DNA from: Alphaproteobacteria bacterium
Lineage (GTDB): Bacteria > Pseudomonadota > Alphaproteobacteria > Micavibrionales > Micavibrionaceae
Length of the DNA: 64,000 nt
Direction of reading: 5' to 3'
Assembly (NCBI GenBank): GCA_021775995.1
Contig: JAJFGS010000013.1
Location: 496,001-560,000, forward strand
Below, piece by piece: positions 1 through 64,000 of the stretch. The notes beneath the pieces were generated by a model. It had not been told where the DNA came from and made no database searches. It saw nothing but the letters and a program-made list of their open reading frames with translations. A program made the translations under genes and the position numbers. The stretch's first letter is position 1, and every line of letters begins with the position of its first letter.

Positions 1-363
1 TTCACGTCCATGACAAGGAACAATTTTAAGATTGAGCCCAAGGTTACGCTCAATAAGAACATCAACGGCTTCCTCAAGCGTGGGGATTTTAATGCCTGTA
101 AAGCTTTCACCATACCAGCTACCAGCTTCAAACTGCCTGATCTCGTCATAAGTTTTTTCTGCCACGCGACCAGAACCATTGGTGGTGCGATCCAATTCAT
201 CATCATGAAAGATAATAGGGACCTCGTCTTTGGTCAGTTTTACATCAAGCTCGACCCATTCAACCTCCATATCCGCAGCGGTATGAATACTTTCAAGGGT
301 GTTTTCAGGGGCATAAGCGGCCGCCCCACGATGACCTATAACTTTTGGTAATTTTAAACTCAT
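1..363 (-). CDS. Glycerophosphodiester phosphodiesterase (5' part, runs off window)
   Basis: The first 121 codons of a minus-strand gene are present; it continues beyond position 1. The family hydrolyses glycerophosphodiesters to an alcohol and glycerol 3-phosphate. Visible family motifs are VIGHRGAAAYAPENTL (about residues 8-23, with the catalytic HRG), the metal-binding ELDV (about 38-41), IFHDDELDRTTNGSG (about 50-64, with the second catalytic His) and the downstream IPTLEEAVD. No signal peptide is visible, so this is probably the cytoplasmic UgpQ-like type. The start ATG (361-363) is set by the motif HRG lying close to the N-terminus. It is divergent from the SET-domain gene at 444, so 364-443 should hold both promoters. 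Confidence 0.92.
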   Translation of the reverse strand, partial: MSLKLPKVIGHRGAAAYAPENTLESIHTAADMEVEWVELDVKLTKDEVPIIFHDDELDRTTNGSGRVAEKTYDEIRQFEAGSWYGESFTGIKIPTLEEAVDVLIERNLGLNLKIVPCHGRE

Positions 364-443
364 AAAATAACTTACATTTTTATAGTGATTTTTTAACCAG
401 AAACTGTCATAACACGAGCCTAATTAAACTTATAGAGGCAATA

Positions 444-896
444 ATGAGTCATAACACAGTAATTAAGTATGAAGATTTCGCTCAACCAGAAGAGGCTAAG
501 CTACCCAAGGTATATAGTCAATTGGGCGGCAAAATTGGCTGGCGTGAAACAGGCGATGGCAGAGGGCGCGGGGTTTTTGCTTTAGAAGATATTCCCGCAG
601 GAACAATGATTGAAGCTGCGCCTGTTATTGTTGTGGCGGCATCGGCCATATCAGAAGATGGTGGCGCCCCTGACGGGTATCTATTGGACTGGGAGCCAGA
701 AGAAGAGGGATTTGAGCATTGTATGCCGCTTGGTTATGTGATGCTTTATAATCATAGCCGTTATCCAACATTGCGGCTTGAAAATGATCATGAGGAATTG
801 ACCATTACATCATTTGCCGCACGCGATATTAAAGCGGGTGAAGAACTGACATGGAATTATTCTTGTGAAATCTGGTTTGATGAAAGTAACGATTAA
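444..896 (+). CDS. SET domain-containing protein
   Basis: A 150-residue protein made almost entirely of a SET domain. SET proteins transfer a methyl group from S-adenosylmethionine to lysine side chains. The sequence shows RGVFALEDIPAGTMIE (about 42-57, the N-terminal SET strand and turn), the NHS motif at residues 103-105 and GEELTWNY (about 132-139), which together form the SAM and substrate pocket. There is no pre-SET or cysteine-rich post-SET region, as is usual for short bacterial members whose substrates are mostly unknown. AGAGG lies a few bases before the ATG. A clear terminator follows, so it is probably a single-gene unit. Confidence 0.85.
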   Translation: MSHNTVIKYEDFAQPEEAKLPKVYSQLGGKIGWRETGDGRGRGVFALEDIPAGTMIEAAPVIVVAASAISEDGGAPDGYLLDWEPEEEGFEHCMPLGYVMLYNHSRYPTLRLENDHEELTITSFAARDIKAGEELTWNYSCEIWFDESND

Positions 897-907
897 CATA
901 ATGATAA

Positions 908-935
908 AAAACCCGCCTGAATGAAGCGGGTTTTG
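908..935 (+). terminator. Rho-independent terminator after SET gene
   Basis: The stem AACCCGC / GCGGGTT with an eight-base loop is followed by TTTTG. It starts 12 bases after the stop of the SET-domain gene. Confidence 0.85.
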
Positions 936-947
936 TTTATTTATTTT

Positions 948-972
948 CGCCATGCCCGCAAGCGGGAGGGCG
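948..972. repeat. Short GC palindrome, gene-border family, copy 1
   Basis: CGCC-atg-CCCGC-aa-GCGGG-aG-GGCG forms a near-perfect hairpin. The same core recurs at 3345, 10816, 12446, 34432 and 34653, with diverged copies at 3187 and 13031. This copy lies between the SET-gene terminator and the 3' end of pnp. Confidence 0.75.
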
Positions 973-984
973 AGACGTTTAAAT

Positions 985-1014
985 AAGCCGTAGTGCGTTT
1001 ACGCACCTGAGGCT
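985..1014 (-). terminator. Hairpin downstream of pnp, possible terminator
   Basis: AGCCgTAgTGCG / CGCAccTgaGGCT with a TTTA loop lies 8 bases beyond the pnp stop on the minus strand and is followed on that strand by TTATTT. The stem is imperfect and the T run is broken, so it may be a weak terminator or an mRNA end stabiliser. Confidence 0.5.
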
Positions 1015-1021
1015 CTTTTAA

Positions 1022-3163
1022 TTAAGCAGCGTCTTCTTTACGCTCGCGTTTCTTCACTTCACGTTCTTCACCAGTTTCCTGATCAACACGCTTCATAGAA
1101 AGCTTAACCTTGCCGCGATCATCCATGCCAATGCAGAGAACCTTCACTTCATCACCTTCATTGATGATATCAGTGGTGTTGGCCACACGCTCATCAGCAA
1201 GCTCAGAAATGTGAACAAGACCGTCTTTGGCGCCCATGAAATTCACGAAAGCACCAAAATCAACACATTTCACAACTTTACCGTTGTAGATTTTGCCAAC
1301 TTCAGGCTCTTCAGTAATGCCCTTGATGATATTCATCGCTGCATCAATTGATTCTTGATTAACAGCAGATACTTTAATCATACCATCGTCATCAATATCA
1401 ACTTTAGCACCCGTTTCTTCAGTGATACCGCGAATAACTTTACCGCCAGTACCAATAACGTCACGAATTTTATCGACAGGGATTTGAATTGATTCAATTT
1501 GTGGTGCGAATGAAGATGTTTCTCCACGCGATTCCGAAATTGCCTTATTCATTTCACCAAGGATATGGATACGACCATCTTTAGCTTGCGCCAAAGCAAT
1601 CTTCATAATTTCTTCTGTAATAGAAGTAATCTTAATATCCATTTGAAGGGAGGTGATACCTTCTTCAGTACCTGCCACTTTAAAGTCCATGTCACCTAAA
1701 TGATCTTCATCACCCAAGATGTCAGAAAGAACAGCAAAATCATCATTCTCTTTGATTAAGCCCATGGCAATACCAGCCACTGGACGTTTCAACGGCACAC
1801 CCGCATCCATCATCGCTAACGATGATCCACAAACTGACGCCATAGAAGATGAACCGTTAGATTCAGTAATCTCTGACACGTTACGCATTGTGTAAGGGAA
1901 GTCTTCGGCATCTGGCAATAACGGATTAACCGCACGCCACGCCAATTTACCATGACCAATTTCACGACGCCCTGGAGGACCGACACGACCCGCTTCACCC
2001 ACAGAATAAGGAGGGAAGTTGTAGTGTAATAAGAAACGTGAACGGCTATCGCCTTCAAGGGCATCAATAATTTGTTCGTCTTGACCCGTTCCCAATGTCG
2101 TCACAACAAGAGCCTGTGTTTCACCACGTGTGAACAAAGCAGAGCCATGTGCACGCGGCAGAATACCAACTTCAGCAACAATTTGACGTACCGTTTTTGT
2201 GTCACGCCCATCGATACGGTTACCAGTTTTTAAGATGTTACCCCGAACAACGTCCGCTTCCAAATGTTTGAAGGCAGAACCAATTAGTTCTTTCGTGATG
2301 CCATTTTCTTCGTCCAAGAACGCCTCAACAGCATCAGCCTTTACAGCATCTTTGGCAGCATAACGCTCCATTTTATCTGTGTTAGAATAAGCCTTTGTAA
2401 CGTCTTTTTCATATTTAGCTTTAAGGTCAGCTTCAAGTTTTTCAACTTTAGGATCAGCTTCAGGCATATCCCACATTTCTTTTGCACTCATTTCAGCCAA
2501 ATCAATGATGCCGTCAATAACAGGCTGGAAACCATTCCAAGCGTGCATAACAGCGCCAAGCATGATGTCTTCAGAAAGCTCAGACGCTTCTGATTCAACC
2601 ATAAGAACACCTTCTTTTGTTCCCGCCGCAACAAGGTCAAGCTCTGAGCCTTCCATTTCTTGCAATGTTGGATTCAGAAGATATTTACCATCTTTATAAC
2701 CAACGCGTGCCGCACCAACAGGGCCCATGAATGGGATACCTGACATAGTCAGAGCGGCAGATACACCAATCATTGCCACCATGTCTGGATCATTTTCCAT
2801 GTCATGCGCTACAACAGTACACATCACCAATACTTCGTTTAAGAAGCCATTTGGAAATAATGGGCGGATAGGGCGGTCAATAAGACGCGCCGTTAATGTT
2901 TCTTTTTCAGAAGGGCGTGCTTCACGTTTGAAAAACCCACCTGGGATTTTACCTGCGGCGTACGCTTTTTCTTGGTAGTGAACCGTCAATGGGAAGAAGT
3001 CTTGTCCTTCACGAACAGTTTTTGAAGCAGTCACAGCACAAAGTACTTGTGTTCCGCCCAATGTTGCCATCACACAGCTATCTGCCTGACGGGCTATTTT
3101 ACCAGTTTCTAGAACTAGTTTTTTTCCTGCAAAGTCAATTTCTTTGCGATATACGTTAAACAT
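1022..3163 (-). CDS. pnp: Polyribonucleotide nucleotidyltransferase (PNPase)
   Basis: A 713-residue 3'-5' phosphorolytic exoribonuclease, the full family length. The order is RNase PH domain 1 (about 1-145, with [12 protein letters not shown]), a helical linker, RNase PH domain 2 (about 320-460, with [18 protein letters not shown] and the phosphate-binding region around [10 protein letters not shown]), a KH domain (about 560-615, [15 protein letters not shown] with the GxxG loop) and an S1 domain (about 625-690, [13 protein letters not shown]). The tail is highly charged. It lies downstream of rpsO in the usual alphaproteobacterial order, but 3164-5906 holds plus-strand genes, so here the usual rpsO-pnp pair is separated and pnp needs its own promoter. 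Confidence 0.98.
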
Positions 3164-3186
3164 ATTGTTTAATTCCTTTTTAAATT

Positions 3187-3228
3187 AGCCCTCATGCGCG
3201 CATTTTAGTTTTTTGGCGCGAGGAGGCT
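3187..3228. repeat. Short GC palindrome, gene-border family, diverged copy 2
   Basis: AGCCCTC-atGCGCGC ... GGCGCGAGGAGGCT, an inverted repeat with a 12-base AT-rich loop, lies 24 bases upstream of the pnp start. It matches the copy at 13031 in keeping GCGC instead of CCCGC in the stem. Confidence 0.65.
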
Positions 3229-3322
3229 ATGTTTATAAATACCTTTGGACACCATTGCCCATCGGTAGCGGTAAAAAGAGAGTTTTTAAAATTTTGGGAG
3301 GTCGGTAGTTATCCGGTGGACA

Positions 3323-3383
3323 GTTAAGAGGTTCTTTTTAAGGTCGCCATGCCCGTAAACGGGAGGGCGGTGAACCGCTTAAC
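3323..3383. repeat. Nested inverted repeat around gene-border palindrome, copy 3
   Basis: Outer arms GTTAAGaGGTTC (3323-3334) and GAACCgCTTAAC (3372-3383) enclose the gene-border hairpin CGCC-atg-CCCGT-aa-ACGGG-ag-GGCG (3345-3369). The stretch 3164-3511 between pnp and the membrane-protein gene has no coding region; it holds this structure and the palindrome at 3187. Confidence 0.65.
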
Positions 3384-3511
3384 AGTCAACCGTAAGCCAG
3401 CCTCAGAAAATAATCATCTGCGCTCTTTTCATGCGCGCCTTTTAATGCCATGATTAGGCAATAAAGTCAAACTCTTAATGAGCTTTCAAACAACGATCAA
3501 AGGAGAATAAC

Positions 3512-3982
3512 ATGAGCGATTTGGGGCAAGGAAATAAGGTTTTAGGCATAGAAACGAATAAATATGCGAAATTAAGCTATGTTTTAATACTTGTTGCGTC
3601 TGGTTTAGGGTTATTTTCTAACTTAATGGCTCTGGCTAGCGTTTATATTCTTGGTGGCATGATGTTTGGGCTGTTGGGATTAATCGGGATAGTCCTCGCC
3701 ATAACCGGCTTGGTTGCTTTTAAAGATAAATTCTCCGCATTAGATATCTCACATTTTATATTTTTGGTTATTTTGTTTTTTGCATTTTTCGCTTTGGCCG
3801 GAATTTTGGGTAACATGCTGGTTAATATGGGCGCTGTAGGTTCTATAATTTTGTTTTTACTTTCTGCCTTTCAATTTGCTCTTCTTTTTACTGGCTTTCA
3901 GTTATGGCAAAATGGTGAATTAGTGACAAAAGATAGCTTGATAAACGGCTTAAAAAACCTTACTTCAAAGTTTAAGAGTTAA
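3512..3982 (+). CDS. Four-helix integral membrane protein, unknown function
   Basis: A 156-residue protein that I do not recognise. Four hydrophobic segments are visible at about 20-42, 45-70, 80-102 and 106-132, with short charged ends; the second is rich in glycine and leucine. There is no signal peptide and no catalytic motif. AAAGGAG lies 7 bases before the ATG, an excellent ribosome binding site. It is followed 20 bases later by gpmA in the same direction, so the two could be co-transcribed, but no functional link is evident. Confidence 0.75.
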   Translation: MSDLGQGNKVLGIETNKYAKLSYVLILVASGLGLFSNLMALASVYILGGMMFGLLGLIGIVLAITGLVAFKDKFSALDISHFIFLVILFFAFFALAGILGNMLVNMGAVGSIILFLLSAFQFALLFTGFQLWQNGELVTKDSLINGLKNLTSKFKS

Positions 3983-4004
3983 GTTTATAATTTAAGGGAA
4001 TATG

Positions 4005-4625
4005 ATGAATTATCTGGTTTTGCTGCGTCATGGGCAGTCTGAATGGAATTTGGCCAACCGTTTTACAGGGTTTACAGATGTTGAATTAACCGATGAAGGA
4101 CGGGAAGAGGCAGTTAACGCAGGAAAATTACTGAAAGACGCCGATATTGAGTTTGATCAAGTTTTTACCAGCACCTTAAAACGAGCCAATGATACGGCTG
4201 AATTAGCCCTTAAAGAAGCGGGCAGAGAAGATTTATTCCAAAATATGATCTATCACGATGATTTGCGTGAGCGGGATTATGGTGATCTCACAGGCTTGAA
4301 TAAAGATGAAACCCGTGAAAAATATGGTGATGAACAAGTGCATATCTGGCGCCGCTCCTATGATATACCACCACCAGGGGGCGAATGCCTCCAAGATGTT
4401 GTTGAAAAACGCGTACGCCCATATTATGAGGCTCATATCAAACCCATGTTAGATGAAGGAAAAAACATCCTGATGGCCGCACATGGTAACAGTTTACGGG
4501 CCATGCTGATTATATTAGGGGCCGAAACGCCAAAAACTATTAATGCTGCCGAGATGGAAACAGGGGTTCCCGTCGTTTTTGAGCTTGAAAATGGTCAAAT
4601 TAAGAAGAGATATAGTTTGAAATAA
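4005..4625 (+). CDS. gpmA: 2,3-bisphosphoglycerate-dependent phosphoglycerate mutase
   Basis: Interconverts 3- and 2-phosphoglycerate in glycolysis and gluconeogenesis through a phosphohistidine. The 206-residue protein has LLRHGQSEWN with the phospho-acceptor His9, RFTGFTDVELTDEG, RERDYGDLTGLN with acid/base Glu89, and AAHGNSLRAM with His160, all as expected for the dPGM family. Two ATG codons are adjacent (4002 and 4005). The second is chosen because AAGGGA ends 5 bases before it and only 2 bases before the first. Confidence 0.95.
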   Translation: MNYLVLLRHGQSEWNLANRFTGFTDVELTDEGREEAVNAGKLLKDADIEFDQVFTSTLKRANDTAELALKEAGREDLFQNMIYHDDLRERDYGDLTGLNKDETREKYGDEQVHIWRRSYDIPPPGGECLQDVVEKRVRPYYEAHIKPMLDEGKNILMAAHGNSLRAMLIILGAETPKTINAAEMETGVPVVFELENGQIKKRYSLK

Positions 4626-4682
4626 GCTTATTTTCTAGGCTATAACCCTTATGTAATAATATTAAATATAAAAGAGAGAAAC

Positions 4683-5219
4683 ATGGATATATCAAAAATT
4701 TCTATCGGCAAAGATGCCCCGAACGAGGTCAATGTCATCATTGAAAATACAATGGGTGGCGTGCCAACAAAATATGAATTGGACAAAGATTCTGGTGCGT
4801 TAATTGTTGACCGCTTTCTTCATACGCCGATGTTTTACCCAGCCAATTATGGCTTTATTCCGCATACTTTGTCTGAAGATGGCGACCCTGTCGATATTCT
4901 GGTTGTTGGCAATATTGGTGTTGTTCCTGGAGCTGTCATGGCCGTTAAACCAATTGGTGTTTTGCGCATGGAAGATGATGGCGGTATGGATGAGAAAATT
5001 ATCGCCCGTCCAGTTGATAAGCTTTTCCCCTATCACATGAATGTTCATGAATACACAGATCTGCAACCGATATTGTTACAGCAGATTGAGCATTTCTTTA
5101 CGCATTACAAAGACCTTGAAAAAGGGAAATGGGTCAAGATTGGGGGTTGGGGAGATGCCGCAGAAGCCAAAAATTATATTCAACAAGGTATTGAGCGTAT
5201 AGCCAAAAAAGCGGCTTAA
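4683..5219 (+). CDS. ppa: Inorganic pyrophosphatase (family I)
   Basis: Hydrolyses pyrophosphate released by biosynthetic reactions. The 178-residue length is that of bacterial family I enzymes. Diagnostic sequence: KYELDKDSGALIVDR (about 28-42), FYPANYGFIPHT (about 49-60), and the signature EDGDPVDILV (about 63-72) whose aspartates bind the catalytic metals. AGAGAGAA lies just before the ATG. It follows gpmA by about 57 bases with no visible terminator between them, so a gpmA-ppa unit is likely. Confidence 0.97.
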   Translation: MDISKISIGKDAPNEVNVIIENTMGGVPTKYELDKDSGALIVDRFLHTPMFYPANYGFIPHTLSEDGDPVDILVVGNIGVVPGAVMAVKPIGVLRMEDDGGMDEKIIARPVDKLFPYHMNVHEYTDLQPILLQQIEHFFTHYKDLEKGKWVKIGGWGDAAEAKNYIQQGIERIAKKAA

Positions 5220-5269
5220 ATTCCCTAAAAACACTTTCCTTTACATAACCTAAAGCGTATGTTTTCGTA

Positions 5270-5782
5270 ATGAAAAACACATCATATTTATTTATAGTTA
5301 ATCTTCTGGATGTAACAACCCGTTCTCCTGATGTTGTGGCATATGACAGTGATGAAGATTTTAAAAGAGAATCTAAGGCTGCCATAGAAGAAGCGTTACC
5401 TGAAGCCACTAAACGAGCAAAAGGATTTAATCCCAATATTGAACTGCCTTCTGTGGATTACAAGAAAAACGGAATGGTGCTTTTAAAGGTTATAGAACCT
5501 GAAAATAAAACAAGTCTCCCCGTAGATGTTGGTTTTGGATTTAATCTTGGGCTTAGAATTACAGATTATTTTGATGAACCTGATAAAAACCGTGAACCTG
5601 TAGAAGTGATAAGTTGTTTGAACTTACAAGTTGCTGAAGAAACTTTAACAAAATTATCTGAGATATTTAAAGCGGTAAGAAAAGAGCAGAAAATTGTTGC
5701 TATAAGCGATTACCAAAATATTACTGTTAAATCTGTATATCCTAAAATAACAAAAAGACCACCTTTTCAAGCTATGCATTAA
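5270..5782 (+). CDS. Hypothetical protein, 170 residues
   Basis: Not recognised. It is a soluble-looking, charged protein without signal peptide or membrane segment. The middle portion (about 75-130) alternates short hydrophobic stretches such as LPVDVGFGFNLGLRI with acidic turns, suggesting a compact alpha/beta fold; the C-terminal third is lysine-rich. No clear Shine-Dalgarno precedes the ATG at 5270, so the exact start is uncertain. A strong terminator follows immediately, which supports a real transcript end here. Confidence 0.6.
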   Translation: MKNTSYLFIVNLLDVTTRSPDVVAYDSDEDFKRESKAAIEEALPEATKRAKGFNPNIELPSVDYKKNGMVLLKVIEPENKTSLPVDVGFGFNLGLRITDYFDEPDKNREPVEVISCLNLQVAEETLTKLSEIFKAVRKEQKIVAISDYQNITVKSVYPKITKRPPFQAMH

Positions 5783-5806
5783 AAAAGCCGCATCAAGCGG
5801 CTTTTG
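5783..5806 (+). terminator. Rho-independent terminator
   Basis: AAAAGCCGC / GCGGCTTTT with a five-base loop begins at the stop codon of the hypothetical gene and ends in TTTTG. Confidence 0.85.
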
Positions 5807-5825
5807 TTTGTTATACACCATAGAC

Positions 5826-5889
5826 GTCATTTCGAACGCATGTGAGAAATCCTAAAAGATTCCTCGTCGCTAGGCTCTGTCGGAATGAC
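5826..5889. repeat. Dispersed palindromic element, family B, copy 1
   Basis: The element begins GTCATTTCGA and ends TCGGAATGAC, with internal GAGAAATCCT and AGATTCCTCG giving a long imperfect hairpin. It is related to the copy at 50666. It sits between the plus-strand terminator and the 3' end of rpsO. Confidence 0.75.
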
Positions 5890-5906
5890 GGAAACGGAAA
5901 ACGTGA

Positions 5907-6176
5907 TTAACGTCTGATGTTTAGTTTTTTGATAAGGTCTTTGTAACGCGCATTATCGTTTGCAATCAAGTAATCAAGCAATTTACGACGTTTGGCAACC
6001 ATTGCCAAAAGACCGCGACGTGAACCAAAATCTTTTTTATTGGTCTTCATGTGCTCTGATAAATTATTGATACGTTCTGTCAGAATAGCAATTTGTACTT
6101 CTGGTGAACCAGTATCGCCTTCTTTTTGACCGTTATCTTTGATAACTTCTGCTTTACGCTCTGTAGTAATCGACAT
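5907..6176 (-). CDS. rpsO: 30S ribosomal protein S15
   Basis: The 89-residue length and sequence are standard for S15, which binds 16S rRNA in the platform of the small subunit. Landmarks are [19 protein letters not shown] (about 21-39), [22 protein letters not shown] (split around residues 50-71) and the basic C-terminal end. GGAGAAAAC precedes the ATG. It follows truB in the minus-strand operon, separated from it by a palindromic element at 6198. Confidence 0.98.
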
Positions 6177-6197
6177 CGTTTTCTCCTTTTTCTATAT

Positions 6198-6318
6198 GTC
6201 ATCCCGTTGGTATGAGCGAAGCGAATTAACACGAACGGGATCCAGCAAAAGAGAAAGCAAAGCTTTCACATATGGATCCCCGCCGTTTAAATTTGCTAGC
6301 GCAAATCGCGGGGATGAC
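6198..6318. repeat. Dispersed palindromic element, family C, intergenic copy
   Basis: A 121-bp element with ends GTCATCCCG and CGGGGATGAC, made of two hairpins: CCCGT...ACGGG on the left and CCCCGC...GCGGGG on the right, joined by a linker containing GCAAAGCTTT. It shares long stretches with the copy inside the coding region at 60041 (for example CCGCYGTTTAARYTTGC and CGCGGGGRTGAC). It occupies the rpsO-truB gap and ends 3 bases before the truB stop. Confidence 0.85.
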
Positions 6319-6321
6319 GTT

Positions 6322-7278
6322 TCACGTCAAATTAAAGACCCGAACAGGTTGAATCTTGGCACCGTCAATTTCAATCATGGCCAAAGCCATATCGTCATAA
6401 GTGGCAAGAGCGGTTGTGATATCATCAGATTTCCAAGGAATACCGATCGCCTCTAAACGAGCCAAATCAGGCTTGGAAAGCAGGGAAATACCATTTCCGT
6501 TTTTCAACAATACTGCTTCCTTATCCTTCAAGGCCAAAACCGGGATGTCGTCCAGGACGGTCTGAAGGGGGAGAACAATACTGCTCAAGTCTTTCTCTTG
6601 GTCAGGGTTATCAATCATTTGCTCAAAAATATCAAGGGAAATCGCACTTTCCAGCTCCATCGGGCCAACTTTTGAACGTTCAAGGGAGGATATATAGCCG
6701 TAACAGCCCAAAATCTCTCCCATATCACGGGCAAGGGAGCGGATGTAGGTACCTTTGCCACATATACATGTAAAATCAGTTTTATTGTCTGTGTGATCTA
6801 AAATACCGAGGGCTTCAATGTAAACCCCACGAGGTTTTATATTAACATGCTCCCCATCACGAGCCACATCATAGGCACGTTCACCTTCAACTTTTACAGC
6901 AGAAAACTGAGGCGGGACTTGTTCAATATCACCAATAAATTGAGATAGAATATCTTCTATCTCTTCTTGCGCAGGACGCTTATCGGAGGAATGAAGAACT
7001 TCGCCTTCGGCATCATCTGTGGTGCGTTGCTCACCCCATGTAATGGTAAAATTGTAAGTTTTAATGGCATCTTGTATGTAATTTACTGTCTTAGTGGCTT
7101 CGCCTAATGCAATGGGGAGAATACCAGAGGCGAGGGGATCAAGCGTGCCGCCATGCCCAGCTTTTTGTGCCTTAAGGGCATAACGAATTTTACCAACAAC
7201 TTGAGTTGATGTTATGCCGACTGGTTTATTAACGTTAATCCAACCGTCAATTTTGATGCCTTTTTTTTTGCGCCCCAT
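6322..7278 (-). CDS. truB: tRNA pseudouridine(55) synthase
   Basis: Converts U55 of the tRNA T-loop to pseudouridine. The 318-residue protein has GWINVNKPVGITSTQVV (about 12-28), GHGGTLDPLASGILPIALG with the catalytic Asp of the TLDP motif (about 42-60), RAYDVAR and CGKGTYIRSLARDMGE (about 170-185), and a C-terminal RNA-binding extension. AGGAC lies 7 bases before the ATG. It sits in the usual place between rbfA and rpsO. Confidence 0.97.
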   Translation of the reverse strand: MGRKKKGIKIDGWINVNKPVGITSTQVVGKIRYALKAQKAGHGGTLDPLASGILPIALGEATKTVNYIQDAIKTYNFTITWGEQRTTDDAEGEVLHSSDKRPAQEEIEDILSQFIGDIEQVPPQFSAVKVEGERAYDVARDGEHVNIKPRGVYIEALGILDHTDNKTDFTCICGKGTYIRSLARDMGEILGCYGYISSLERSKVGPMELESAISLDIFEQMIDNPDQEKDLSSIVLPLQTVLDDIPVLALKDKEAVLLKNGNGISLLSKPDLARLEAIGIPWKSDDITTALATYDDMALAMIEIDGAKIQPVRVFNLT

Positions 7279-7295
7279 GTTAATGTCCTATTATT

Positions 7296-7392
7296 GTCAT
7301 TGCGAAGGAGCCACAATTTATTCGGGGCGACTGCGGCAATCTAGTGCCAAGTTGATAGGATTCTGGATTGCTTCGCTTCGCTCGCAATGACG
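7296..7392. repeat. Dispersed palindromic element, family A, copy 1
   Basis: The element begins GTCATTGCGAAGGAGC and ends TTCGCTCGCAATGACG, with inner GCGGCAATCTAG and CTGGATTGCTTCGC pairing across the centre. It fills most of the truB-rbfA gap. Relatives are at 41444 and 51117. Confidence 0.85.
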
Positions 7393-7410
7393 TTAAAACA
7401 AACATAATAA

Positions 7411-7797
7411 CTAATCCTGTTCAGAATATTTGATAGTGCTTAAAAGCTCATCAAGTTTTTGAACTTTCTCAAAAGAGGTATCTTCTTGAAAACGGACGCG
7501 CGGTGTAAATTTTAAATTGGCTTTCGTATTAATATCTTTTTGAAAAACTTGCGCATTGTCATTTAAGGCTGGAAGAATTGTATTCATATCTAGCCCGCCT
7601 AAAGAAATGACATAGGCAGTGGCTTGACGAAGGTCAGGAGAAGGGCGTACTTCAGTCACAGTAACATTCCCTGCTAAATCTATAAGAACTTCATCATGAA
7701 AATGACCACGGCTCAAAGTTTCCGCCATGATATGACGAATTTGTTCGCCAACGCGAAGCTGTCTTTGTGATGGACCATTTTCTGGGTTTCTTGGCAT
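7411..7797 (-). CDS. rbfA: 30S ribosome-binding factor A
   Basis: A 128-residue KH-like protein that binds the 30S subunit and helps mature the 5' end of 16S rRNA. The family pattern is visible: QLRVGEQIRHIMAETLSRG (about 13-31), VTVTEVRPSPDLRQATAYV (about 50-68) and the C-terminal KFTPRVRFQEDTSFEKVQKLDELL (split about 97-120). The start ATG lies 1 base after the stop of the upstream membrane-protein gene, so the two are tightly coupled. Confidence 0.96.
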   Translation of the reverse strand: MPRNPENGPSQRQLRVGEQIRHIMAETLSRGHFHDEVLIDLAGNVTVTEVRPSPDLRQATAYVISLGGLDMNTILPALNDNAQVFQKDINTKANLKFTPRVRFQEDTSFEKVQKLDELLSTIKYSEQD

Positions 7798-7798
7798 T

Positions 7799-8248
7799 TT
7801 ATTGTTCTTTTCGACAGTTATTTAAAGCTGCTGTTATTGTTACACCTGAGTACCTGTAGCCGCCAATATTTTTGCTAACTTTACAGATATTATAATCATT
7901 ATTTTTTAATATTTTAGTGATATAAGTCTCTGAATAAAAAGAAGCTGGCAATAGTAGAAGTAGGGTTATTACGGTCGGAGCTAAGAATAATATTAATATA
8001 AAATCTAGTTTTTCTGGGCTAAGCTTGGTGATAGCAAAGAATGCAGTCGATATAAAAAAAATTAAAAACCCGAGAATTAAAAACGACATCAAAGCAAAAA
8101 CGCTAAATGTATCAATTTTAATTAGATCTTTTTGTTCTACCACCTCAAAGTGAAGCGCGATAAAATCATAACCCACAAATAATAACATCAAAGATGACAA
8201 TGATAGTGGAACTATCGTTTTTTTATAAATTTTCTTTGGTATTTTCAT
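7799..8248 (-). CDS. Small integral membrane protein between infB and rbfA, unknown
   Basis: A 149-residue protein that I do not recognise. Three hydrophobic segments are visible (about 12-32, 48-74 and 82-103), followed by a soluble tail of about 45 residues containing two cysteines. I start it at the ATG at 8248, just after the infB stop; an upstream in-frame ATG at 8350 would lie inside infB. Its stop is 1 base from the rbfA start, so it is a real member of the operon by position. This gene is not part of the usual infB-rbfA neighbourhood and its codon use looks more AT-rich than that of its neighbours. Confidence 0.7.
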   Translation of the reverse strand: MKIPKKIYKKTIVPLSLSSLMLLFVGYDFIALHFEVVEQKDLIKIDTFSVFALMSFLILGFLIFFISTAFFAITKLSPEKLDFILILFLAPTVITLLLLLPASFYSETYITKILKNNDYNICKVSKNIGGYRYSGVTITAALNNCRKEQ

Positions 8249-8258
8249 TCTCACGAGG

Positions 8259-10721
8259 TCAATCCAGAGTACGAGCTTCTTCAACGATTTCGTAACATTC
8301 GATAACGTCATTTTCTTTAATATCATCATATTTTTCGAAGGCCATACCACATTCAGTACCTTCTTTTACTTCCTTCACCTCATCTTTAAAGCGTTTCAGT
8401 GTTTTAAGTGTTCCTTCATGAATAACCACATCATCACGAAGTAGGCGTACACCAGCTCCACGTTTCACCATACCTGTGGTGACCATACAGCCCGCAATGT
8501 TCCCATATTTGGAAATATTGAAAACTTGGCGGATTTGCGCCTGACCGAGATATTCTTCGCGCTCTAGCGGATCAAGCATACCGCTTAAGATTGCTTTAGC
8601 ATCATCAATAACGTTATAGATGATGTTGTAATATTTAATCATCACGCCATCACGATCCGCTTGATCACGCGCCTGTGAATTAGCACGGACGTTAAAACCA
8701 ATCAGCATGGCATTTGAGGCACCTGCCAAAGTCACATCAGATTCAGTAATACCACCAACACCAGAGTGAAGAACTTGCACGGCAATTTCATCATTATCTT
8801 CGGTCATTTTGTTTAAAGAACCAATGATAGCCTCAACAGAACCGTGAACATCACCTTTAATGACAACAGACAGTGTTTTCTTGCTGTCTGAATGACTAGC
8901 CGCCAACATGTTTTCAAACGTACGGTTTGATGTAATGGCCATTGCTTGTTTTTCACGTTTTTGATTGGCTCTAAATTCAGCAATTTCACGAGCTTTTGCT
9001 TCATCAGCAACGTTTAAGACATCACCAGCATCTGGTGTACCGTTTAAACCTAATACTTCAACAGGAAGACCAGGACCGGCCTCTTGAATTTGCTCCCCTT
9101 TATCATTGATAAGAGCACGAACTTTACCAAATTCAGCACCGACAACAAATGTATCACCAATTTTAAGTGTTCCATTTTGAACGAGTACTGTAGCAACAGA
9201 ACCACGACCCGGTTCCATTTTGGCTTCAACAACCGCACCTTGCGCATCACGATTTGGGTTTGCTTTCAATTCAAGAATTTCAGATTGAAGAACAATCGCC
9301 TCAACCAATTTATCCAGATTTGTCTTTTGTAGCGCAGAAACTTCAACACATTGAATTTCACCGCCCATGTCTTCAACAATCAATTCATGTTGAAGAAGGT
9401 CTTGTTTAACCTTCATTGGATTTGCGTCAGGCAAGTCAATTTTATTAACGGCCACAATAATAGGTACTTCAGCAGCTTTTGCATGGTTAATCGCTTCGAT
9501 AGTTTGCGGCATGATACTGTCTGCGGCAGAGACAACGATAACAACAATATCAGTTACATTCGCACCACGTGCACGCATTTCAGTAAAGGCGGCATGACCT
9601 GGTGTATCTAAGAATGTTACTTTTTCACCAGAACTCACTTTGATTTGATAAGCCCCAATATGTTGCGTAATGCCACCAGCTTCGCCAGCAACAACATCTG
9701 TTTCATGCAACGCATCAAGAAGGGATGTTTTACCATGATCTACATGACCCATAATTGTAACAACAGGAGCGCGGGCAATTAGATCTTTTGGATCATCTTC
9801 AACACCTTCAATACCTATCTCAATATCAGATTCAGTAACACGTTTAATTTTATGACCAAAATCTTCAATAACAAGTTCAGCCGTATCAGCATCAATCACT
9901 TCATTGATTGTTGCCATGACACCAAGCTTCATTAAAGATTTTATAACATCGACACCACGTTCAGCCATACGGTTTGCAAGCTCTTCTACCGTAATAGTTT
10001 CAGGAACAGTAACTTCACGAAAAACCTTTTCAGCTTCTTGTTTTGGACCCTGAGAAGCTAAACGTGCTTTTTCACGCGCACGTTTTTGTGCCGCCATAGA
10101 CATACCGCGATCACGTTCAAAATTATTATTCAAAACTTGAGTTACAGTAATCTTACCTCCACGACGTCTATCATTATCACGAGGGTTACGAGATGGTTTT
10201 TTAAACTGATCACGCTCCGTCTCTTTCTTAATGGCAGGTACGGGCGCTGATTCCCTAAACTTTTGTTGATTGGCCGTATCAACAACTTCAGCTTTAGATT
10301 TCTCTTCTTCTTCAATACGAAGAAGCTCTTCTAATTCTGCCTTACGCGCTTCATGCGTCGTCGGCATTTTTTCAGTTGCGCTACTTTTTGAAGGCGGAGG
10401 AGGTATTTTACTATCTGTATTACCTTCGTTTTCAAGAGCTTCTTTCAACGCCTTCGCCCGTGCATCACGTTCACTTGATGTTAAGTTCTCAAGTGAAGAG
10501 GGGGGGTTTCCTTGCGGCGTTGTTGGCGCTGAATGATCTGGTGTTTGAATAGCACCGCGTCCTGCAGAACGCTTACGACGAACTTCGACAACTGTTCCTG
10601 CAGGTTTAGCACCAGCCGTCGCAGTTTTTAAGCTTAACGTCCCGCCCTTTAAACCCAAAGGTTTCTTTTTAGGAGCGTCTTCAGCTTTTGTGTCATCATC
10701 AGTCTTTTTACTATCGGTCAT
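8259..10721 (-). CDS. infB: Translation initiation factor IF-2
   Basis: The GTPase that brings initiator tRNA to the 30S subunit. The 820-residue protein has a long charged N-terminal region (about 1-240, lysine/glutamate-rich), an IF2_N-like segment (about 240-300), and the G domain from about 318: GHVDHGKT (325-332, G1), DTPGHAAF (G3) and NKID (G4), then domains II-IV. The C-terminus has the fMet-tRNA-binding fold with the [19 protein letters not shown] stretch. The N-terminal tract has a glycine/proline-rich variable part as in other alphaproteobacteria. The ylxR gene often found between nusA and infB is absent here. Confidence 0.98.
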
Positions 10722-10815
10722 ATTTTGCCTTTGTTATTTTTATAGCACTTAATCTAATTATTTAAAATCAGAGAGATGCCATAAGTGTAAAGGCAAATAT
10801 CTGATTAGCTTATGA

Positions 10816-10844
10816 GTACCCTCATACGCGCAAGCGCGAGGGGG
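10816..10844. repeat. Short GC palindrome, gene-border family, copy 4
   Basis: TACCCTC-atacGCGC-aa-GCGC-GAGGGGG lies immediately beyond the nusA stop codon, in the nusA-infB gap. The gap (10722-10844) holds no gene. Confidence 0.7.
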
Positions 10845-12422
10845 CTACGCATTTGAAGCAACAGCCTCCTCAGCTGGTGTTTCTGTACCATTATCATTTT
10901 CAGCGGCTTCAGCCTCAGCTGCTGCTGCATCTTCTTCAGCAAACCAATGTTCACGTGCTTTCATAATCAACGCTTCTGCATCACGCGGCTTCATAGCACC
11001 CTCACCAAGAATTTCAATAAGCTCATCTGTTGCCAAGTCTGCCAAATCATCGCGACTTTTCACTTCGTTTTCACCAAGCTTAATAATAATTTCTGGTGTT
11101 AGACCTTCAAATTCCATGAGATCATCTTTGATGCCAAGTTCAGCGCGCTTCGTTTCAAGTTCTTTTTCTTGCGCTTCAATCCATGCTGCACCACGATTGA
11201 TAAGTTCTTGCCCAATATCTTCGTCAAAACCTTCAATTTCAACCATTTCCTCAATGGGTGTTTCGGCAATTTCACGAACAGATGTAAAGCCTTCAGCAAT
11301 AAGCAGTTGGGCAATCATCTCATCAATATCGAGAGCAACGATGAAGAGTTCAGAACGCGATTTAAATTCTTCAGCGCGACGGTCTGATTCTTCTTCTTCC
11401 GTCATAATGTCTATATCCCAACCGACAAGCATAGAAGCAAGACGAACATTTTGACCACGACGACCAATAGCCAGAGAAAGCTGTTCTTCAGGAACAACAA
11501 CATCCATACGTTTTTTATCTTCGTCCATGACAACTTTTGCCACTTCAGCAGGCTGTAGGGCAGAAATAATGAAGCTACCTAAGTCTTCAGTCCAAGGAAT
11601 GATGTCAATTTTCTCACCTTGAAGCTCATTTACTACGGCCTGCACGCGTGATCCACGCATACCAACACAAGCACCAACAGGATCAATGCTGTTGTCACGT
11701 GATTGAACAGCTATTTTAGCACGGCTACCCGCATCACGCGCAACAGCTTTAATTTCAATCATGCCATCATAAATTTCTGGCACTTCTTGCGTAAATAGTT
11801 TGGCCATAAAGTCAGGGTGAGTCCGTGACATAAAGATTTGAGGACCACGTTGTTCTTCACGCACTTCATAGATGTAAGCACGCACACGGTCACCATTTTT
11901 AAGATGTTCACGCGGAATACATTCTTCGCGGCGTAAATAACCTTCGGCGCGACCACCACCAATATCAATTGTAACGTTACCGTATTCAACACGTTTGATA
12001 ACACCATTAATGATTTCACCTGTACGATCTTTAAATTCAAGATACTGACGAGCACGCTCAGCTTCACGGACTTTTTGTACAATAACCTGTTTCGCTGTTT
12101 GAGCCGCAATACGTCCAAAATCTAGAGGAGGGAGTTCATCAATAAGAAAATCACCAACTTTAGCGTCTTTCTTTTCACGTTGTGCTTGTTCAAGCGTTAA
12201 TTGACGGATTTCTTCTTCTTCCCCAAGCTGTTCAACAACTTCACGATAACGTTTCAAATCAATAACACCGCTTTTGCGATTAATTGTCGCGCGGATATCA
12301 TGGTCATGACCATATTTTGAGCGCCCAGCTTTTTGAATAGCTTCTTCCATCGCCTCCAGAACGAGTTCACGATCAATCCCTTTTTCACGGGCAACGACAT
12401 CGGCAACTTGTAACATTTCCAT
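10845..12422 (-). CDS. nusA: Transcription termination/antitermination protein NusA
   Basis: Binds RNA polymerase and modulates pausing, termination and antitermination. In the 525-residue protein the N-terminal polymerase-binding domain (about 1-125) is followed by an S1 domain (about 130-200, GEIINGVIKRVEYGNVTIDI), KH1 and KH2 (about 225-375, with GACVGMRGSRVQAVVNEL and LAIGRRGQNVRLASML) and two C-terminal helix-hairpin-helix acidic repeats (about 385-500). The end is alanine/glutamate-rich. It lies between rimP and infB as usual. A second ATG two codons in is equally possible. Confidence 0.98.
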   Translation of the reverse strand: MEMLQVADVVAREKGIDRELVLEAMEEAIQKAGRSKYGHDHDIRATINRKSGVIDLKRYREVVEQLGEEEEIRQLTLEQAQREKKDAKVGDFLIDELPPLDFGRIAAQTAKQVIVQKVREAERARQYLEFKDRTGEIINGVIKRVEYGNVTIDIGGGRAEGYLRREECIPREHLKNGDRVRAYIYEVREEQRGPQIFMSRTHPDFMAKLFTQEVPEIYDGMIEIKAVARDAGSRAKIAVQSRDNSIDPVGACVGMRGSRVQAVVNELQGEKIDIIPWTEDLGSFIISALQPAEVAKVVMDEDKKRMDVVVPEEQLSLAIGRRGQNVRLASMLVGWDIDIMTEEEESDRRAEEFKSRSELFIVALDIDEMIAQLLIAEGFTSVREIAETPIEEMVEIEGFDEDIGQELINRGAAWIEAQEKELETKRAELGIKDDLMEFEGLTPEIIIKLGENEVKSRDDLADLATDELIEILGEGAMKPRDAEALIMKAREHWFAEEDAAAAEAEAAENDNGTETPAEEAVASNA

Positions 12423-12445
12423 TTTAATTTTCCTCTTTTTAGTTT

Positions 12446-12475
12446 AGCCCTCATGCCCGCAAGCGGGAGGAGGCT
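12446..12475. repeat. Short GC palindrome, gene-border family, copy 5
   Basis: AGCC-CTC-atgCCCGC-aa-GCGGGaGGAGGCT, the best-conserved copy, fills the 57-base rimP-nusA gap just upstream of the nusA ribosome binding region. Confidence 0.75.
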
Positions 12476-12479
12476 TAGT

Positions 12480-13019
12480 TTAATTTGTTGTTACTAATTC
12501 TTCTTGTTCAATTTTTTGAGTATTCTCATTTGCTAACTCAAATCTCTTTTTTGTTTCCTTAATCAGATGATCAGTCATAACTAATTTGGCTTTATATATG
12601 CTCTGAAAGGGTAAGTCTACCATCCCTTGATCGGTTTCAAATTGAATGATGTTACCCTCAACCGTGCGGATAAAGCCTCGAAACTTCTTTTGCCCATCGA
12701 TATCTTCACTCAGCTCAATCTTAGCTTCTAAATCATGGAAACGTTCATAATCCTCAATATTAAATAAAGGGCGATCAAGACCAGCAGAACTCACTTCTAA
12801 TCTGTATGCACCATTAATAGGATCATCTACCTCTAACAAAGGTGAGATTTCACGACTTATCTTTGTACATTCTTCTAGATTAAGTTTGCCAGTGGTTGGA
12901 TTTTCAGCAAAAATTCCTAAAACATCGCCTTTATATTCAACCCATAAGAGGTTAATCCCTAATTCTGTTATGACAGGGGATATGATATCAGCAACTCTAT
13001 TTTCCAATGCACTTTGCAT
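12480..13019 (-). CDS. rimP: Ribosome maturation factor RimP
   Basis: Needed for assembly of the 30S subunit. The 179-residue protein has the N-terminal domain (about 1-85) with LEECTKISREISPLLEVDDP (about 47-66) and the motif YRLEVSSAGLDRPLF (about 72-86), then a C-terminal SH3-like barrel (about 90-150). It is the first gene of the rimP-nusA-infB operon. Upstream, 13020-13319 contains a palindrome at 13031 and a minus-strand terminator-like hairpin at 13106-13142, so the operon may have an attenuated leader. Confidence 0.95.
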   Translation of the reverse strand: MQSALENRVADIISPVITELGINLLWVEYKGDVLGIFAENPTTGKLNLEECTKISREISPLLEVDDPINGAYRLEVSSAGLDRPLFNIEDYERFHDLEAKIELSEDIDGQKKFRGFIRTVEGNIIQFETDQGMVDLPFQSIYKAKLVMTDHLIKETKKRFELANENTQKIEQEELVTTN

Positions 13020-13030
13020 TATTTTTAAAA

Positions 13031-13071
13031 AGCCCTCAAACGCGCTTATTTAATTATTGGCGCGAGGAGGC
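13031..13071. repeat. Short GC palindrome, gene-border family, diverged copy 6
   Basis: AGCCCTC-aaaCGCGC ... GGCGCGAGGAGGC, inverted arms separated by an AT-rich loop, lies 12 bases upstream of the rimP start. It is most like the copy at 3187, which sits in the same position upstream of pnp. Confidence 0.65.
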
Positions 13072-13105
13072 AGTCTCCATAATTATCCATTTTACCTGAA
13101 GCCAT

Positions 13106-13142
13106 TAAAAAAGGCGGGCTTCGAGATTATCGAACCCACCTA
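13106..13142 (-). terminator. Terminator-like hairpin in the rimP leader
   Basis: On the minus strand GGTGGGTTCGA pairs with TCGAAGCCCGCC around a short loop and is followed by TTTTTT. No minus-strand gene ends just upstream of it, since trmB ends 660 bases away, so it could be an attenuator in the leader of rimP-nusA-infB or the end of an unrecognised short transcript. Confidence 0.5.
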
Positions 13143-13319
13143 ACATACATCAGGAATTTATAGGGGTTTATAAGCCTCTGAAGGCTAAAAAGCAAGCTGT
13201 TTTTGGGGTTTGGGGTATATTTTTAGCTGAATTCTCTAAAAAAATCTATTTACATATATATAAACTTGCTGTATAAGCACTACATTATTGATAAATACTG
13301 AACTAAAAGGGTGAATATT

Positions 13320-13790
13320 ATGAAAGCAAGAGAAATGTTTAAAAAAGTTTGGGATTTCGTATTTCTTACAGAAGAACAGCGTCATTATCAACGTACTGAA
13401 GAAGATCATAATAAGGCTGAAGAAGATCATAATAAGGGCATAATGCAAGACCTTCAAAATTTAACAGAAGAAAATTGGGATACAGCGCTTTACGAAGATG
13501 CTCCATCAACCTTTTTTAGAATGAAGGTTAGGAACTATAAAACTGCAGAGATGGCAGCAAAGCATTTAAATGAAAATGCTGTCAAAGAAGGTACATCAAT
13601 TTTTGAAAAACCATTTTCTGCTGCTGAAGTAAAACAAAGAAAGACTGCACCAGCTTATTTGCGCGTCTACAAGACAGATTTTAATCAGATTAATAGAGAC
13701 AGCCTTCGTCTATTTTTTGTTTCTTATAACCTGTCCGAGCCTGAAAAAGCGCCGTATAAAGTGCCGCCTTTCGTCCCAAAACACCTATAA
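13320..13790 (+). CDS. Hypothetical charged protein with internal tandem repeat
   Basis: A 156-residue soluble protein that I do not recognise. AAGGG lies about 9 bases before the ATG at 13320; a GTG at 13311 is a less likely start. An exact 18-base coding duplication gives EEDHNKA-EEDHNKG at about residues 29-42. The rest is helical and charged, with a C-terminal portion (about 115-156) containing LRLFFVSYNLSEPEK. It lies alone on the plus strand between trmB and rimP and converges with trmB 11 bases later. Confidence 0.6.
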   Translation: MKAREMFKKVWDFVFLTEEQRHYQRTEEDHNKAEEDHNKGIMQDLQNLTEENWDTALYEDAPSTFFRMKVRNYKTAEMAAKHLNENAVKEGTSIFEKPFSAAEVKQRKTAPAYLRVYKTDFNQINRDSLRLFFVSYNLSEPEKAPYKVPPFVPKHL

Positions 13791-13801
13791 GCTAGTTTTT
13801 A

Positions 13802-14596
13802 TTACTTTTTAGTAAAAAACAGATAATTCATGTGGTCGCTGCCTTTCGCACCCTTGGTTTCGTAGCGGGTAGGAATCCAACTCTCTGGCGTTTTACGCCA
13901 ATCATCAGCCTTTTGAGCTGTCCACTCAAAATCAGGGTGATTAAAGGTCTCAGTCACCATCCATTCAATAAGATTAACCACATCTGTCGTCATGATGAGC
14001 TTCGCACCTGATTTCATGATGCGTGAGAACTCCGTCAGGTTGGCTTGATTGATAATACGGCGTTGATGATGGCGCGTTTTATGCCATGGATCAGGATTAA
14101 GAACATAAATCTCATCAATTGAGTTTGATGTCAAAGATTTAACCAGTGGAATAGCATCATCCATATGGACACGAATATTGTTAAGTTCTAGGTCGTCGCT
14201 TTCATCTATTTCTTTTAGAAAGGCCGTCATGCCATTGATAAAGGGTTCGGCACCAATGAAATTATTTTCAGGATTGCGGCGCATCATTTCGGCCAAATGC
14301 TCACCATTACCAAAACCAATCTCTAGAATAACTTTGTCGTCATTCCCTGAATTGACGCAGTCAATTTTAGGGGAATCTATTTTTGAAGACTCTCCAGATT
14401 GCCCTAGAATCTGCTTTGCAGATTCAGGCAATGACGTAAGAGAGGGGTTTTTAAATAAGGTTGCGGGTGTAAGGCTGCCAGATTTATCTAAATCAGCAAT
14501 TGATAGAGTAGGGAGCAGATTATCGAGTACATTCTGACGGGTTTTATTGAGCTTACGCCCTGAACGGCGTCCATAAAACCGCCACTCAGTATTCAT
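13802..14596 (-). CDS. trmB: tRNA (guanine46-N7)-methyltransferase with palindromic-element insertion
   Basis: Methylates G46 in the tRNA variable loop using S-adenosylmethionine. Family landmarks: FYGRRSGRKLNKTRQNVLDN near the N-terminus, the SAM-binding EIGFGNGEHLAEMM, and the signature NPDPWHKTRHHQRRIINQ. At 264 residues it is longer than typical bacterial TrmB. The excess is a stretch between ATLFKNP and KVILEIGFG that is encoded by a 99-bp palindromic element (14338-14436). Both flanks remain in the family frame, so the gene is probably functional with an inserted loop. It lies between metK and rimP; AGAGTAGC precedes the start. Confidence 0.94.
   Translation of the reverse strand: MNTEWRFYGRRSGRKLNKTRQNVLDNLLPTLSIADLDKSGSLTPATLFKNPSLTSLPESAKQILGQSGESSKIDSPKIDCVNSGNDDKVILEIGFGNGEHLAEMMRRNPENNFIGAEPFINGMTAFLKEIDESDDLELNNIRVHMDDAIPLVKSLTSNSIDEIYVLNPDPWHKTRHHQRRIINQANLTEFSRIMKSGAKLIMTTDVVNLIEWMVTETFNHPDFEWTAQKADDWRKTPESWIPTRYETKGAKGSDHMNYLFFTKK
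14338..14436. repeat. Palindromic element inserted in trmB coding sequence
   Basis: Ends CGTCATTCCCTGA and TCAGGCAATGACG are inverted copies with one mismatch. Inside are two hairpins: ATTCCC..AATTGAC/GTCAATT..GGGGAAT on the left and ATTGCC..GAATCTGC/GCAGATTC..GGCAAT on the right, the same two-hairpin design as the elements at 6198 and 60041. The span is 99 bp, or 33 codons, with no stop in the trmB frame. Confidence 0.85.
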
Positions 14597-14620
14597 GATG
14601 CTACTCTTGAAGGACTGTTA

Positions 14621-15823
14621 TCAGCCAATAGCTTTTTGAAGTGCATCAACAAGATCTGTTTTTTCCCATGAGAAACCACCATCTGCTTCTGGTTCACGTC
14701 CAAAGTGGCCATAAGCCGCCGTACGGGCATAAATTGGTTTATGAAGGTCAAGATGTTTACGAATCCCCATTGGACTAAGATCTATAGATTTATTGATAGC
14801 TTCTTCTAACAACATTTCTGAAACCGTTCCTGTACCGTGCGTATTCACAAACAGAGAAATAGGTTTTGCAACACCAATGGCATAAGAAACTTGGATTGTA
14901 CATCTTTCAGCATACCCCGCTGCAACAATATTTTTAGCAACATAACGTGCTGCATAAGCTGCTGAACGGTCAACCTTTGATGGATCTTTACCAGAAAAAG
15001 CACCACCACCGTGAGGAGCCGCACCACCGTAAGTATCAACAATAATTTTGCGGCCCGTTAAACCAGCATCCCCCACAGGACCGCCGATAACAAAACGACC
15101 CGTTGGATTCACATAAAGCTCTTCATCTGGGCACATCCAACCTTCTGGTAATATTTTTTCAATATGAGGGCGAACCATTTCACGAACATCGGCTTGAGAT
15201 ACATTTTCAGTATGCTGTGTTGAAACAACAACAGAAGCAGCCTTTACTGGCTTCCCATCTTTATAAATAAGAGACACTTGAGATTTTGCATCAGGACCTA
15301 AATCAGGTAAAGAGCCATCGTGGCGACCATTAGAAAGAGCATGTAAAACATCATGTGAATATTGAATGGCTGCAGGCATTAATGACTCTGTTTCACGACA
15401 AGCATAACCAAACATAATACCTTGGTCACCAGCCCCTTCAGCATCCACGCCTTGGGCGATGTCTACACTTTGTGAATGGGCGCGAACATCAAAACGGGCT
15501 GTTTTCCAGCTAAAACCTTTTTGATCGTAACCAATTTTTTTAATAACCTTGCGTGCGAGCTCTTCCATTTTATCTGGCGTAATACTGTCTGGACCGCGCG
15601 TCTCACCAAAAATACCAACATAGTCTGTTGTTACTGCTGTTTCGACAGCGACACGAGATTCGGGGTCAGCTTCTAAAAAAGCATCAACAATTGCATCAGA
15701 AATTTGATCACAAATTTTGTCAGGGTGACCTTCGGAGACGGACTCACTCGTAAAGGTATAATTTTTTACGGCAGTTTCATTCATAGGTCTAATATCTTGT
15801 ATTTCAGCGGTTTGTGCAGACAT
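14621..15823 (-). CDS. metK: S-adenosylmethionine synthetase
   Basis: Makes SAM from methionine and ATP; SAM feeds the neighbouring methyltransferase TrmB and the radical-SAM enzyme MiaB. The 400-residue protein has [20 protein letters not shown] (about 24-43), [16 protein letters not shown] (about 130-145) and the phosphate loop [16 protein letters not shown] (about 271-286), all standard. The N-terminal extension of about 15 residues before the second ATG is not conserved in the family, so the second ATG (codon 14) is a possible start. I recognised no SAM riboswitch in the 87 bases upstream. Confidence 0.98.
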
Positions 15824-15910
15824 AGTTTACATCCATTCTTAATTAAAATTTTCATGAGGTTAATGTTTAATGAGCGGGAGTGCAAGGGAAATAGGGAAAA
15901 ACAGGGGAAA

Positions 15911-16357
15911 TTACTCCTTAAGGTTCTCGGCCATTGTTTTAATAAATTTAAGAAGATTCTTTCTTAATTGAGGATCTTCCAAGGAGTAGTATATTTTTAA
16001 TAACTCGTCTGTTTCTTTTTGTGAGATGCTGTCATTATAGGACGGGTCGAGCGGCGATTGTGAATTATCCGACATACCTAAATTTTCTTGTTTTATGCCA
16101 GTAACAAAACTTTCTAGCGGTTCTTTCATAAAACTACTTAGTTCGTATAGACGGCTAAAGCTTATACGGTTTTTACCATTTTCATATTTTTGAATCTGTT
16201 GAAAAGAAACCCCAAGCTTATCAGCAATATCTTCTTGCGTTAGGTTTTTCTTTTTACGAATTTCTTTGAGGCGGCCGCCAATAAGCTGATCAATTTCTTG
16301 CGCTTGACCCTTTTTCTTATCATTTAACTGATAATCAATTGTTGTTTGTTGTTTCAA
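15911..16357 (-). CDS. XRE-family helix-turn-helix transcriptional regulator
   Basis: A soluble DNA-binding protein. The HTH spans GGRLKEIRKKKNLTQEDIAD and LGVSFQQIQKYENGKNRIS, a typical Cro/C1-type domain, followed by a C-terminal tail of about 70 residues. A regulator of this type between lnt and metK is common in alphaproteobacteria. There is no in-frame ATG ahead of the HTH. I start it at TTG 16357 because GGGA lies 8 bases upstream; another TTG at 16417 would add 20 residues with no family resemblance. The target is unknown. Confidence 0.85.
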   Translation of the reverse strand: MKQQTTIDYQLNDKKKGQAQEIDQLIGGRLKEIRKKKNLTQEDIADKLGVSFQQIQKYENGKNRISFSRLYELSSFMKEPLESFVTGIKQENLGMSDNSQSPLDPSYNDSISQKETDELLKIYYSLEDPQLRKNLLKFIKTMAENLKE

Positions 16358-16460
16358 TTTTTCTATCCCAAATCCTAATTTAATACGAAAAATAGCAAAG
16401 CCTGCGATGGTATGCAAGGGGGCGGTTATATGGCTTTTAGATTAGCTTTCAATGCTACGG

Positions 16461-17978
16461 CTATGAAATGCGCTTTCCTCTAAAAAATAGACATAAAAAC
16501 AAACAGATAGATGAAAATATTATATAAATAAAATCATTATACAAACTATAAATAGTTGGTTTTTTAAGAGCTTTTGGCAAAGTATTTTCTATACTGCCCT
16601 GTTTTAAAAGCTCTAATTGAGCAATAACGCGACCATAAGGATCAATAATTCCAGATATACCCGTATTGGCAGAACGAAGAACGGGGATTCCTTGTTCAAT
16701 AGCACGAAAACGCGCCTGTGCAAAATGTTGGTGAGGCCCCGCACTGTCACCATACCAAGCATCATTTGTAATTGTTAGAATATAATCTGGGCGCACCATT
16801 TCATTATTGACGGTACTTTGTGGAAAAATAATTTCGTAACAGATAAGAGGAGTGAAGGAAGGATATCCTTTGACATTAATTGTTTTGGGACCAGAACCAC
16901 GTTTAAACCCAGAAAATTGTGTGACCGTGGGTAAGGGAATAAATTTTTGAAACGGAATATATTCTCCAAATGGAACAAGATGACTTTTAGCATAAAGTTT
17001 TGCTCCTCTTTTATTCTTGGTCCAAGTAAGCAGGGCATTATAATAATTAATTTTTGATGTTGTTTCATCAGGCTGCATTGTTAATGCTCCCGACAATAGA
17101 ATAGCATTATCACCCAGCATGGTTCTTATGCGTTGATTTGCCGTTTGATTGTTCAGCAATATTGGTGGGATAGCCGTTTCAGGCCAAATGACAATATGCT
17201 TTTTATTATTATCTAATGAGCCTTGAAGAGTTGATGTTAGTTTCTCAAAGTTATTAGCGAGCTCTTCGTTCTGCCATTTTTTTTCTTGGGCAATGTTTGG
17301 CTGAATAATATGAACATTGATATTTTCATCAAATTGAACATCGGCATTTTTAAGTTTTTGATGACCATAGATAAATGTGCCGACAAAACTTAAGATAACA
17401 ACCAGAGAGAGTGGGGCCTTATATTTACCATCAGTAAATAAGTAACCTAACAAGCCACCCCAAATAATAGTGAATAAGGTCAACCCATAAGGTCCAACAA
17501 TGCTTAAAGATTGAGATATGGTAGCAACAGAAGCAAGACCATACCCATATAAATTCCAAGGAAAGCCTGTAAAAACAAAGCCGCGTACCCATTCAGACAG
17601 TGATAAAAATAAACAAAACCCTATAAATTTTATAAGATTTTCATTCTTAAATAAGATGTGATTAATTGTAAGAAAAAGTGCGGTGAATAAGGAGAGGAGA
17701 GTAGGGAGGGCGATAACCGCCAATGGCCAAACCCATTTATAATCATTCCCTTCAACCAAGAGGGCATTACCTATCCAATTTAATCCTGTGACAAAATAAC
17801 CTAATGCAAAAATAAAACTAAGAAGAAAAACCTGTTTTTTGTTTTCAAGACTTTGGTAAAAAAAGTAAAAAAGTCCGAAGCAGGGGAATATCAAAAACCA
17901 TAAATCATAGGGAGCTTGTACAAAGGCAAGCGCAATACCTGATAGCAAAGCAAAAATTAACTTTATAAAAAAACTCAT
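16461..17978 (-). CDS. lnt: Apolipoprotein N-acyltransferase
   Basis: Adds the third acyl chain to outer-membrane lipoproteins in the inner membrane. The 505-residue protein has about seven hydrophobic segments in residues 1-205 and a periplasmic nitrilase domain from about 220 to 465, then a final membrane helix (about 480-500). The catalytic triad is visible as Glu267 (IWPETAIP), Lys331 (AKSHLVPFGEY) and Cys380 (LICYEIIFP). Its start overlaps the corC stop by 4 bases, as in many relatives. It works with the LolCD system encoded at the other end of the window. Confidence 0.97.
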   Translation of the reverse strand: MSFFIKLIFALLSGIALAFVQAPYDLWFLIFPCFGLFYFFYQSLENKKQVFLLSFIFALGYFVTGLNWIGNALLVEGNDYKWVWPLAVIALPTLLSLFTALFLTINHILFKNENLIKFIGFCLFLSLSEWVRGFVFTGFPWNLYGYGLASVATISQSLSIVGPYGLTLFTIIWGGLLGYLFTDGKYKAPLSLVVILSFVGTFIYGHQKLKNADVQFDENINVHIIQPNIAQEKKWQNEELANNFEKLTSTLQGSLDNNKKHIVIWPETAIPPILLNNQTANQRIRTMLGDNAILLSGALTMQPDETTSKINYYNALLTWTKNKRGAKLYAKSHLVPFGEYIPFQKFIPLPTVTQFSGFKRGSGPKTINVKGYPSFTPLICYEIIFPQSTVNNEMVRPDYILTITNDAWYGDSAGPHQHFAQARFRAIEQGIPVLRSANTGISGIIDPYGRVIAQLELLKQGSIENTLPKALKKPTIYSLYNDFIYIIFSSICLFLCLFFRGKRIS

Positions 17979-18913
17979 GGCTGTTGTTTGGGAATGTTAC
18001 GAATACGTAACGTGCTGATGCGGCGTTGATCAGCTTCAAGAATTTCAAATATCATACCCGATTCATGCTTAATGACTTCACCACGAGCGGGAATACGACT
18101 GGCCGTAAAGAAAACAAGTCCACCGAGCGTATCTACTTCCTCACGCTCATCTTCGTTTAAAATTTCACCATATTTTTCTTCAAATTCTTCAATATCTAAG
18201 CGGGCATCAACAACAAGAGAGCCATCATCATTTTCAACCATCTGCGGCGCTGTCTCAATATCAAATTCATCATCGAATTCACCAACAATAGCTTCAATAA
18301 CATCACCTATTGTTACCAACCCATCAATCCCACCATATTCATCAACAACAAAAGCCATGTGCTTTCTATCGCTCTGCATTTTTAAAAGCAGATCAAGAAC
18401 AGGGAGGGAGGGTGATACAATCGGCACAGGACGTATCATAGATTTAATATCAACTTCTTTTTTAGAAGCTAAAACAGATAAAATGTCTTTGATGTGAATG
18501 GAACCAAGAATTTCGTCTAGGGTTTCTTTATAAACCGCAATACGACTAAATTGTCTTTCTGCCAATAATTCCATTAAACTTTCTTGAGAAGCGTTAAGTT
18601 CAATCGCAGCAATATCTGCGCGCGGGATCATGACATCTACAACAGTAGTATCACGCAGTTTTAGAACGTTGGTTATCAGTGATTTCTCATGAGCAGCAAC
18701 AGAAGACGTTATATGATCTTCTTCATCAAGCTCTTCTATAAATTCCTCTATTGCTTCACGTAAAGCTGAATCGGTATTTTTAGGTTTATATAATAGATTT
18801 TTAACACGCGCCAAAAAGCTGTTATTTTTTTCTTCGCTATCTTGGCTCGCCTCATTATTATTGGCGAGCATTCTAGATGGTGGATTTTCAGAGTCAGTCA
18901 TATTTTTCAACAT
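17975..18913 (-). CDS. corC: CorC/HlyC-family CBS-domain protein
   Basis: A cytoplasmic 312-residue protein with two CBS domains (about 80-205; MIPRADIAAIEL and IRPVPIVSPSLPVLDLLL begin them) and a C-terminal CorC_HlyC domain (about 220-305) with IDGLVTIGDVIEAIVGE linking the two. Related proteins are called hemolysin homologues or magnesium/cobalt efflux partners; the molecular role in alphaproteobacteria is not settled. It lacks the membrane DUF21 domain of the longer paralogues. It lies between ybeY and lnt, the standard order. Confidence 0.92.
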   Translation of the reverse strand: MLKNMTDSENPPSRMLANNNEASQDSEEKNNSFLARVKNLLYKPKNTDSALREAIEEFIEELDEEDHITSSVAAHEKSLITNVLKLRDTTVVDVMIPRADIAAIELNASQESLMELLAERQFSRIAVYKETLDEILGSIHIKDILSVLASKKEVDIKSMIRPVPIVSPSLPVLDLLLKMQSDRKHMAFVVDEYGGIDGLVTIGDVIEAIVGEFDDEFDIETAPQMVENDDGSLVVDARLDIEEFEEKYGEILNEDEREEVDTLGGLVFFTASRIPARGEVIKHESGMIFEILEADQRRISTLRIRNIPKQQP

Positions 18914-18928
18914 TGTTTAAATTATAAA

Positions 18929-19444
18929 TCAAAAATTCATTTCTGTATAAGGGTTTTGCACGCCAAGCTGTTCAAGAATACGAATTTCAAGCGTTTCCAT
19001 GTCATTGGCTTCGTCCTCGGTTTGATGATCATAGCCAAGCAAGTGCAACACACCATGAACCGTTAGATGTTTAATGTGGTCAAGCATAAAAGTACCCTTT
19101 TCTTGGCTTTCACGCTCCATGGTTTCATAGGACAAAATGATATCACCAAGGTTTAAAACGCCACTTGTTGGTATTTCTTCACTATCTAATGTAGCAAATG
19201 TTAAAATATTGGTTGGTTTATCTTTCTGTCTATATTCTCGATTTAATATTTGAACTAAATCATCATTGGCCAAAACAACACTAATCTCTAAATCCCGATC
19301 AATACAAATTTTAGGCAATATAGCTGAATTTAGGGCTGTTTTAGCCGTCAGCTTTATAATGTTGTAGATATCTCCCAACTTTTCCCATTCAGGATACTGA
19401 ACAGAAATCTCAATTGTTGGTTTTAATTTTTGAGGGATTTGCAT
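18929..19444 (-). CDS. ybeY: Endoribonuclease YbeY
   Basis: A metal-dependent RNase for 16S rRNA 3'-end maturation and rRNA quality control. The 171-residue protein has the zinc motif HGVLHLLGYDH with His130, His134 and His140, preceded by LNREYRQKDKPTNILTF (about 67-83) and GDIILSYETME (about 100-110). It lies 9 bases after phoH, with which it is usually co-transcribed. Confidence 0.96.
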   Translation of the reverse strand: MQIPQKLKPTIEISVQYPEWEKLGDIYNIIKLTAKTALNSAILPKICIDRDLEISVVLANDDLVQILNREYRQKDKPTNILTFATLDSEEIPTSGVLNLGDIILSYETMERESQEKGTFMLDHIKHLTVHGVLHLLGYDHQTEDEANDMETLEIRILEQLGVQNPYTEMNF

Positions 19445-19453
19445 TTTAAATAT

Positions 19454-20464
19454 TTATGATCGATTTCTAAAGTCATGCTTATCATAAGCTTCAATGATTT
19501 TTGTAACAAGCTTATGCCTGACAACATCTTTCGCATCAAATTGAACAAAAGGTATATCCTCAACATCGCGTAAAATGCTCATGGCTTCTTTTAAGCCGCT
19601 TTGGGTACCTGGTGGTAAATCTATTTGAGAGGGGTCACCTGTAATAACCATACGTGTATTTTCCCCCATACGCGTTAAAAACATCTTCATCTGCATAGCG
19701 GTTGTATTTTGCGCCTCATCCAAAACCACGAAAGCGTTTTTCAATGTACGTCCACGCATAAAAGCAAGAGGGGCAATTTCAATCTCTCCGCTTTCTATCT
19801 TTTTGGGAATCTCGTCTGCGGGCATCATGTCATGCAAAGCGTCATAAATTGGACGCAAATAAGGATCGATTTTCTCCAGCATATCACCAGGAAGAAATCC
19901 TAACTGTTCGCCAGCCTCAACAGCAGGACGACAAAACACCATGCGCTCAATTTGCCCTTCTTGAAACATATGAACGGCCGCCGCCACAGCGAGAAAGGTC
20001 TTCCCTGTTCCAGCAGGACCAATACCAAAAACCATATCATTCTGGCGAATGGCTTCAATATACTTAGCCTGATTGGGAGAACGAGGAGAGATCAACTTAT
20101 TTTTATAAGTCTTAATGCCAGAGTTTTCATCATAAAGCACTTTTGAATTTTTTGCGGTTTGTGTCACGTTTTTTTTGCCTCCTTTTGAAAAACCCTTTGA
20201 AAATCTGAGGGCGGCATCAATTTCATTCGTGGTTATATCTTGCTTACGTTGCAGTTTTTCCCACAACATCTTTAAAACTTCTTGCGCTGTATCAACATTA
20301 CTCTCATTACCCGACACAGCAATAGTATTGCCTCGACTGGCTATTTCAATCGACAAAGCCTCAGCCAAATGATGCAAATGACCGTTATGTTCGCCAAAAA
20401 GAGCGGGAAGTAGGGAATTGTTATCAAAAGAGAGTGAAATACTCTTATCAGAATGATCAGTTAT
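19454..20464 (-). CDS. phoH: PhoH-family ATPase, probable non-standard start
   Basis: A cytoplasmic P-loop ATPase/helicase of the PhoH-like family, associated with RNA metabolism next to YbeY. Motifs: GPAGTGKTFLAV (Walker A), VVLDEAQNTT (Walker B), ITGDPSQIDLP (sensor). The family N-terminus, including SFDNNSLLPALFGEHNGHL, is encoded upstream of the first standard start codon (TTG at 20377). Going upstream in frame there is no ATG, GTG or TTG before a stop at about 20476. The best candidate is ATA at 20464, which has AGAGGT five bases before it. A sequencing error or another near-cognate codon (ATT at 20434) remains possible. Confidence 0.9.
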   Translation of the reverse strand: MTDHSDKSISLSFDNNSLLPALFGEHNGHLHHLAEALSIEIASRGNTIAVSGNESNVDTAQEVLKMLWEKLQRKQDITTNEIDAALRFSKGFSKGGKKNVTQTAKNSKVLYDENSGIKTYKNKLISPRSPNQAKYIEAIRQNDMVFGIGPAGTGKTFLAVAAAVHMFQEGQIERMVFCRPAVEAGEQLGFLPGDMLEKIDPYLRPIYDALHDMMPADEIPKKIESGEIEIAPLAFMRGRTLKNAFVVLDEAQNTTAMQMKMFLTRMGENTRMVITGDPSQIDLPPGTQSGLKEAMSILRDVEDIPFVQFDAKDVVRHKLVTKIIEAYDKHDFRNRS

Positions 20465-20507
20465 AGCGTACCTCTATAAGTAGTTATCTTACGATTATAG
20501 CATAAAA

Positions 20508-21878
20508 TCAGGCAGATTTAGCAATATTTTCGATTATTTTGACCTCACCAACGAGGGCATTCGCAGTGGCTTCGGTGATTTCTACATCCACAAATTCCCC
20601 TAATAGGCGGTCATTGGCAGGAACGTTAATAGCTTGATAGAAAGGCGTACGCCCCTGAAGTTGTCCCTCATAGCGACCTTTTCGTTCAAATAGCACAGAC
20701 ATAGTCTTTCCTACACTGGCTTGATTGAATTCTAAATATTGCTCAGTAACCAGATTTTGAAGCTCTAAAAGGCGGGCAGACTTTACATCTTCACGCACCA
20801 AGTTTGTCATGTTAGCGGCGGGTGTTCCCGGACGCGCAGAATACTTAAATGAATAGGCGGAGGCAAAACCAACATCACGAATGAGTTGCATTGTGTCTTC
20901 ATGATCTTGATCCGTTTCCCCCGGAAAACCAACTATAAAGTCAGAAGAAAAAACGAGGTCAGAGCGTGCAGCACGCAGCTCAGCAATAATTTCTCTATAT
21001 CTGTCCGCCGTGTGTTTACGGTTCATCACTTTAAGGATTTTGTCAGAGCCACTTTGCACAGGCAGATGAAGAAACGGCGCAAGCTTTTCAACATCACGAT
21101 GTGCATTAATAAGTTCTTGGTCTACATCACGCGGATGAGAGGTTGTGTAACGAATTTGTTGAAGGCCATTAATGCCCGAAATTTCTTCAATTAATTGACC
21201 TAATCCCCTGACTTTTCCATCTTTGCTTTCCCCGTGATAGGCATTGACATTCTGCCCCAAAAGCGTGATTTCCTTTGCCCCGTTATCCACAAGACGTTTG
21301 GCTTCATCAACAATTTTATCTACTGGTCGTGAATATTCTGCGCCACGTGTATAGGGCACAACACAAAACGTACAAAATTTATCGCAACCTTCTTGAATGG
21401 AAAGGAAGGCGGCAGCCCCTTGGTTTTGTTCTTCTGGTAACGTATCGAATTTTGTAACGCTTGGGAATTCAGTATTCACCACGCGCTCATTACCATTAGC
21501 TTTTAAAACCATCTCGGGAAGCTCATGGTAAGTTTGAGGACCAAAAACCATATCAATAGCAGGAGCGCGTTTTAGAATAAAATCACCTTCGGCTTGCGCC
21601 ACGCAACCCGCAACAGCCATCAGCATTTTGCCACCTTTGGCCTCTTTTTCATCTTTGTGTTTCTTAAGGCGACCAATTTCAGAAAAAACCTTATCTGTGG
21701 CTTTCTCCCGAATATGACAGGTGTTTAAAATCATCATATCTGCACCATCAGGCTCATCAACCTGAGCATAGCCGAGAGGACGCAATATATCCGCCATGCG
21801 GCTACTGTCATAGACATTCATCTGACAGCCCCATGTTTTGATATAGAGTTTCTTCTGTGTATCCGTATTATTTGGCAT
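20508..21878 (-). CDS. miaB: tRNA-2-methylthio-N6-dimethylallyladenosine synthase
   Basis: A radical-SAM methylthiotransferase that modifies A37 of tRNAs reading UNN codons. The 456-residue protein has the N-terminal UPF0004 domain (KTWGCQMNVYDS, LNTCHIREKA, VAGCVAQAEG: three cysteines for the auxiliary cluster), the radical-SAM motif CDKFCTFCVVPYTRG (CxxxCxxC, about 165-179), and a C-terminal TRAM domain (about 385-450). It begins the minus-strand block and is divergent from the dehydrogenase gene at 21946. Confidence 0.98.
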   Translation of the reverse strand: MPNNTDTQKKLYIKTWGCQMNVYDSSRMADILRPLGYAQVDEPDGADMMILNTCHIREKATDKVFSEIGRLKKHKDEKEAKGGKMLMAVAGCVAQAEGDFILKRAPAIDMVFGPQTYHELPEMVLKANGNERVVNTEFPSVTKFDTLPEEQNQGAAAFLSIQEGCDKFCTFCVVPYTRGAEYSRPVDKIVDEAKRLVDNGAKEITLLGQNVNAYHGESKDGKVRGLGQLIEEISGINGLQQIRYTTSHPRDVDQELINAHRDVEKLAPFLHLPVQSGSDKILKVMNRKHTADRYREIIAELRAARSDLVFSSDFIVGFPGETDQDHEDTMQLIRDVGFASAYSFKYSARPGTPAANMTNLVREDVKSARLLELQNLVTEQYLEFNQASVGKTMSVLFERKGRYEGQLQGRTPFYQAINVPANDRLLGEFVDVEITEATANALVGEVKIIENIAKSA

Positions 21879-21945
21879 TGCAAGCGTTATAAACCATGTT
21901 TAAGGTACGCAAATCAAGCATTTTGAGCATAATTAAGCGAGTTTT

Positions 21946-22890
21946 ATGAAGCCTGTTCTTTTGTCTTTTCACAACAATGGTCCTTTAGGGTTAGGTGGTC
22001 TAGAAGACCGCTTCAATATTATTCGTTTGTGGAAAGAACAAGATCCTGAAAGTGTTATCCAGCAACATAAAAATGATGTTGTGGCGATTAATTGTGCTCT
22101 TTCCCATCAAATAGGCAAAAAACTAATAGAAGCTCTTCCTAATTTAGAAATTATAGCCACATATTCAGTTGGTTTTGATCATATTGATCTTGAAACTACC
22201 CAAAAACGAGGAATTAAACTAACAAACACACCAGATGTTCTGTGTCAGGAAACGGCAGATACGGGCATGGCTTTGTTACTGGCAACAGCACGCCGTATTG
22301 TCGAGGGTGATATGTTTGTTCGTACCGGCAAATGGTATAATGGGAAATTGCCCTTGGGTATTACGCTGGCTCATAAAACTATTGGAATTGTCGGGTTAGG
22401 GGGCGTTGGTTCTAAAATTGCCAAGCGCTGTGAAGCCTTCGAAATGGAGGTTGTTTATTACGGTCCAAATAAAAAAGACGTTCCTTATCAATATTATAGC
22501 AATATTACCCCTATGGCGCAGGATTGTGATATGATGATTTTAACATGCCCAGGTGGAGAGGCCACAGCAAATCTTGTGGATATTAACGTCTTAGAAGCCT
22601 TAGGGCCAAAAGGTATATTGGTTAATATTGCGCGTGGTAGTGTTGTGGATCAACCTGCTTTGGTTGGCGCATTACAAAATGGCGTCATTGGTGCAGCTGG
22701 CCTTGATGTCTTTGCAGATGAACCACATGTCCCAGAAGAATTAATTTCTATGGACAATGTTGTTCTTTTGCCGCATATAGGCTCTGCTACATTAGAAACG
22801 CGAACAAAAATGGGTCAGCTTGTCATCGACAATATTTTGGCACATTTTGATGGTAAAGAATTGCTTACCGAAGTGGTAAGACAGAAGTAA
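21946..22890 (+). CDS. 2-hydroxyacid dehydrogenase (glyoxylate/hydroxypyruvate reductase-like)
   Basis: An NAD(P)H-dependent dehydrogenase of the D-isomer-specific family, cytoplasmic. The 314 residues show YSVGFDHIDLE (substrate-domain loop), the Rossmann motif GIVGLGGVGSKIAKR (about 146-160), the catalytic Arg in NIARGSVVD, Glu in FADEPHVPEEL and His in LPHIGSAT. The sequence is closest in pattern to GhrB-like hydroxypyruvate reductases, but substrate specificity cannot be read from it. It stands alone on the plus strand, followed 19 bases later by a secreted-protein gene. Confidence 0.9.
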   Translation: MKPVLLSFHNNGPLGLGGLEDRFNIIRLWKEQDPESVIQQHKNDVVAINCALSHQIGKKLIEALPNLEIIATYSVGFDHIDLETTQKRGIKLTNTPDVLCQETADTGMALLLATARRIVEGDMFVRTGKWYNGKLPLGITLAHKTIGIVGLGGVGSKIAKRCEAFEMEVVYYGPNKKDVPYQYYSNITPMAQDCDMMILTCPGGEATANLVDINVLEALGPKGILVNIARGSVVDQPALVGALQNGVIGAAGLDVFADEPHVPEELISMDNVVLLPHIGSATLETRTKMGQLVIDNILAHFDGKELLTEVVRQK

Positions 22891-22909
22891 AAATATAAGA
22901 GGATTTGAG

Positions 22910-23365
22910 ATGAGAGTTTTAATTTTTGTAATGACGTTATTATTAACTGTACCAGCCCAAGCAGCAAGTTGTTATTCTGAACAAGAAGCAGAAGCAGAAC
23001 AAGCAATTCGTATTCATAGTGAATTGATGGTTATTGGTTTAAATTGCCAGCATATGACCCCACGTGGATGGAAAAACTTCTACACCCAATACAGAGAATT
23101 TACTTCAAAACATCAAGATTTGTTCGCAGGATATGAAAGAACACTTATAAGTTCAAACGGTGGATCTGAGCGAAAAATGCATGATATGCGCACCGCTTTT
23201 GCAAACCAAACATCAACTGATGCGGCGCGTATGAGACCAGATGTATTTTGTGCAAAATATGCCCCACGCATCCCAAAAGTAGCGCAAATGAGCCGTGAAG
23301 AATTACGTCAGTGGGCTGTTGCCACATCCGCAACAGAAAGATTATCCAAACCCATGTGTCATTAA
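22910..23365 (+). CDS. Small secreted protein, unknown
   Basis: A 151-residue protein with a clear Sec signal peptide: Arg2, a hydrophobic core and cleavage expected after VPAQA (about residue 20). The mature part has four cysteines (about 22, 45, 127 and 150), which could form two disulfide bonds in the periplasm, and is otherwise charged and helical. I do not recognise a family. AAGAGGA lies 7 bases before the ATG. It may be read from the dehydrogenase promoter. Confidence 0.75.
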   Translation: MRVLIFVMTLLLTVPAQAASCYSEQEAEAEQAIRIHSELMVIGLNCQHMTPRGWKNFYTQYREFTSKHQDLFAGYERTLISSNGGSERKMHDMRTAFANQTSTDAARMRPDVFCAKYAPRIPKVAQMSREELRQWAVATSATERLSKPMCH

Positions 23366-23408
23366 CTATGTGAATAAAATCAAAGCATAAGCTTAACAAT
23401 TTAAAGAC

Positions 23409-23446
23409 TCCCTCTATTCTGGAAGAAAGAACAGGGGGATTTTTTT
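23409..23446 (+). promoter_or_regulatory. Hairpin with T tract burying the AGCS ribosome binding site
   Basis: TCCCTCTATTCT (23409-23420) pairs with AGAACAGGGGGA (23428-23439) with one mismatch and one G-T pair around a seven-base loop, followed by seven T residues up to the ATG at 23447. The 3' arm carries AGGGGGA, the obvious Shine-Dalgarno. It can therefore act as a terminator of the upstream unit, as a translational block, or both. Confidence 0.6.
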
Positions 23447-24925
23447 ATGGCGATAGGACAGAAACTTGATAGTTATCTAAGTCAATGTGACGAAACAACC
23501 ATCGATCAATGTATTGACGGATTTTTTAAACCAGTAGCCAAGGGCATTGAATCTGTTATTTTTTACGCACATCCGATAGCAGGGTATGACATCAAACTTA
23601 TCCTTCTTTGGCTGGTTTCCATTTCGTTGTTCCTTACCGTCTACTTAGGTTTTATCAATATCCGTTATTTTAAACACGGTATTGATTTAGTTCGTGGCAA
23701 ATACGACAAAAAAGGAGAAAAGGGCGAGATTAGCCGCTTTAAAGCCTTAACAACTTCTCTATCCGGCACTGTAGGACTTGGAAATATTGCTGGTGTTGCT
23801 GTTGCTGTCTCTATGGGTGGACCAGGTGCTGTCTTTTGGATGGCGATGATGGGTATCTTTGGCATGAGCGCCAAATTTGCCGAAGCCGCATTAGGCGTAA
23901 AATATCGCGTTTATCCTGATAAATCCCGCCCAAATCATGTAGCAGGTGGCCCAATGTATTATCTAGAAGCCGCCTTTAAACGTCATAATCAAGCTAGGTT
24001 TGGTAAGTTTCTGGCTAGTGTTTTCGCAATATGCTGTATTGGCGGCGCAATAGGGGCGGGTAACATGTTCCAAGCCAACCAAGCCTTTCAACAAGCCGTC
24101 AACGTTACGGGTGGTGAGGCGGGCTTCATGGCTGATAAAGGATGGATGTTCGGTATCTTCTTAGCCTTCTTGGTTGGGATTGTTATCATTGGTGGGCTGA
24201 AGTCTATTGCGGCAGTCACATCACGAATTGTACCGCTTATGGGCGCGATATACCTATTAAGTGGCCTAGTCGTAATTTTGATTAATTATCAGAATATTCC
24301 ATCAGGTTTTGTGACTATTTTCCAAATGGCCTTAGCACCAGAAGCAGGATTGGGCGCGGTGATTGGTGCCTTATTAATTGGTGTACAACGAGCGGTATTC
24401 TCAAACGAAGCAGGAATTGGTTCTGCTGCTATCGTACATTCAACCGCCAAAACTAATAATCCTGTATCACAAGGCTTTGTGGGCATGTTGGGACCATTTA
24501 TAGATACAATTATTATTTGCATGGTGACAGCACTTGTGATTGTCATGACTGGTGCTTACGAAGGATCAGAAGGCATGGAAGGAGTCACCTTAACCTCACG
24601 CGCCTTCGAAAGTGCAATCCCTTGGTTTCCTTATGTTCTGGCTCTGGTTGTATTCATGTTTGCTTATTCAACCATGATTGCGTGGTTCTATTATGGCGTA
24701 AAATGTCTAACTTACCTAACAGGGGAAAAACCTTATGTTGAAATGGCTTACAAGATTACGTTCTGTCTATTTCTTATTGTGGGAGCATCCTCTGCACTTG
24801 ATAATATAATTCTGTTCACAGATTCAATGGTGTTTGCTATGGCAATTCCAAATGTTATTGGACTTTATTTACTCGCGCCTGAATTGAAAAAAGATCTCAA
24901 GAAATACTTGCAAACCATTGATTAA
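23447..24925 (+). CDS. Sodium:alanine/glycine symporter (AGCS family)
   Basis: An inner-membrane amino-acid carrier of 492 residues, a standard AGCS length, with about 10-11 hydrophobic segments. Family signatures include LTTSLSGTVGLGNIAGVA (about 102-119), GPGAVFWMAMMGIFGMSAKFAE (about 124-145) and RAVFSNEAGIGSAAIVH (about 313-329). The substrate is probably alanine or glycine taken up with sodium. The ribosome binding site lies inside the hairpin just upstream, and the coding region is followed by 170 bases without a gene. Confidence 0.93.
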   Translation: MAIGQKLDSYLSQCDETTIDQCIDGFFKPVAKGIESVIFYAHPIAGYDIKLILLWLVSISLFLTVYLGFINIRYFKHGIDLVRGKYDKKGEKGEISRFKALTTSLSGTVGLGNIAGVAVAVSMGGPGAVFWMAMMGIFGMSAKFAEAALGVKYRVYPDKSRPNHVAGGPMYYLEAAFKRHNQARFGKFLASVFAICCIGGAIGAGNMFQANQAFQQAVNVTGGEAGFMADKGWMFGIFLAFLVGIVIIGGLKSIAAVTSRIVPLMGAIYLLSGLVVILINYQNIPSGFVTIFQMALAPEAGLGAVIGALLIGVQRAVFSNEAGIGSAAIVHSTAKTNNPVSQGFVGMLGPFIDTIIICMVTALVIVMTGAYEGSEGMEGVTLTSRAFESAIPWFPYVLALVVFMFAYSTMIAWFYYGVKCLTYLTGEKPYVEMAYKITFCLFLIVGASSALDNIILFTDSMVFAMAIPNVIGLYLLAPELKKDLKKYLQTID

Positions 24926-25001
24926 AATAAACTATCAAGAATCATAAATCTAACCCGTAATTTTATTACTCAAAATTTATCCTGATAAATTGTGAATAGC
25001 T

Positions 25002-25021
25002 GTGAAAAAATAATTTTTCAC
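25002..25021. promoter_or_regulatory. Perfect AT-rich inverted repeat upstream of coiled-coil gene
   Basis: GTGAAAAA-ATAA-TTTTTCAC, eight-base arms with a four-base spacer, lies about 75 bases before the start of the large coiled-coil gene and about 75 bases after the AGCS stop. It could be an operator or a weak terminator; the sequence alone does not decide. Confidence 0.35.
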
Positions 25022-25096
25022 TGTTGCACCCCATACTTGAACCTGTCTTGATACAGACTTCACAAACAAGACAAATATCACACTTGGGGCATATCT

Positions 25097-28000
25097 ATGA
25101 GCGACCTAACCTTGCGTAAATCACCGATTATTACTATTGAACCTAATGCAGAGTCTAAAAAACTAGAGGAAACAAAAGAAAAATTTTCTTCTGTTAAACG
25201 TAGTGGCAAAATATCTGTTGGAACATCTCCTTTATCGAAAGATTCAATTAGTGAATTTTCAATTCGTGAGGGATCTTCTTTGAAAAAACTTCGTATTTCA
25301 TCTTCGCCTGAAGAAAAGGCTCAAGAAACTGCCAAACCTGAGCGCGCCTTAAAGCCCAACACTTTGGCTGCCAAGAAAAATGTAAAACAAGAAGGGCAAA
25401 AACTTGATTTAGCCCCAAAAGTTGATTTAAGCGCAGCCAAACGTACGACACCTAACTTTTCTCCTGAATTTTCTGGAAATAAAAAACCACAAAAAGTTTC
25501 TAGTTATTTTAGTGATGACATAAAAGTTAAACCTAGAGCCCAACAAGAAACAACGAGCGAAAGCACTTTAGATATATTGCCTGATTTAAACACCTATCGT
25601 TTAAGCAGCGTTGTTGGTGCGGCATTGACGGGTATATGGTTTTTAGTTGCCGCAATTTACGCTCAATTTTATATGGGTCTTGGCGAAATATTTACACAAC
25701 AACCTCATATCATTGGTGGCTTTTTAGCTGGCGTTTTAGCACCCGTTGCCTTGCTTTGGATGATCATTGCCCATATTCAACGAGGGGATGAAGTGAGACA
25801 ATATGCCGTTGCCTTAAGAAATGAACTTAGAACATTAAGTTTTTCTAACACCAATAAAACCAAAGAGCCAAAGCAGCGCGTCGATATTACAGAAGAATCC
25901 AAAGCCGCTGTTACAACAATACATAAAGCGCGTGCAGGACTACGTAGTGATATTAAATATCTTAATGATGTCTCGGAAAAAACAGGAGCGCAGCTTAGTA
26001 AGTTAAATAATACCTTAAGTGATCGTGCGGCAAAATTACTTGATATGTCGCAACAAATTGAAAAACGCACTGCTTCGTTAGATAATTTATCAATTTCCCC
26101 CGTTGCTAGCGTGAAAGGGGCTCCAGCTGATGCTCATGAAACAGCATCGAATATTCTTGAGAAAACCGATGGTCTGACACAAAAAATGGATGAGCGGATA
26201 AAATCGCTTACTTCTGTTTTAGGTAAAATGGAAGGTACTCTTGGAAATATTGAAAGCAAAGGCTCAACAACGGCAGACAAATTAGCCAAAGCCGTTGCAG
26301 ATAGTTCTTCAAACGTAACATCGCTAGAATCTGCCATTAAAAATTCAATCGAAAAATTAACCAAAGCTTCTGCTGAAGCAAAAGGGCAAGCAGAAGGTTT
26401 AATTGAAACTTCTGCGAAAAAAGTTATTGAACTTAATCAAACAGGTGAAAAGACCTCGGAAGCAATTACGAGTGTTCTTGGCATGATTGATAAAAGTCGT
26501 GAAAAAATTGAAAACACTTCAAAAACCATGGATCAACAGGCTTCTGATATCACAAAAGCTCAAGATGGGTTAGGAAAACGCATTGATGATATGCAACTTC
26601 GTATTTCTGAACCATTAGCTGCCGTCAATAGAGCCGTCGATAAAGCTGTAAATAAACATGGTGAAATGGGGCAAGAGCTTGATAAACGTATTGAAGCATT
26701 AAACGAAGCATCTGACAAAGCTGTTACAAAAACCGATAGTATCCGTGAAGGTCTACGTAGCCAAACACAAGAAATGTCTACTTTGATGGGACAAATTGCA
26801 GGTCACTCGCGCAGTGTTAAATCTATGCTGAAAGATGAAAGCGAAAACTTAGCAGAAAATGTAATGGCGGCCGTAGAAAAAGTTAACTCTGTGGGTGATG
26901 CGCTACGCGGACAATCAGATAAGCTTAGCGGGGTTACAGCCAGTGCTGAAGAACGCATAACTAAAGTAAGTGATGTTCTTTCAAAACAATCTATAAACGC
27001 TGTACAAGATACAGGCCGTGTCATTAGCGACTTCAAAACTATTGAAGCTATTGTGACAGATAATGTTAAGTCACTTATCTCACAATCTGTAGAAGCAAAA
27101 ACTTCAGTTAATGAAGCTGCCGTTGAGTTAGGCAAGTCTGCTAAAATTATCGAACCTATTTATATCAAAGCCACCAACCACATCGATCAAACACGTGATC
27201 GCTTTGAAAAAATGGCTTCTGGATTTGAAACGAGAACAAATGGCAATATCAATAAGCTCAAAGCATTCGAAACAGTCTTTGATGAGCGTTTAAAAACTTT
27301 AAGCAGTAGCGCGGAAGATGCTTCAAATATACTTGAGCGTTCAAGTGATAGCTTAGGCGCACGCGTTGATGATATTGATAATGCGACTTCAAGCGCACAG
27401 GAAAAACTTCAAAATATTGATACGTTGTTTAAAAACCATGTTTCGGACATTCATTTAACAACAGATCAGGCATTGTTAAAAATTGATGTTATTCAAAAAG
27501 CCATGAATACGCATTATCAAGACCTATCTGCCTCTGTGGCAGAGTCTTTAGCCCAAATGAAAGATGTTGGGGAACAATTTGTCAGTCAAACGCAGGCGGT
27601 ACAAAAACTCTCTATAGGTGCCGTAGAGGGCTTGGATAAAGCAGGCAACAAGGCCAACGAAAAAATTAAAGGGCTCAATAAGCTGGCGCAAACAACCACA
27701 GGGCAAATGGAAGCGATGATTCAAAAAGTTCAAAGCGAAGCTGAGCTTTTATTGAGCACATCTACAAAAGCACTGTCACAAATGAAAAAGACTGGTGAAG
27801 ATTTTGCCAGCCGCGCCAAATTAGTTGAAGAACAAATGAAAAATTCAGCTGTTAACACCAAAAAATATGGTGAGGATTTTGATAAACAAGCTGATAAAGT
27901 TTCCAAAACCTCTCAACGCTCAGCCACTGATATTGAAAAAGCTATGGCGCAATTGGCACAAAAACTTCTTGATGTGAAACAGGTTTCAAAAGACGTAACG

Positions 28001-28594
28001 GATGAAGTTACAAGTTCTCGTGATAAACTATCTTCCGAAACAGAGCATCTGGCAGATGTATCGTTAAAAGCCGCCCGTGTTGTTGAAGAAGCCGCAACGT
28101 CTTATGTTCATCAGTCTGGTAGCTTAAACAAAGCAACGGCAGAAGCAGCAAGTCATATTGATAAGGTTAGAGAAGGGGATTGGCGTGTGCAACGTGATGC
28201 CTTCCTAAACGGCACTCGCTTTATTTTAGAAAGCTTACATTCTTTATCTGTCGATTTAACACGCATGGTTGATGGTGATATCCAAGAAAAAATCTGGAAA
28301 GCTTACCAAAAAGGTGACATTGCCGCCTTCACACGCCGTCTTATCGAAAATAAAGAAAAATTACCACATGATAAAATGACTGCAAAATATGCTGATGATA
28401 ACGAGTTCAGAACCTATATTAATCGCTTTATTCGTCAATTTGAGGACCTGTATGAGCAAGCAAGCAGCAATGATTATGGAGAACTAATCTCTGCAACCTT
28501 TGCCTCAAGTGATGTTGCGGCGCTTTATGATATATTATGTGACGTTGCTGGCCGCCAAAGCCTTATCAAAAAGTTAAGTCGTAAAGCCGCTTAA
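25097..28594 (+). CDS. Large membrane-anchored coiled-coil protein, TipN-like
   Basis: A 1165-residue protein in three parts: a lysine/serine-rich N-terminal tail (about 1-165), two adjacent membrane helices (about 168-192 and 203-225), and a very long heptad-like region (about 270-1010) rich in Lys, Glu, Ser and Ala. The tail from about 1024 to the end is a distinct globular domain starting GDWRVQRDAFLNGTRFILES, with DVAALYDILCDVAGRQ near the end. The plan (two N-terminal membrane helices, long coiled coil) matches TipN, the Caulobacter pole marker, and I recall similar C-terminal domains in other alphaproteobacterial proteins. The homology is inferred from architecture, not aligned. It is alone in its transcription unit and ends at a terminator. 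Confidence 0.8.
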   Translation: MSDLTLRKSPIITIEPNAESKKLEETKEKFSSVKRSGKISVGTSPLSKDSISEFSIREGSSLKKLRISSSPEEKAQETAKPERALKPNTLAAKKNVKQEGQKLDLAPKVDLSAAKRTTPNFSPEFSGNKKPQKVSSYFSDDIKVKPRAQQETTSESTLDILPDLNTYRLSSVVGAALTGIWFLVAAIYAQFYMGLGEIFTQQPHIIGGFLAGVLAPVALLWMIIAHIQRGDEVRQYAVALRNELRTLSFSNTNKTKEPKQRVDITEESKAAVTTIHKARAGLRSDIKYLNDVSEKTGAQLSKLNNTLSDRAAKLLDMSQQIEKRTASLDNLSISPVASVKGAPADAHETASNILEKTDGLTQKMDERIKSLTSVLGKMEGTLGNIESKGSTTADKLAKAVADSSSNVTSLESAIKNSIEKLTKASAEAKGQAEGLIETSAKKVIELNQTGEKTSEAITSVLGMIDKSREKIENTSKTMDQQASDITKAQDGLGKRIDDMQLRISEPLAAVNRAVDKAVNKHGEMGQELDKRIEALNEASDKAVTKTDSIREGLRSQTQEMSTLMGQIAGHSRSVKSMLKDESENLAENVMAAVEKVNSVGDALRGQSDKLSGVTASAEERITKVSDVLSKQSINAVQDTGRVISDFKTIEAIVTDNVKSLISQSVEAKTSVNEAAVELGKSAKIIEPIYIKATNHIDQTRDRFEKMASGFETRTNGNINKLKAFETVFDERLKTLSSSAEDASNILERSSDSLGARVDDIDNATSSAQEKLQNIDTLFKNHVSDIHLTTDQALLKIDVIQKAMNTHYQDLSASVAESLAQMKDVGEQFVSQTQAVQKLSIGAVEGLDKAGNKANEKIKGLNKLAQTTTGQMEAMIQKVQSEAELLLSTSTKALSQMKKTGEDFASRAKLVEEQMKNSAVNTKKYGEDFDKQADKVSKTSQRSATDIEKAMAQLAQKLLDVKQVSKDVTDEVTSSRDKLSSETEHLADVSLKAARVVEEAATSYVHQSGSLNKATAEAASHIDKVREGDWRVQRDAFLNGTRFILESLHSLSVDLTRMVDGDIQEKIWKAYQKGDIAAFTRRLIENKEKLPHDKMTAKYADDNEFRTYINRFIRQFEDLYEQASSNDYGELISATFASSDVAALYDILCDVAGRQSLIKKLSRKAA

Positions 28595-28668
28595 AACTGC
28601 AGATTGAGCGGGATGTATTCTGTTATTGATTGATTAAGACTTTATCGGCATAATATGACTTCCAAAGT

Positions 28669-28695
28669 AAGGCGATGAGAGTAATCGCCTTTTCT
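28669..28695 (+). terminator. Rho-independent terminator
   Basis: AAGGCGAT / ATCGCCTT with a seven-base loop followed by TTCTTTT, about 75 bases after the coiled-coil gene and before the HAD gene. Confidence 0.8.
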
Positions 28696-28737
28696 TTTGG
28701 TTAAAGTATATAATTTCTTAAGGGTTACCGTACACAA

Positions 28738-29673
28738 ATGGCAAAGACAAAATTCTGTGCCGGATTATCTGATATCTCCGATAGTTATATGGGATGTATC
28801 ATAGACGATTGGGGCGTTCTTCATGATGGGGAGGACGCATTCCCAGGCACTGTCGATTGCCTGAAAGAGCTAAAACGGCGCAAAAAAGAAATTATTATTC
28901 TGTCTAACGATAGAAAAACTGCTGAAGAAAAAAAAGCAGAACTCAAAAAAATGGGCATTGGACCTAGCCTTTACAACGAAATTGTAACCCCAACTGCCGT
29001 TATTCAAAATGCCCTCAAAAAACAAGATGAAGGTATCTTTAAAAATATTGGTAAAAAAGCCTTTGTTATCACACGTCATAATGATCATTCACTTTTGGAC
29101 AATACAGATATTGAAGTTGTTGACGACATTGAAAAAGCAGATTTTTTATTGCTCCTCGGGATGGATTACCCCATGAAAACCTTAGAGCACTACGAGAAAG
29201 ATATCCGTCGTGCAATACAGCGACGTCTGAAGGCTGTTTGTGCCAATCAAGACAGTAAAGCACTTATTGGAACAAACTTTTTAACAGGCCCAGGACTGCT
29301 AGCACGGCGTTATGAGGATGCTGGTGGTATTGTCTATTACATTGGTAAGCCGCACGCCATGATCTACAAACATTGCATCGAGTATTTTAAAGAAAAAGAA
29401 GTATTTCCATCCCACACAGTCATGCTAGGCGATACGATGGCGCATGATGTTTTGGGCGCTCACGCCAATGGGATTGATACATGCTTGTTTAAATCTGGTC
29501 TTCATGCGGCCAATTTCATGCATTGTACTACTTTAAAAGAGGTTGATAACACACTGAAAAACCTTATAATTCAGTACGGCAACGTTATGCCCACTTACTT
29601 GGTTGATGAGATGCGTTGGGGAAATGCTCTACCAGATCGCAAACATAAGAAACGTAAGCAACCTGTCAGCTGA
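28738..29673 (+). CDS. HAD-superfamily subfamily IIA hydrolase
   Basis: A 311-residue cytoplasmic phosphatase-type enzyme. Motif I is IIDDWGVLHDGEDAFPGT (about 21-38, with the nucleophilic Asp and the general acid replaced in the family style DDWGVLHDG), motif II is ILSNDRKTAEEK (about 54-65), and motif IV is HTVMLGDTMAHDVLGAHANG (about 223-242). This pattern fits the alphaproteobacterial TIGR01459 group, of unknown substrate. It ends eight bases inside the converging gene at 29666. The start ATG is preceded by a weak site, AAGGGT, 10 bases away. Confidence 0.87.
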   Translation: MAKTKFCAGLSDISDSYMGCIIDDWGVLHDGEDAFPGTVDCLKELKRRKKEIIILSNDRKTAEEKKAELKKMGIGPSLYNEIVTPTAVIQNALKKQDEGIFKNIGKKAFVITRHNDHSLLDNTDIEVVDDIEKADFLLLLGMDYPMKTLEHYEKDIRRAIQRRLKAVCANQDSKALIGTNFLTGPGLLARRYEDAGGIVYYIGKPHAMIYKHCIEYFKEKEVFPSHTVMLGDTMAHDVLGAHANGIDTCLFKSGLHAANFMHCTTLKEVDNTLKNLIIQYGNVMPTYLVDEMRWGNALPDRKHKKRKQPVS

Positions 29674-30001
29674 TATCCTTTTTTGTTTTAATGTGGTTTT
29701 GAGTTGGGGTGAAATCTAAAAATGCGCCACAAAGACCTAGACCTACCTCTAAAAAGTTCATTGTTAAATTAGTTTTATTAGTAATAGTTTGATATGCAGT
29801 CTTATCTAAAGTAAAAAATTTCGTGATATCTTCTTCAAAAGAAGAAAATAACCACATTGAAAGCATATTTATGAATAGCAACAAGGCACATACTATGTAA
29901 ATTGGTTTACTATACTTCTTCAAAGAAATATTAGAATCACTAAATATTCTTTGGTAGCTATTAATGACTAGCTTTTCTGAAAATGTATATTTTTTTACCA
30001 T
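29666..30001 (-). CDS. Small single-helix membrane protein, unknown
   Basis: A 111-residue protein that I do not recognise. One strong hydrophobic segment (about 32-52) is flanked by a basic N-terminal region and followed by a soluble tail with an additional weakly hydrophobic part (about 80-96). It converges with the HAD gene, overlapping its 3' end by 8 bases. GAGGCGAAG lies about 4 bases before the ATG, which supports translation. It is strongly AT-rich and could be a recent acquisition. Confidence 0.5.
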   Translation of the reverse strand: MVKKYTFSEKLVINSYQRIFSDSNISLKKYSKPIYIVCALLLFINMLSMWLFSSFEEDITKFFTLDKTAYQTITNKTNLTMNFLEVGLGLCGAFLDFTPTQNHIKTKKDIS

Positions 30002-30048
30002 CTTCGCCTCAAATAATGAATTTACTCCCTTTATACAATCGCATAGAG

Positions 30049-30089
30049 TTTACAAATTATACAATATAGCGTTTATAAATTATACAATA
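30049..30089. repeat. Tandem 18-bp direct repeats upstream of msbA
   Basis: TTTACAAATTATACAATA and TTTATAAATTATACAATA are repeated with a 23-base period, differing at one position. A shorter match, TTATACAAT, lies about 20 bases earlier. They end just before the msbA start and could be operator sites or a promoter duplication. Confidence 0.55.
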
Positions 30090-30104
30090 AAATCAAAAAG
30101 ATAA

Positions 30105-31880
30105 ATGACATCTAAAAACAACTACACACTAACAAAAGACCAAAGCACGAAAAGGTTAGTAAGCCGTATTATTCGTGAATATCTCAGTAAACATATTGGC
30201 ACATTACTTTTAGCTATTGGTTTTATGATCGTTGCCGCAGCTATGACCGCAGCATTTGCCACAATTATTGAGCCTGTCATGGATCAAGTGTTGGTGGCAG
30301 GAAATACAAGCCGCATCTGGGCATTGGGTTTTGGTATATTCATTATATTTTTTGTACGCGGTATTGCCAGTTACATTGAAACCATCTTAATGAATAAAAT
30401 TGGTCAGGCTGTTGTTGCCACCATTCAAAAACAGTTATTCGGGCATTTTATGGATTTGGATTTAAAATTCTTCCATCAAAACCCTAGCGGTCAACTTATT
30501 TCACGCGTTATTAATGATGTAGAAGTTGTTCGAAGTGCCTTAACAGGTACACTAACAGGGATAGGGAAGAGCGTTATCACGTTGCTACTGCTTATTGCTG
30601 TTATGTTTTACCAAGATTGGGTTCTAGCGCTTGCCTGCTTCACAGTCTTTCCTTTCGTTGCCCTTTTTGTTGCTTGGATTGGGAAACGTCTTCGTAAAAT
30701 GTCGGGAGATATTCAATCTGGCCAAGCAAATCTTTCCGATCGGCTCTCTCAAATCTTTCAGGGCGTGCGGCTTGTTAAAGCCTATGGCATGGAAGAACAT
30801 GAAAAGGAAATTGCAGGGCATGTCATTCAGCGCGTACGTAACTTAGTGCTAAAATCTGTTCGAATTGCCAATTTATCAACCCCCGTCAATGAGACCTTGG
30901 TCGGTATCGTCGTCTTAGGCATTATTGTCTATGGTGGATACCAAGTAGCAGCAGGACAAAGCACAGCAGGGCAATTACTCTCTTTTATTACGGCCTTCAC
31001 AATGGCTTATGAACCGATGAAAAAGCTAGCCAGGCTTAATAATATGCTTCAAATGGGATTAGGGGCAACGGATCGCGTCTTTGAAATGTTAGACACCGAA
31101 ATTGAAGTTCAGGACGAAGATGGTGCAAAAGAAGTAACCTTACAACACCCTGAAATTAAATTTGAAAATGTAGAATTTCAATATGATGAAGACGATGATA
31201 GAAAAGCTTTAAATAGTGTCTCCATTACTATGCCTGCAGGGAAAGTAACGGCCTTAGTAGGGCGCTCTGGTAGTGGCAAAACTTCAATTATGAATTTAAT
31301 TCCACGGTTTTTTGATGTGACATCTGGGCAAGTTTTACTAAACGGCCAAGACGTCCGTAAAATGACTAAAACCAGCCTAAGAAATAACATATCACTCGTG
31401 TCGCAAGATATTACCATTTTTGACGATACTGTTTGGGCCAATATTGGATATGGAAAAAAGGGAGCCTTTCAAGATGAAATTATTAAGGCCGCCATTGCCG
31501 CAGAAGCTGATGATTTTATCCGTGACCTACCGCAAGGCTATGATACTAGATTAGGCGAAGATGGGGTGACCCTATCAGGCGGGCAACGCCAACGTATCTC
31601 AATTGCACGGGCTATATTAAGAGATGCCCCCATATTATTATTGGATGAGGCGACCTCTGCGTTAGACAACGAAGCAGAACGCGCCATTCAAAAAACACTA
31701 GCCGAACTCCAAAAGGGACGAACGACACTTGTCATTGCCCACCGTTTATCCACCATCCAAAGCGCAGATCAGATTATCGTCCTTGATAACGGCAATATTG
31801 CCGAGCAGGGCACCCATACTAGCCTACTGGAACAAAGCGGTATTTATGCTCGTATGGTTCAAGCTGGCGTAGACAGTTAA
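30105..31880 (+). CDS. msbA: Lipid A/phospholipid exporter MsbA-type ABC transporter
   Basis: An inner-membrane half-transporter of 591 residues that flips lipid A precursors or phospholipids. The first 320 residues hold six membrane helices with the intracellular loop LKFFHQNPSGQLISRVINDV. The nucleotide-binding domain has GRSGSGKTSIMN (Walker A, about 385-396), the Q-loop at SLVSQDITIF, the signature LSGGQRQRISIARA (about 490-503), Walker B ILLLDEATSALD, and the H-loop AHRLST. It is typical of MsbA/heterodimer-type exporters, but the lipid specificity cannot be determined from sequence. Confidence 0.92.
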   Translation: MTSKNNYTLTKDQSTKRLVSRIIREYLSKHIGTLLLAIGFMIVAAAMTAAFATIIEPVMDQVLVAGNTSRIWALGFGIFIIFFVRGIASYIETILMNKIGQAVVATIQKQLFGHFMDLDLKFFHQNPSGQLISRVINDVEVVRSALTGTLTGIGKSVITLLLLIAVMFYQDWVLALACFTVFPFVALFVAWIGKRLRKMSGDIQSGQANLSDRLSQIFQGVRLVKAYGMEEHEKEIAGHVIQRVRNLVLKSVRIANLSTPVNETLVGIVVLGIIVYGGYQVAAGQSTAGQLLSFITAFTMAYEPMKKLARLNNMLQMGLGATDRVFEMLDTEIEVQDEDGAKEVTLQHPEIKFENVEFQYDEDDDRKALNSVSITMPAGKVTALVGRSGSGKTSIMNLIPRFFDVTSGQVLLNGQDVRKMTKTSLRNNISLVSQDITIFDDTVWANIGYGKKGAFQDEIIKAAIAAEADDFIRDLPQGYDTRLGEDGVTLSGGQRQRISIARAILRDAPILLLDEATSALDNEAERAIQKTLAELQKGRTTLVIAHRLSTIQSADQIIVLDNGNIAEQGTHTSLLEQSGIYARMVQAGVDS

Positions 31881-31969
31881 ATTCCCAAATAAATACTTGC
31901 ATCCTTATTTTATGAGCGTATAGTTCCGCCAAATTTTAGACTTATTTTCTCAACATAAGGAGATTTAGA

Positions 31970-32491
31970 ATGCCTTGCCAAGACGCTATGATAGATAGTG
32001 AAGTTATTACTGCTTTGCCAGAAACAACTCTGGAAGAAGTAATCGAGCTATTTGAAAAACATACTATTCGAAGCATACCTATCGTAAATAATGACGGTAT
32101 TCTTGTTGGCTTATTTAATTTTCATCGTTTGTTAACAACGATATTACCCATATCAGCAGATAATCAATTAAATCTCCGTATTATGCGAAGAATGAATATT
32201 TCATTAGATCATGTTGAAGGGCAATCTGGATGGCTTGCTGGTCGATTAAAAGACAATCTTCAAAGACCTATAAAAGACATAATGGTGCCAAACCCTAAAG
32301 TAGTTCACCCTGATACCCCACTCCGTGAAGGCGTTCGTCTTATGGCACAATTTGGTAGCCCATTGGCTGTAACAGACGAAGAAACTGGTAAGTTCATCGG
32401 GCTTGTATCTACACAATCTGCACTCAAAGTTCTGCTCGCTATGAAAACAGACTTAAAACGCGGCAAACCTATTGAAGAGTTTGAAGAATAA
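31970..32491 (+). CDS. CBS-domain pair protein
   Basis: A 173-residue cytoplasmic protein consisting of two CBS domains (about 1-60 and 105-165), which bind adenosyl ligands. The first contains TLEEVIELFEKHTIRSIPIV, the second TPLREGVRLMAQFGSPLAVT. The linker includes a short basic segment. AAGGAG lies before the ATG. It precedes the transporter gene by 34 bases in the same direction, suggesting that it senses nucleotides and regulates that transporter; this is inference from position. Confidence 0.85.
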   Translation: MPCQDAMIDSEVITALPETTLEEVIELFEKHTIRSIPIVNNDGILVGLFNFHRLLTTILPISADNQLNLRIMRRMNISLDHVEGQSGWLAGRLKDNLQRPIKDIMVPNPKVVHPDTPLREGVRLMAQFGSPLAVTDEETGKFIGLVSTQSALKVLLAMKTDLKRGKPIEEFEE

Positions 32492-32525
32492 AATAATAAA
32501 CATAAGAATATAAGAAAGTAAGGTT

Positions 32526-33896
32526 ATGGAAGTAAAAGACGTTGCTACAGCAATACCAGAAACATTAATTTTTGATACACCAATGATGGTCTCAGCTATC
32601 ATACTAATTATCACTTTTGTTGGAATATTTACTGAAGGAATTCATAAAATTCACCGTACTAAAGTCGCGATGTTAGGCGCAGCGGCCATGGTGCTTGTCG
32701 GACAAAGATTTGGGTTTTATGATCCTGAGCTTGCCATTGAAGCCATTGATTGGAACGTGGTTTTCTTATTAGGTGCGATGATGGCCATAGTTGCCATCAT
32801 GATCCCGACAGGCGGGTTTCAGGCAATAGCTTATTCTATGGCCAAGTTTAGTAAAGGACGCTTGTTCTTGCTCATGGCTATGCTGGGTACGGCCGTAACG
32901 GTTATATCCTTACTTCTCGATAATGTAACAACGGTTATTATCTTTGGCCCATTGATCGTCCTCATCTGTCAGGCTTTACGCGTTAGTCCTATTCCATATC
33001 TATTGGCGGCGGCATTGCTGTCTGATACAGGTGGTGTAGCAACATTGGTTGGAGATCCGCCAAATCTTATGATTGGTTCTGCAGCAAGTATCGACTTTAA
33101 CACCTTCTTTATCCATATGGGCGGCATTGTTTTTGTTGCATGGTGTGCAACGCTAATCTCATTAAAGTTCTTATTCAAAAACAAATTAAGTGTAAAACCT
33201 GAAAAACCTGTCTTTGACACTCATGACGTCATCACAGACAAGAAGACTTGGTATGGTGCGTTAGCTGTTTTAGGCGTGATGGTTATTCTATTCATCCTTC
33301 ACAACACACTACATTGGGAAGCTTGGGTTGTAGCCGCTTTAGGTTTAACAGCTTTACTCTTTATCAACAGAACAATGGAAATTGACGAATATTTAGCCGA
33401 TGTTGAATTATCGTTATTGATGTTCTTTGTATCGTTATTCGTGATTGTTGGCGGTGTTGAGCACAGTCACTTCCTTCAATATATTGGTCAGTTCATTCAG
33501 CCTTTTGTTGAAAGTGATATCATGATGGCTTGTATTATCCTTATGTGGGCGGCCGCTGTTTTATCAGCAATGATTGATAATATTCCGTTCACAGCCGCTA
33601 TGATTCCTATTATTTTAGGCATGGAAGCGCAGGGAATTAATGTTTCACCTTTATGGTGGGCTTTGGCTCTGGGCGTTGGAATGGGTGGTAATGGATCACA
33701 TCTGGGATCAACAGCAAATGTCTTTATCGTGACACTGACTGAAAGATTAGCGAAAAAAGAAAATAAACCTAGCTTGGCTATCACACCGGGCATGTGGTTT
33801 AAAAAAGGTACGCCTGTTATGGTTATCACGTTGATAACATCATCGCTCATTATGTGGACATTCTTCCCATTTTTTGAAGGGCCTCTGCCGAAATAA
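32526..33896 (+). CDS. ArsB/NhaD-type ion transporter
   Basis: An integral membrane protein of 456 residues with about 11-12 hydrophobic helices. It belongs to the ion-transporter superfamily that includes ArsB, NhaD and the citrate carrier family: GIFTEGIHKIHRTKVAMLGA near the N-terminus, DWNVVFLLGAMMAIVAI, LSDTGGVATLVGDPPNLMIG (about 162-181) and AMIDNIPFTAAMIPI (about 351-365), the repeated DNxT/GDPxN-like segments. The GDPPN motif is shared by Na+/H+ antiporters and anion carriers, so the substrate is undecided. It is paired with the CBS gene. Confidence 0.88.
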   Translation: MEVKDVATAIPETLIFDTPMMVSAIILIITFVGIFTEGIHKIHRTKVAMLGAAAMVLVGQRFGFYDPELAIEAIDWNVVFLLGAMMAIVAIMIPTGGFQAIAYSMAKFSKGRLFLLMAMLGTAVTVISLLLDNVTTVIIFGPLIVLICQALRVSPIPYLLAAALLSDTGGVATLVGDPPNLMIGSAASIDFNTFFIHMGGIVFVAWCATLISLKFLFKNKLSVKPEKPVFDTHDVITDKKTWYGALAVLGVMVILFILHNTLHWEAWVVAALGLTALLFINRTMEIDEYLADVELSLLMFFVSLFVIVGGVEHSHFLQYIGQFIQPFVESDIMMACIILMWAAAVLSAMIDNIPFTAAMIPIILGMEAQGINVSPLWWALALGVGMGGNGSHLGSTANVFIVTLTERLAKKENKPSLAITPGMWFKKGTPVMVITLITSSLIMWTFFPFFEGPLPK

Positions 33897-33914
33897 TTGC
33901 CTTAGGTACAAATA

Positions 33915-34370
33915 ATGAAATTTTTACTTTTAGCTTTGCTGATAGTACCGTTAACAGCCTGCCTTGAAAAAGAACAGGGGGCGTTAAAGGATAATCAACT
34001 CGCTATTGAGACAGCCAATGGTGAGACTCATGTTTTTAACATTGAACTGGCAATAACAATAGAAGACCAAGCAAAAGGCCTGATGTTCCGTACAGACATG
34101 GCAGAAGATGCAGGCATGTTATTTTATTTTGGGGAAGAAACTGAACGGGGTTTCTGGATGAAAAACACGCTTATTCCGCTTGATATTATCTTTATCAAAA
34201 CTGATGGTACAATTCATTATGTCCATGAAAAGGCCATCCCTGAGGATTTAACGCGCATTCCTTCTTATGGTCCTGTTACTGCAGTTTTAGAAATTAATGG
34301 CGGTATGGCTGAAAAACTGAATATTCAAAAAGGGGATACCATCAAACATAACGTTTTTGCTAATGATTAG
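33915..34370 (+). CDS. DUF192 lipoprotein
   Basis: A 151-residue exported protein. Residues 1-16 form a lipoprotein signal peptide ending in the lipobox LTAC (Cys16). The rest is a DUF192 domain: GLMFRTDMAEDAGMLFYF (about 53-70), GFWMKNTLIPLDIIFI (about 76-91) and TAVLEINGGMAEKLNI. Its biochemical role is unknown. It would be matured by Lgt, Lsp and Lnt and sorted by LolCDE, for which genes are in this window. Confidence 0.9.
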   Translation: MKFLLLALLIVPLTACLEKEQGALKDNQLAIETANGETHVFNIELAITIEDQAKGLMFRTDMAEDAGMLFYFGEETERGFWMKNTLIPLDIIFIKTDGTIHYVHEKAIPEDLTRIPSYGPVTAVLEINGGMAEKLNIQKGDTIKHNVFAND

Positions 34371-34431
34371 GCATAAGTAGTACTTGCGAAAGCCTGTATG
34401 TTCATGTAAAAGCTTCTTTACCAGTCACTTA

Positions 34432-34456
34432 AGCCCTCCCGTTTTGCGGGCATGGC
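34432..34456. repeat. Short GC palindrome, gene-border family, copy 7 (reversed)
   Basis: AGCCCTCCCGttttGCGGGcatGGC, the family hairpin in the opposite orientation, lies 14 bases before tRNA-Pro. Confidence 0.7.
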
Positions 34457-34469
34457 GTTTCTAAAAAGT

Positions 34470-34546
34470 CGGAGTGTAGCGCAGCCTGGTAGCGCGCCTG
34501 CTTTGGGAGCAGGATGTCGGGAGTTCGAATCTCTCCACTCCGACCA
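34470..34546 (+). tRNA. tRNA-Pro (anticodon TGG)
   Basis: A 77-nt cloverleaf. Acceptor stem CGGAGTG / CACTCCG, D arm with AGCCTGGTAGCG, anticodon stem CCTGC / GCAGG with loop TTTGGGA giving anticodon TGG, T arm GGGAGTTCGAATCTCTC-like with TTCGAAT, and a genome-encoded ACCA end. It lies between the DUF192 gene and nuoA, bracketed by two gene-border palindromes. Confidence 0.97.
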
Positions 34547-34652
34547 TTTTTCAATAACCTTGATTGTTCTTAAATATAGCTAAAAATACATAATTTTGTA
34601 TTTAGTTAATTGGCTGAATATGCTAGTAAATAACCTGTATTTTTATTTTAAT

Positions 34653-34678
34653 AAGCCCTCCCACTTGTGAGCATGGCT
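34653..34678. repeat. Short GC palindrome, gene-border family, copy 8 (diverged)
   Basis: AAGCCCTCCCAC-ttGTGaGcatGGCTT, a decayed reversed copy, lies just before nuoA. No other feature was seen between tRNA-Pro and nuoA. Confidence 0.55.
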
Positions 34679-34698
34679 TCTTTAAAAAAGTGTTATTT

Positions 34699-35070
34699 AT
34701 GGCCTCCGAAGAACTTCTCATCAATTACTTGCCAATTGTCATTTTTATCGCAATTTCTGTGGGAATGTCTGTAGCGATGGTGGTGCTGTCATTTTTGGTT
34801 GGAAAGCAAAAACCTGACGCAGATAAAAACGCAGCCTATGAATGTGGGTTTGATGCCTTTGATGATGCAAGAAGCCGTTTTGATGTTCGCTTTTATTTGG
34901 TGGCTATTCTTTTTATTATTTTTGATCTCGAGATTGCATTTTTATTTCCCTGGGCCATAACTTTGGGAGAAATTGGTTTATTCGGATTTTGGTCAATGAT
35001 GGTCTTTTTGGGTGTGCTGACCGTTGGTTTCATTTATGAGTGGAACAAAGGCGCATTAGAGTGGGAATAA
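34699..35070 (+). CDS. nuoA: NADH-quinone oxidoreductase subunit A
   Basis: A membrane subunit of complex I with three helices (about 10-33, 68-88 and 95-115). In 123 residues it has the conserved loop [21 protein letters not shown] with the redox-accessible Cys, and the helix-2 motif [22 protein letters not shown] start it at ATG 34699; a GTG three codons earlier (34690) is possible but adds only non-conserved residues. It opens the nuo locus; nuoB follows after 4 bases. Confidence 0.96.
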
Positions 35071-35074
35071 AGTA

Positions 35075-35650
35075 ATGACACATGACCGTAAAGTTTTAGA
35101 AGCCCCAGACGCAGAATTTATGACCAACGTCTCTTTGATTAATGCCAAAAATCAAGACGTCGTTCCTGCCGCTGTTTCAAAACATTTAAACGAGAAGGGG
35201 TATTTATTAACTTCTGCTGATGCTTTATTTGACTGGGCACGGACAGGTTCACTTTGGCCCATGACATTTGGATTGGCCTGTTGTGCCGTTGAAATGATTC
35301 ATTCTTATATGTCACGTTATGATTTAGACCGTTTTGGTATGATACCACGCCCAAGCCCACGTCAATCTGACGTTATGATTGTGGCTGGCACACTTACTAA
35401 TAAGATGGCGCCAGCCTTACGCCGTGTGTATGACCAAATGCCTGAGCCACGTTGGGTTATTTCTATGGGGTCTTGCGCCAATGGTGGAGGGTATTATCAT
35501 TACTCTTATTCTGTCGTTCGTGGTTGCGACCGCATTGTACCCGTTGACATTTATGTCCCTGGATGCCCACCAACAGCCGAAGCCCTTGTCTATGGACTAC
35601 TTCAATTACAAAAGAAAATTCAACGCGAAGACACAAGGATTGTAAGATAG
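35075..35650 (+). CDS. nuoB: NADH-quinone oxidoreductase subunit B
   Basis: Carries iron-sulfur cluster N2, the last electron carrier before quinone. The 191-residue protein shows all ligands: the tandem cysteines in [13 protein letters not shown], then [10 protein letters not shown] and [15 protein letters not shown]. The N-terminal 40 residues are variable. It lies between nuoA and nuoC with single-digit spacing, so it is co-transcribed. Confidence 0.98.
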
Positions 35651-36310
35651 ATGTCCGTTGATGAATCTTTAACCGATATTGCAGAACATGTTGCCGAAAA
35701 TTTGGGCGGTGCTATTGTTTCGCATGAAATCATCAAAGATGAGGTTATTTTAACGGCACAGCGTGAAGATATCTGTCAGGTTTTAAGGTTTTTGCGTGAT
35801 GACCCAGAGTGTCATTTTAAAATGCTCGTTAGCATTTGTGGGGTTGATTACCCTGAGCGAGAAAAGCGTTTTGAAGTCGTTTATAATTTATTGTCACTAA
35901 CACAAAATAACCGTATACGCGTTAAAGTTAAAGCTGGTGAAAACGAGTTTGTACCAACTTCAACTAAAGTTTTTAGCACAGCTGGATGGTTCGAGCGCGA
36001 AGCATGGGATTTATTCGGTATATATTTTTCTGATCATAGCGATTTACGTCGTATCTTGACCGATTATGGTTTCGAAGGTCATCCGTTGCGCAAAGATTTT
36101 CCTTTAACGGGTCATGTTGAGCTTCGTTATGATGAAGAACAACGTCGCGTGGTTTACGAGCCTGTACATCTCACGCAAGACTTTAGAACGTTTGATTATC
36201 TTTCTCCGTGGGAGGGAATGACAGATGTTCAATTACCTGGCGATGAAAAAGGCGCTGTCCCTCAACAAGGTTGGCAAGCTTCTGATAAAACAGTAGGGAG
36301 CAAAAAATAA
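35651..36310 (+). CDS. nuoC: NADH-quinone oxidoreductase subunit C
   Basis: A peripheral-arm subunit of 219 residues, separate from NuoD as in alphaproteobacteria. The signature ERSAWDLFG-like segment appears as [20 protein letters not shown], followed by [20 protein letters not shown]. The start ATG directly follows the nuoB stop, and the stop overlaps the nuoD ATG by one base. Confidence 0.97.
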
Positions 36311-37524
36311 TGGCTGAAGCCCTGAAAAAAGAAAATATTGAAGTCTCAGGACAAACGCAGATTAAACCGATGACCATGAACTTTGGCCCTCAGCATCCTG
36401 CTGCGCATGGCGTATTACGTCTTGTGTTGGAAATGGAAGGGGAGATTGTTGAACGTTCTGACCCACATATTGGCTTACTTCATCGTGGAACAGAAAAGCT
36501 AATCGAATATAAAACCTATACGCAGGCACTTCCTTATTTTGACCGTCTTGATTATGTTGCCCCAATGAATCAAGAACATGCTTTTGCGCTGGGCGTTGAA
36601 AAACTTCTTGGTATTGAAGCTCCCATAAGAGCCCAATATATACGCGTCTTATTTTCTGAACTTGGTCGTATCCTCAACCATATTTTAAACATCACAACCT
36701 TTGCCCTAGATGTTGGCGCAATTACACCAGCCCTTTGGGGATTTGAAGAACGCGAAAAGGGAATGGAATTTTATGAACGTGCGTCAGGGGCGCGCCTTCA
36801 TGCCAATTATTTCCGCCCTGGTGGTGTTGCGCGTGATATTCCTGTTGGTATGGCTGAAGACATGATGGAATGGATTGAAAATTTACCCAAAGCTATTGGT
36901 GATCTTGAAACATTGTTGAGCGATAACCGTATCTTTAAACAACGTACCGTTGATATTGGCGTCGCCACCAAAGACGAGGCCATTGATTGGGGCTTTACAG
37001 GTCCTATGCTGCGTGGTTCTGGTGTAGCGTGGGATTTGAGAAAATCACAACCTTATGAGATTTATGAAGAGTTAGACTTTGATATTCCAGTCGGCAAAAC
37101 AGGGGACTGTTATGCCCGTTATTTGGTGCGTGTCGCAGAAATGTATGAATCAATCAAAATCATGAAGCAATGCTTGAAGAAACTGCCCGAAGGACCTGTT
37201 AAAATTAATGATTATAAGGTTTCACCGCCGCCTCGTGCAGAAATGAAAGATTCAATGGAGGCCCTTATCCATCATTTCAAACTTTATACCGAAGGGTATC
37301 ATGTACCCGCAGGGGAAACCTATACAGCCGTCGAAGCACCAAAGGGAGAGTTTGGTGTATATCTTGTATCTGACGGAACAAATAAACCGTATCGCTGTCA
37401 CATTCGTGCGCCAGGTTTTGCACATCTGCAAGCTCTAGATTTTATAAGCAAGGGTCACATGCTTGCCGATGTTGTTTCAAACATTGGCTCGATGGATGTC
37501 GTTTTCGGGGAGATTGATCGATAA
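36310..37524 (+). CDS. nuoD: NADH-quinone oxidoreductase subunit D
   Basis: The 49-kDa subunit that forms the quinone site with NuoB. The 404-residue protein has [20 protein letters not shown] with the quinone-site histidine (about 24-43), [34 protein letters not shown], and the C-terminal DVVFGEIDR. Length and motifs are normal. Its last base is shared with the start of the following membrane-protein gene (TAATG). Confidence 0.98.
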
Positions 37525-38036
37525 TGATTGCTGTTGTTAGAAATTTTTTTGACCCGCTCAGGCTTCACTGCTTCCTAAATATATTAGGCGATGTTTTTAT
37601 TATGATGTCGGGCATGGCTTATCATAACCCCATAAGATCAATTTCTGCTTTATGTGGCGCTTCAACACACATATTTGGTATTATTTTTTCAAAAAATAAA
37701 ATATTAGGCTTTGCAGCGACTGATATTGTAATGAGTGTAGTCATATTATGCGGCTTACTTTACATGCTTTCTGGCACAAACCTGATGGGTTTTGAAACAA
37801 CACCTCGATACGCTGAAATCTTTGGAGGTTTATGTGTTTCATCCGCCGCTATATGCGTTATATTGCAAAAGAGTAAACTTGCGGCCATCCTTTTCACTTT
37901 ATCAACCACTTCATTTTTTCTATCCGCATTTGAAGTTTTATTAGCGCGCGGAGAAGCAGATTGGTTTGTTTTTATGGCCTCTCTTATGTTTTACTCTGCT
38001 GGATTGGTCGCTGCTTTTATAAAGAAGAAAGAATAG
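37524..38036 (+). CDS. Multi-pass membrane protein inserted between nuoD and nuoE
   Basis: A 170-residue hydrophobic protein with five or six membrane segments (about 15-32, 38-56, 64-84, 97-114, 118-138 and 147-166) and a lysine-rich C-terminus. It is not a known Nuo subunit; NuoA, H, J, K, L, M and N are all present elsewhere. Its ATG overlaps the nuoD stop (TAATG), implying translational coupling. No catalytic motif is visible, and I do not recognise the family. Confidence 0.75.
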   Translation: MIAVVRNFFDPLRLHCFLNILGDVFIMMSGMAYHNPIRSISALCGASTHIFGIIFSKNKILGFAATDIVMSVVILCGLLYMLSGTNLMGFETTPRYAEIFGGLCVSSAAICVILQKSKLAAILFTLSTTSFFLSAFEVLLARGEADWFVFMASLMFYSAGLVAAFIKKKE

Positions 38037-38045
38037 TTTGAATTC

Positions 38046-38702
38046 ATGAAAAAATCAGATGCGCTAGGCGCTCCATTCCAACCTGAAACATTCGAGTTTA
38101 CAGATATGTCCGTGGTTGAAGAAATATTTTCTCGCTATCCCAAAGGGCGTGAGCATAGTGGTATTATGCCCTTGCTGGATTTGGCTCAACGTCAAGTTGC
38201 CGTTACTGGCCCTTACGGCGATTATCCAACAGGTGGGGGCTGGATACCAAAAGCTGCGATGGATAAAGTGGCCGAGCTTTGTGGTGTTGCCCCGATGAAA
38301 GTTTATGAAGTGTCGACTTTCTACTCCATGTATAATTTAGAACCCGTTGGAAAATATTTAGTTCAACTTTGTACAACAACGCCTTGCTGGCTCTGTGGAT
38401 CATCGGCCATTGTTAAAGCCTGTTCAGATACACTAGGCATTGGTATGGGACAAACAACGGCAGATGGATATTTCACATTAATGGAAGTTGAATGTTTAGG
38501 CGCCTGTACGAATGGCCCGATGGTTCAAATTAATGACGATTATTTTGAAGACCTCACCGCTGAAAGCATGAGCGCCATTTTAGAATCTCTCAAAAAAGAT
38601 GTGATGCCACCATCAGGCCCCCAAAATGGTCGTGTTGGCTCTATGGCTCTTACAGGGCCAACCACACTTGAAAAACGAGCAAAGAAAGCGGGAGTAAGCT
38701 AA
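38046..38702 (+). CDS. nuoE: NADH-quinone oxidoreductase subunit E
   Basis: The 24-kDa thioredoxin-like subunit with a [2Fe-2S] cluster (N1a). The four ligands are in QLCTTTPCWLCGS and VECLGACTNGPM, which give the usual CxxxxC and CxxxC spacing. The 218-residue length includes a C-terminal extension of about 45 residues that is common in alphaproteobacteria. It directly precedes nuoF, which starts at the next base. Confidence 0.97.
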   Translation: MKKSDALGAPFQPETFEFTDMSVVEEIFSRYPKGREHSGIMPLLDLAQRQVAVTGPYGDYPTGGGWIPKAAMDKVAELCGVAPMKVYEVSTFYSMYNLEPVGKYLVQLCTTTPCWLCGSSAIVKACSDTLGIGMGQTTADGYFTLMEVECLGACTNGPMVQINDDYFEDLTAESMSAILESLKKDVMPPSGPQNGRVGSMALTGPTTLEKRAKKAGVS

Positions 38703-39992
38703 GTGCTTAAAGATAGAGACCGCATCTATACAAATATATATGGCTGGGAATCACCATTCTTAGACGGTGCCCAAGCGCGCGGTGATTGGAGCGGGGCAAA
38801 AGATATTATCAAAAAAGGTCCTGAATGGATTATTGAAGAAATGAAAACGTCTGGTCTGCGTGGTCGTGGTGGTGCAGGATTCCCAACAGGAATGAAGTGG
38901 TCATTCATGCCCAAAGAAGTTGGAGAGCGTCCACATTATTTGGTTATCAATGCCGACGAGTCTGAACCCGGTACCTGTAAAGATCGTGAGATTATGCGGC
39001 ACGAGCCACATAAACTCATTGAAGGAGCACTTTATGCATCTTTTGCGATGCAGGCGCACCATGCTTATATTTATGTGCGTGGCGAATTTATTTCCGAAGC
39101 CTCTAATTTAGTAAAAGCCATTTATGAAGCACGCGAAGCAGGCTTGCTCGGTAAAAACGCTGCAGGAACAGGTTGGGATTTTGATATCACACTTCATCGT
39201 GGCGCAGGGGCCTATATTTGCGGAGAAGAAACCGCCTTATTAGAATCGCTTGAAGGTAAAAAGGGACAACCAAGAAATAAACCGCCATTCCCTGCCATGG
39301 CTGGGCTTTATTCATGCCCAACAACCATCAACAATGTTGAAACAATCGCATCCGTTCCCGAAATTTTAAAACGGGGCGGTCATTGGTTTGCCAATCTTGG
39401 TAAAGATGAAAAAAATACAGGGACAAAATTATTTTGTATCTCTGGTCATGTGAACAGCCCATGTGTTGTTGAAGAAGAGATGGGTATTCGTATGAAAGAC
39501 CTCATCGAAAAACATGCTGGCGGTGTTCGAGGTGGCTGGGACAATTTAAAAGCGGTCATTCCAGGTGGTTCATCTTGTCCTATATTACCAAAAGATGTTT
39601 GCGATACAGTGTTAATGGATTTTGACTCGCTTCGTGAAGTACAAAGTGGATTGGGGACAGCAGGCTTAATTGTTATGGATCAATCAACAGATGTTATTTA
39701 TGCCATTGCACGACTTTCTCATTTTTACATGCATGAAAGTTGCGGCCAATGTACACCATGCCGCGAGGGAACAGGTTGGCTCTGGCGGGTGATGACACGC
39801 ATGGTAAAAGGTGATGCTGAAATTAGTGAAATCGATACATTACTTGAAGTCACCAAAGAAATTGAGGGGCATACAATTTGTGCCCATGGTGATGCCTCCG
39901 CTTGGCCTATCCAAGGGCTTATGCGCCATTTCCGCCCTGAAGTGGAAAAACGTATTATGGCTTATAAAAGACAGAACAAAAAAGCGGCTTAA
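38703..39992 (+). CDS. nuoF: NADH-quinone oxidoreductase subunit F
   Basis: The flavoprotein subunit that oxidises NADH. The 429-residue protein shows the NADH/FMN motif [17 protein letters not shown] (about 53-69), [19 protein letters not shown] (about 165-183) and the [4Fe-4S] N3 ligands in [15 protein letters not shown] (about 345-359), with the fourth Cys in HTICAHGDA. The start is GTG directly after the nuoE stop. AhpD-like and antisense pur genes, not nuoG, come next. Confidence 0.98.
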
Positions 39993-40061
39993 TATTCCCC
40001 GTGTAACTTTTTGTAAGTTTTATCGAATAATATTTTAAACCATAACCAAAGGAGATTTATC

Positions 40062-40610
40062 ATGGCTCGTATTCAACCAAATTCTAACCCAGCCCCTGAG
40101 GCGCAAGCACAACTAGACGCCGTAAAAGAAAGCAAAGGCGGTGTCGTAAATATTTTCCAAACATTATCGCATTCCTCAGCCGCTCTTGAGTTTGTTTTAC
40201 AAGGTTTCGGTACAACGGAAAAAATGTCTATCGACGCAAAGTTACGTGAAAGTATTGCCCTGACAGTTGCTGGCCTTAATGGTTGCGATTATTGTGCCTC
40301 TGCCCATACAGCTATTGGTAAAGGTGCTGGTTTAAGCGATGATGAAGCAGGTCAAAACCTTCATGGAAAATCTGGTGATACAAAAACACAAGCAGCATTA
40401 GATTTTACGACAAAACTCGTTCAAAACCGTGGTCAAGTTTCTGATGCTGATATTAATGCTTTAAAAGAAGCAGATTTTACCGATGGTGAAGTGCTAGAAA
40501 TTACAGTCGTTGCAACATTTACCATTACGACAAACTATGTGAATGAAGTTGCGGGTACAGATATCGACTTTCCACTTGTTTCGACTGGTGAAGTAAAAAA
40601 AGCAGCCTAA
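40062..40610 (+). CDS. Carboxymuconolactone decarboxylase/AhpD-family protein
   Basis: A 182-residue all-helical protein of the AhpD-like superfamily. The redox motif is CDYCASAHTAIGK (CxxC with the following His, about 64-76), which in AhpD supports peroxidase or disulfide chemistry. An excellent site, AAAGGAG, precedes the ATG, so it may also have its own promoter in the 69-base gap after nuoF. It converges with purQ, overlapping by 4 bases. A link to oxidative protection near complex I is plausible but inferred. Confidence 0.88.
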   Translation: MARIQPNSNPAPEAQAQLDAVKESKGGVVNIFQTLSHSSAALEFVLQGFGTTEKMSIDAKLRESIALTVAGLNGCDYCASAHTAIGKGAGLSDDEAGQNLHGKSGDTKTQAALDFTTKLVQNRGQVSDADINALKEADFTDGEVLEITVVATFTITTNYVNEVAGTDIDFPLVSTGEVKKAA

Positions 40611-41431
40611 CCCGCTTTTTTCAACCCATTAACGCCGAAATACATTGCAGCATTTTGAAAAATTTGAAGGCCATCGCTGGCTTCGGGTAGCGGTTGGTTT
40701 TCACGTTTTGCATTATCTTTTAGGATCGCATAATCATCCCGTTGCCATGTAAACATGCCGCGCTCTGGGTGAGGCATCATGACAAGAACACGTCCGCTTT
40801 CATCTGTTATGCCCGCAATATCATCTGTTGAGCCATTTGGATTATAAGGAAACTCACCATTCGCAACGCTGTCACCTTTGGTATAGCGCAAGGCAATCTG
40901 ATTGTTATCTTGTAATGTTTTAAGCGTGGTATCACTCATCATAAAACGACCCTCGCCATGTGCGACAGGAACATGGAGTGTGTTTATATTTTGCAACCAA
41001 GGTGAATTTGTTTTTTCAACTTTCATGTCAATCCATCGGCACTGGTAACGTGCACCAGCATTATGTGTGACGGCCACGTCACGTTCTCCATAGTTATTAT
41101 TGAGAGCAGGGGCGAGGCCTAAGTTCACCAAAATCTGACAACCATTACAAATACCAATGGTCAGCGTATCACGTGCAACAAATTCTTTTAGAGTATCACC
41201 AAGCGTAAGACGCATTTTTTGTGCAAAGGCATTGCCCGATCCTGTGTCATCTCCGTAAGAAAATCCACCCGGAATACAGAGGGCTTGATAATCATTAAGA
41301 GCCTTGGGATTTTCGATCAGATCATTAACATGCATGATGGTTGCGCCAAGTCCAACTTGTTCAAAAGCATACGCACTTTCTTCTTCGCAGTTTAATCCAT
41401 ATCCGGCAATAATGAGGGCTTTAGTGATCAT
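40607..41431 (-). CDS. purQ: Phosphoribosylformylglycinamidine synthase, glutaminase subunit
   Basis: A class I glutamine amidotransferase that supplies ammonia for FGAM synthesis in the purine pathway. The catalytic Cys is in TIGICNGCQILVN, and the His/Glu pair in MMPHPERGMF; GGFSYGDDTGSGNAFAQ is the typical oxyanion-side loop. At 274 residues it is longer than the small PurQ (about 220-230) and similar to the PurQ domain of large PurL. I start it at ATG 41431, preceded by AAGGAAAAAA; an upstream ATG at 41449 lies inside a palindromic element. Confidence 0.93.
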   Translation of the reverse strand: MITKALIIAGYGLNCEEESAYAFEQVGLGATIMHVNDLIENPKALNDYQALCIPGGFSYGDDTGSGNAFAQKMRLTLGDTLKEFVARDTLTIGICNGCQILVNLGLAPALNNNYGERDVAVTHNAGARYQCRWIDMKVEKTNSPWLQNINTLHVPVAHGEGRFMMSDTTLKTLQDNNQIALRYTKGDSVANGEFPYNPNGSTDDIAGITDESGRVLVMMPHPERGMFTWQRDDYAILKDNAKRENQPLPEASDGLQIFQNAAMYFGVNGLKKAG

Positions 41432-41443
41432 GATTTTTTCCTT

Positions 41444-41535
41444 CGTCATTGCGAGGAGCCTGAAAGGCGACGCGGCAATCCATCTTTAAATTTCTGGATT
41501 GCTTCGCCCAAAGTTCCTTTGTTCTCGCAATGACG
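41444..41535. repeat. Dispersed palindromic element, family A, copy 2
   Basis: The element begins CGTCATTGCGAGGAGCC and ends TCTCGCAATGACG, with inner GCGGCAATCCAT and CTGGATTGCTTCGCC. It fills the purL-purQ gap and contains an ATG that mimics an upstream purQ start. Confidence 0.85.
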
Positions 41536-41551
41536 TTTATTTTTAACATTT

Positions 41552-44506
41552 TTAATACCCTCCCAAAGTCGCTTTATAAGATTTTTCTAAATCAGAAGTG
41601 GACGCTGCGACTTGTCCGTTAATATTCAGTGCAGGATTGTCTGTTACTGTTCCAATTTGTTGAACATGGTCAACATCGCTCATCGCTTTTTCAAACGCGT
41701 CTTTATCCTGTGGAGCAACCGTCACAATGATACGGCCTTGGCTTTCAGAATAAAGCATTTTATCAAGACGTAATGTGTCTTCCAAAATAATATCCATGCC
41801 GAGACTGGCAGAAGCGATAACTTTCTTGGCCAAGGCAACACCAAGTCCGCCAAACGAAGGCGCATAAGCCGAGGCGCAAAGCTGTTGCTTGTTCGCGGCA
41901 CTTAAGGCGCGGTAAAGTTTATAATTCACATCATAATTTGTTTCGGGAACATTATTTCCAAGATGTCCTAAATGATCGTAATATTCAGAGGCGCCAAGCT
42001 CATCCTTTGTTTCACCCAGCAAGTAAACCAAATCACCTGCTTGTTTTGGCTCAAGCGATACAGAATGTGCTACATCATCCATGACACCAATGGCGGAAAC
42101 AAGAAGAGTCGGCGGGATAGAAATTGTGACGGGGTTATTGTCTGCATCATATCCCTTGAAATCATTGAACATCGAGTCTTTACCAGAGATGAACGGCGTT
42201 CGATATGATTTTGCCTGATGGTAAATTGCCTCCATGGCGCGCTTAAGTTGTCCCAATCTTTCTGGTTCATCAGACGAACACCAGCAAACATTATCAAGAA
42301 TGGCCAAGTGATCAATATCTCCACCAACGGCAATGGCATGACGGACGGCGCTATCGAGGGCGGCTTCCGCCATTTGTTTTGTATCGATATCAGAATATCT
42401 TGGTGCCAACCCTTGCGATAGAACTGCCCCACGTTTTGAACTTAAGACAGGACGACTAACGGTGGCCTCACTACAAACGCGACCCTTGCCTTGAACTGGA
42501 CCAAGAACGGCAGAGCCCTGAACATTATGGTCATACTGCGCAGAGACAAATTCTTTAGAGCAAATATTCAAACGCCCCATCATGTCGATAAGCGTTTGAG
42601 TATAATTTGTAGGCTCAGCAATTTTTGGTTCAGCTTCACCACCACGTGTAAATGTTGTCGTAAGCGGTGTTTCTGGCAAGCCATCATGAAGAAATTTCAT
42701 CGCAATATCCATGACGGTATCGCCATCATAACTTAAATGCGCGCGCCCTGTATCCGTGAACTCTCCAATATCCCATGCTTCAACACCCCGCTTATTCAGC
42801 ATGTTCATAATTGTACTTACATTTTCTGGCGGTACAGCCAAAGACATGCGTTCTTGGCTTTCAGAAATCCAAATTTCCCAAGGCTGCATCCCTGGATATT
42901 TTAATGGAACCTTATCAAGCTCAAGATGAAATCCACCAGAGGCTTCGCCCATCTCTCCAACGCTTGAGGCCAGACCACCCGCACCATTATCTGTTACAGC
43001 ACTATATAATCCTAACGGACGAATTTCTTTGACCAACACATCCGACATTTTCTTTTGTGTAATAGGGTCGCCAATTTGAACGGCTGTCGCAGGGGAACCC
43101 TCATCAAGCGCAACAGAAGAAAATGTTGCGCCGTGAATACCATCACGGCCAACTTTCCCGCCAACCATAATAATGCGGTCACCTGCATTCGCACCTTTTT
43201 CGTGAGACGGTTTTCCTGCAACCTCACGTGGGATAATACCGACCGTACCAGCAAAAACGAGAGGCTTGCCAACATAACGGTCATCAAAGTACATAAAACC
43301 TTGCGGGGTAGGGATACCAGATTGATTGCCGCCCGATTCAACACCAGCCACAACACCTTTCATAATGGTGTCTGGTGACAATGTTGGGTTTGATTTGTTT
43401 TTACCACGATAATATTCAGGAGACGTACGAGGGTCAGCCAGACAAAACCCGTAGCGGTTTAAAACAGGCTTGGCCATTTTACCAAACCCTATGCAATCGC
43501 GGTTCACACCAACAATCCCTGTGATGGCGCCGCCAAAAGGATCAAGTGCAGAAGGGGAGTTGTGTGTTTCAACCTTATCTGTAATCAAATGATTTTCGTC
43601 AAAAATAATCGCGCCTGAATCGTCACTAAAAACGCTGACGCAAATATCGTCTGCGCCGCGCTCTTTACGAATTTCATCTGTCGCCCGTTTGATAAAGTCT
43701 TTGAAAATACCATTTTTAAATTCATCAATGGGGGACGCAAAAATAGTATGTTTACAATGTTCTGACCAAGTTTGGGCTAGTGTTTCCAGTTCCACATCGG
43801 TTGGGTTACGACCCTCAACATCTTTGAAGTATTTTTGAACAGCCTGCATATATAGTAGTCCCATACCCAATGGACCACGGCGGGTGCCATCTTGGTTGGC
43901 AATACCTTCTTTGCCAATTTTTATAAGCTCATCATCGCTAATATTGAGGTCAACATCATCAACAACGATACCTTTATTGTCCAATTGAACTTTTGGAATG
44001 GTGATGCCCATACCATTATCGGATTTAAATTGTTCTTTGTTTTTATTACTCGCGCGTTGAATAAGTGGGTTATGAAGTTCTGCAGCAATTTGCCTTAATT
44101 CTCCTTCACCGATGTCTCCATCAATAAGCAAAAGCTTAGAAGAATAAATATTACGATCATTTTCAAGACTAAGCGCGGTGAGTTCGGTAGCGGTATGACC
44201 AATATTATCGGTAACCCCAGGTAAGTATCCAATCTCTAAAGCCCAATCAAAATTACCAACTATATCCCAATAGTCATTTGCAGGAGCGGTGCCATCTTCC
44301 ATAACAAAGCTACGCTGCGTCACCGGGTTCGTAAATGATGTTAAACAATCTTGAAGCTTATTCGCTGCCGTAATAGGTTCTTCAATCGTATAGACATCAA
44401 CAACACGGATATTTTTGATTTTTGCTGTAATTTTGGCGAAGTTCTGTTCATAGGTTTTGGCGCGGCCATCTTCGGAAACTGTAAAAACTTCAATACGCTG
44501 TGACAT
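41552..44506 (-). CDS. purL: Phosphoribosylformylglycinamidine synthase, synthetase subunit (intermediate-length form)
   Basis: Makes FGAM from FGAR, ATP and ammonia. The 984 residues contain TWSEHCKHTIFASPI (about 249-263), KVETHNSPSALDPFGGA (about 312-328), GGVKQ-region equivalents and, in the second half, a further AIR-synthase-like module with FISGKDSMFND (about 769-779). It is much longer than small PurL (about 740) and shorter than the fused large form (about 1300); with purQ separate, it looks like the large type minus its amidotransferase. The N-terminal 200 residues probably include a PurS-like domain. The pair lies antisense inside the nuo locus. Confidence 0.93.
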   Translation of the reverse strand: MSQRIEVFTVSEDGRAKTYEQNFAKITAKIKNIRVVDVYTIEEPITAANKLQDCLTSFTNPVTQRSFVMEDGTAPANDYWDIVGNFDWALEIGYLPGVTDNIGHTATELTALSLENDRNIYSSKLLLIDGDIGEGELRQIAAELHNPLIQRASNKNKEQFKSDNGMGITIPKVQLDNKGIVVDDVDLNISDDELIKIGKEGIANQDGTRRGPLGMGLLYMQAVQKYFKDVEGRNPTDVELETLAQTWSEHCKHTIFASPIDEFKNGIFKDFIKRATDEIRKERGADDICVSVFSDDSGAIIFDENHLITDKVETHNSPSALDPFGGAITGIVGVNRDCIGFGKMAKPVLNRYGFCLADPRTSPEYYRGKNKSNPTLSPDTIMKGVVAGVESGGNQSGIPTPQGFMYFDDRYVGKPLVFAGTVGIIPREVAGKPSHEKGANAGDRIIMVGGKVGRDGIHGATFSSVALDEGSPATAVQIGDPITQKKMSDVLVKEIRPLGLYSAVTDNGAGGLASSVGEMGEASGGFHLELDKVPLKYPGMQPWEIWISESQERMSLAVPPENVSTIMNMLNKRGVEAWDIGEFTDTGRAHLSYDGDTVMDIAMKFLHDGLPETPLTTTFTRGGEAEPKIAEPTNYTQTLIDMMGRLNICSKEFVSAQYDHNVQGSAVLGPVQGKGRVCSEATVSRPVLSSKRGAVLSQGLAPRYSDIDTKQMAEAALDSAVRHAIAVGGDIDHLAILDNVCWCSSDEPERLGQLKRAMEAIYHQAKSYRTPFISGKDSMFNDFKGYDADNNPVTISIPPTLLVSAIGVMDDVAHSVSLEPKQAGDLVYLLGETKDELGASEYYDHLGHLGNNVPETNYDVNYKLYRALSAANKQQLCASAYAPSFGGLGVALAKKVIASASLGMDIILEDTLRLDKMLYSESQGRIIVTVAPQDKDAFEKAMSDVDHVQQIGTVTDNPALNINGQVAASTSDLEKSYKATLGGY

Positions 44507-44633
44507 GGCTTGTTTTTAACGATTTAGCTTCATTCTGTCTACTCATAAAACAAGGGATTACACAGTGTTTTATCCTTGCATTTCCCCTACGCATACGGCA
44601 ATTTTAGGGCTGGATTTTTAAAAAAGTAGCGTC

Positions 44634-46673
44634 ATGCCCAAACTCACCATTAACGATCAAGAAATCGAAGTCGAAGCAGGCACATCAATCATTCAAGCCG
44701 CAGAACAGCTTGGCGTTGAAATACCACGTTTTTGTTATCATGATAAATTGAGTGTACCAGCCAATTGCCGTATGTGCTTGGTTGAGGTTGAAGGCGGCCC
44801 ACCAAAACCTGTTGCTTCTTGTGCTATGGCCTGCGGAGAAGACATGATTGTCAAAACCGAAACTGAAATGGTTAAAAAAGCCCGTAAAGGCGTGATGGAA
44901 ATGCTCCTTATCAATCATCCTCTAGATTGCCCAATTTGCGATCAAGGCGGTGAGTGTGACCTTCAAGACCAAGCAGTTGCGTATGGTTACGATCGTTCGC
45001 GTTATCATGAAAACAAACGTGCGGTAAAAGATAAAAACTTAGGACCTTTAATAAAAACCATTATGACACGTTGCATTAATTGTACACGCTGCGTTCGTTT
45101 TGGTGAAGAAGTTGCTGGCATGACCGAATTAGGTCAACTTAACCGTAGTGAAAATGCGGAAATTGGTACCTTTATTGAAGCGGCTGTCACAACTGAGTTA
45201 TCAGGGAATATGATTGATATTTGTCCCGTTGGCGCGCTCACCTCTAAACCTTATGCCTTTAAAGCACGGTCATGGGAATTAAAGAAAACTGAGAGTATTG
45301 ATGTTCATGATGCCGTCGGATCTAACATTCGCGTGGATAGCCGAGCAGGAGAGGTCATGCGTATCTTGCCTCGCCTTCATGATGACATAAACGAAGAATG
45401 GATCAATGACCGCTCACGATTTGCTTATGATGGGCTGAAGAAAAACCGACTTGATCGTCCTTATATTCGGGATGATAAGAGCAAAAAACTAAAAGAAGCT
45501 ACTTGGGATGAAGCTTTAAGTTTTGTTTCTAACAAGCTGAAAACATTTAAAAAAGATAACATCGCTGCTTATGCAGGTGATTTAGCCGACGCAGAAAGCA
45601 TTTATGCCCTTAAATCATTAATGAATAGCCTTGGCGTTGAACAATTAGAATGCCGTGTTAATGGTGCAAAATTCGATATTACAAACAAAGTGGGTTACAG
45701 TTTTAACTCCACGATTTCGGGCATTGAAGAAGCTGATTCCATTCTTCTTGTAGGAACAAATCCACGCCATGAAGCAACGTTGATTAATGCACGTATCCGC
45801 AAAACATGGGTGGACAAACGTTTACCGATCGCTCTAATCGGTGAAAAGGTGGATTTAACCTACCCTTATTATCATGCAGGAACATCACCAAAAGATTTAA
45901 AAAAATTGGTTGATGACTATGCTGGTAAAGTTCAATCAGAACGCCCAATGATAATTGCAGGTATGGGCGCGTTTCAACGTGAAGATGGATTAGAAATTCA
46001 TGGTTTACTTAAGGATGCCGCTGAAAAACTTGGTGTCGTTAAAGAAGGCTGGAACGGCTTTAATATCCTTCATACAGCTGCATCCCGTATGGCAGCATTA
46101 GAAATTGGATTTACGCCAACACGCGCATTTGACTTAGATCAAATGGGATTGGTTTACTTACTAGGCGTTGATAACTCAGAAACAATAGACAACATCAATC
46201 CACATTCATTCGTTATTTATCAAGGTCACCATGGTAACGCTGGAGCTCATCGTGCTGACGTTATCTTACCAGGCGCGGCCTACACAGAAAAAGACGGCAC
46301 TTATATGAATATGGAAGGACGCTCTCAACGAGGACGCAAAGCGGTATTTGCTCCGGGTGACGCCAAAGAAGACTGGACAATTTTACGTGCCATTTCAAAC
46401 CATATAGAACAGCCCTTACCGTTTGATAATCTATCCGCATTGAGAAAGGAAATGATTTCAAAATATCCAAACCTCGGCACAATTGATGAAATTACGCCGT
46501 CCGAATGGGGTAGCTTTGGCGGTGCGGCTCATAAAGTAACAAACGAACCATTTATCAACCCTATTGAAAATTTTTATATGACGAATGTTATTTGTCATGC
46601 ATCAGATACAATGAAATATTGTACAGATAGATTTATAAATCAGGAACAAGAACAATTAGAGGCCGCAGAATAA
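44634..46673 (+). CDS. nuoG: NADH-quinone oxidoreductase subunit G
   Basis: The 75-kDa iron-sulfur subunit. In 679 residues: [2Fe-2S] N1b ligands in RFCYHDKLSVPANCRMCLVE (about 32-51), the His-Cys cluster N5 and N4 in HPLDCPICDQGGECDLQDQA (about 98-117) and CINCTRCVRF (about 144-153), then a molybdopterin-fold domain (about 220-620). No Shine-Dalgarno is obvious before ATG 44634. Because the purL gene runs the other way just upstream, nuoG-N must have a promoter in 44507-44633. Confidence 0.97.
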   Translation: MPKLTINDQEIEVEAGTSIIQAAEQLGVEIPRFCYHDKLSVPANCRMCLVEVEGGPPKPVASCAMACGEDMIVKTETEMVKKARKGVMEMLLINHPLDCPICDQGGECDLQDQAVAYGYDRSRYHENKRAVKDKNLGPLIKTIMTRCINCTRCVRFGEEVAGMTELGQLNRSENAEIGTFIEAAVTTELSGNMIDICPVGALTSKPYAFKARSWELKKTESIDVHDAVGSNIRVDSRAGEVMRILPRLHDDINEEWINDRSRFAYDGLKKNRLDRPYIRDDKSKKLKEATWDEALSFVSNKLKTFKKDNIAAYAGDLADAESIYALKSLMNSLGVEQLECRVNGAKFDITNKVGYSFNSTISGIEEADSILLVGTNPRHEATLINARIRKTWVDKRLPIALIGEKVDLTYPYYHAGTSPKDLKKLVDDYAGKVQSERPMIIAGMGAFQREDGLEIHGLLKDAAEKLGVVKEGWNGFNILHTAASRMAALEIGFTPTRAFDLDQMGLVYLLGVDNSETIDNINPHSFVIYQGHHGNAGAHRADVILPGAAYTEKDGTYMNMEGRSQRGRKAVFAPGDAKEDWTILRAISNHIEQPLPFDNLSALRKEMISKYPNLGTIDEITPSEWGSFGGAAHKVTNEPFINPIENFYMTNVICHASDTMKYCTDRFINQEQEQLEAAE

Positions 46674-47089
46674 TGCCAAAAGAAAAACAAACAACTACAT
46701 TAGAACAAGTACAAGAATTTCATAAAACTTACGGTTTACCCGTTGAACCTGAGTTGAATATTAGTGATGAAAAAACAAAAAAACTCCGTATTAATTTATT
46801 ACAAGAAGAATTGGACGAATTGAAAGAAGCCTTGGCGGATAACGATCCTGTTGAAACGCTCGATGCGTTAATTGATCTTCAATATGTACTTGATGGGGCG
46901 TTTTTATCCTTTGGTTTGCAAGATGTAAAAATGACAGCCTTTAACGAAGTTCACCGTTCAAACATGAGTAAACTTGGCGAAGACGGAAAGCCTATTCGTC
47001 GTGAAGAAGACGGCAAAGTCATGAAAGGCCCGAATTACTTCAAACCTGATATGACACAGTTTATTAAAGCAAAGAAGGAAGCGGCATAA
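46673..47089 (+). CDS. MazG-like nucleoside triphosphate pyrophosphohydrolase
   Basis: A 138-residue all-alpha NTP pyrophosphatase of the MazG/PRA-PH superfamily, which hydrolyses nucleotides or phosphoribosyl-ATP to the monophosphate and pyrophosphate. The metal-binding pattern is EEELDELKEAL (about 44-54; ExxE) followed by DALIDLQYVLDGAF (about 64-77; ExxD equivalent). The ATG overlaps the nuoG stop (TAATG) and nuoH follows after 3 bases, so it is firmly inside the nuo operon. It is not a known complex I component. The substrate is unknown. Confidence 0.85.
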   Translation: MPKEKQTTTLEQVQEFHKTYGLPVEPELNISDEKTKKLRINLLQEELDELKEALADNDPVETLDALIDLQYVLDGAFLSFGLQDVKMTAFNEVHRSNMSKLGEDGKPIRREEDGKVMKGPNYFKPDMTQFIKAKKEAA

Positions 47090-47092
47090 TCA

Positions 47093-48100
47093 GTGATTGA
47101 GCTTTGGGAAAATTACGGAATGCAAACTGTCTTTATGCTGGCGCATATTGGGATTTTGATTGGCGTAATTTTAGGCGCAGTGGCCTATTACACCTATGCA
47201 GAGCGTAAAGTTTTAGGCCTTATGCAACGTCGACAAGGGCCGATGCTGGTTGGACCATTTGGTTTACTTCAACCAATCGCTGATGGTATGAAATTGTTTT
47301 CCAAAGAAACAATTATCCCCGCACAAGCCAACGGCCCTGTCTTTGTGATTGCGCCAATGATTACCTTCACGCTGGCATTGATTGCCTGGGCAGTGATCCC
47401 CGTCAACGCACAATGGGTTTTGGCGGACATTAACGTCGGCATTTTATATTTATTCGCCGTATCATCCATGGGCGTTTACGGCGTTATCATGGCAGGGTGG
47501 GCATCAAATTCTAAATATGCTTTCCTTGGTGGGCTACGCTCCGCCAGCCAAATGGTATCTTACGAAGTCTCCATGGGCTTGGTCATTGTTTGTGTTTTGC
47601 TTTGCGCTGGCTCACTTAATTTATCTGAAATTATCTTGGCGGAACGACCTTTCTGGATGCAGGTCATGTTGTTCCCAATGTTCATTGTTTTTTTGGTATC
47701 TATTTTAGCCGAAACAAACCGTGCACCATTTGACTTACCTGAAGGTGAGTCAGAAATCACGGGTGGTTTTATGGTGGAATATTCTGCCATGACATTCGCG
47801 TTATTCTTCCTCGGCGAATACGCAAACATGATTTTAATGAGTGCGATGACTGTTATTCTTTTCCTTGGTGGATGGTTGCCACCCTTTGGCATTGAAGCAC
47901 TAGCGGTCGTCCCGGGTGTTGTTTGGTTTGCTCTAAAAACCTGCCTGATTATGTTCTTCTTCCTATGGACACGCGCAACATTCCCACGATATCGTTATGA
48001 CCAGTTGATGCGCTTGGGCTGGAAAGTATTCTTACCTTTCACTTTGCTCTGGGTTGCTGTAGTATCAGGATCACTTATTTATTTTGATGCCTTGCCTTAG
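47093..48100 (+). CDS. nuoH: NADH-quinone oxidoreductase subunit H
   Basis: The membrane subunit forming the quinone tunnel. The 335 residues have about eight hydrophobic helices, [19 protein letters not shown] (about 26-44), FFSKET-like [13 protein letters not shown] and the acidic loop [18 protein letters not shown] (about 205-222). The start is GTG at 47093. About 70 bases separate it from the acidic-protein gene, with AT-rich sequence and no clear hairpin. Confidence 0.97.
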
Positions 48101-48172
48101 TTGATTTTAAATATAAAAGATGTAATTATTTTTATCAGTACACTCCTTTATTAACCAAGATTATGGAGATAA

Positions 48173-48559
48173 ATGTTTGTAGACAAGAAATCACAAGATA
48201 ACCCAATTCATCACAGCAAAGAATTGCATGACATGTTGCTGGAAGGCTATCGACACGCCATCGTTATGGAGGATGAGGAAGATACAGATGCTGTTGAACA
48301 AGTAGGAGAAGAGGGTAAGAGTGGTAAAGGCAGCGGAAAGACCCCCCGATTAAGCTCCGCAGATATTACGTATGAGCTAGATAGGGATGGAATGATCATT
48401 CGTATAGAAGGCTTTAAAGATAAGGAAACCGCCAGGATGGCTTACGAAGAATTAAAGCAACTTTTAGAAAGACAAGAATTAGATAAAGAAGAACAAGCAC
48501 GAAGAATCAGATTATTAGACTTAGATAAACATTTAAGACCAGAGTTACACAATGAGTAA
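48173..48559 (+). CDS. Acidic hypothetical protein upstream of nuoI
   Basis: A 128-residue soluble protein that I do not recognise. It has an acidic first part (about 35-55), a low-complexity glycine/lysine linker [12 protein letters not shown], and a helical charged C-terminal half with [20 protein letters not shown]. No membrane segment is seen. ATGGAG lies close before the start. Its end overlaps nuoI by 8 bases, so it is translationally coupled to nuoI within the operon. Confidence 0.6.
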
Positions 48560-49034
48560 ATTTTTAAACGCATTTTTGTTGGTAGAAATTGTCAAAGGCA
48601 TGGCACTGACATTGAAATATATGTTTTTTGTGCCGAGCGTGACAATTAACTATCCGAACGAGAAGGGACCGATTTCACCCCGATTTCGTGGAGAGCACGC
48701 GCTTCGTCGTTACCCCAATGGTGAAGAGCGTTGCATTGCCTGTAAACTTTGCGAAGCGATTTGCCCCGCCCAAGCCATCACAATTGAAGCCGAGCCACGT
48801 GAAGATCGCAGCCGCCGCACAACACGATATGATATAGATATGACCAAATGTATTTATTGCGGTTTGTGTGAGGAAGCCTGCCCCGTCGATGCGATTGTAG
48901 AAGGCCCGAACTTCGAATTTTCTACCGAAACCCGCGAAGAGCTCTACTATAATAAAGAGAAGCTTTTAGAGAACGGAGACATCTGGGAGGCACAAATTGC
49001 ATCTAACCTCGTCGCCGACGCCCCATATCGATAA
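48552..49034 (+). CDS. nuoI: NADH-quinone oxidoreductase subunit I
   Basis: The ferredoxin-type subunit with two [4Fe-4S] clusters (N6a and N6b). Ligands are in [17 protein letters not shown] (about 57-73) and [17 protein letters not shown] (about 96-112). The 160-residue length is typical. It begins inside the 3' end of the acidic gene. After it the nuo operon is interrupted by a 1-kb island before nuoJ. Confidence 0.98.
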
Positions 49035-49109
49035 AAAAACGTCCTATAACCTTTTGATTTTATTTTGAAATTAGAGTTACTCTTTTTGTTCGCTGGAAAT
49101 TGGGGAGGG

Positions 49110-49283
49110 GGGGGTATGCCCTGCTTTGTTTAGCATGCCAAAGACCAGAATAAAGTCCTGCTTTACGATGTCTCTCATAAAGCCGTGCCTCTGTTCAATA
49201 GAGGACAGTAACGCCAATATAGCAGGAATTTAAGCCAAAATAAAGGAATATTATCCTATATTGGTGTATTTTTACGGTTTTTC
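49110..49283. other. Structured non-coding stretch after nuoI
   Basis: The 285 bases between nuoI and the small gene at 49320 hold no convincing coding region. GGTATGCC/GCATGCC near 49118-49141 and TCCTGCT/AGCAGGA (about 49156-49230), which encloses a CCTCT/AGAGG hairpin, can fold into stems. It could be a non-coding RNA or a long untranslated region; I do not recognise a known family. Confidence 0.35.
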
Positions 49284-49312
49284 TTGACTTTTAGCCATGC
49301 GTATAGTACATA
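49284..49312 (+). promoter_or_regulatory. Candidate sigma70-type promoter
   Basis: TTGACT (49284-49289) and TACATA (49307-49312) are 17 bases apart. The transcription start would fall at about 49318-49320, at or next to the ATG at 49320, so the message would be leaderless or nearly so. Confidence 0.5.
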
Positions 49313-49319
49313 TATAGGT

Positions 49320-49514
49320 ATGAGTAATCCATACGCAGGCAGTAGATTAACCCAAATTGGAAAAGGCAGTTACGCTGGCGATGCCACTATTTTGTATAAT
49401 AACAAAGCAATGGCTTACCCCTTGGCTAGCGCAGGAGCACGCCATAGAAATAGATATGCTATTGCACAGGCATCTGGTGGTCTGACCCAACAACCCCCAA
49501 AACCACAAGGTTAA
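49320..49514 (+). CDS. Small hypothetical protein, possibly leaderless
   Basis: A 64-residue protein rich in Ala, Gly, Ser, Tyr and Gln, beginning MSNPYAGSRLTQIGKG and ending in QQPPKPQG. It lacks a usable Shine-Dalgarno (AGG lies only 1 base before the ATG) but has a good promoter placed to start transcription at the ATG and a strong terminator after the stop. No family is recognised. It could also be a non-coding transcript with a chance reading frame. It lies in the nuoI-nuoJ island. Confidence 0.45.
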   Translation: MSNPYAGSRLTQIGKGSYAGDATILYNNKAMAYPLASAGARHRNRYAIAQASGGLTQQPPKPQG

Positions 49515-49526
49515 AACAGCTCAATA

Positions 49527-49560
49527 AAAACCAGCTTCCACATTCATGAAAGCTGGTTTT
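49527..49560. terminator. Bidirectional terminator
   Basis: AAAACCAGCTT (49527-49537) pairs with AAGCTGGTTTT (49550-49560). T runs occur on both strands, serving the small plus-strand gene and the converging DUF378 gene. Confidence 0.85.
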
Positions 49561-49583
49561 CTATTTGTTTTTTTAAATTCTTA

Positions 49584-49793
49584 TTATGATTTACTACAAG
49601 AACCTTTTTTAGTGATCATACCGTAAAGAGCATATAGACCAGAGGCACCAATAAGAGCATAAACGGCAGTTGCTAAAATAGGAATGCCGCCCAAAATCAT
49701 TGCCACAAGATCCATACCCAATAACCCATATAAGCCCCAGTTAATGGCGCCAATAATCATAAGTATCCAGCTTACCATACATAGTTTTGTCAT
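49584..49793 (-). CDS. DUF378-family small membrane protein
   Basis: A 69-residue inner-membrane protein with two hydrophobic helices (about 5-26 and 33-57). The family pattern is IGAINWGLYGLLGMDLVAMILGG split across them (INWGL followed by D-V-A). The start at ATG 49793 has GGAGATTT before it; an ATG six codons earlier (49811) is also in frame. It is the only minus-strand gene in the nuoI-nuoJ island. The function of DUF378 proteins is unknown. Confidence 0.75.
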   Translation of the reverse strand: MTKLCMVSWILMIIGAINWGLYGLLGMDLVAMILGGIPILATAVYALIGASGLYALYGMITKKGSCSKS

Positions 49794-50012
49794 TTTAAAT
49801 CTCCTGTTCAACTTTTTTTCATTAGTGCCATAATATATTAGATTCTGTAATCTATAAAGAAATCCAATGGCTGTTAATATGACAATGGTTTAGGTCAGCT
49901 TAAATTCTTCTAAACCATAGATGGATATGTCCGAAATTACCCAACTCTAACCTTGCCTTAAGTCCTTCAAAAGATTAGAAAGAAGCGTTATTAATTACGT
50001 GACGTTTCACCT

Positions 50013-50624
50013 ATGATTTCTGCCATTGCCTTTTATTTATTTGCCTCTATTACGTTGCTCAGTGCCATCATGGTTATTACGGCACGCAATCCTGTGCATT
50101 CTGTTCTTTTCCTAATTTTAGCCTTCTTTAACGCGGCAGGCTTATTCGTATTATTAGGCGCGGAATTTATCGCCATGATATTGGTCATTGTCTATGTTGG
50201 TGCCGTCGCGGTTCTATTTTTATTCGTTGTTATGATGCTTGATATTAGCTTTACAGATTTGCGTAAGGGCGCAATGCAGTATGTTCCTGTGGGGTTAATT
50301 GCTGGTGGCATCTTACTGTTTGAACTTATCTCTATCTTTGTCGCCTGGGGTTTTGCAAAAGCTGCTGATGATAATATTGCGTCACCAACACCAGATGCGA
50401 GCGAAATTACCAATACAGAAGCATTGGGACAAATTCTTTATACTGATTATGTTTTTCCATTTCAGGTTGCTGGATTGATCTTATTAGTGGCGATGATTGG
50501 TGCTATTGTTTTAACCCACCGCCATCGTCCAGGGGTACGCAAGCAAAAAGTTGCTGACCAGCAATCCAGAAAACGATCGGAAGCCATGGAACTCAAAAAA
50601 GTTACGCCAAGGACGGGGATTTAG
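50013..50624 (+). CDS. nuoJ: NADH-quinone oxidoreductase subunit J
   Basis: A membrane subunit of 203 residues with five helices. ITARNPVHSVLFLILAFFNA (about 23-42) and LGAEFIAMILVIVYVGAVAVLFLFVVMML (split about 48-76, with the conserved pi-bulge helix) are diagnostic. The C-terminal tail is basic. It is separated from nuoI by the 1-kb island and from nuoK by a palindromic element. Confidence 0.96.
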   Translation: MISAIAFYLFASITLLSAIMVITARNPVHSVLFLILAFFNAAGLFVLLGAEFIAMILVIVYVGAVAVLFLFVVMMLDISFTDLRKGAMQYVPVGLIAGGILLFELISIFVAWGFAKAADDNIASPTPDASEITNTEALGQILYTDYVFPFQVAGLILLVAMIGAIVLTHRHRPGVRKQKVADQQSRKRSEAMELKKVTPRTGI

Positions 50625-50665
50625 GAAATGGGTTACAAGGAGCAAGTTACAAGCTACAACAGATT

Positions 50666-50732
50666 GTCATTCCGACGGAGCGAAGCGATTGGAGGAATCT
50701 TATTAAGATCCCTCGACTACGCTCGGGATGAC
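50666..50732. repeat. Dispersed palindromic element, family B, copy 2
   Basis: The element begins GTCATTCCGACGGAGC and ends TCGGGATGAC, with GGAGGAATCTT and AAGATCCCTC pairing in the middle. It lies between nuoJ and nuoK inside the operon. Directly before it is GTTACAAGGAGCAAGTTACA, a short repetitive motif. Confidence 0.85.
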
Positions 50733-50752
50733 AATTATGGAGGACAAGCATA

Positions 50753-51070
50753 GTGGAATTGTTTGAAATTGGCCTCGCTCATTACTTATCACTCGCCGCC
50801 CTGTTGTTTACATTGGGCGTGTTTGGCATTTTTCTTAATCGTAAAAACGTCATTGTGATTTTGATGTGTATTGAGCTGATGTTATTGGCCGTGAATATCA
50901 ACTTTGTGGCGTTCTCTGCGCATTTGGGTGACTTAACAGGGCAGGTCTTTGCCCTATTCATTTTGACCGTTGCCGCCGCAGAAGCCGCGATTGGTTTGGC
51001 TATTTTGGTTGTACTCTTCCGTACGCATGGAACTATTGCTGTTGAAGATATTTCAACGATGAAGGGGTAG
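50753..51070 (+). CDS. nuoK: NADH-quinone oxidoreductase subunit K
   Basis: A small membrane subunit of complex I (105 residues) with three helices. Proton-channel glutamates are in [17 protein letters not shown] (about 40-56) and [17 protein letters not shown] (about 72-88). The start is GTG at 50753, preceded by ATGGAGGACAAGC. A palindromic element lies on each side. Confidence 0.97.
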
Positions 51071-51116
51071 GGCCGTTGCAAGATATGAGTGACAAGTTTC
51101 AAGAAGCAAGTATATT

Positions 51117-51199
51117 GTCATTGCGAGCGTCAGCGAAGCAATCCAGAAATCTTAATATTAAAGCTGGATTGCCGCGTCGCTACGCTCCTCGCAATGACG
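51117..51199. repeat. Dispersed palindromic element, family A, copy 3
   Basis: GTCATTGCGAGCGTCAGCGA ... GCTCCTCGCAATGAC, with inner AGCAATCCAG and CTGGATTGCC, forms one long hairpin around an AT-rich centre. It lies between nuoK and nuoL and ends 17 bases before nuoL. Confidence 0.88.
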
Positions 51200-51215
51200 A
51201 AGAGGGAACGTACGC

Positions 51216-53189
51216 ATGGAAATAACAGCAGTATTTGCTCCCCTTTTTGGTTTTCTACTGGCTTTCTTGTTTGGCAAAAATATGGGCGACAAAGGGGCGC
51301 AATTTGTAACCTGTAGCGGTATTATTATTGCCGCCATTTGTTCCTGCATTTTATTTGTTGAGGTTATCTTTGGTGGAGATCATCATGCCGGTGAACCACG
51401 AACCATAACATTAATGACGTGGTTTAACTCTGGTACTCTCGCCGTTGATTGGGCATTACGTGTTGATCAACTGGCCGTTGTTATGATGTGTGTCGTCACC
51501 GTCGTCTCATCCTGTGTACATGTTTATTCTGTTGGCTATATGAGCCACGACGCGCATAAAGCGCGGTTTATGGCCTATTTAAGCTTGTTCAGCTTTGCTA
51601 TGTTGATGTTGGTGAGTGCCGATAATCTTATCCAGTTGTTCTTTGGTTGGGAAGGGGTGGGGGTTGCCTCCTACCTTCTGATTGGGTTTTGGAACCACAA
51701 AGAAAGTGCCAATGCGGCGAGCATTAAAGCCTTTCTTGTAAACCGCGTTGGTGATTTTGGTTTGGCTTTAGGAATTTTTGCGGCTTTCTTCTTATTCGGC
51801 ACGGTTCAATTTGATGAGTTATTTTCCCTCGCTCCTGAAGCCGCAAAAGCGAACATGAATTTCTTTGGTTATGAACTCCATGCTTTAACGGTCGTCTGTC
51901 TTTTACTCTTTATGGGAGCGATGGGTAAATCGGCACAATTAGGACTTCATACTTGGCTTCCCGATGCGATGGAGGGTCCAACCCCTGTCTCCGCCCTTAT
52001 CCATGCGGCAACAATGGTGACAGCAGGGGTGTTCTTGGTGGCCCGTATGTCACCCATGTTCGAATATGCGCCTGATGCGCTGATGGTTGTGACCGTTGTT
52101 GGTGGCTTAACAGCTTTTGTGGCGGCGACAATCGGCATGACACAATTTGATATTAAGCGAGTCATTGCTTATTCAACCATGTCACAATTGGGCTATATGT
52201 TTTTTGCCTTAGGTGTCTCTGCTTACGGCGCAGCGATATTTCATCTCATGACACATGCGTTTTTCAAGGCGTTATTGTTCCTTGGTGCTGGCTCAGTCAT
52301 TCACGCAATGTCAGATGAACAAGACATGCGCAACATGGGCGGACTCTGGAAGAAAATTCCAACGACCTATACTTTAATGTGGATTGGATCATTAGCCTTG
52401 GCAGGTGTGCCGTTCTTCGCCGGTTATTATTCCAAAGATATGATTTTAGAAAGTGCGTTTGCTGACCATAGCTGGTTTGGAGAATTTGCTTTCTGGCTCG
52501 GCATTGCCGCCGCGTTGATGACGGCGTTTTATTCCGCCCGCTTATTATTCATGGCATTCCATGGAAAACCACGAGCCGATAAGAAAACGATGGATCATGT
52601 CCATGAATCACCACCCGTCATGTTGGTACCCTTAATGATTTTGGCAGCAGGGGCTATCTTTGCAGGGTATTTGGGTTACGAGGCATTTGTCGGTCATCAT
52701 CAGATTTGGGGAGAAAGTATTAAGGTTCTAGCTGCAAATGATACGATAGCTGCCGCACACCATGTACCACTCTGGGTGAAAAAGCTCCCGATTGTGATGG
52801 GTGTGGTTGGATTGTTCTTAGGCTGGGTCTTTTATTCTAAATTTACCAGCCTGCCATCCATTTCAAGCAAGATATTCAAACCATTTCATGCGCTTTTCTT
52901 TAACAAGTGGTTCTTTGATGAAATTTATAACAAAATTTTTGTCCTGCCTGCGCTTTGGTTTGGAAAATTATTCTGGAAGTCTGATAAAAACGTCGTTGAT
53001 GGTCTGGGTCCTGATGGATTTGCAAAAACCTCTTATGGGTTTGGTGGGATGTTAAGTCGTTTTCAATCAGGTTATGTTTTTCAATATGCCTTCGTGATGA
53101 TGTTGGGTCTCATTGCCCTGATAAGTTGGTTTTACTTTAAAACTGATTTGGAACTCATAGAACAGATAGAAACTGGAGCGGGGGAATAG
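51216..53189 (+). CDS. nuoL: NADH-quinone oxidoreductase subunit L
   Basis: The distal antiporter-like proton pump of complex I. In 657 residues there are about 15-16 helices, GWEGVGVASYLLIGFWNHKE (about 146-165), the LHTWLPDAMEGPTPVSALIH region (about 246-265) and the long lateral helix near the C-terminus (about 560-600 onward). AGAGGGAA precedes the ATG. nuoM follows after 3 bases. Confidence 0.97.
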   Translation: MEITAVFAPLFGFLLAFLFGKNMGDKGAQFVTCSGIIIAAICSCILFVEVIFGGDHHAGEPRTITLMTWFNSGTLAVDWALRVDQLAVVMMCVVTVVSSCVHVYSVGYMSHDAHKARFMAYLSLFSFAMLMLVSADNLIQLFFGWEGVGVASYLLIGFWNHKESANAASIKAFLVNRVGDFGLALGIFAAFFLFGTVQFDELFSLAPEAAKANMNFFGYELHALTVVCLLLFMGAMGKSAQLGLHTWLPDAMEGPTPVSALIHAATMVTAGVFLVARMSPMFEYAPDALMVVTVVGGLTAFVAATIGMTQFDIKRVIAYSTMSQLGYMFFALGVSAYGAAIFHLMTHAFFKALLFLGAGSVIHAMSDEQDMRNMGGLWKKIPTTYTLMWIGSLALAGVPFFAGYYSKDMILESAFADHSWFGEFAFWLGIAAALMTAFYSARLLFMAFHGKPRADKKTMDHVHESPPVMLVPLMILAAGAIFAGYLGYEAFVGHHQIWGESIKVLAANDTIAAAHHVPLWVKKLPIVMGVVGLFLGWVFYSKFTSLPSISSKIFKPFHALFFNKWFFDEIYNKIFVLPALWFGKLFWKSDKNVVDGLGPDGFAKTSYGFGGMLSRFQSGYVFQYAFVMMLGLIALISWFYFKTDLELIEQIETGAGE

Positions 53190-53192
53190 AAA

Positions 53193-54695
53193 ATGATTAA
53201 TTTTTCAATTTTATCGCTTTTGACATTCTTACCGCTGGTTGGCGTTGTCTTTATTTTGCTCACTCGAGGCAACGAAGAACGTGTAACCCGAAATTCACGC
53301 CGTGTTGCCCTCTATACAACGATATTCAATTTTATATTGTCGATTTATATGCTGGTCAATTTTGATGGTACGTCAGCGGATTTTCAATTCGTCGAAAAAA
53401 CGGAATGGTTTCCTGCTTTAGGACTCAGTTACAGTATGGGAATTGATGGTATTTCTCTATTCTTTGTTATTCTATCAACTTTCTTAACACCCATTTGTTT
53501 ACTGGCGAGTTGGCATTCTATCAAAACCCGCGTGAAAGAATATATGATTGCGTTTCTCGTGCTTGAAACTTTTATGATTGGGACATTCTGCGCCCTTGAT
53601 ATCGTTTTATTCTATGTGTTTTTCGAAAGTGTTCTGATCCCAATGTTTATTATTATTGGGGTTTGGGGTGGGCCACGCCGCGTTTATTCTTCGTATAAAT
53701 TTTTCCTCTATACGTTATTAGGCTCGGTGTTAATGTTATTGGCTATTATCTGGCTCGGCATGAATGTAGGGACAGATATTCCAACTATTATAGAAGCGAA
53801 TAGCATTCCATTTCATGTTCAATTGTGGCTCTGGCTGGCGTTCTTTGCCAGCTTTGCGGTCAAAATGCCAATGTGGCCTGTCCATACATGGTTACCTGAT
53901 GCCCATGTTGAAGCACCAACCGCCGGTTCTGTTATCTTGGCTGGAGTGCTACTTAAAATGGGTGGCTATGGGTTCTTACGGTTCTCTTTACCGATGTTCC
54001 CCGAAGCATCAGAATATTTTGCACCCATGATTATGTGGATGTCGGTCATCGCGATTATTTACACATCTTTAGTCGCATTGGTTCAAGAAGATATGAAAAA
54101 GTTGATTGCCTATTCATCCGTTGCCCATATGGGATTTGTAACCTTGGGTCTTTTCACCATGACAACCCAAGGTGTTGAGGGTGGAATTTTTCAAATGTTA
54201 TCACACGGCATTATCTCTGCGGCTCTTTTCCTCTGTGTCGGCGTTGTTTATGATCGCCTACATACGCGTGATATCGCCCGTTATGGCGGCTTAGTTAAAA
54301 ACATGCCTAAATATGCCACTGTCTTTATGATCTTTATGCTTGGCTCTGTTGGCTTACCAGGAACATCTGGGTTTGTGGGCGAGTTCCTTACTTTAATGGG
54401 AGCGTTTCAAGTTAATACCATTATCGCTGTCTTTGCCACAACAGGCGTTGTATTAGGTGCCGCCTATATGTTGGTGCTTTATCGTCGTGTGATATTTGGA
54501 GAACAAAAAAACAAAGATGCGGCAGCGATGCCTGATTTAACAAAAATTGAATATGGTTATCTTGTACCGCTCGTACTAATTGTTTTGTGGCTGGGGATTG
54601 CACCCTCTTATGTGATGGATAAGGTTGCGCCATCTGTCGAAAAACTTATAGGACAGTATGAAGCAGGATTAACAATTTCTAAGGGGGGAAAGTAA
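53193..54695 (+). CDS. nuoM: NADH-quinone oxidoreductase subunit M
   Basis: An antiporter-like proton-pumping subunit of 500 residues with about 14 helices. FFVILSTFLTPICLLAS, FYVFFESVLIPMFIIIGVWG (about 143-162), and VHTWLPDAHVEAPTAGSVIL (about 229-248) are standard, and the latter carries the half-channel residues. Its stop overlaps the nuoN ATG by one base. Confidence 0.97.
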   Translation: MINFSILSLLTFLPLVGVVFILLTRGNEERVTRNSRRVALYTTIFNFILSIYMLVNFDGTSADFQFVEKTEWFPALGLSYSMGIDGISLFFVILSTFLTPICLLASWHSIKTRVKEYMIAFLVLETFMIGTFCALDIVLFYVFFESVLIPMFIIIGVWGGPRRVYSSYKFFLYTLLGSVLMLLAIIWLGMNVGTDIPTIIEANSIPFHVQLWLWLAFFASFAVKMPMWPVHTWLPDAHVEAPTAGSVILAGVLLKMGGYGFLRFSLPMFPEASEYFAPMIMWMSVIAIIYTSLVALVQEDMKKLIAYSSVAHMGFVTLGLFTMTTQGVEGGIFQMLSHGIISAALFLCVGVVYDRLHTRDIARYGGLVKNMPKYATVFMIFMLGSVGLPGTSGFVGEFLTLMGAFQVNTIIAVFATTGVVLGAAYMLVLYRRVIFGEQKNKDAAAMPDLTKIEYGYLVPLVLIVLWLGIAPSYVMDKVAPSVEKLIGQYEAGLTISKGGK

Positions 54696-56134
54696 TGGAA
54701 ACTATAACCCTTTCTTCTTTAATCCCAATTTTTCCAGAGCTGTTTCTCGCTATATCAGCGATGCTCCTGCTTGTTATTGGTGTTTTAAAAGGTAATAGCA
54801 GCACAAGGCTGATTTCTTGGGGTAGCGTCATCGCTTTTGCTATTGCCCTTTTGATTATGACGAAAGGGGGTATTGATACCGAACCCGCTTTAAACAACAT
54901 GTTTGTTCAAACTAGCTTTACATTCTTTATGAAGTTACTCGTGATGGCCGGTCTTATTACATCGATTACATTATCGGTTCAGTATTTATACCAAGATAAT
55001 ATTATTCGGTTTGAATACCCGCTACTGGCTCTATTCTCTGGTATAGGCATGATGCTGATGATTTCAGCAAACGATATGCTATCACTCTACATGGGATTAG
55101 AGCTTCAATCATTGAGCCTTTATGTTCTGGCAGCGATACATCGTGACCATATTAAATCTGCGGAAAGCGGCATGAAATATTTTATCCTTGGCGCCATTTC
55201 TTCGGGAATGTTGCTGTTTGGTATTTCACTTATATATGGATTTACGGGTTCTACGAATTTTGAGTTAATTGGGACGACATTAGCCAATGAGTTAAGCCTT
55301 GGTGCTGTCATTGGTTTTGTATTTATTTTGGCGGCTTTGGCCTTCAAAATCTCTGCCGTACCTTTCCATATGTGGACTCCAGATGTTTATGAAGGCGCAC
55401 CCACTTCGGTAACGGCTTTGTTTGCCCTTGTTCCAAAGATTGCGGCATTTGCTCTCATTATCCGTTTATTATTCATACCTTTTGCATCTCTACATGATCA
55501 ATGGTTCCAAATCATGTGGTTGCTTGCCTTCTTATCTATGGCTGTTGGTGCTTTTGCAGGATTAAGACAAAATAATATAAAACGTTTGATAGCCTACAGC
55601 TCAATTGGAAATATTGGCTATGCTCTCATCGGTCTTGTTGCGGGTGGTGAAGCTGGATTATCAGCGGTTATGGTTTACCTTACACTTTACATGGTTATGA
55701 CCGCAGGTATCTTCGGCATTATTCTATGTATGCGTAGAGATGGATATGGTGTTACAGATATTTCTGACTTAGCAGGTCTTTCGCGCAATACACCATGGCT
55801 TGCCTATCCTTTGGCCATATTTATGTTCTCAATAAGCGGTATTCCACCCTTGGCGGGCTTCTTTAGTAAGTACTTGATTTTCCAAGCCGCCATTGAATCT
55901 GGTCTTTATACTCTAGCCGTCATTGGCGTTTTAACCTCTGTTGTCGCTTCTTATTATTATTTGCGTATTATAAAAACAATGTTCTTTGATGAGCCTGATG
56001 ATAAGTTTGATAGTACGATTGAATCTTCACGTAAGCTTATTATTGGACTTTCTTTATTCGTTGTTGTTGGTTTCATTTTTAACCCATCGCCATTAATTGA
56101 AATTAGTGCCAATGCCGTTCGCGGATTATTTTAG
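54695..56134 (+). CDS. nuoN: NADH-quinone oxidoreductase subunit N
   Basis: The third antiporter-like subunit, 479 residues, about 14 helices. MLSLYMGLELQSLSLYVLAA (about 128-147), FHMWTPDVYEGAPTSVTALF (about 226-245) and FSISGIPPLAGFFSKYLIF (about 384-402) are the usual markers. It ends the nuo genes; birA follows after 12 bases, as in other alphaproteobacteria. Confidence 0.97.
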   Translation: METITLSSLIPIFPELFLAISAMLLLVIGVLKGNSSTRLISWGSVIAFAIALLIMTKGGIDTEPALNNMFVQTSFTFFMKLLVMAGLITSITLSVQYLYQDNIIRFEYPLLALFSGIGMMLMISANDMLSLYMGLELQSLSLYVLAAIHRDHIKSAESGMKYFILGAISSGMLLFGISLIYGFTGSTNFELIGTTLANELSLGAVIGFVFILAALAFKISAVPFHMWTPDVYEGAPTSVTALFALVPKIAAFALIIRLLFIPFASLHDQWFQIMWLLAFLSMAVGAFAGLRQNNIKRLIAYSSIGNIGYALIGLVAGGEAGLSAVMVYLTLYMVMTAGIFGIILCMRRDGYGVTDISDLAGLSRNTPWLAYPLAIFMFSISGIPPLAGFFSKYLIFQAAIESGLYTLAVIGVLTSVVASYYYLRIIKTMFFDEPDDKFDSTIESSRKLIIGLSLFVVVGFIFNPSPLIEISANAVRGLF

Positions 56135-56146
56135 GTAGGCAACAAC

Positions 56147-56878
56147 ATGCCCATTGATTGGCAAATCAAAATTCTCAGCAAAGTAAATAGCACACAAGAC
56201 ATTGTGATGTTGGCGGCGCAAGATGGTGATGCACAAGGCTATGTTGTTCAGGCCATGACAATGAATAGTGGGCGTGGACGTCATGGTAACGAATGGAATG
56301 CGCCGATGGGCAATATCTATATGTCTGTTTTATTACGCCCAGAATGCAACCTTGAGAGAGCAGGGGAGATCGCCTTTGTTGCGGCCGTCGCTTTATCCGA
56401 TGCCCTAGATCATTATTTAGACGACCAACATGTTAAAACCTTAAAATGGCCAAACGATATTTTAATCAATGGCTTAAAAATTTCTGGAATATTACTGGAA
56501 AGCAATATAACCGATGACAAACTGGATGGTTTGGTCGTTGGCATTGGCGTCAATGTGTTTAATGCCCCAGAATTGGCAACTTGCCTGAATGAAGTTGCAA
56601 AAGAACCTGTTTATGTGAACAAGGTGCGTGATACTATCCTAGAGGAATTAGATAAAGCTTATTCACTGTGGCAAGAAGAGGGGTTTGCACCAATACGTGC
56701 CAAATGGTTGGAAAATGCCCATGGCATAGGACAAGAAATTACAGCACGTTTGCCCAATGAATCCTTTAACGGTATATTCAGCGGGTTAAATGATGATGGC
56801 GGCTTGATCTTAGAACAAGATAATGGTGATCAAAAAATTATTCATGCCGCCGAGGTTCATTTTGGAGAGTCTGTATAA
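56147..56878 (+). CDS. birA: Biotin--[acetyl-CoA-carboxylase] ligase
   Basis: Attaches biotin to the carrier protein of acetyl-CoA carboxylase. The 243 residues hold the catalytic domain (SGRGRHGNEWNAPMGNIYMS, about 41-60, and LKWPNDILINGLKISGILLE, about 99-118) and a short C-terminal SH3-like domain. There is no N-terminal HTH, so it should not act as a repressor. Its last base overlaps the coaX ATG (TAATG). Confidence 0.95.
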   Translation: MPIDWQIKILSKVNSTQDIVMLAAQDGDAQGYVVQAMTMNSGRGRHGNEWNAPMGNIYMSVLLRPECNLERAGEIAFVAAVALSDALDHYLDDQHVKTLKWPNDILINGLKISGILLESNITDDKLDGLVVGIGVNVFNAPELATCLNEVAKEPVYVNKVRDTILEELDKAYSLWQEEGFAPIRAKWLENAHGIGQEITARLPNESFNGIFSGLNDDGGLILEQDNGDQKIIHAAEVHFGESV

Positions 56879-57615
56879 TGTTGCTTGCCATTGATGTTGG
56901 AAATACGAATATTTGCTTTGCTATTTATGATGGCGAAGAACAAAAGCAAAGATGGCGTGCTGAAACGAAAGCCGCCTTAAGCTCTGCTTTTAAAGATGAC
57001 TTATCTATTGAGGACATTATTATTTGTTCGGTTGTTCCAAGACTGAATGATGAAATCACCCAAATCTGTCTCGAGCGTTATAATATTACACCTACATTTA
57101 TTACTCATGAGAATATTGATATCAAAATTGATATCGATAAGCCTGAAGAATTGGGGACAGATAGAATGGTGGGTGCTTCTGCCGCCGTTGCCTATTATCA
57201 AGCCCCTGCCATTATAGTTGATTTTGGAACGTCAACAAATTTCGATGTTATAAATGCGAATGGTGCCCATTGTGGTGGCGTTTTGGCGACAGGAACAAGA
57301 TTATCTTTATCAGCCTTATCAAAAGCCGCCGCGCAACTTCCTGAAATTAAAATTGAAAAGCCTAAAAACGTTATAGGTAAAAACACCGTTGATGCCATGC
57401 AATCAGGTATTTATTGGGGGTATATCGGATTGGTTGAGGGAACAGTAAAACGTATTTCAGAGGAAATGGGCAAGGAAACAAAGAATAAGCCGTTTGTTAT
57501 CGCCACAGGGGGCTTAGCTCCGTTATTTGTTCAAGGAACAGATATCTTTGATATTACAGATCAAGACTTGATTATGAAGGGATTAGTCCATATGCATAAG
57601 GTCATTGAGAATTAA
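56878..57615 (+). CDS. coaX: Type III pantothenate kinase
   Basis: Phosphorylates pantothenate, the first step of coenzyme A synthesis. The 245-residue protein of the ASKHA fold shows the phosphate-1 motif LLAIDVGNTNICFAIYDGE, the GTDRMVGASAAVAYY loop (about 94-108) and the phosphate-2 motif IIVDFGTSTNFDVI (about 113-126), followed by GGVLATGTRLSLSAL. It is between birA and rnj in the usual order. Confidence 0.96.
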   Translation: MLLAIDVGNTNICFAIYDGEEQKQRWRAETKAALSSAFKDDLSIEDIIICSVVPRLNDEITQICLERYNITPTFITHENIDIKIDIDKPEELGTDRMVGASAAVAYYQAPAIIVDFGTSTNFDVINANGAHCGGVLATGTRLSLSALSKAAAQLPEIKIEKPKNVIGKNTVDAMQSGIYWGYIGLVEGTVKRISEEMGKETKNKPFVIATGGLAPLFVQGTDIFDITDQDLIMKGLVHMHKVIEN

Positions 57616-57626
57616 GAAAGTGCCTT

Positions 57627-59300
57627 ATGAGTCTTAAAGAGTTTAATCCTGATGAATTAGTTTTTATCCCGCTTGGTGGTTCAGAGCAGTTTGGGGCAAA
57701 CCTCAATGTTTATGGCAATCAAGGTCAATGGCTCGCGATTGATTGTGGGATTGGCTTTGCCGATGAATATTACCCAGGTGTCGATATTCTGTTACCAGAT
57801 CCTAGTTTTTTAGAAGATCGTTGGAAAGATATTGCAGGTTTAATTATTACCCATGCTCATGAAGACCATATTGGCGGTGTCGCGCATTTATGGCCACGAT
57901 TGAAATGTCCTATTTTCTGTACCGAGTTTACAGGGGAAATTCTTAAGAAAAAATTGGCTGAAAATCCTGAATGTAACGGCGCCCGTATTCGGATTATTAA
58001 GCAACATGATGTGGTTGAGATTGGTCCATTCAAAACAACTTTTATTCCCGTGACACATTCAACGCCTGAATCCTCTGCCATTTTAATAGAAACAGATTTG
58101 GGTAAAATACTTCACAGCGGAGATTGGAATTTAGACCCCAGACCTGTTTTAGGGAAGCCAACAGATGCTGAAACATTCAAGAAAATTGGTAAAGATGGTT
58201 TGCTGGCCTATGTCGGAGACTCAACCAATGCGGGCGTTGATGGTTATTCAGGCTCTGAAAGTGATGTTGAAAAAGGATTGGGAGAGGTTTTTGCAACCTG
58301 TGAGCAAAGAATCGTTGTCACTATGTTTGCCTCCAATATTGGGCGTGTGCGCTCCATTTGTAAAGCCGCCGAAGCAACTGACAGGCATGTGGCTATATTG
58401 GGAAGATCTCTTCACCGCATGATAGGCGCCGCTAAGGATTGTGGTTTCCTAGACGACATTCAAGACTTTATCCCTGAAGACGATATAAGTGTTATCCCAC
58501 GTGATAAATTGGTTGTCATTGCAACAGGATCTCAAGGTGAGCCTCGTGCTCAAATTGCGCGTATTGCGCGCGGCGATCAAAAGAATTTTAAATTATCAGA
58601 AGGCGACACGGTTGTATTTTCTGCCAGACCCATTCCGGGTAATGAAAAAGAAATTATCTTTGTACAAAACCGTCTAGCCGGATCAAAAGTTAGTGTTATT
58701 AATCCACGTGATACAAAACATTGTATTCATGTATCGGGGCACCCAAATCGTGACGAAATTAAACAAATGTATGATTGGGTTAAACCAGAAATTGTTATCC
58801 CTGTTCATGGCGAACGTACAATGATTGAAGATCAGGCTCAATTAGCGAGAGATTGCCAAATTCATCAAGCGATTGCGCCACAAAATGGTTCCATTATCAA
58901 AATTGCGCCTGGTAAGCCTGAGATTATTGACCATGTTGAAACAGGATTGTTAGCGGTTGAACCTGGGCGTATTATAAGTGCCGGTCACGTTGCTATATCA
59001 GATAGACGTAAATTACAGTTTAGTGGCACGGCGCATGCCAGTATTGTCATTGACGGCCATGGTAATTTGGTTGCCCGCCCACAATTATCAATGGTTGGAT
59101 TAATTGATGAAAACAACCAAGAAGAACAAGAATTTTCTGAAGACTTAATTGATGAAATTGAAGATATGATCGGTAGCTTAAAACGCGCCAAAATGACAAC
59201 CGATGATATGGCGGAAAAAATTCGTATATCTTTACGAAAAGACATTTTTGAAGTTTTAAGGATTAAAGCGAAAGTTTCTGTTCATTTGACGAGGGTTTAA
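57627..59300 (+). CDS. rnj: Ribonuclease J
   Basis: A metallo-beta-lactamase/beta-CASP ribonuclease with endo- and 5'-3' exonuclease activity in RNA processing and decay. In 557 residues, the zinc motif is THAHEDHIGG (about 75-84; HxHxDH), with further ligands in HSTPES and HSGDWNLDP, the beta-CASP region in the middle (NIGRVRSICKAAE), IHVSGHPNRDEIKQMYDWVK and PVHGERTMI near 385-396. The downstream GNAT gene begins directly at the next base. Confidence 0.96.
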   Translation: MSLKEFNPDELVFIPLGGSEQFGANLNVYGNQGQWLAIDCGIGFADEYYPGVDILLPDPSFLEDRWKDIAGLIITHAHEDHIGGVAHLWPRLKCPIFCTEFTGEILKKKLAENPECNGARIRIIKQHDVVEIGPFKTTFIPVTHSTPESSAILIETDLGKILHSGDWNLDPRPVLGKPTDAETFKKIGKDGLLAYVGDSTNAGVDGYSGSESDVEKGLGEVFATCEQRIVVTMFASNIGRVRSICKAAEATDRHVAILGRSLHRMIGAAKDCGFLDDIQDFIPEDDISVIPRDKLVVIATGSQGEPRAQIARIARGDQKNFKLSEGDTVVFSARPIPGNEKEIIFVQNRLAGSKVSVINPRDTKHCIHVSGHPNRDEIKQMYDWVKPEIVIPVHGERTMIEDQAQLARDCQIHQAIAPQNGSIIKIAPGKPEIIDHVETGLLAVEPGRIISAGHVAISDRRKLQFSGTAHASIVIDGHGNLVARPQLSMVGLIDENNQEEQEFSEDLIDEIEDMIGSLKRAKMTTDDMAEKIRISLRKDIFEVLRIKAKVSVHLTRV

Positions 59301-59750
59301 ATGTTTGAAATATCAAGATTTACAGAAAAAGATGCGGATCAATGGTTTGAGCTTTGGAAGGGGTATCAAGAAGACGAGAACCTGAGTGATGAAGAGGTAA
59401 GAGCAGAGGTCAATATAAATTGGCCGCGGGTTTTGCATGATGAAAATTGTCATACCCATGCTTTAGTATTAAGCGAAACAAAAGAATTTGTTGGGTTTAC
59501 AAATTTTGTTTCAACATGGTCACGGACAAAACCAAAAGATGAGTGTTATTTATGTGATTTATTTGTAATGCCAGAACACCAAGGCAAAGGCGGGGGCAGA
59601 GCGCTTATTAATTCTGTCGTTGATTTTTCTCGTGAAAATAATTTGAATAAAGTCACGTGGTTAACGCAAAGTCATAATAAAAAAGCTCAAAAACTTTATG
59701 ATAGTTTTTCTAAAGGTGAAGAATGGATAAGATATAAGGTGAAGATTTAA
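59301..59750 (+). CDS. GNAT-family N-acetyltransferase
   Basis: A 149-residue acetyltransferase of unknown substrate. The acetyl-CoA motif A is LCDLFVMPEHQGKGGGRALI (about 88-107, Q/RxxGxG/A as QGKGGG), followed by motif B AQKLYDSF. It starts directly after the rnj stop and its last base overlaps the DUF1467 ATG, so it is part of the same operon. The gene is not universally present at this position. Confidence 0.88.
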   Translation: MFEISRFTEKDADQWFELWKGYQEDENLSDEEVRAEVNINWPRVLHDENCHTHALVLSETKEFVGFTNFVSTWSRTKPKDECYLCDLFVMPEHQGKGGGRALINSVVDFSRENNLNKVTWLTQSHNKKAQKLYDSFSKGEEWIRYKVKI

Positions 59751-60016
59751 TGAGCATATTTACCTCAATTATCGTTTATCTGCTTGTTTTCTGGACCACT
59801 TTGTTCGCTGTCTTACCTTGGGGAAATCAAGCCAAAGACGTGCCTGAAGTCGGTATGGCGGGCAGTGCGCCAGCAAATCCACGTATTAAGCAGAAATTCC
59901 TTATCACTTTCATAATTTCGACTATAATCTGGCTTATTATACAAACTTTGATTTATCTTGAAGTTGTTGATTTTTATGAAATATCTCGCCAAATGGTAAA
60001 AGAGGATGAAATGTGA
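59750..60016 (+). CDS. DUF1467-family membrane protein
   Basis: An 88-residue inner-membrane protein with two helices (about 4-22 and 47-70) and the family loop LPWGNQ plus GSAPANPRIKQKF between them. DUF1467 proteins next to proS or rnj are a hallmark of alphaproteobacteria; their function is unknown. Both ends overlap neighbours (the ATG with the GNAT stop, the stop with the next gene's ATG). Confidence 0.92.
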   Translation: MSIFTSIIVYLLVFWTTLFAVLPWGNQAKDVPEVGMAGSAPANPRIKQKFLITFIISTIIWLIIQTLIYLEVVDFYEISRQMVKEDEM

Positions 60017-60837
60017 TGATTAGAGTAATATTAAACTTAGCGTCATACCCGCAATCTGCCGTAAGGCAGATATTAATAGCGGGTATCCACGATGTGCAAA
60101 GCTTTGCTTTGCTCTTCACTAGACCCCCGCTGTTTAAGCTTGCGATGCAAGCCGCGGGGGTGACAGCTTTGTATTTAAGCTTTGTTATTCCTGCTCAAGC
60201 ACAAACAAATGATAAATATGGAGTGTGTAAGTTACTACCGAAACACACACCTCAAAATAACGTCGTCTATCAACCTGGCGTTGATGTCTATGGTAATGCC
60301 GTTGTGCCTGCCGATTTAAATGCCGCACCAATGGGTGATGTCTTAAATGTTATCAGGGTTCCTTTAGATGTTAACCTCGCCCAAAATGTGATTGCCTTAA
60401 GTAGTCAAGGCTTACAATTAGAAGCGCCACTGGGCATGTTGGATGTCTATCAAGATGGGCGTATTCTTTATAATGGTCAGGACTGGACAGCCCCTGTTTT
60501 AACCCTATGTGGTGAATCGCATAAGATTGTAACAACTGAGACAATCGTTGAAACGGTTGTACCAGAAATCCCAGAAGCACCTGTTGCACCAGAAATAGAA
60601 ACTCTGCCTAACAATCTAGCGACGGACGGTAATATAGAACGTCCAGAAATATCAAAACCGACGGTTGCAGATGTTGAAATGCCTGCAGTCACAGCGCCCG
60701 AAGTTGAAAAATTAGAGGCATCAAAAGTATCGATGCCAGCAACGCCTATTCAACCCTTAATTGGCACGCCAAAGGGAGCAAGCACAACAACGTCTGATAT
60801 TATAAAAGGACAAGACCATAGGGATTATAATGAATAA
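60016..60837 (+). CDS. Exported protein with palindromic-element insertion in its signal peptide
   Basis: A 273-residue predicted periplasmic protein that I do not recognise. AGAGGA lies about 10 bases before ATG 60016, which overlaps the DUF1467 stop (TGATG). Codons 9-50 come from a palindromic element (60041-60166). Without it the N-terminus would read MIRVILNLA directly joined to [12 protein letters not shown], an ordinary Sec signal peptide cut after AQA. With it, the signal starts about 42 residues late; an internal ATG at 60145 could provide [20 protein letters not shown], which has no basic residue. The mature part has two cysteines (about 74 and 167) and a long Pro/Glu/Val-rich acidic tail. 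It overlaps proS by 8 bases. Confidence 0.8.
60041..60166. repeat. Dispersed palindromic element, family C, copy inside a coding sequence
   Basis: Ends GTCATACCCGC and GCGGGGGTGAC are inverted. Two hairpins are linked by GTGCAAAGCTTTGCTTTGC. It shares GTCAT-CCCG, CGGG-ATCCA, GCAAAGCTTT and the whole right hairpin with the intergenic copy at 6198. It is 126 bp, 42 codons, without a stop in the host frame, and AG flanks both sides (60039-60040 and 60165-60166), consistent with a two-base target duplication. Confidence 0.88.
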
Positions 60838-62164
60838 GCCAGTTAAAAATTCAGTCAGGCTATCAAACTATTTTATGCCGACTTATAAAGACAATCCCAA
60901 AGAGGCAGAGATTGTATCTCATCGCTATATGTTACGTGCAGGAATGATTCAACAAACATCTGCAGGAATATATGCGTGGTTACCAACGGGTTTACGCGTA
61001 TTAAACAAAATTGCCGATATTGTTAGAGCCGAGCAAAATGCCAGTGGCGCACATGAAGTTTTAATGCCAACCATCCAGAGTGCTGATTTATGGCGTCAAA
61101 GTGGGCGTTATGATGATTACGGCAAGGAAATGTTACGCATTACCGACCGTGGTGATCGTGACATGCTCTATGGCCCAACAAATGAAGAAATGATAACAGA
61201 TATCTTCAAATCCCATGTTGGTTCTTATAAACAATTGCCACGTAATTTATATCACATCCAATGGAAATTTCGTGATGAAGTACGTCCACGCTTTGGGATT
61301 ATGCGCGGTCGGGAATTTTTGATGAAAGATGCTTATTCCTTTGATTTAAACAAAGAAGACGCACAATACGCCTATCATAAGATGTTTCTTTCTTACTTTC
61401 GAATCTTTGCAAAGCTTGGTGTACAGGCGATTCCGATGAAAGCGGATACAGGCCCTATTGGTGGTGATATGAGCCATGAGTTCATTGTTCTTGCTGATAC
61501 CGGCGAAAGTGAAGTATTTGCCGATAAAAAATGGTTTAAAACGGATATGACCGCAAAAGGGTTGGAATATAACGACCGTGAAGGGTTGAGCAACTTCTAT
61601 AAAGAAATGTCCGGTATTTATGCCGCTACGGATGAAATTCATAAACCAGAAGATGCCGAAGGCGTTGATTTAAAAACAGCACGTGGCATTGAGGTCGGGC
61701 ATATTTTTTATTTTGGAACAAAATATTCCGAACCACTGGGCGCAACCGTTCAAGACAATGAAGGCAACCAAATTACACTTCATATGGGTTCCTACGGTAT
61801 TGGCGTATCACGCTTGGTAGGGGGCATTATTGAGGCCAGTCATGATGATAACGGTATTATTTGGCCAGAAAGTGTTTCACCATTTGATATTGGTTTGATT
61901 AACTTAAAAATAAGTGATGATAGCTGTAACGAAGTTTGCGAAAAAATATTTAATGAATTGGATGCTGCAGGCAAAGAAGTTCTTTACGATGATAGGGATG
62001 AAGGCGCAGGCAAAAAATTCAACGATATGGATTTAATAGGTCTGCCTTGGCAAGTAACTATTGGCCCAAAAGGTGTCAAAAACGGTATGGCTGAATTAAA
62101 AAATCGTAAAACAGGCGAAAAAAGCGAACTTCCAATCGATTCTGTTGTTGAAAAATTGAGTTAG
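60830..62164 (+). CDS. proS: Prolyl-tRNA synthetase (short, alphaproteobacterial type)
   Basis: A class II aminoacyl-tRNA synthetase. The 444 residues have motif 1 near [17 protein letters not shown] (about 75-91), motif 2 [21 protein letters not shown] (about 142-162, split) and motif 3 [16 protein letters not shown] (about 320-335), then the anticodon-binding domain (about 350-440). It lacks the inserted editing domain of the long E. coli-type enzyme, as is usual in alphaproteobacteria. lolC follows after 5 bases. Confidence 0.97.
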
Positions 62165-62169
62165 TAAAT

Positions 62170-63411
62170 ATGTTCTCCCCAATTGAAAGAATGATGGCAT
62201 GGCGGTACTTACGGGCACGTAAAGCGGAAGGCTTTGTGTCCGTTATTGCTGGGTTTTCATTTTTGGGAATCATGCTGGGCGTTGCCACGTTGATTATTGT
62301 GATGTCGGTCATGAATGGTTTTCGTGAAGAGCTTGTGAACCGTATTCTTGGTTTAAACGGTCATCTTAATGTTTATTCACAAACAGGCCCATTACAAAAT
62401 TATATGTCACTGGTTGACGCCCTAGAAAAAGTAGAAGGTGTTCAATCTGTGCGTCCCATGATTGAAGGGCAGGTTCTTATATCTGTAAATGGAGCAGCAA
62501 ATGGGGCAATGGTACGCGCGATGGACCGTGAAGATTTTGCAACAAAGCCGTTAATTTCAAATTCTATTGTACAAGGTGAACTGACTAACTTTAAAGACCA
62601 GCAAGTGGCCATCGGTGTTGAACTTGCCAAGCGGTTAGGGCTTAAGATTGGTAATAGCATGACGTTGCTGGCACCAAAAGGTAAACCGTCACCCTTTGGA
62701 ACAATACCACGATCGCGTACCTATACAGTCGGATTAATATTTGATGTCGGGATGTTTGAATATAATAGCGGCTTTATCTTCATGGACTTAAAATCTGCAC
62801 AACAATTCTTTAAATTACCCAATGCTGTGAACTCTATCGAAGTCATGGCAAAAAGTGCTGAAGGCGCTGACGAGATTAAAGATGATCTTGTTACGGCTGT
62901 TGGTGGCGCAGCAGGAATTTATGATTGGCGTGAGTCTAACAGCTCCTTCCTGACGGCCTTAGCCGTTGAACGTAATGTGATGTTTTTAATCCTCACACTG
63001 ATTATCTTAGTGGCGGCGTTTAATATCATCTCATCCATGATTATGTTGGTTAAAGATAAGGGCAAAGATATCGCCATTTTACGCACCATGGGCGCAACAC
63101 AGTCCAATATGCTTAAAATTTTCACCTTAACAGGATCTATCATTGGCCTAAGCGGTACGGTTGTTGGCGCACTTATCGGGATTGCGTTTGCCACCAATAT
63201 CGAAAGGATCAGACAATTTTTAGAAGGCTTAACAGGCACTGAATTATTTGCTGGTGAAATTTATTTTCTTTCACAACTCCCTGCGGTGATAAATTGGCAA
63301 GATGTGATGATCGTGGTTGGTATGGCATTTACATTGTCTATTTTAGCAACCATCTATCCTGCTTGGCGCGCCTCACGCTTAGATCCTGTGGAGGCGTTAC
63401 GATATGAATAG
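62170..63411 (+). CDS. lolC: Lipoprotein-releasing ABC transporter permease LolC/E
   Basis: An inner-membrane permease of 413 residues that extracts lipoproteins for transfer to LolA. There is an N-terminal helix (about 22-46) after the family start MFSPIERMMAWRYLRARKAEGF, a large periplasmic domain (about 50-265) and a C-terminal FtsX domain with three helices (about 270-300, 318-343 and 375-400) ending in ASRLDPVEALRYE. Alphaproteobacteria often have one LolC/E-type permease, so the C/E assignment is by convention. It overlaps lolD by 8 bases. Confidence 0.94.
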   Translation: MFSPIERMMAWRYLRARKAEGFVSVIAGFSFLGIMLGVATLIIVMSVMNGFREELVNRILGLNGHLNVYSQTGPLQNYMSLVDALEKVEGVQSVRPMIEGQVLISVNGAANGAMVRAMDREDFATKPLISNSIVQGELTNFKDQQVAIGVELAKRLGLKIGNSMTLLAPKGKPSPFGTIPRSRTYTVGLIFDVGMFEYNSGFIFMDLKSAQQFFKLPNAVNSIEVMAKSAEGADEIKDDLVTAVGGAAGIYDWRESNSSFLTALAVERNVMFLILTLIILVAAFNIISSMIMLVKDKGKDIAILRTMGATQSNMLKIFTLTGSIIGLSGTVVGALIGIAFATNIERIRQFLEGLTGTELFAGEIYFLSQLPAVINWQDVMIVVGMAFTLSILATIYPAWRASRLDPVEALRYE

Positions 63412-64000
63412 TAGCGATACAATCCTTCATACTTATGATTTGAAACGTGTCTATGAACAAGGCGGGCAGAGCCTGTCGGTGCTGCACAATGTAAATATTG
63501 AAATTCAAGCGGGTGAAATTGTTGCACTTGTGGGACCTAGTGGGTCAGGGAAATCTACTTTTTTACAAACCGTTGGCTTGTTAGATAAACCAACAAGTGG
63601 GCAGATCACTATTGGTGGTGAAAATATTGACAATAAAGACGATAAAGCCCGCACCTTAATGCGTCGTCAATATATCGGCTTTGTTTATCAATTTCATTAT
63701 CTGCTACCAGAATTTAGCGCCTTAGAAAATGTTGTTATTCCGCAAATGATTGCTGGTGTAAAACGTAAAGACGCCGAAGAAAAAGCCAGAGAACTTTTGA
63801 CCTCTATGCGGATGGATCATCGTTTAGAACATCGCCCTGCCAGACTATCCGGTGGAGAACAACAACGTGTAGCGATGGCCAGAGCCTTGGCCAATGACCC
63901 TAAATTATTACTCGCTGATGAACCAACAGGTAACCTTGACCCTGAAACATCCGAAATAGTCTTTGAACATCTCATTAGCCTTGTTCGGGATAGCGGTGTT
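63404..64000 (+). CDS. lolD: Lipoprotein-releasing ABC transporter ATPase LolD (5' part, runs off window)
   Basis: The first 199 codons of the ATPase that powers LolC/E. All main motifs are present: GPSGSGKSTFLQTVGLLD (Walker A), YQFHYLLPEFSALENV (Q-loop region, the lineage-specific LolD/FtsE pattern), LSGGEQQRVAMARAL (signature) and LLLADEPTGNLDPET (Walker B). The ATG lies inside the 3' end of lolC, so the two are translationally coupled. The end of the gene is beyond position 64000. Confidence 0.95.
   Translation, partial: MNSSDTILHTYDLKRVYEQGGQSLSVLHNVNIEIQAGEIVALVGPSGSGKSTFLQTVGLLDKPTSGQITIGGENIDNKDDKARTLMRRQYIGFVYQFHYLLPEFSALENVVIPQMIAGVKRKDAEEKARELLTSMRMDHRLEHRPARLSGGEQQRVAMARALANDPKLLLADEPTGNLDPETSEIVFEHLISLVRDSGV

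Follow-up and report, generated by a model that had tools for sequence, protein, structure and literature searches.

A palindromic repeat dimer carried in frame by the trmB gene of a Micavibrio-like alphaproteobacterium

The trmB gene of an alphaproteobacterium near Micavibrio, a relative of predatory bacteria, carries a palindromic element that is very probably a REP dimer, non-autonomous and of the CGTC-tagged type, inserted into the gene and tolerated in frame. The gene lies in the window (the whole 64-kb stretch of DNA that was analysed) at 13802..14596 on the minus strand and encodes a tRNA (guanine-46-N7)-methyltransferase of 264 aa. The protein matched TIGR00091 with 119.4 bits, above the curated cut-off of 112.65, and its match to PF02390 was also above the cut-off. 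trmB is present as a single copy in this genome (one match), and all residues that are invariant in the TrmB alignment were found in the insert-bearing protein. A preliminary description of this DNA had reported a 99-bp palindrome at 14338-14436. This was borne out, with arms at 14338-14378 and 14396-14436 that are 73% complementary.

Alignment with the TrmB proteins of relatives, a check proposed earlier, revealed no orthologue with the same residues. The gap opened by the extra residues was in frame and clean, as had been claimed, and only their number had to be corrected, from 33 to 34 (L53-D86). At the DNA level, the insert absent from the trmB genes of relatives covers 102 bp or 34 codons at about 14339..14440 (minus strand) and consists of the 99-bp palindrome plus 3 bp, the exact phase of the join being ambiguous. 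Element and insert are each divisible by three in length, and the trmB copy of the repeat can be read through in the trmB frame without a stop codon. The flanking sequence is conserved and in frame on both sides, as the protein alignment with relatives and the codon-level comparison showed in accordance with the preliminary description. The 34-residue gap was seen in every TrmB aligned, including those of the nearest congeners G005 and G007, which are 81% and 77% identical to the insert-bearing TrmB (226 aligned columns). TrmB was found in 35 of the 38 relatives searched; the matches broke at the insert or started after it, as would be expected if the relatives do not possess it. Among the relatives aligned or searched, the insert is known from one species only. 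Judged from these sequence comparisons, the REP dimer would have landed in trmB once this lineage had diverged from the nearest congener sampled, a date that is relative to G005 only and that shares the high probability we assign to the explanation as a whole.

The 99-bp element is predicted to fold strongly, both as single-stranded DNA (−23.2 kcal/mol, z −7.3) and as RNA (−38.1 kcal/mol, z −5.7); in either case none of 200 shuffled sequences was as stable. Pairing across the arms of the whole palindrome was considered as the conserved structure and rejected, since covariation favours hairpins within each half. The element consists of two 42-nt hairpins in inverted orientation, each of the form [C/T]GTCAT..CCTGAATT-loop-AATTCTAGGG..ATCYA, with the tags outside. 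Half-unit 1 (CGTCATTCCCTGAATT..AATTTTAGGGGAATCTA) is located at 14338..14379 on the plus strand and matched the half-unit covariance model R2 with 59.4 bits (E 6e-11). Half-unit 2 (CGTCATTGCCTGAATC..GATTCTAGGGCAATCTG) is located at 14395..14436 on the minus strand and matched with 60.6 bits (E 3.2e-11). The interval between the two matches leaves a spacer of 15 bp at 14380..14394. One half ends in CTA and the other in CTG, and the trmB copy is still close to the repeat consensus.

Searching the genome with the element recovered diverged copies with E-values down to 6.8e-17. With the half-unit model, about 17 places in the same genome were found to hold 33 half-units, mostly as inverted dimers and sometimes singly. 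A locus with a single half-unit is L073. The occurrence of the repeat elsewhere in the same genome places the trmB palindrome far beyond chance. Among 16 loci checked in this genome, trmB was the only ORF of at least 90 aa that encloses the element. The element model found no further copy in the 64-kb window, so that any other in-gene insertion there would not be of this family. The repeat was detected in 3 of 10 genomes of the genus and in 27 of 104 from the family. A sample of 385 genomes from the whole class was searched with stricter filters, by which weaker families could be missed, and only the genome of the window itself was positive. Two repeat copies (L004, G000:C3:40092, and L005, C5:748057) share common flanking sequence, with an extra half-unit beside the second, which suggests that a block was duplicated and that there were not two separate insertions.

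For a detailed characterization of the unit, 119 distinct half-units from this genome and its relatives were aligned. The half-unit consensus reads [C/T]GTCAT-(T/C)(C/G)CC-TGAATT-variable tip-AATTCTA-GGG(G/C)(A/G)AT-CYA, and its stem comprises 15 consensus pairs, which an asymmetric bulge divides into two blocks, with a loop of variable length. Standard pairs occupied 96.4% of the stem cells and two-sided changes were counted in 280 cells compared with 90 in shuffles, absolute figures that lean towards structure because the alignment had been fitted to the covariance model. In slid-partner controls the covariation signal was destroyed and far lower. Furthermore, RNAalifold recovered these hairpins from a plain MAFFT alignment, in which 10 pairs were compensated. 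The hairpin tip is variable yet complementary through compensatory changes. The first two stem pairs are AU in 110 and UA in 118 of the 119 units, and most units end in an unpaired 3-nt tail, CCA or CTA. Dimers with the tags outside (HH) are the predominant arrangement, and 44 of the 47 dimers listed start with CGTC or TGTC, the exceptions having CATC or GGTC. All 47 dimers, which were taken from fetched loci and do not form an unbiased sample, are heterodimers, the two halves being different at two positions in the tag-proximal part of the stem (mean of 35 and maximum of 44 heterodimers in 2,000 shuffles). A search of Rfam with the element gave no match at E 1.

CGTC REPs have been described as four families that are mainly alphaproteobacterial and mostly intergenic, and CGTC-1 has been reported in Micavibrio aeruginosavorus (PMC3733652). 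The present repeat resembles them in its CGTC or TGTC tag, the AT first stem pairs, the YYA tail, the inverted dimers with tags outside, and its mostly intergenic and sometimes in-frame location without a linked transposase (PMC3733652). In contrast to their stem of 8-9 bp and loop of 4-5 nt, it has 15 pairs with an asymmetric bulge and a loop of variable length; a variable tip with compensatory changes and the heterodimeric state of all 47 dimers examined also set it apart. Compared by description, the repeat works like a CGTC REP and is likely an undescribed variant rather than a proven member of one of the four families. Its inverted doublets of short hairpins and lack of target duplication also recall REPINs and the GTAG REPs mobilized by RAYTs, from which it differs by its CGTC/TGTC tag and by a Y1 gene that is not flanked by the repeat. 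CGTC and GTAG REPs have been found in frame in many genes, including those for tRNA pseudouridine synthases, and Rickettsia conorii has been reported to carry a Rickettsia palindromic element in its gene for tRNA pseudouridine synthase B (PMC3733652). Since in-frame REPs, also in tRNA-modification genes, have thus been published, the trmB case is less surprising. It adds another tRNA-modification gene to those hit, and the site is cleanly empty in close relatives. In-frame insertion of palindromes, for which the best-known hosts are obligate intracellular Rickettsia, is thereby extended to a Micavibrio-like lineage of alphaproteobacteria.

The resemblance to Rickettsia palindromic elements (RPE-1, RPE-4 and RPE-6), which are likewise in-frame palindromes inside protein genes, raises the question of whether the trmB element is a true element of this kind gained by transfer from Rickettsiales. 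The biology is the same, the class is the same, and RPE-6 and RPE-4 of R. conorii have been equated with CGTC-1 and CGTC-4 REPs (PMC3733652). However, the host lineage is different and nearly all copies here are outside genes, a comparison made by description and not by sequence. Stem and loop are unlike the described CGTC units, and the distribution across the host's own family, with no other genome positive in the more strictly filtered class sample, also speaks against a transfer. We regard such a transfer as extremely improbable. An origin as a MITE that stems from an insertion sequence and is moved by a DDE transposase would fit the terminal inverted repeats and the size near 100 bp. It is nevertheless very improbable in view of the single half-units, the ability of each half to form a hairpin by itself, and the target sites, where no duplication was found at the dimers (mean of 1.74 compared with 1.83 in shuffled data). 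It is also rather unlikely, although to a lesser degree, that the repeat represents an undescribed, family-specific kind of REP in which templated or selected paired changes maintain tip complementarity of the long hairpins, heterodimers are obligate, and in-frame peptides are repeatedly seeded as new protein linkers, in trmB here and in membrane-anchored and predicted secreted proteins among relatives.

The genome contains one Y1 transposase gene, an IS200-like gene at L036 1180-1863 (G000:C11:39799) with a sub-threshold match to REP_Tyr_transpos. No repeat was found within about 1.5 kb of this gene, Y1_Tnp being the transposase family tested, and Y1 transposases are present across the genus, including in congeners without the repeat. 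A Y1_Tnp/RAYT enzyme was therefore rejected as a linked mover. No literature on REPIN/RAYT systems in Alphaproteobacteria was found, and the survey of CGTC REPs did not find a dedicated transposase either (PMC3733652). A host enzyme of the IS200/IS605 type that acts in trans on single-stranded hairpins is a plausible, if tentative, candidate for the mover. The strict heterodimer pairing and the strong compensatory change should be useful for addressing how REPs with no known transposase spread and persist.

To locate the insert in the protein, TrmB was modelled by AlphaFold2 with 36 aligned sequences. Most of the core was modelled with a pLDDT of 91-98, and the best structural match of the model was TrmB of Escherichia coli (TM 0.85 by target). 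Block means of the pLDDT dropped to 54-68 for residues 51-90, a stretch that follows the N-terminal helices and leads into the strand formed by residues 89-93. In the model the insert thus forms a loop of low confidence that connects these helices with the first Rossmann strand. This position fits the linker site proposed in the preliminary description, and the 34 residues are probably floppy. The trmB branch length was 0.14 compared with 0.15 in the sister G005, indicating no acceleration. Pairwise dN/dS was about 0.07, a value that mostly predates the insertion and is rough because dS is near saturation. Judged from fold, site and branch length, the insert probably is a tolerated neutral linker, although a loop modelled at low confidence is no proof of harmlessness. 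The reading of the palindrome as an in-frame insertion has thus gained support from empty-site orthologues, a dispersed repeat family and the structure model.

An insert of this size that folds strongly within a coding region, in a family that keeps nearly all other copies outside genes, might instead have inactivated TrmB or be doing so now, the open frame being a transient relic. The single-copy gene has an intact ORF and retains its invariant residues, its branch is not accelerated and the core fold is confident, all of which makes such decay very unlikely. Conversely, the 34 residues may have been recruited for a function such as binding of tRNA or a partner, so that the element would be domesticated. 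Possible in-frame copies in a membrane-anchored protein (G008) and in predicted secreted proteins (G083, G094) could be taken in favour of this idea. On the other hand, the insert is of low confidence in the model and confined to one species, and its close match to the repeat consensus means that there is no sign of adaptation at the protein level; we consider domestication highly unlikely. Under the preferred explanation, a tolerated in-frame REP dimer, the insertion would have survived because it kept the frame and struck a tolerant loop, where the N-terminal helices give way to the first Rossmann strand. In this case TrmB would keep working and the inserted residues would be mostly neutral. 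Of 16 further copies that were inspected, about half have no stop-free frame at all. That the insertion survived in trmB thus required a suitable copy, phase and site.

Possible in-frame copies of the repeat were also seen in other genomes. In the congener G008 (L179, G008:C27:34503-34598), the repeat is located near the start of an apparently membrane-anchored protein of 295 aa, in the same frame, and in G083 and G094 it is located at the start of the predicted secreted proteins. In all three cases downstream starts could exclude the insert, which leaves trmB as the clearest in-frame case. The repeat is also near the start of a 1163-aa ORF in G107 (L177), which was set aside because a downstream start may exclude it, and short ORFs of 117-209 aa with no recognized domain (L180, L182-L185), in which copies seemed to be in frame, were not taken to be real proteins. 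The in-frame search profile was built from one frame, and a frame preference can therefore not be claimed.

Additionally, the window contains other repeats. Another short hairpin repeat, CATGCCCGCAAGCGGGAG with its variants, gave five matches compared with 0.02 expected, at 951-968, 3348-3365, 10823-10840 and 12452-12469 on the plus strand and at 34658-34675 on the minus strand, two of them just outside nusA/rimP. A pair of 64-nt repeats at 3178-3241 and 13022-13085 is 73% identical and has CCTC-like ends and a GCGC hairpin.
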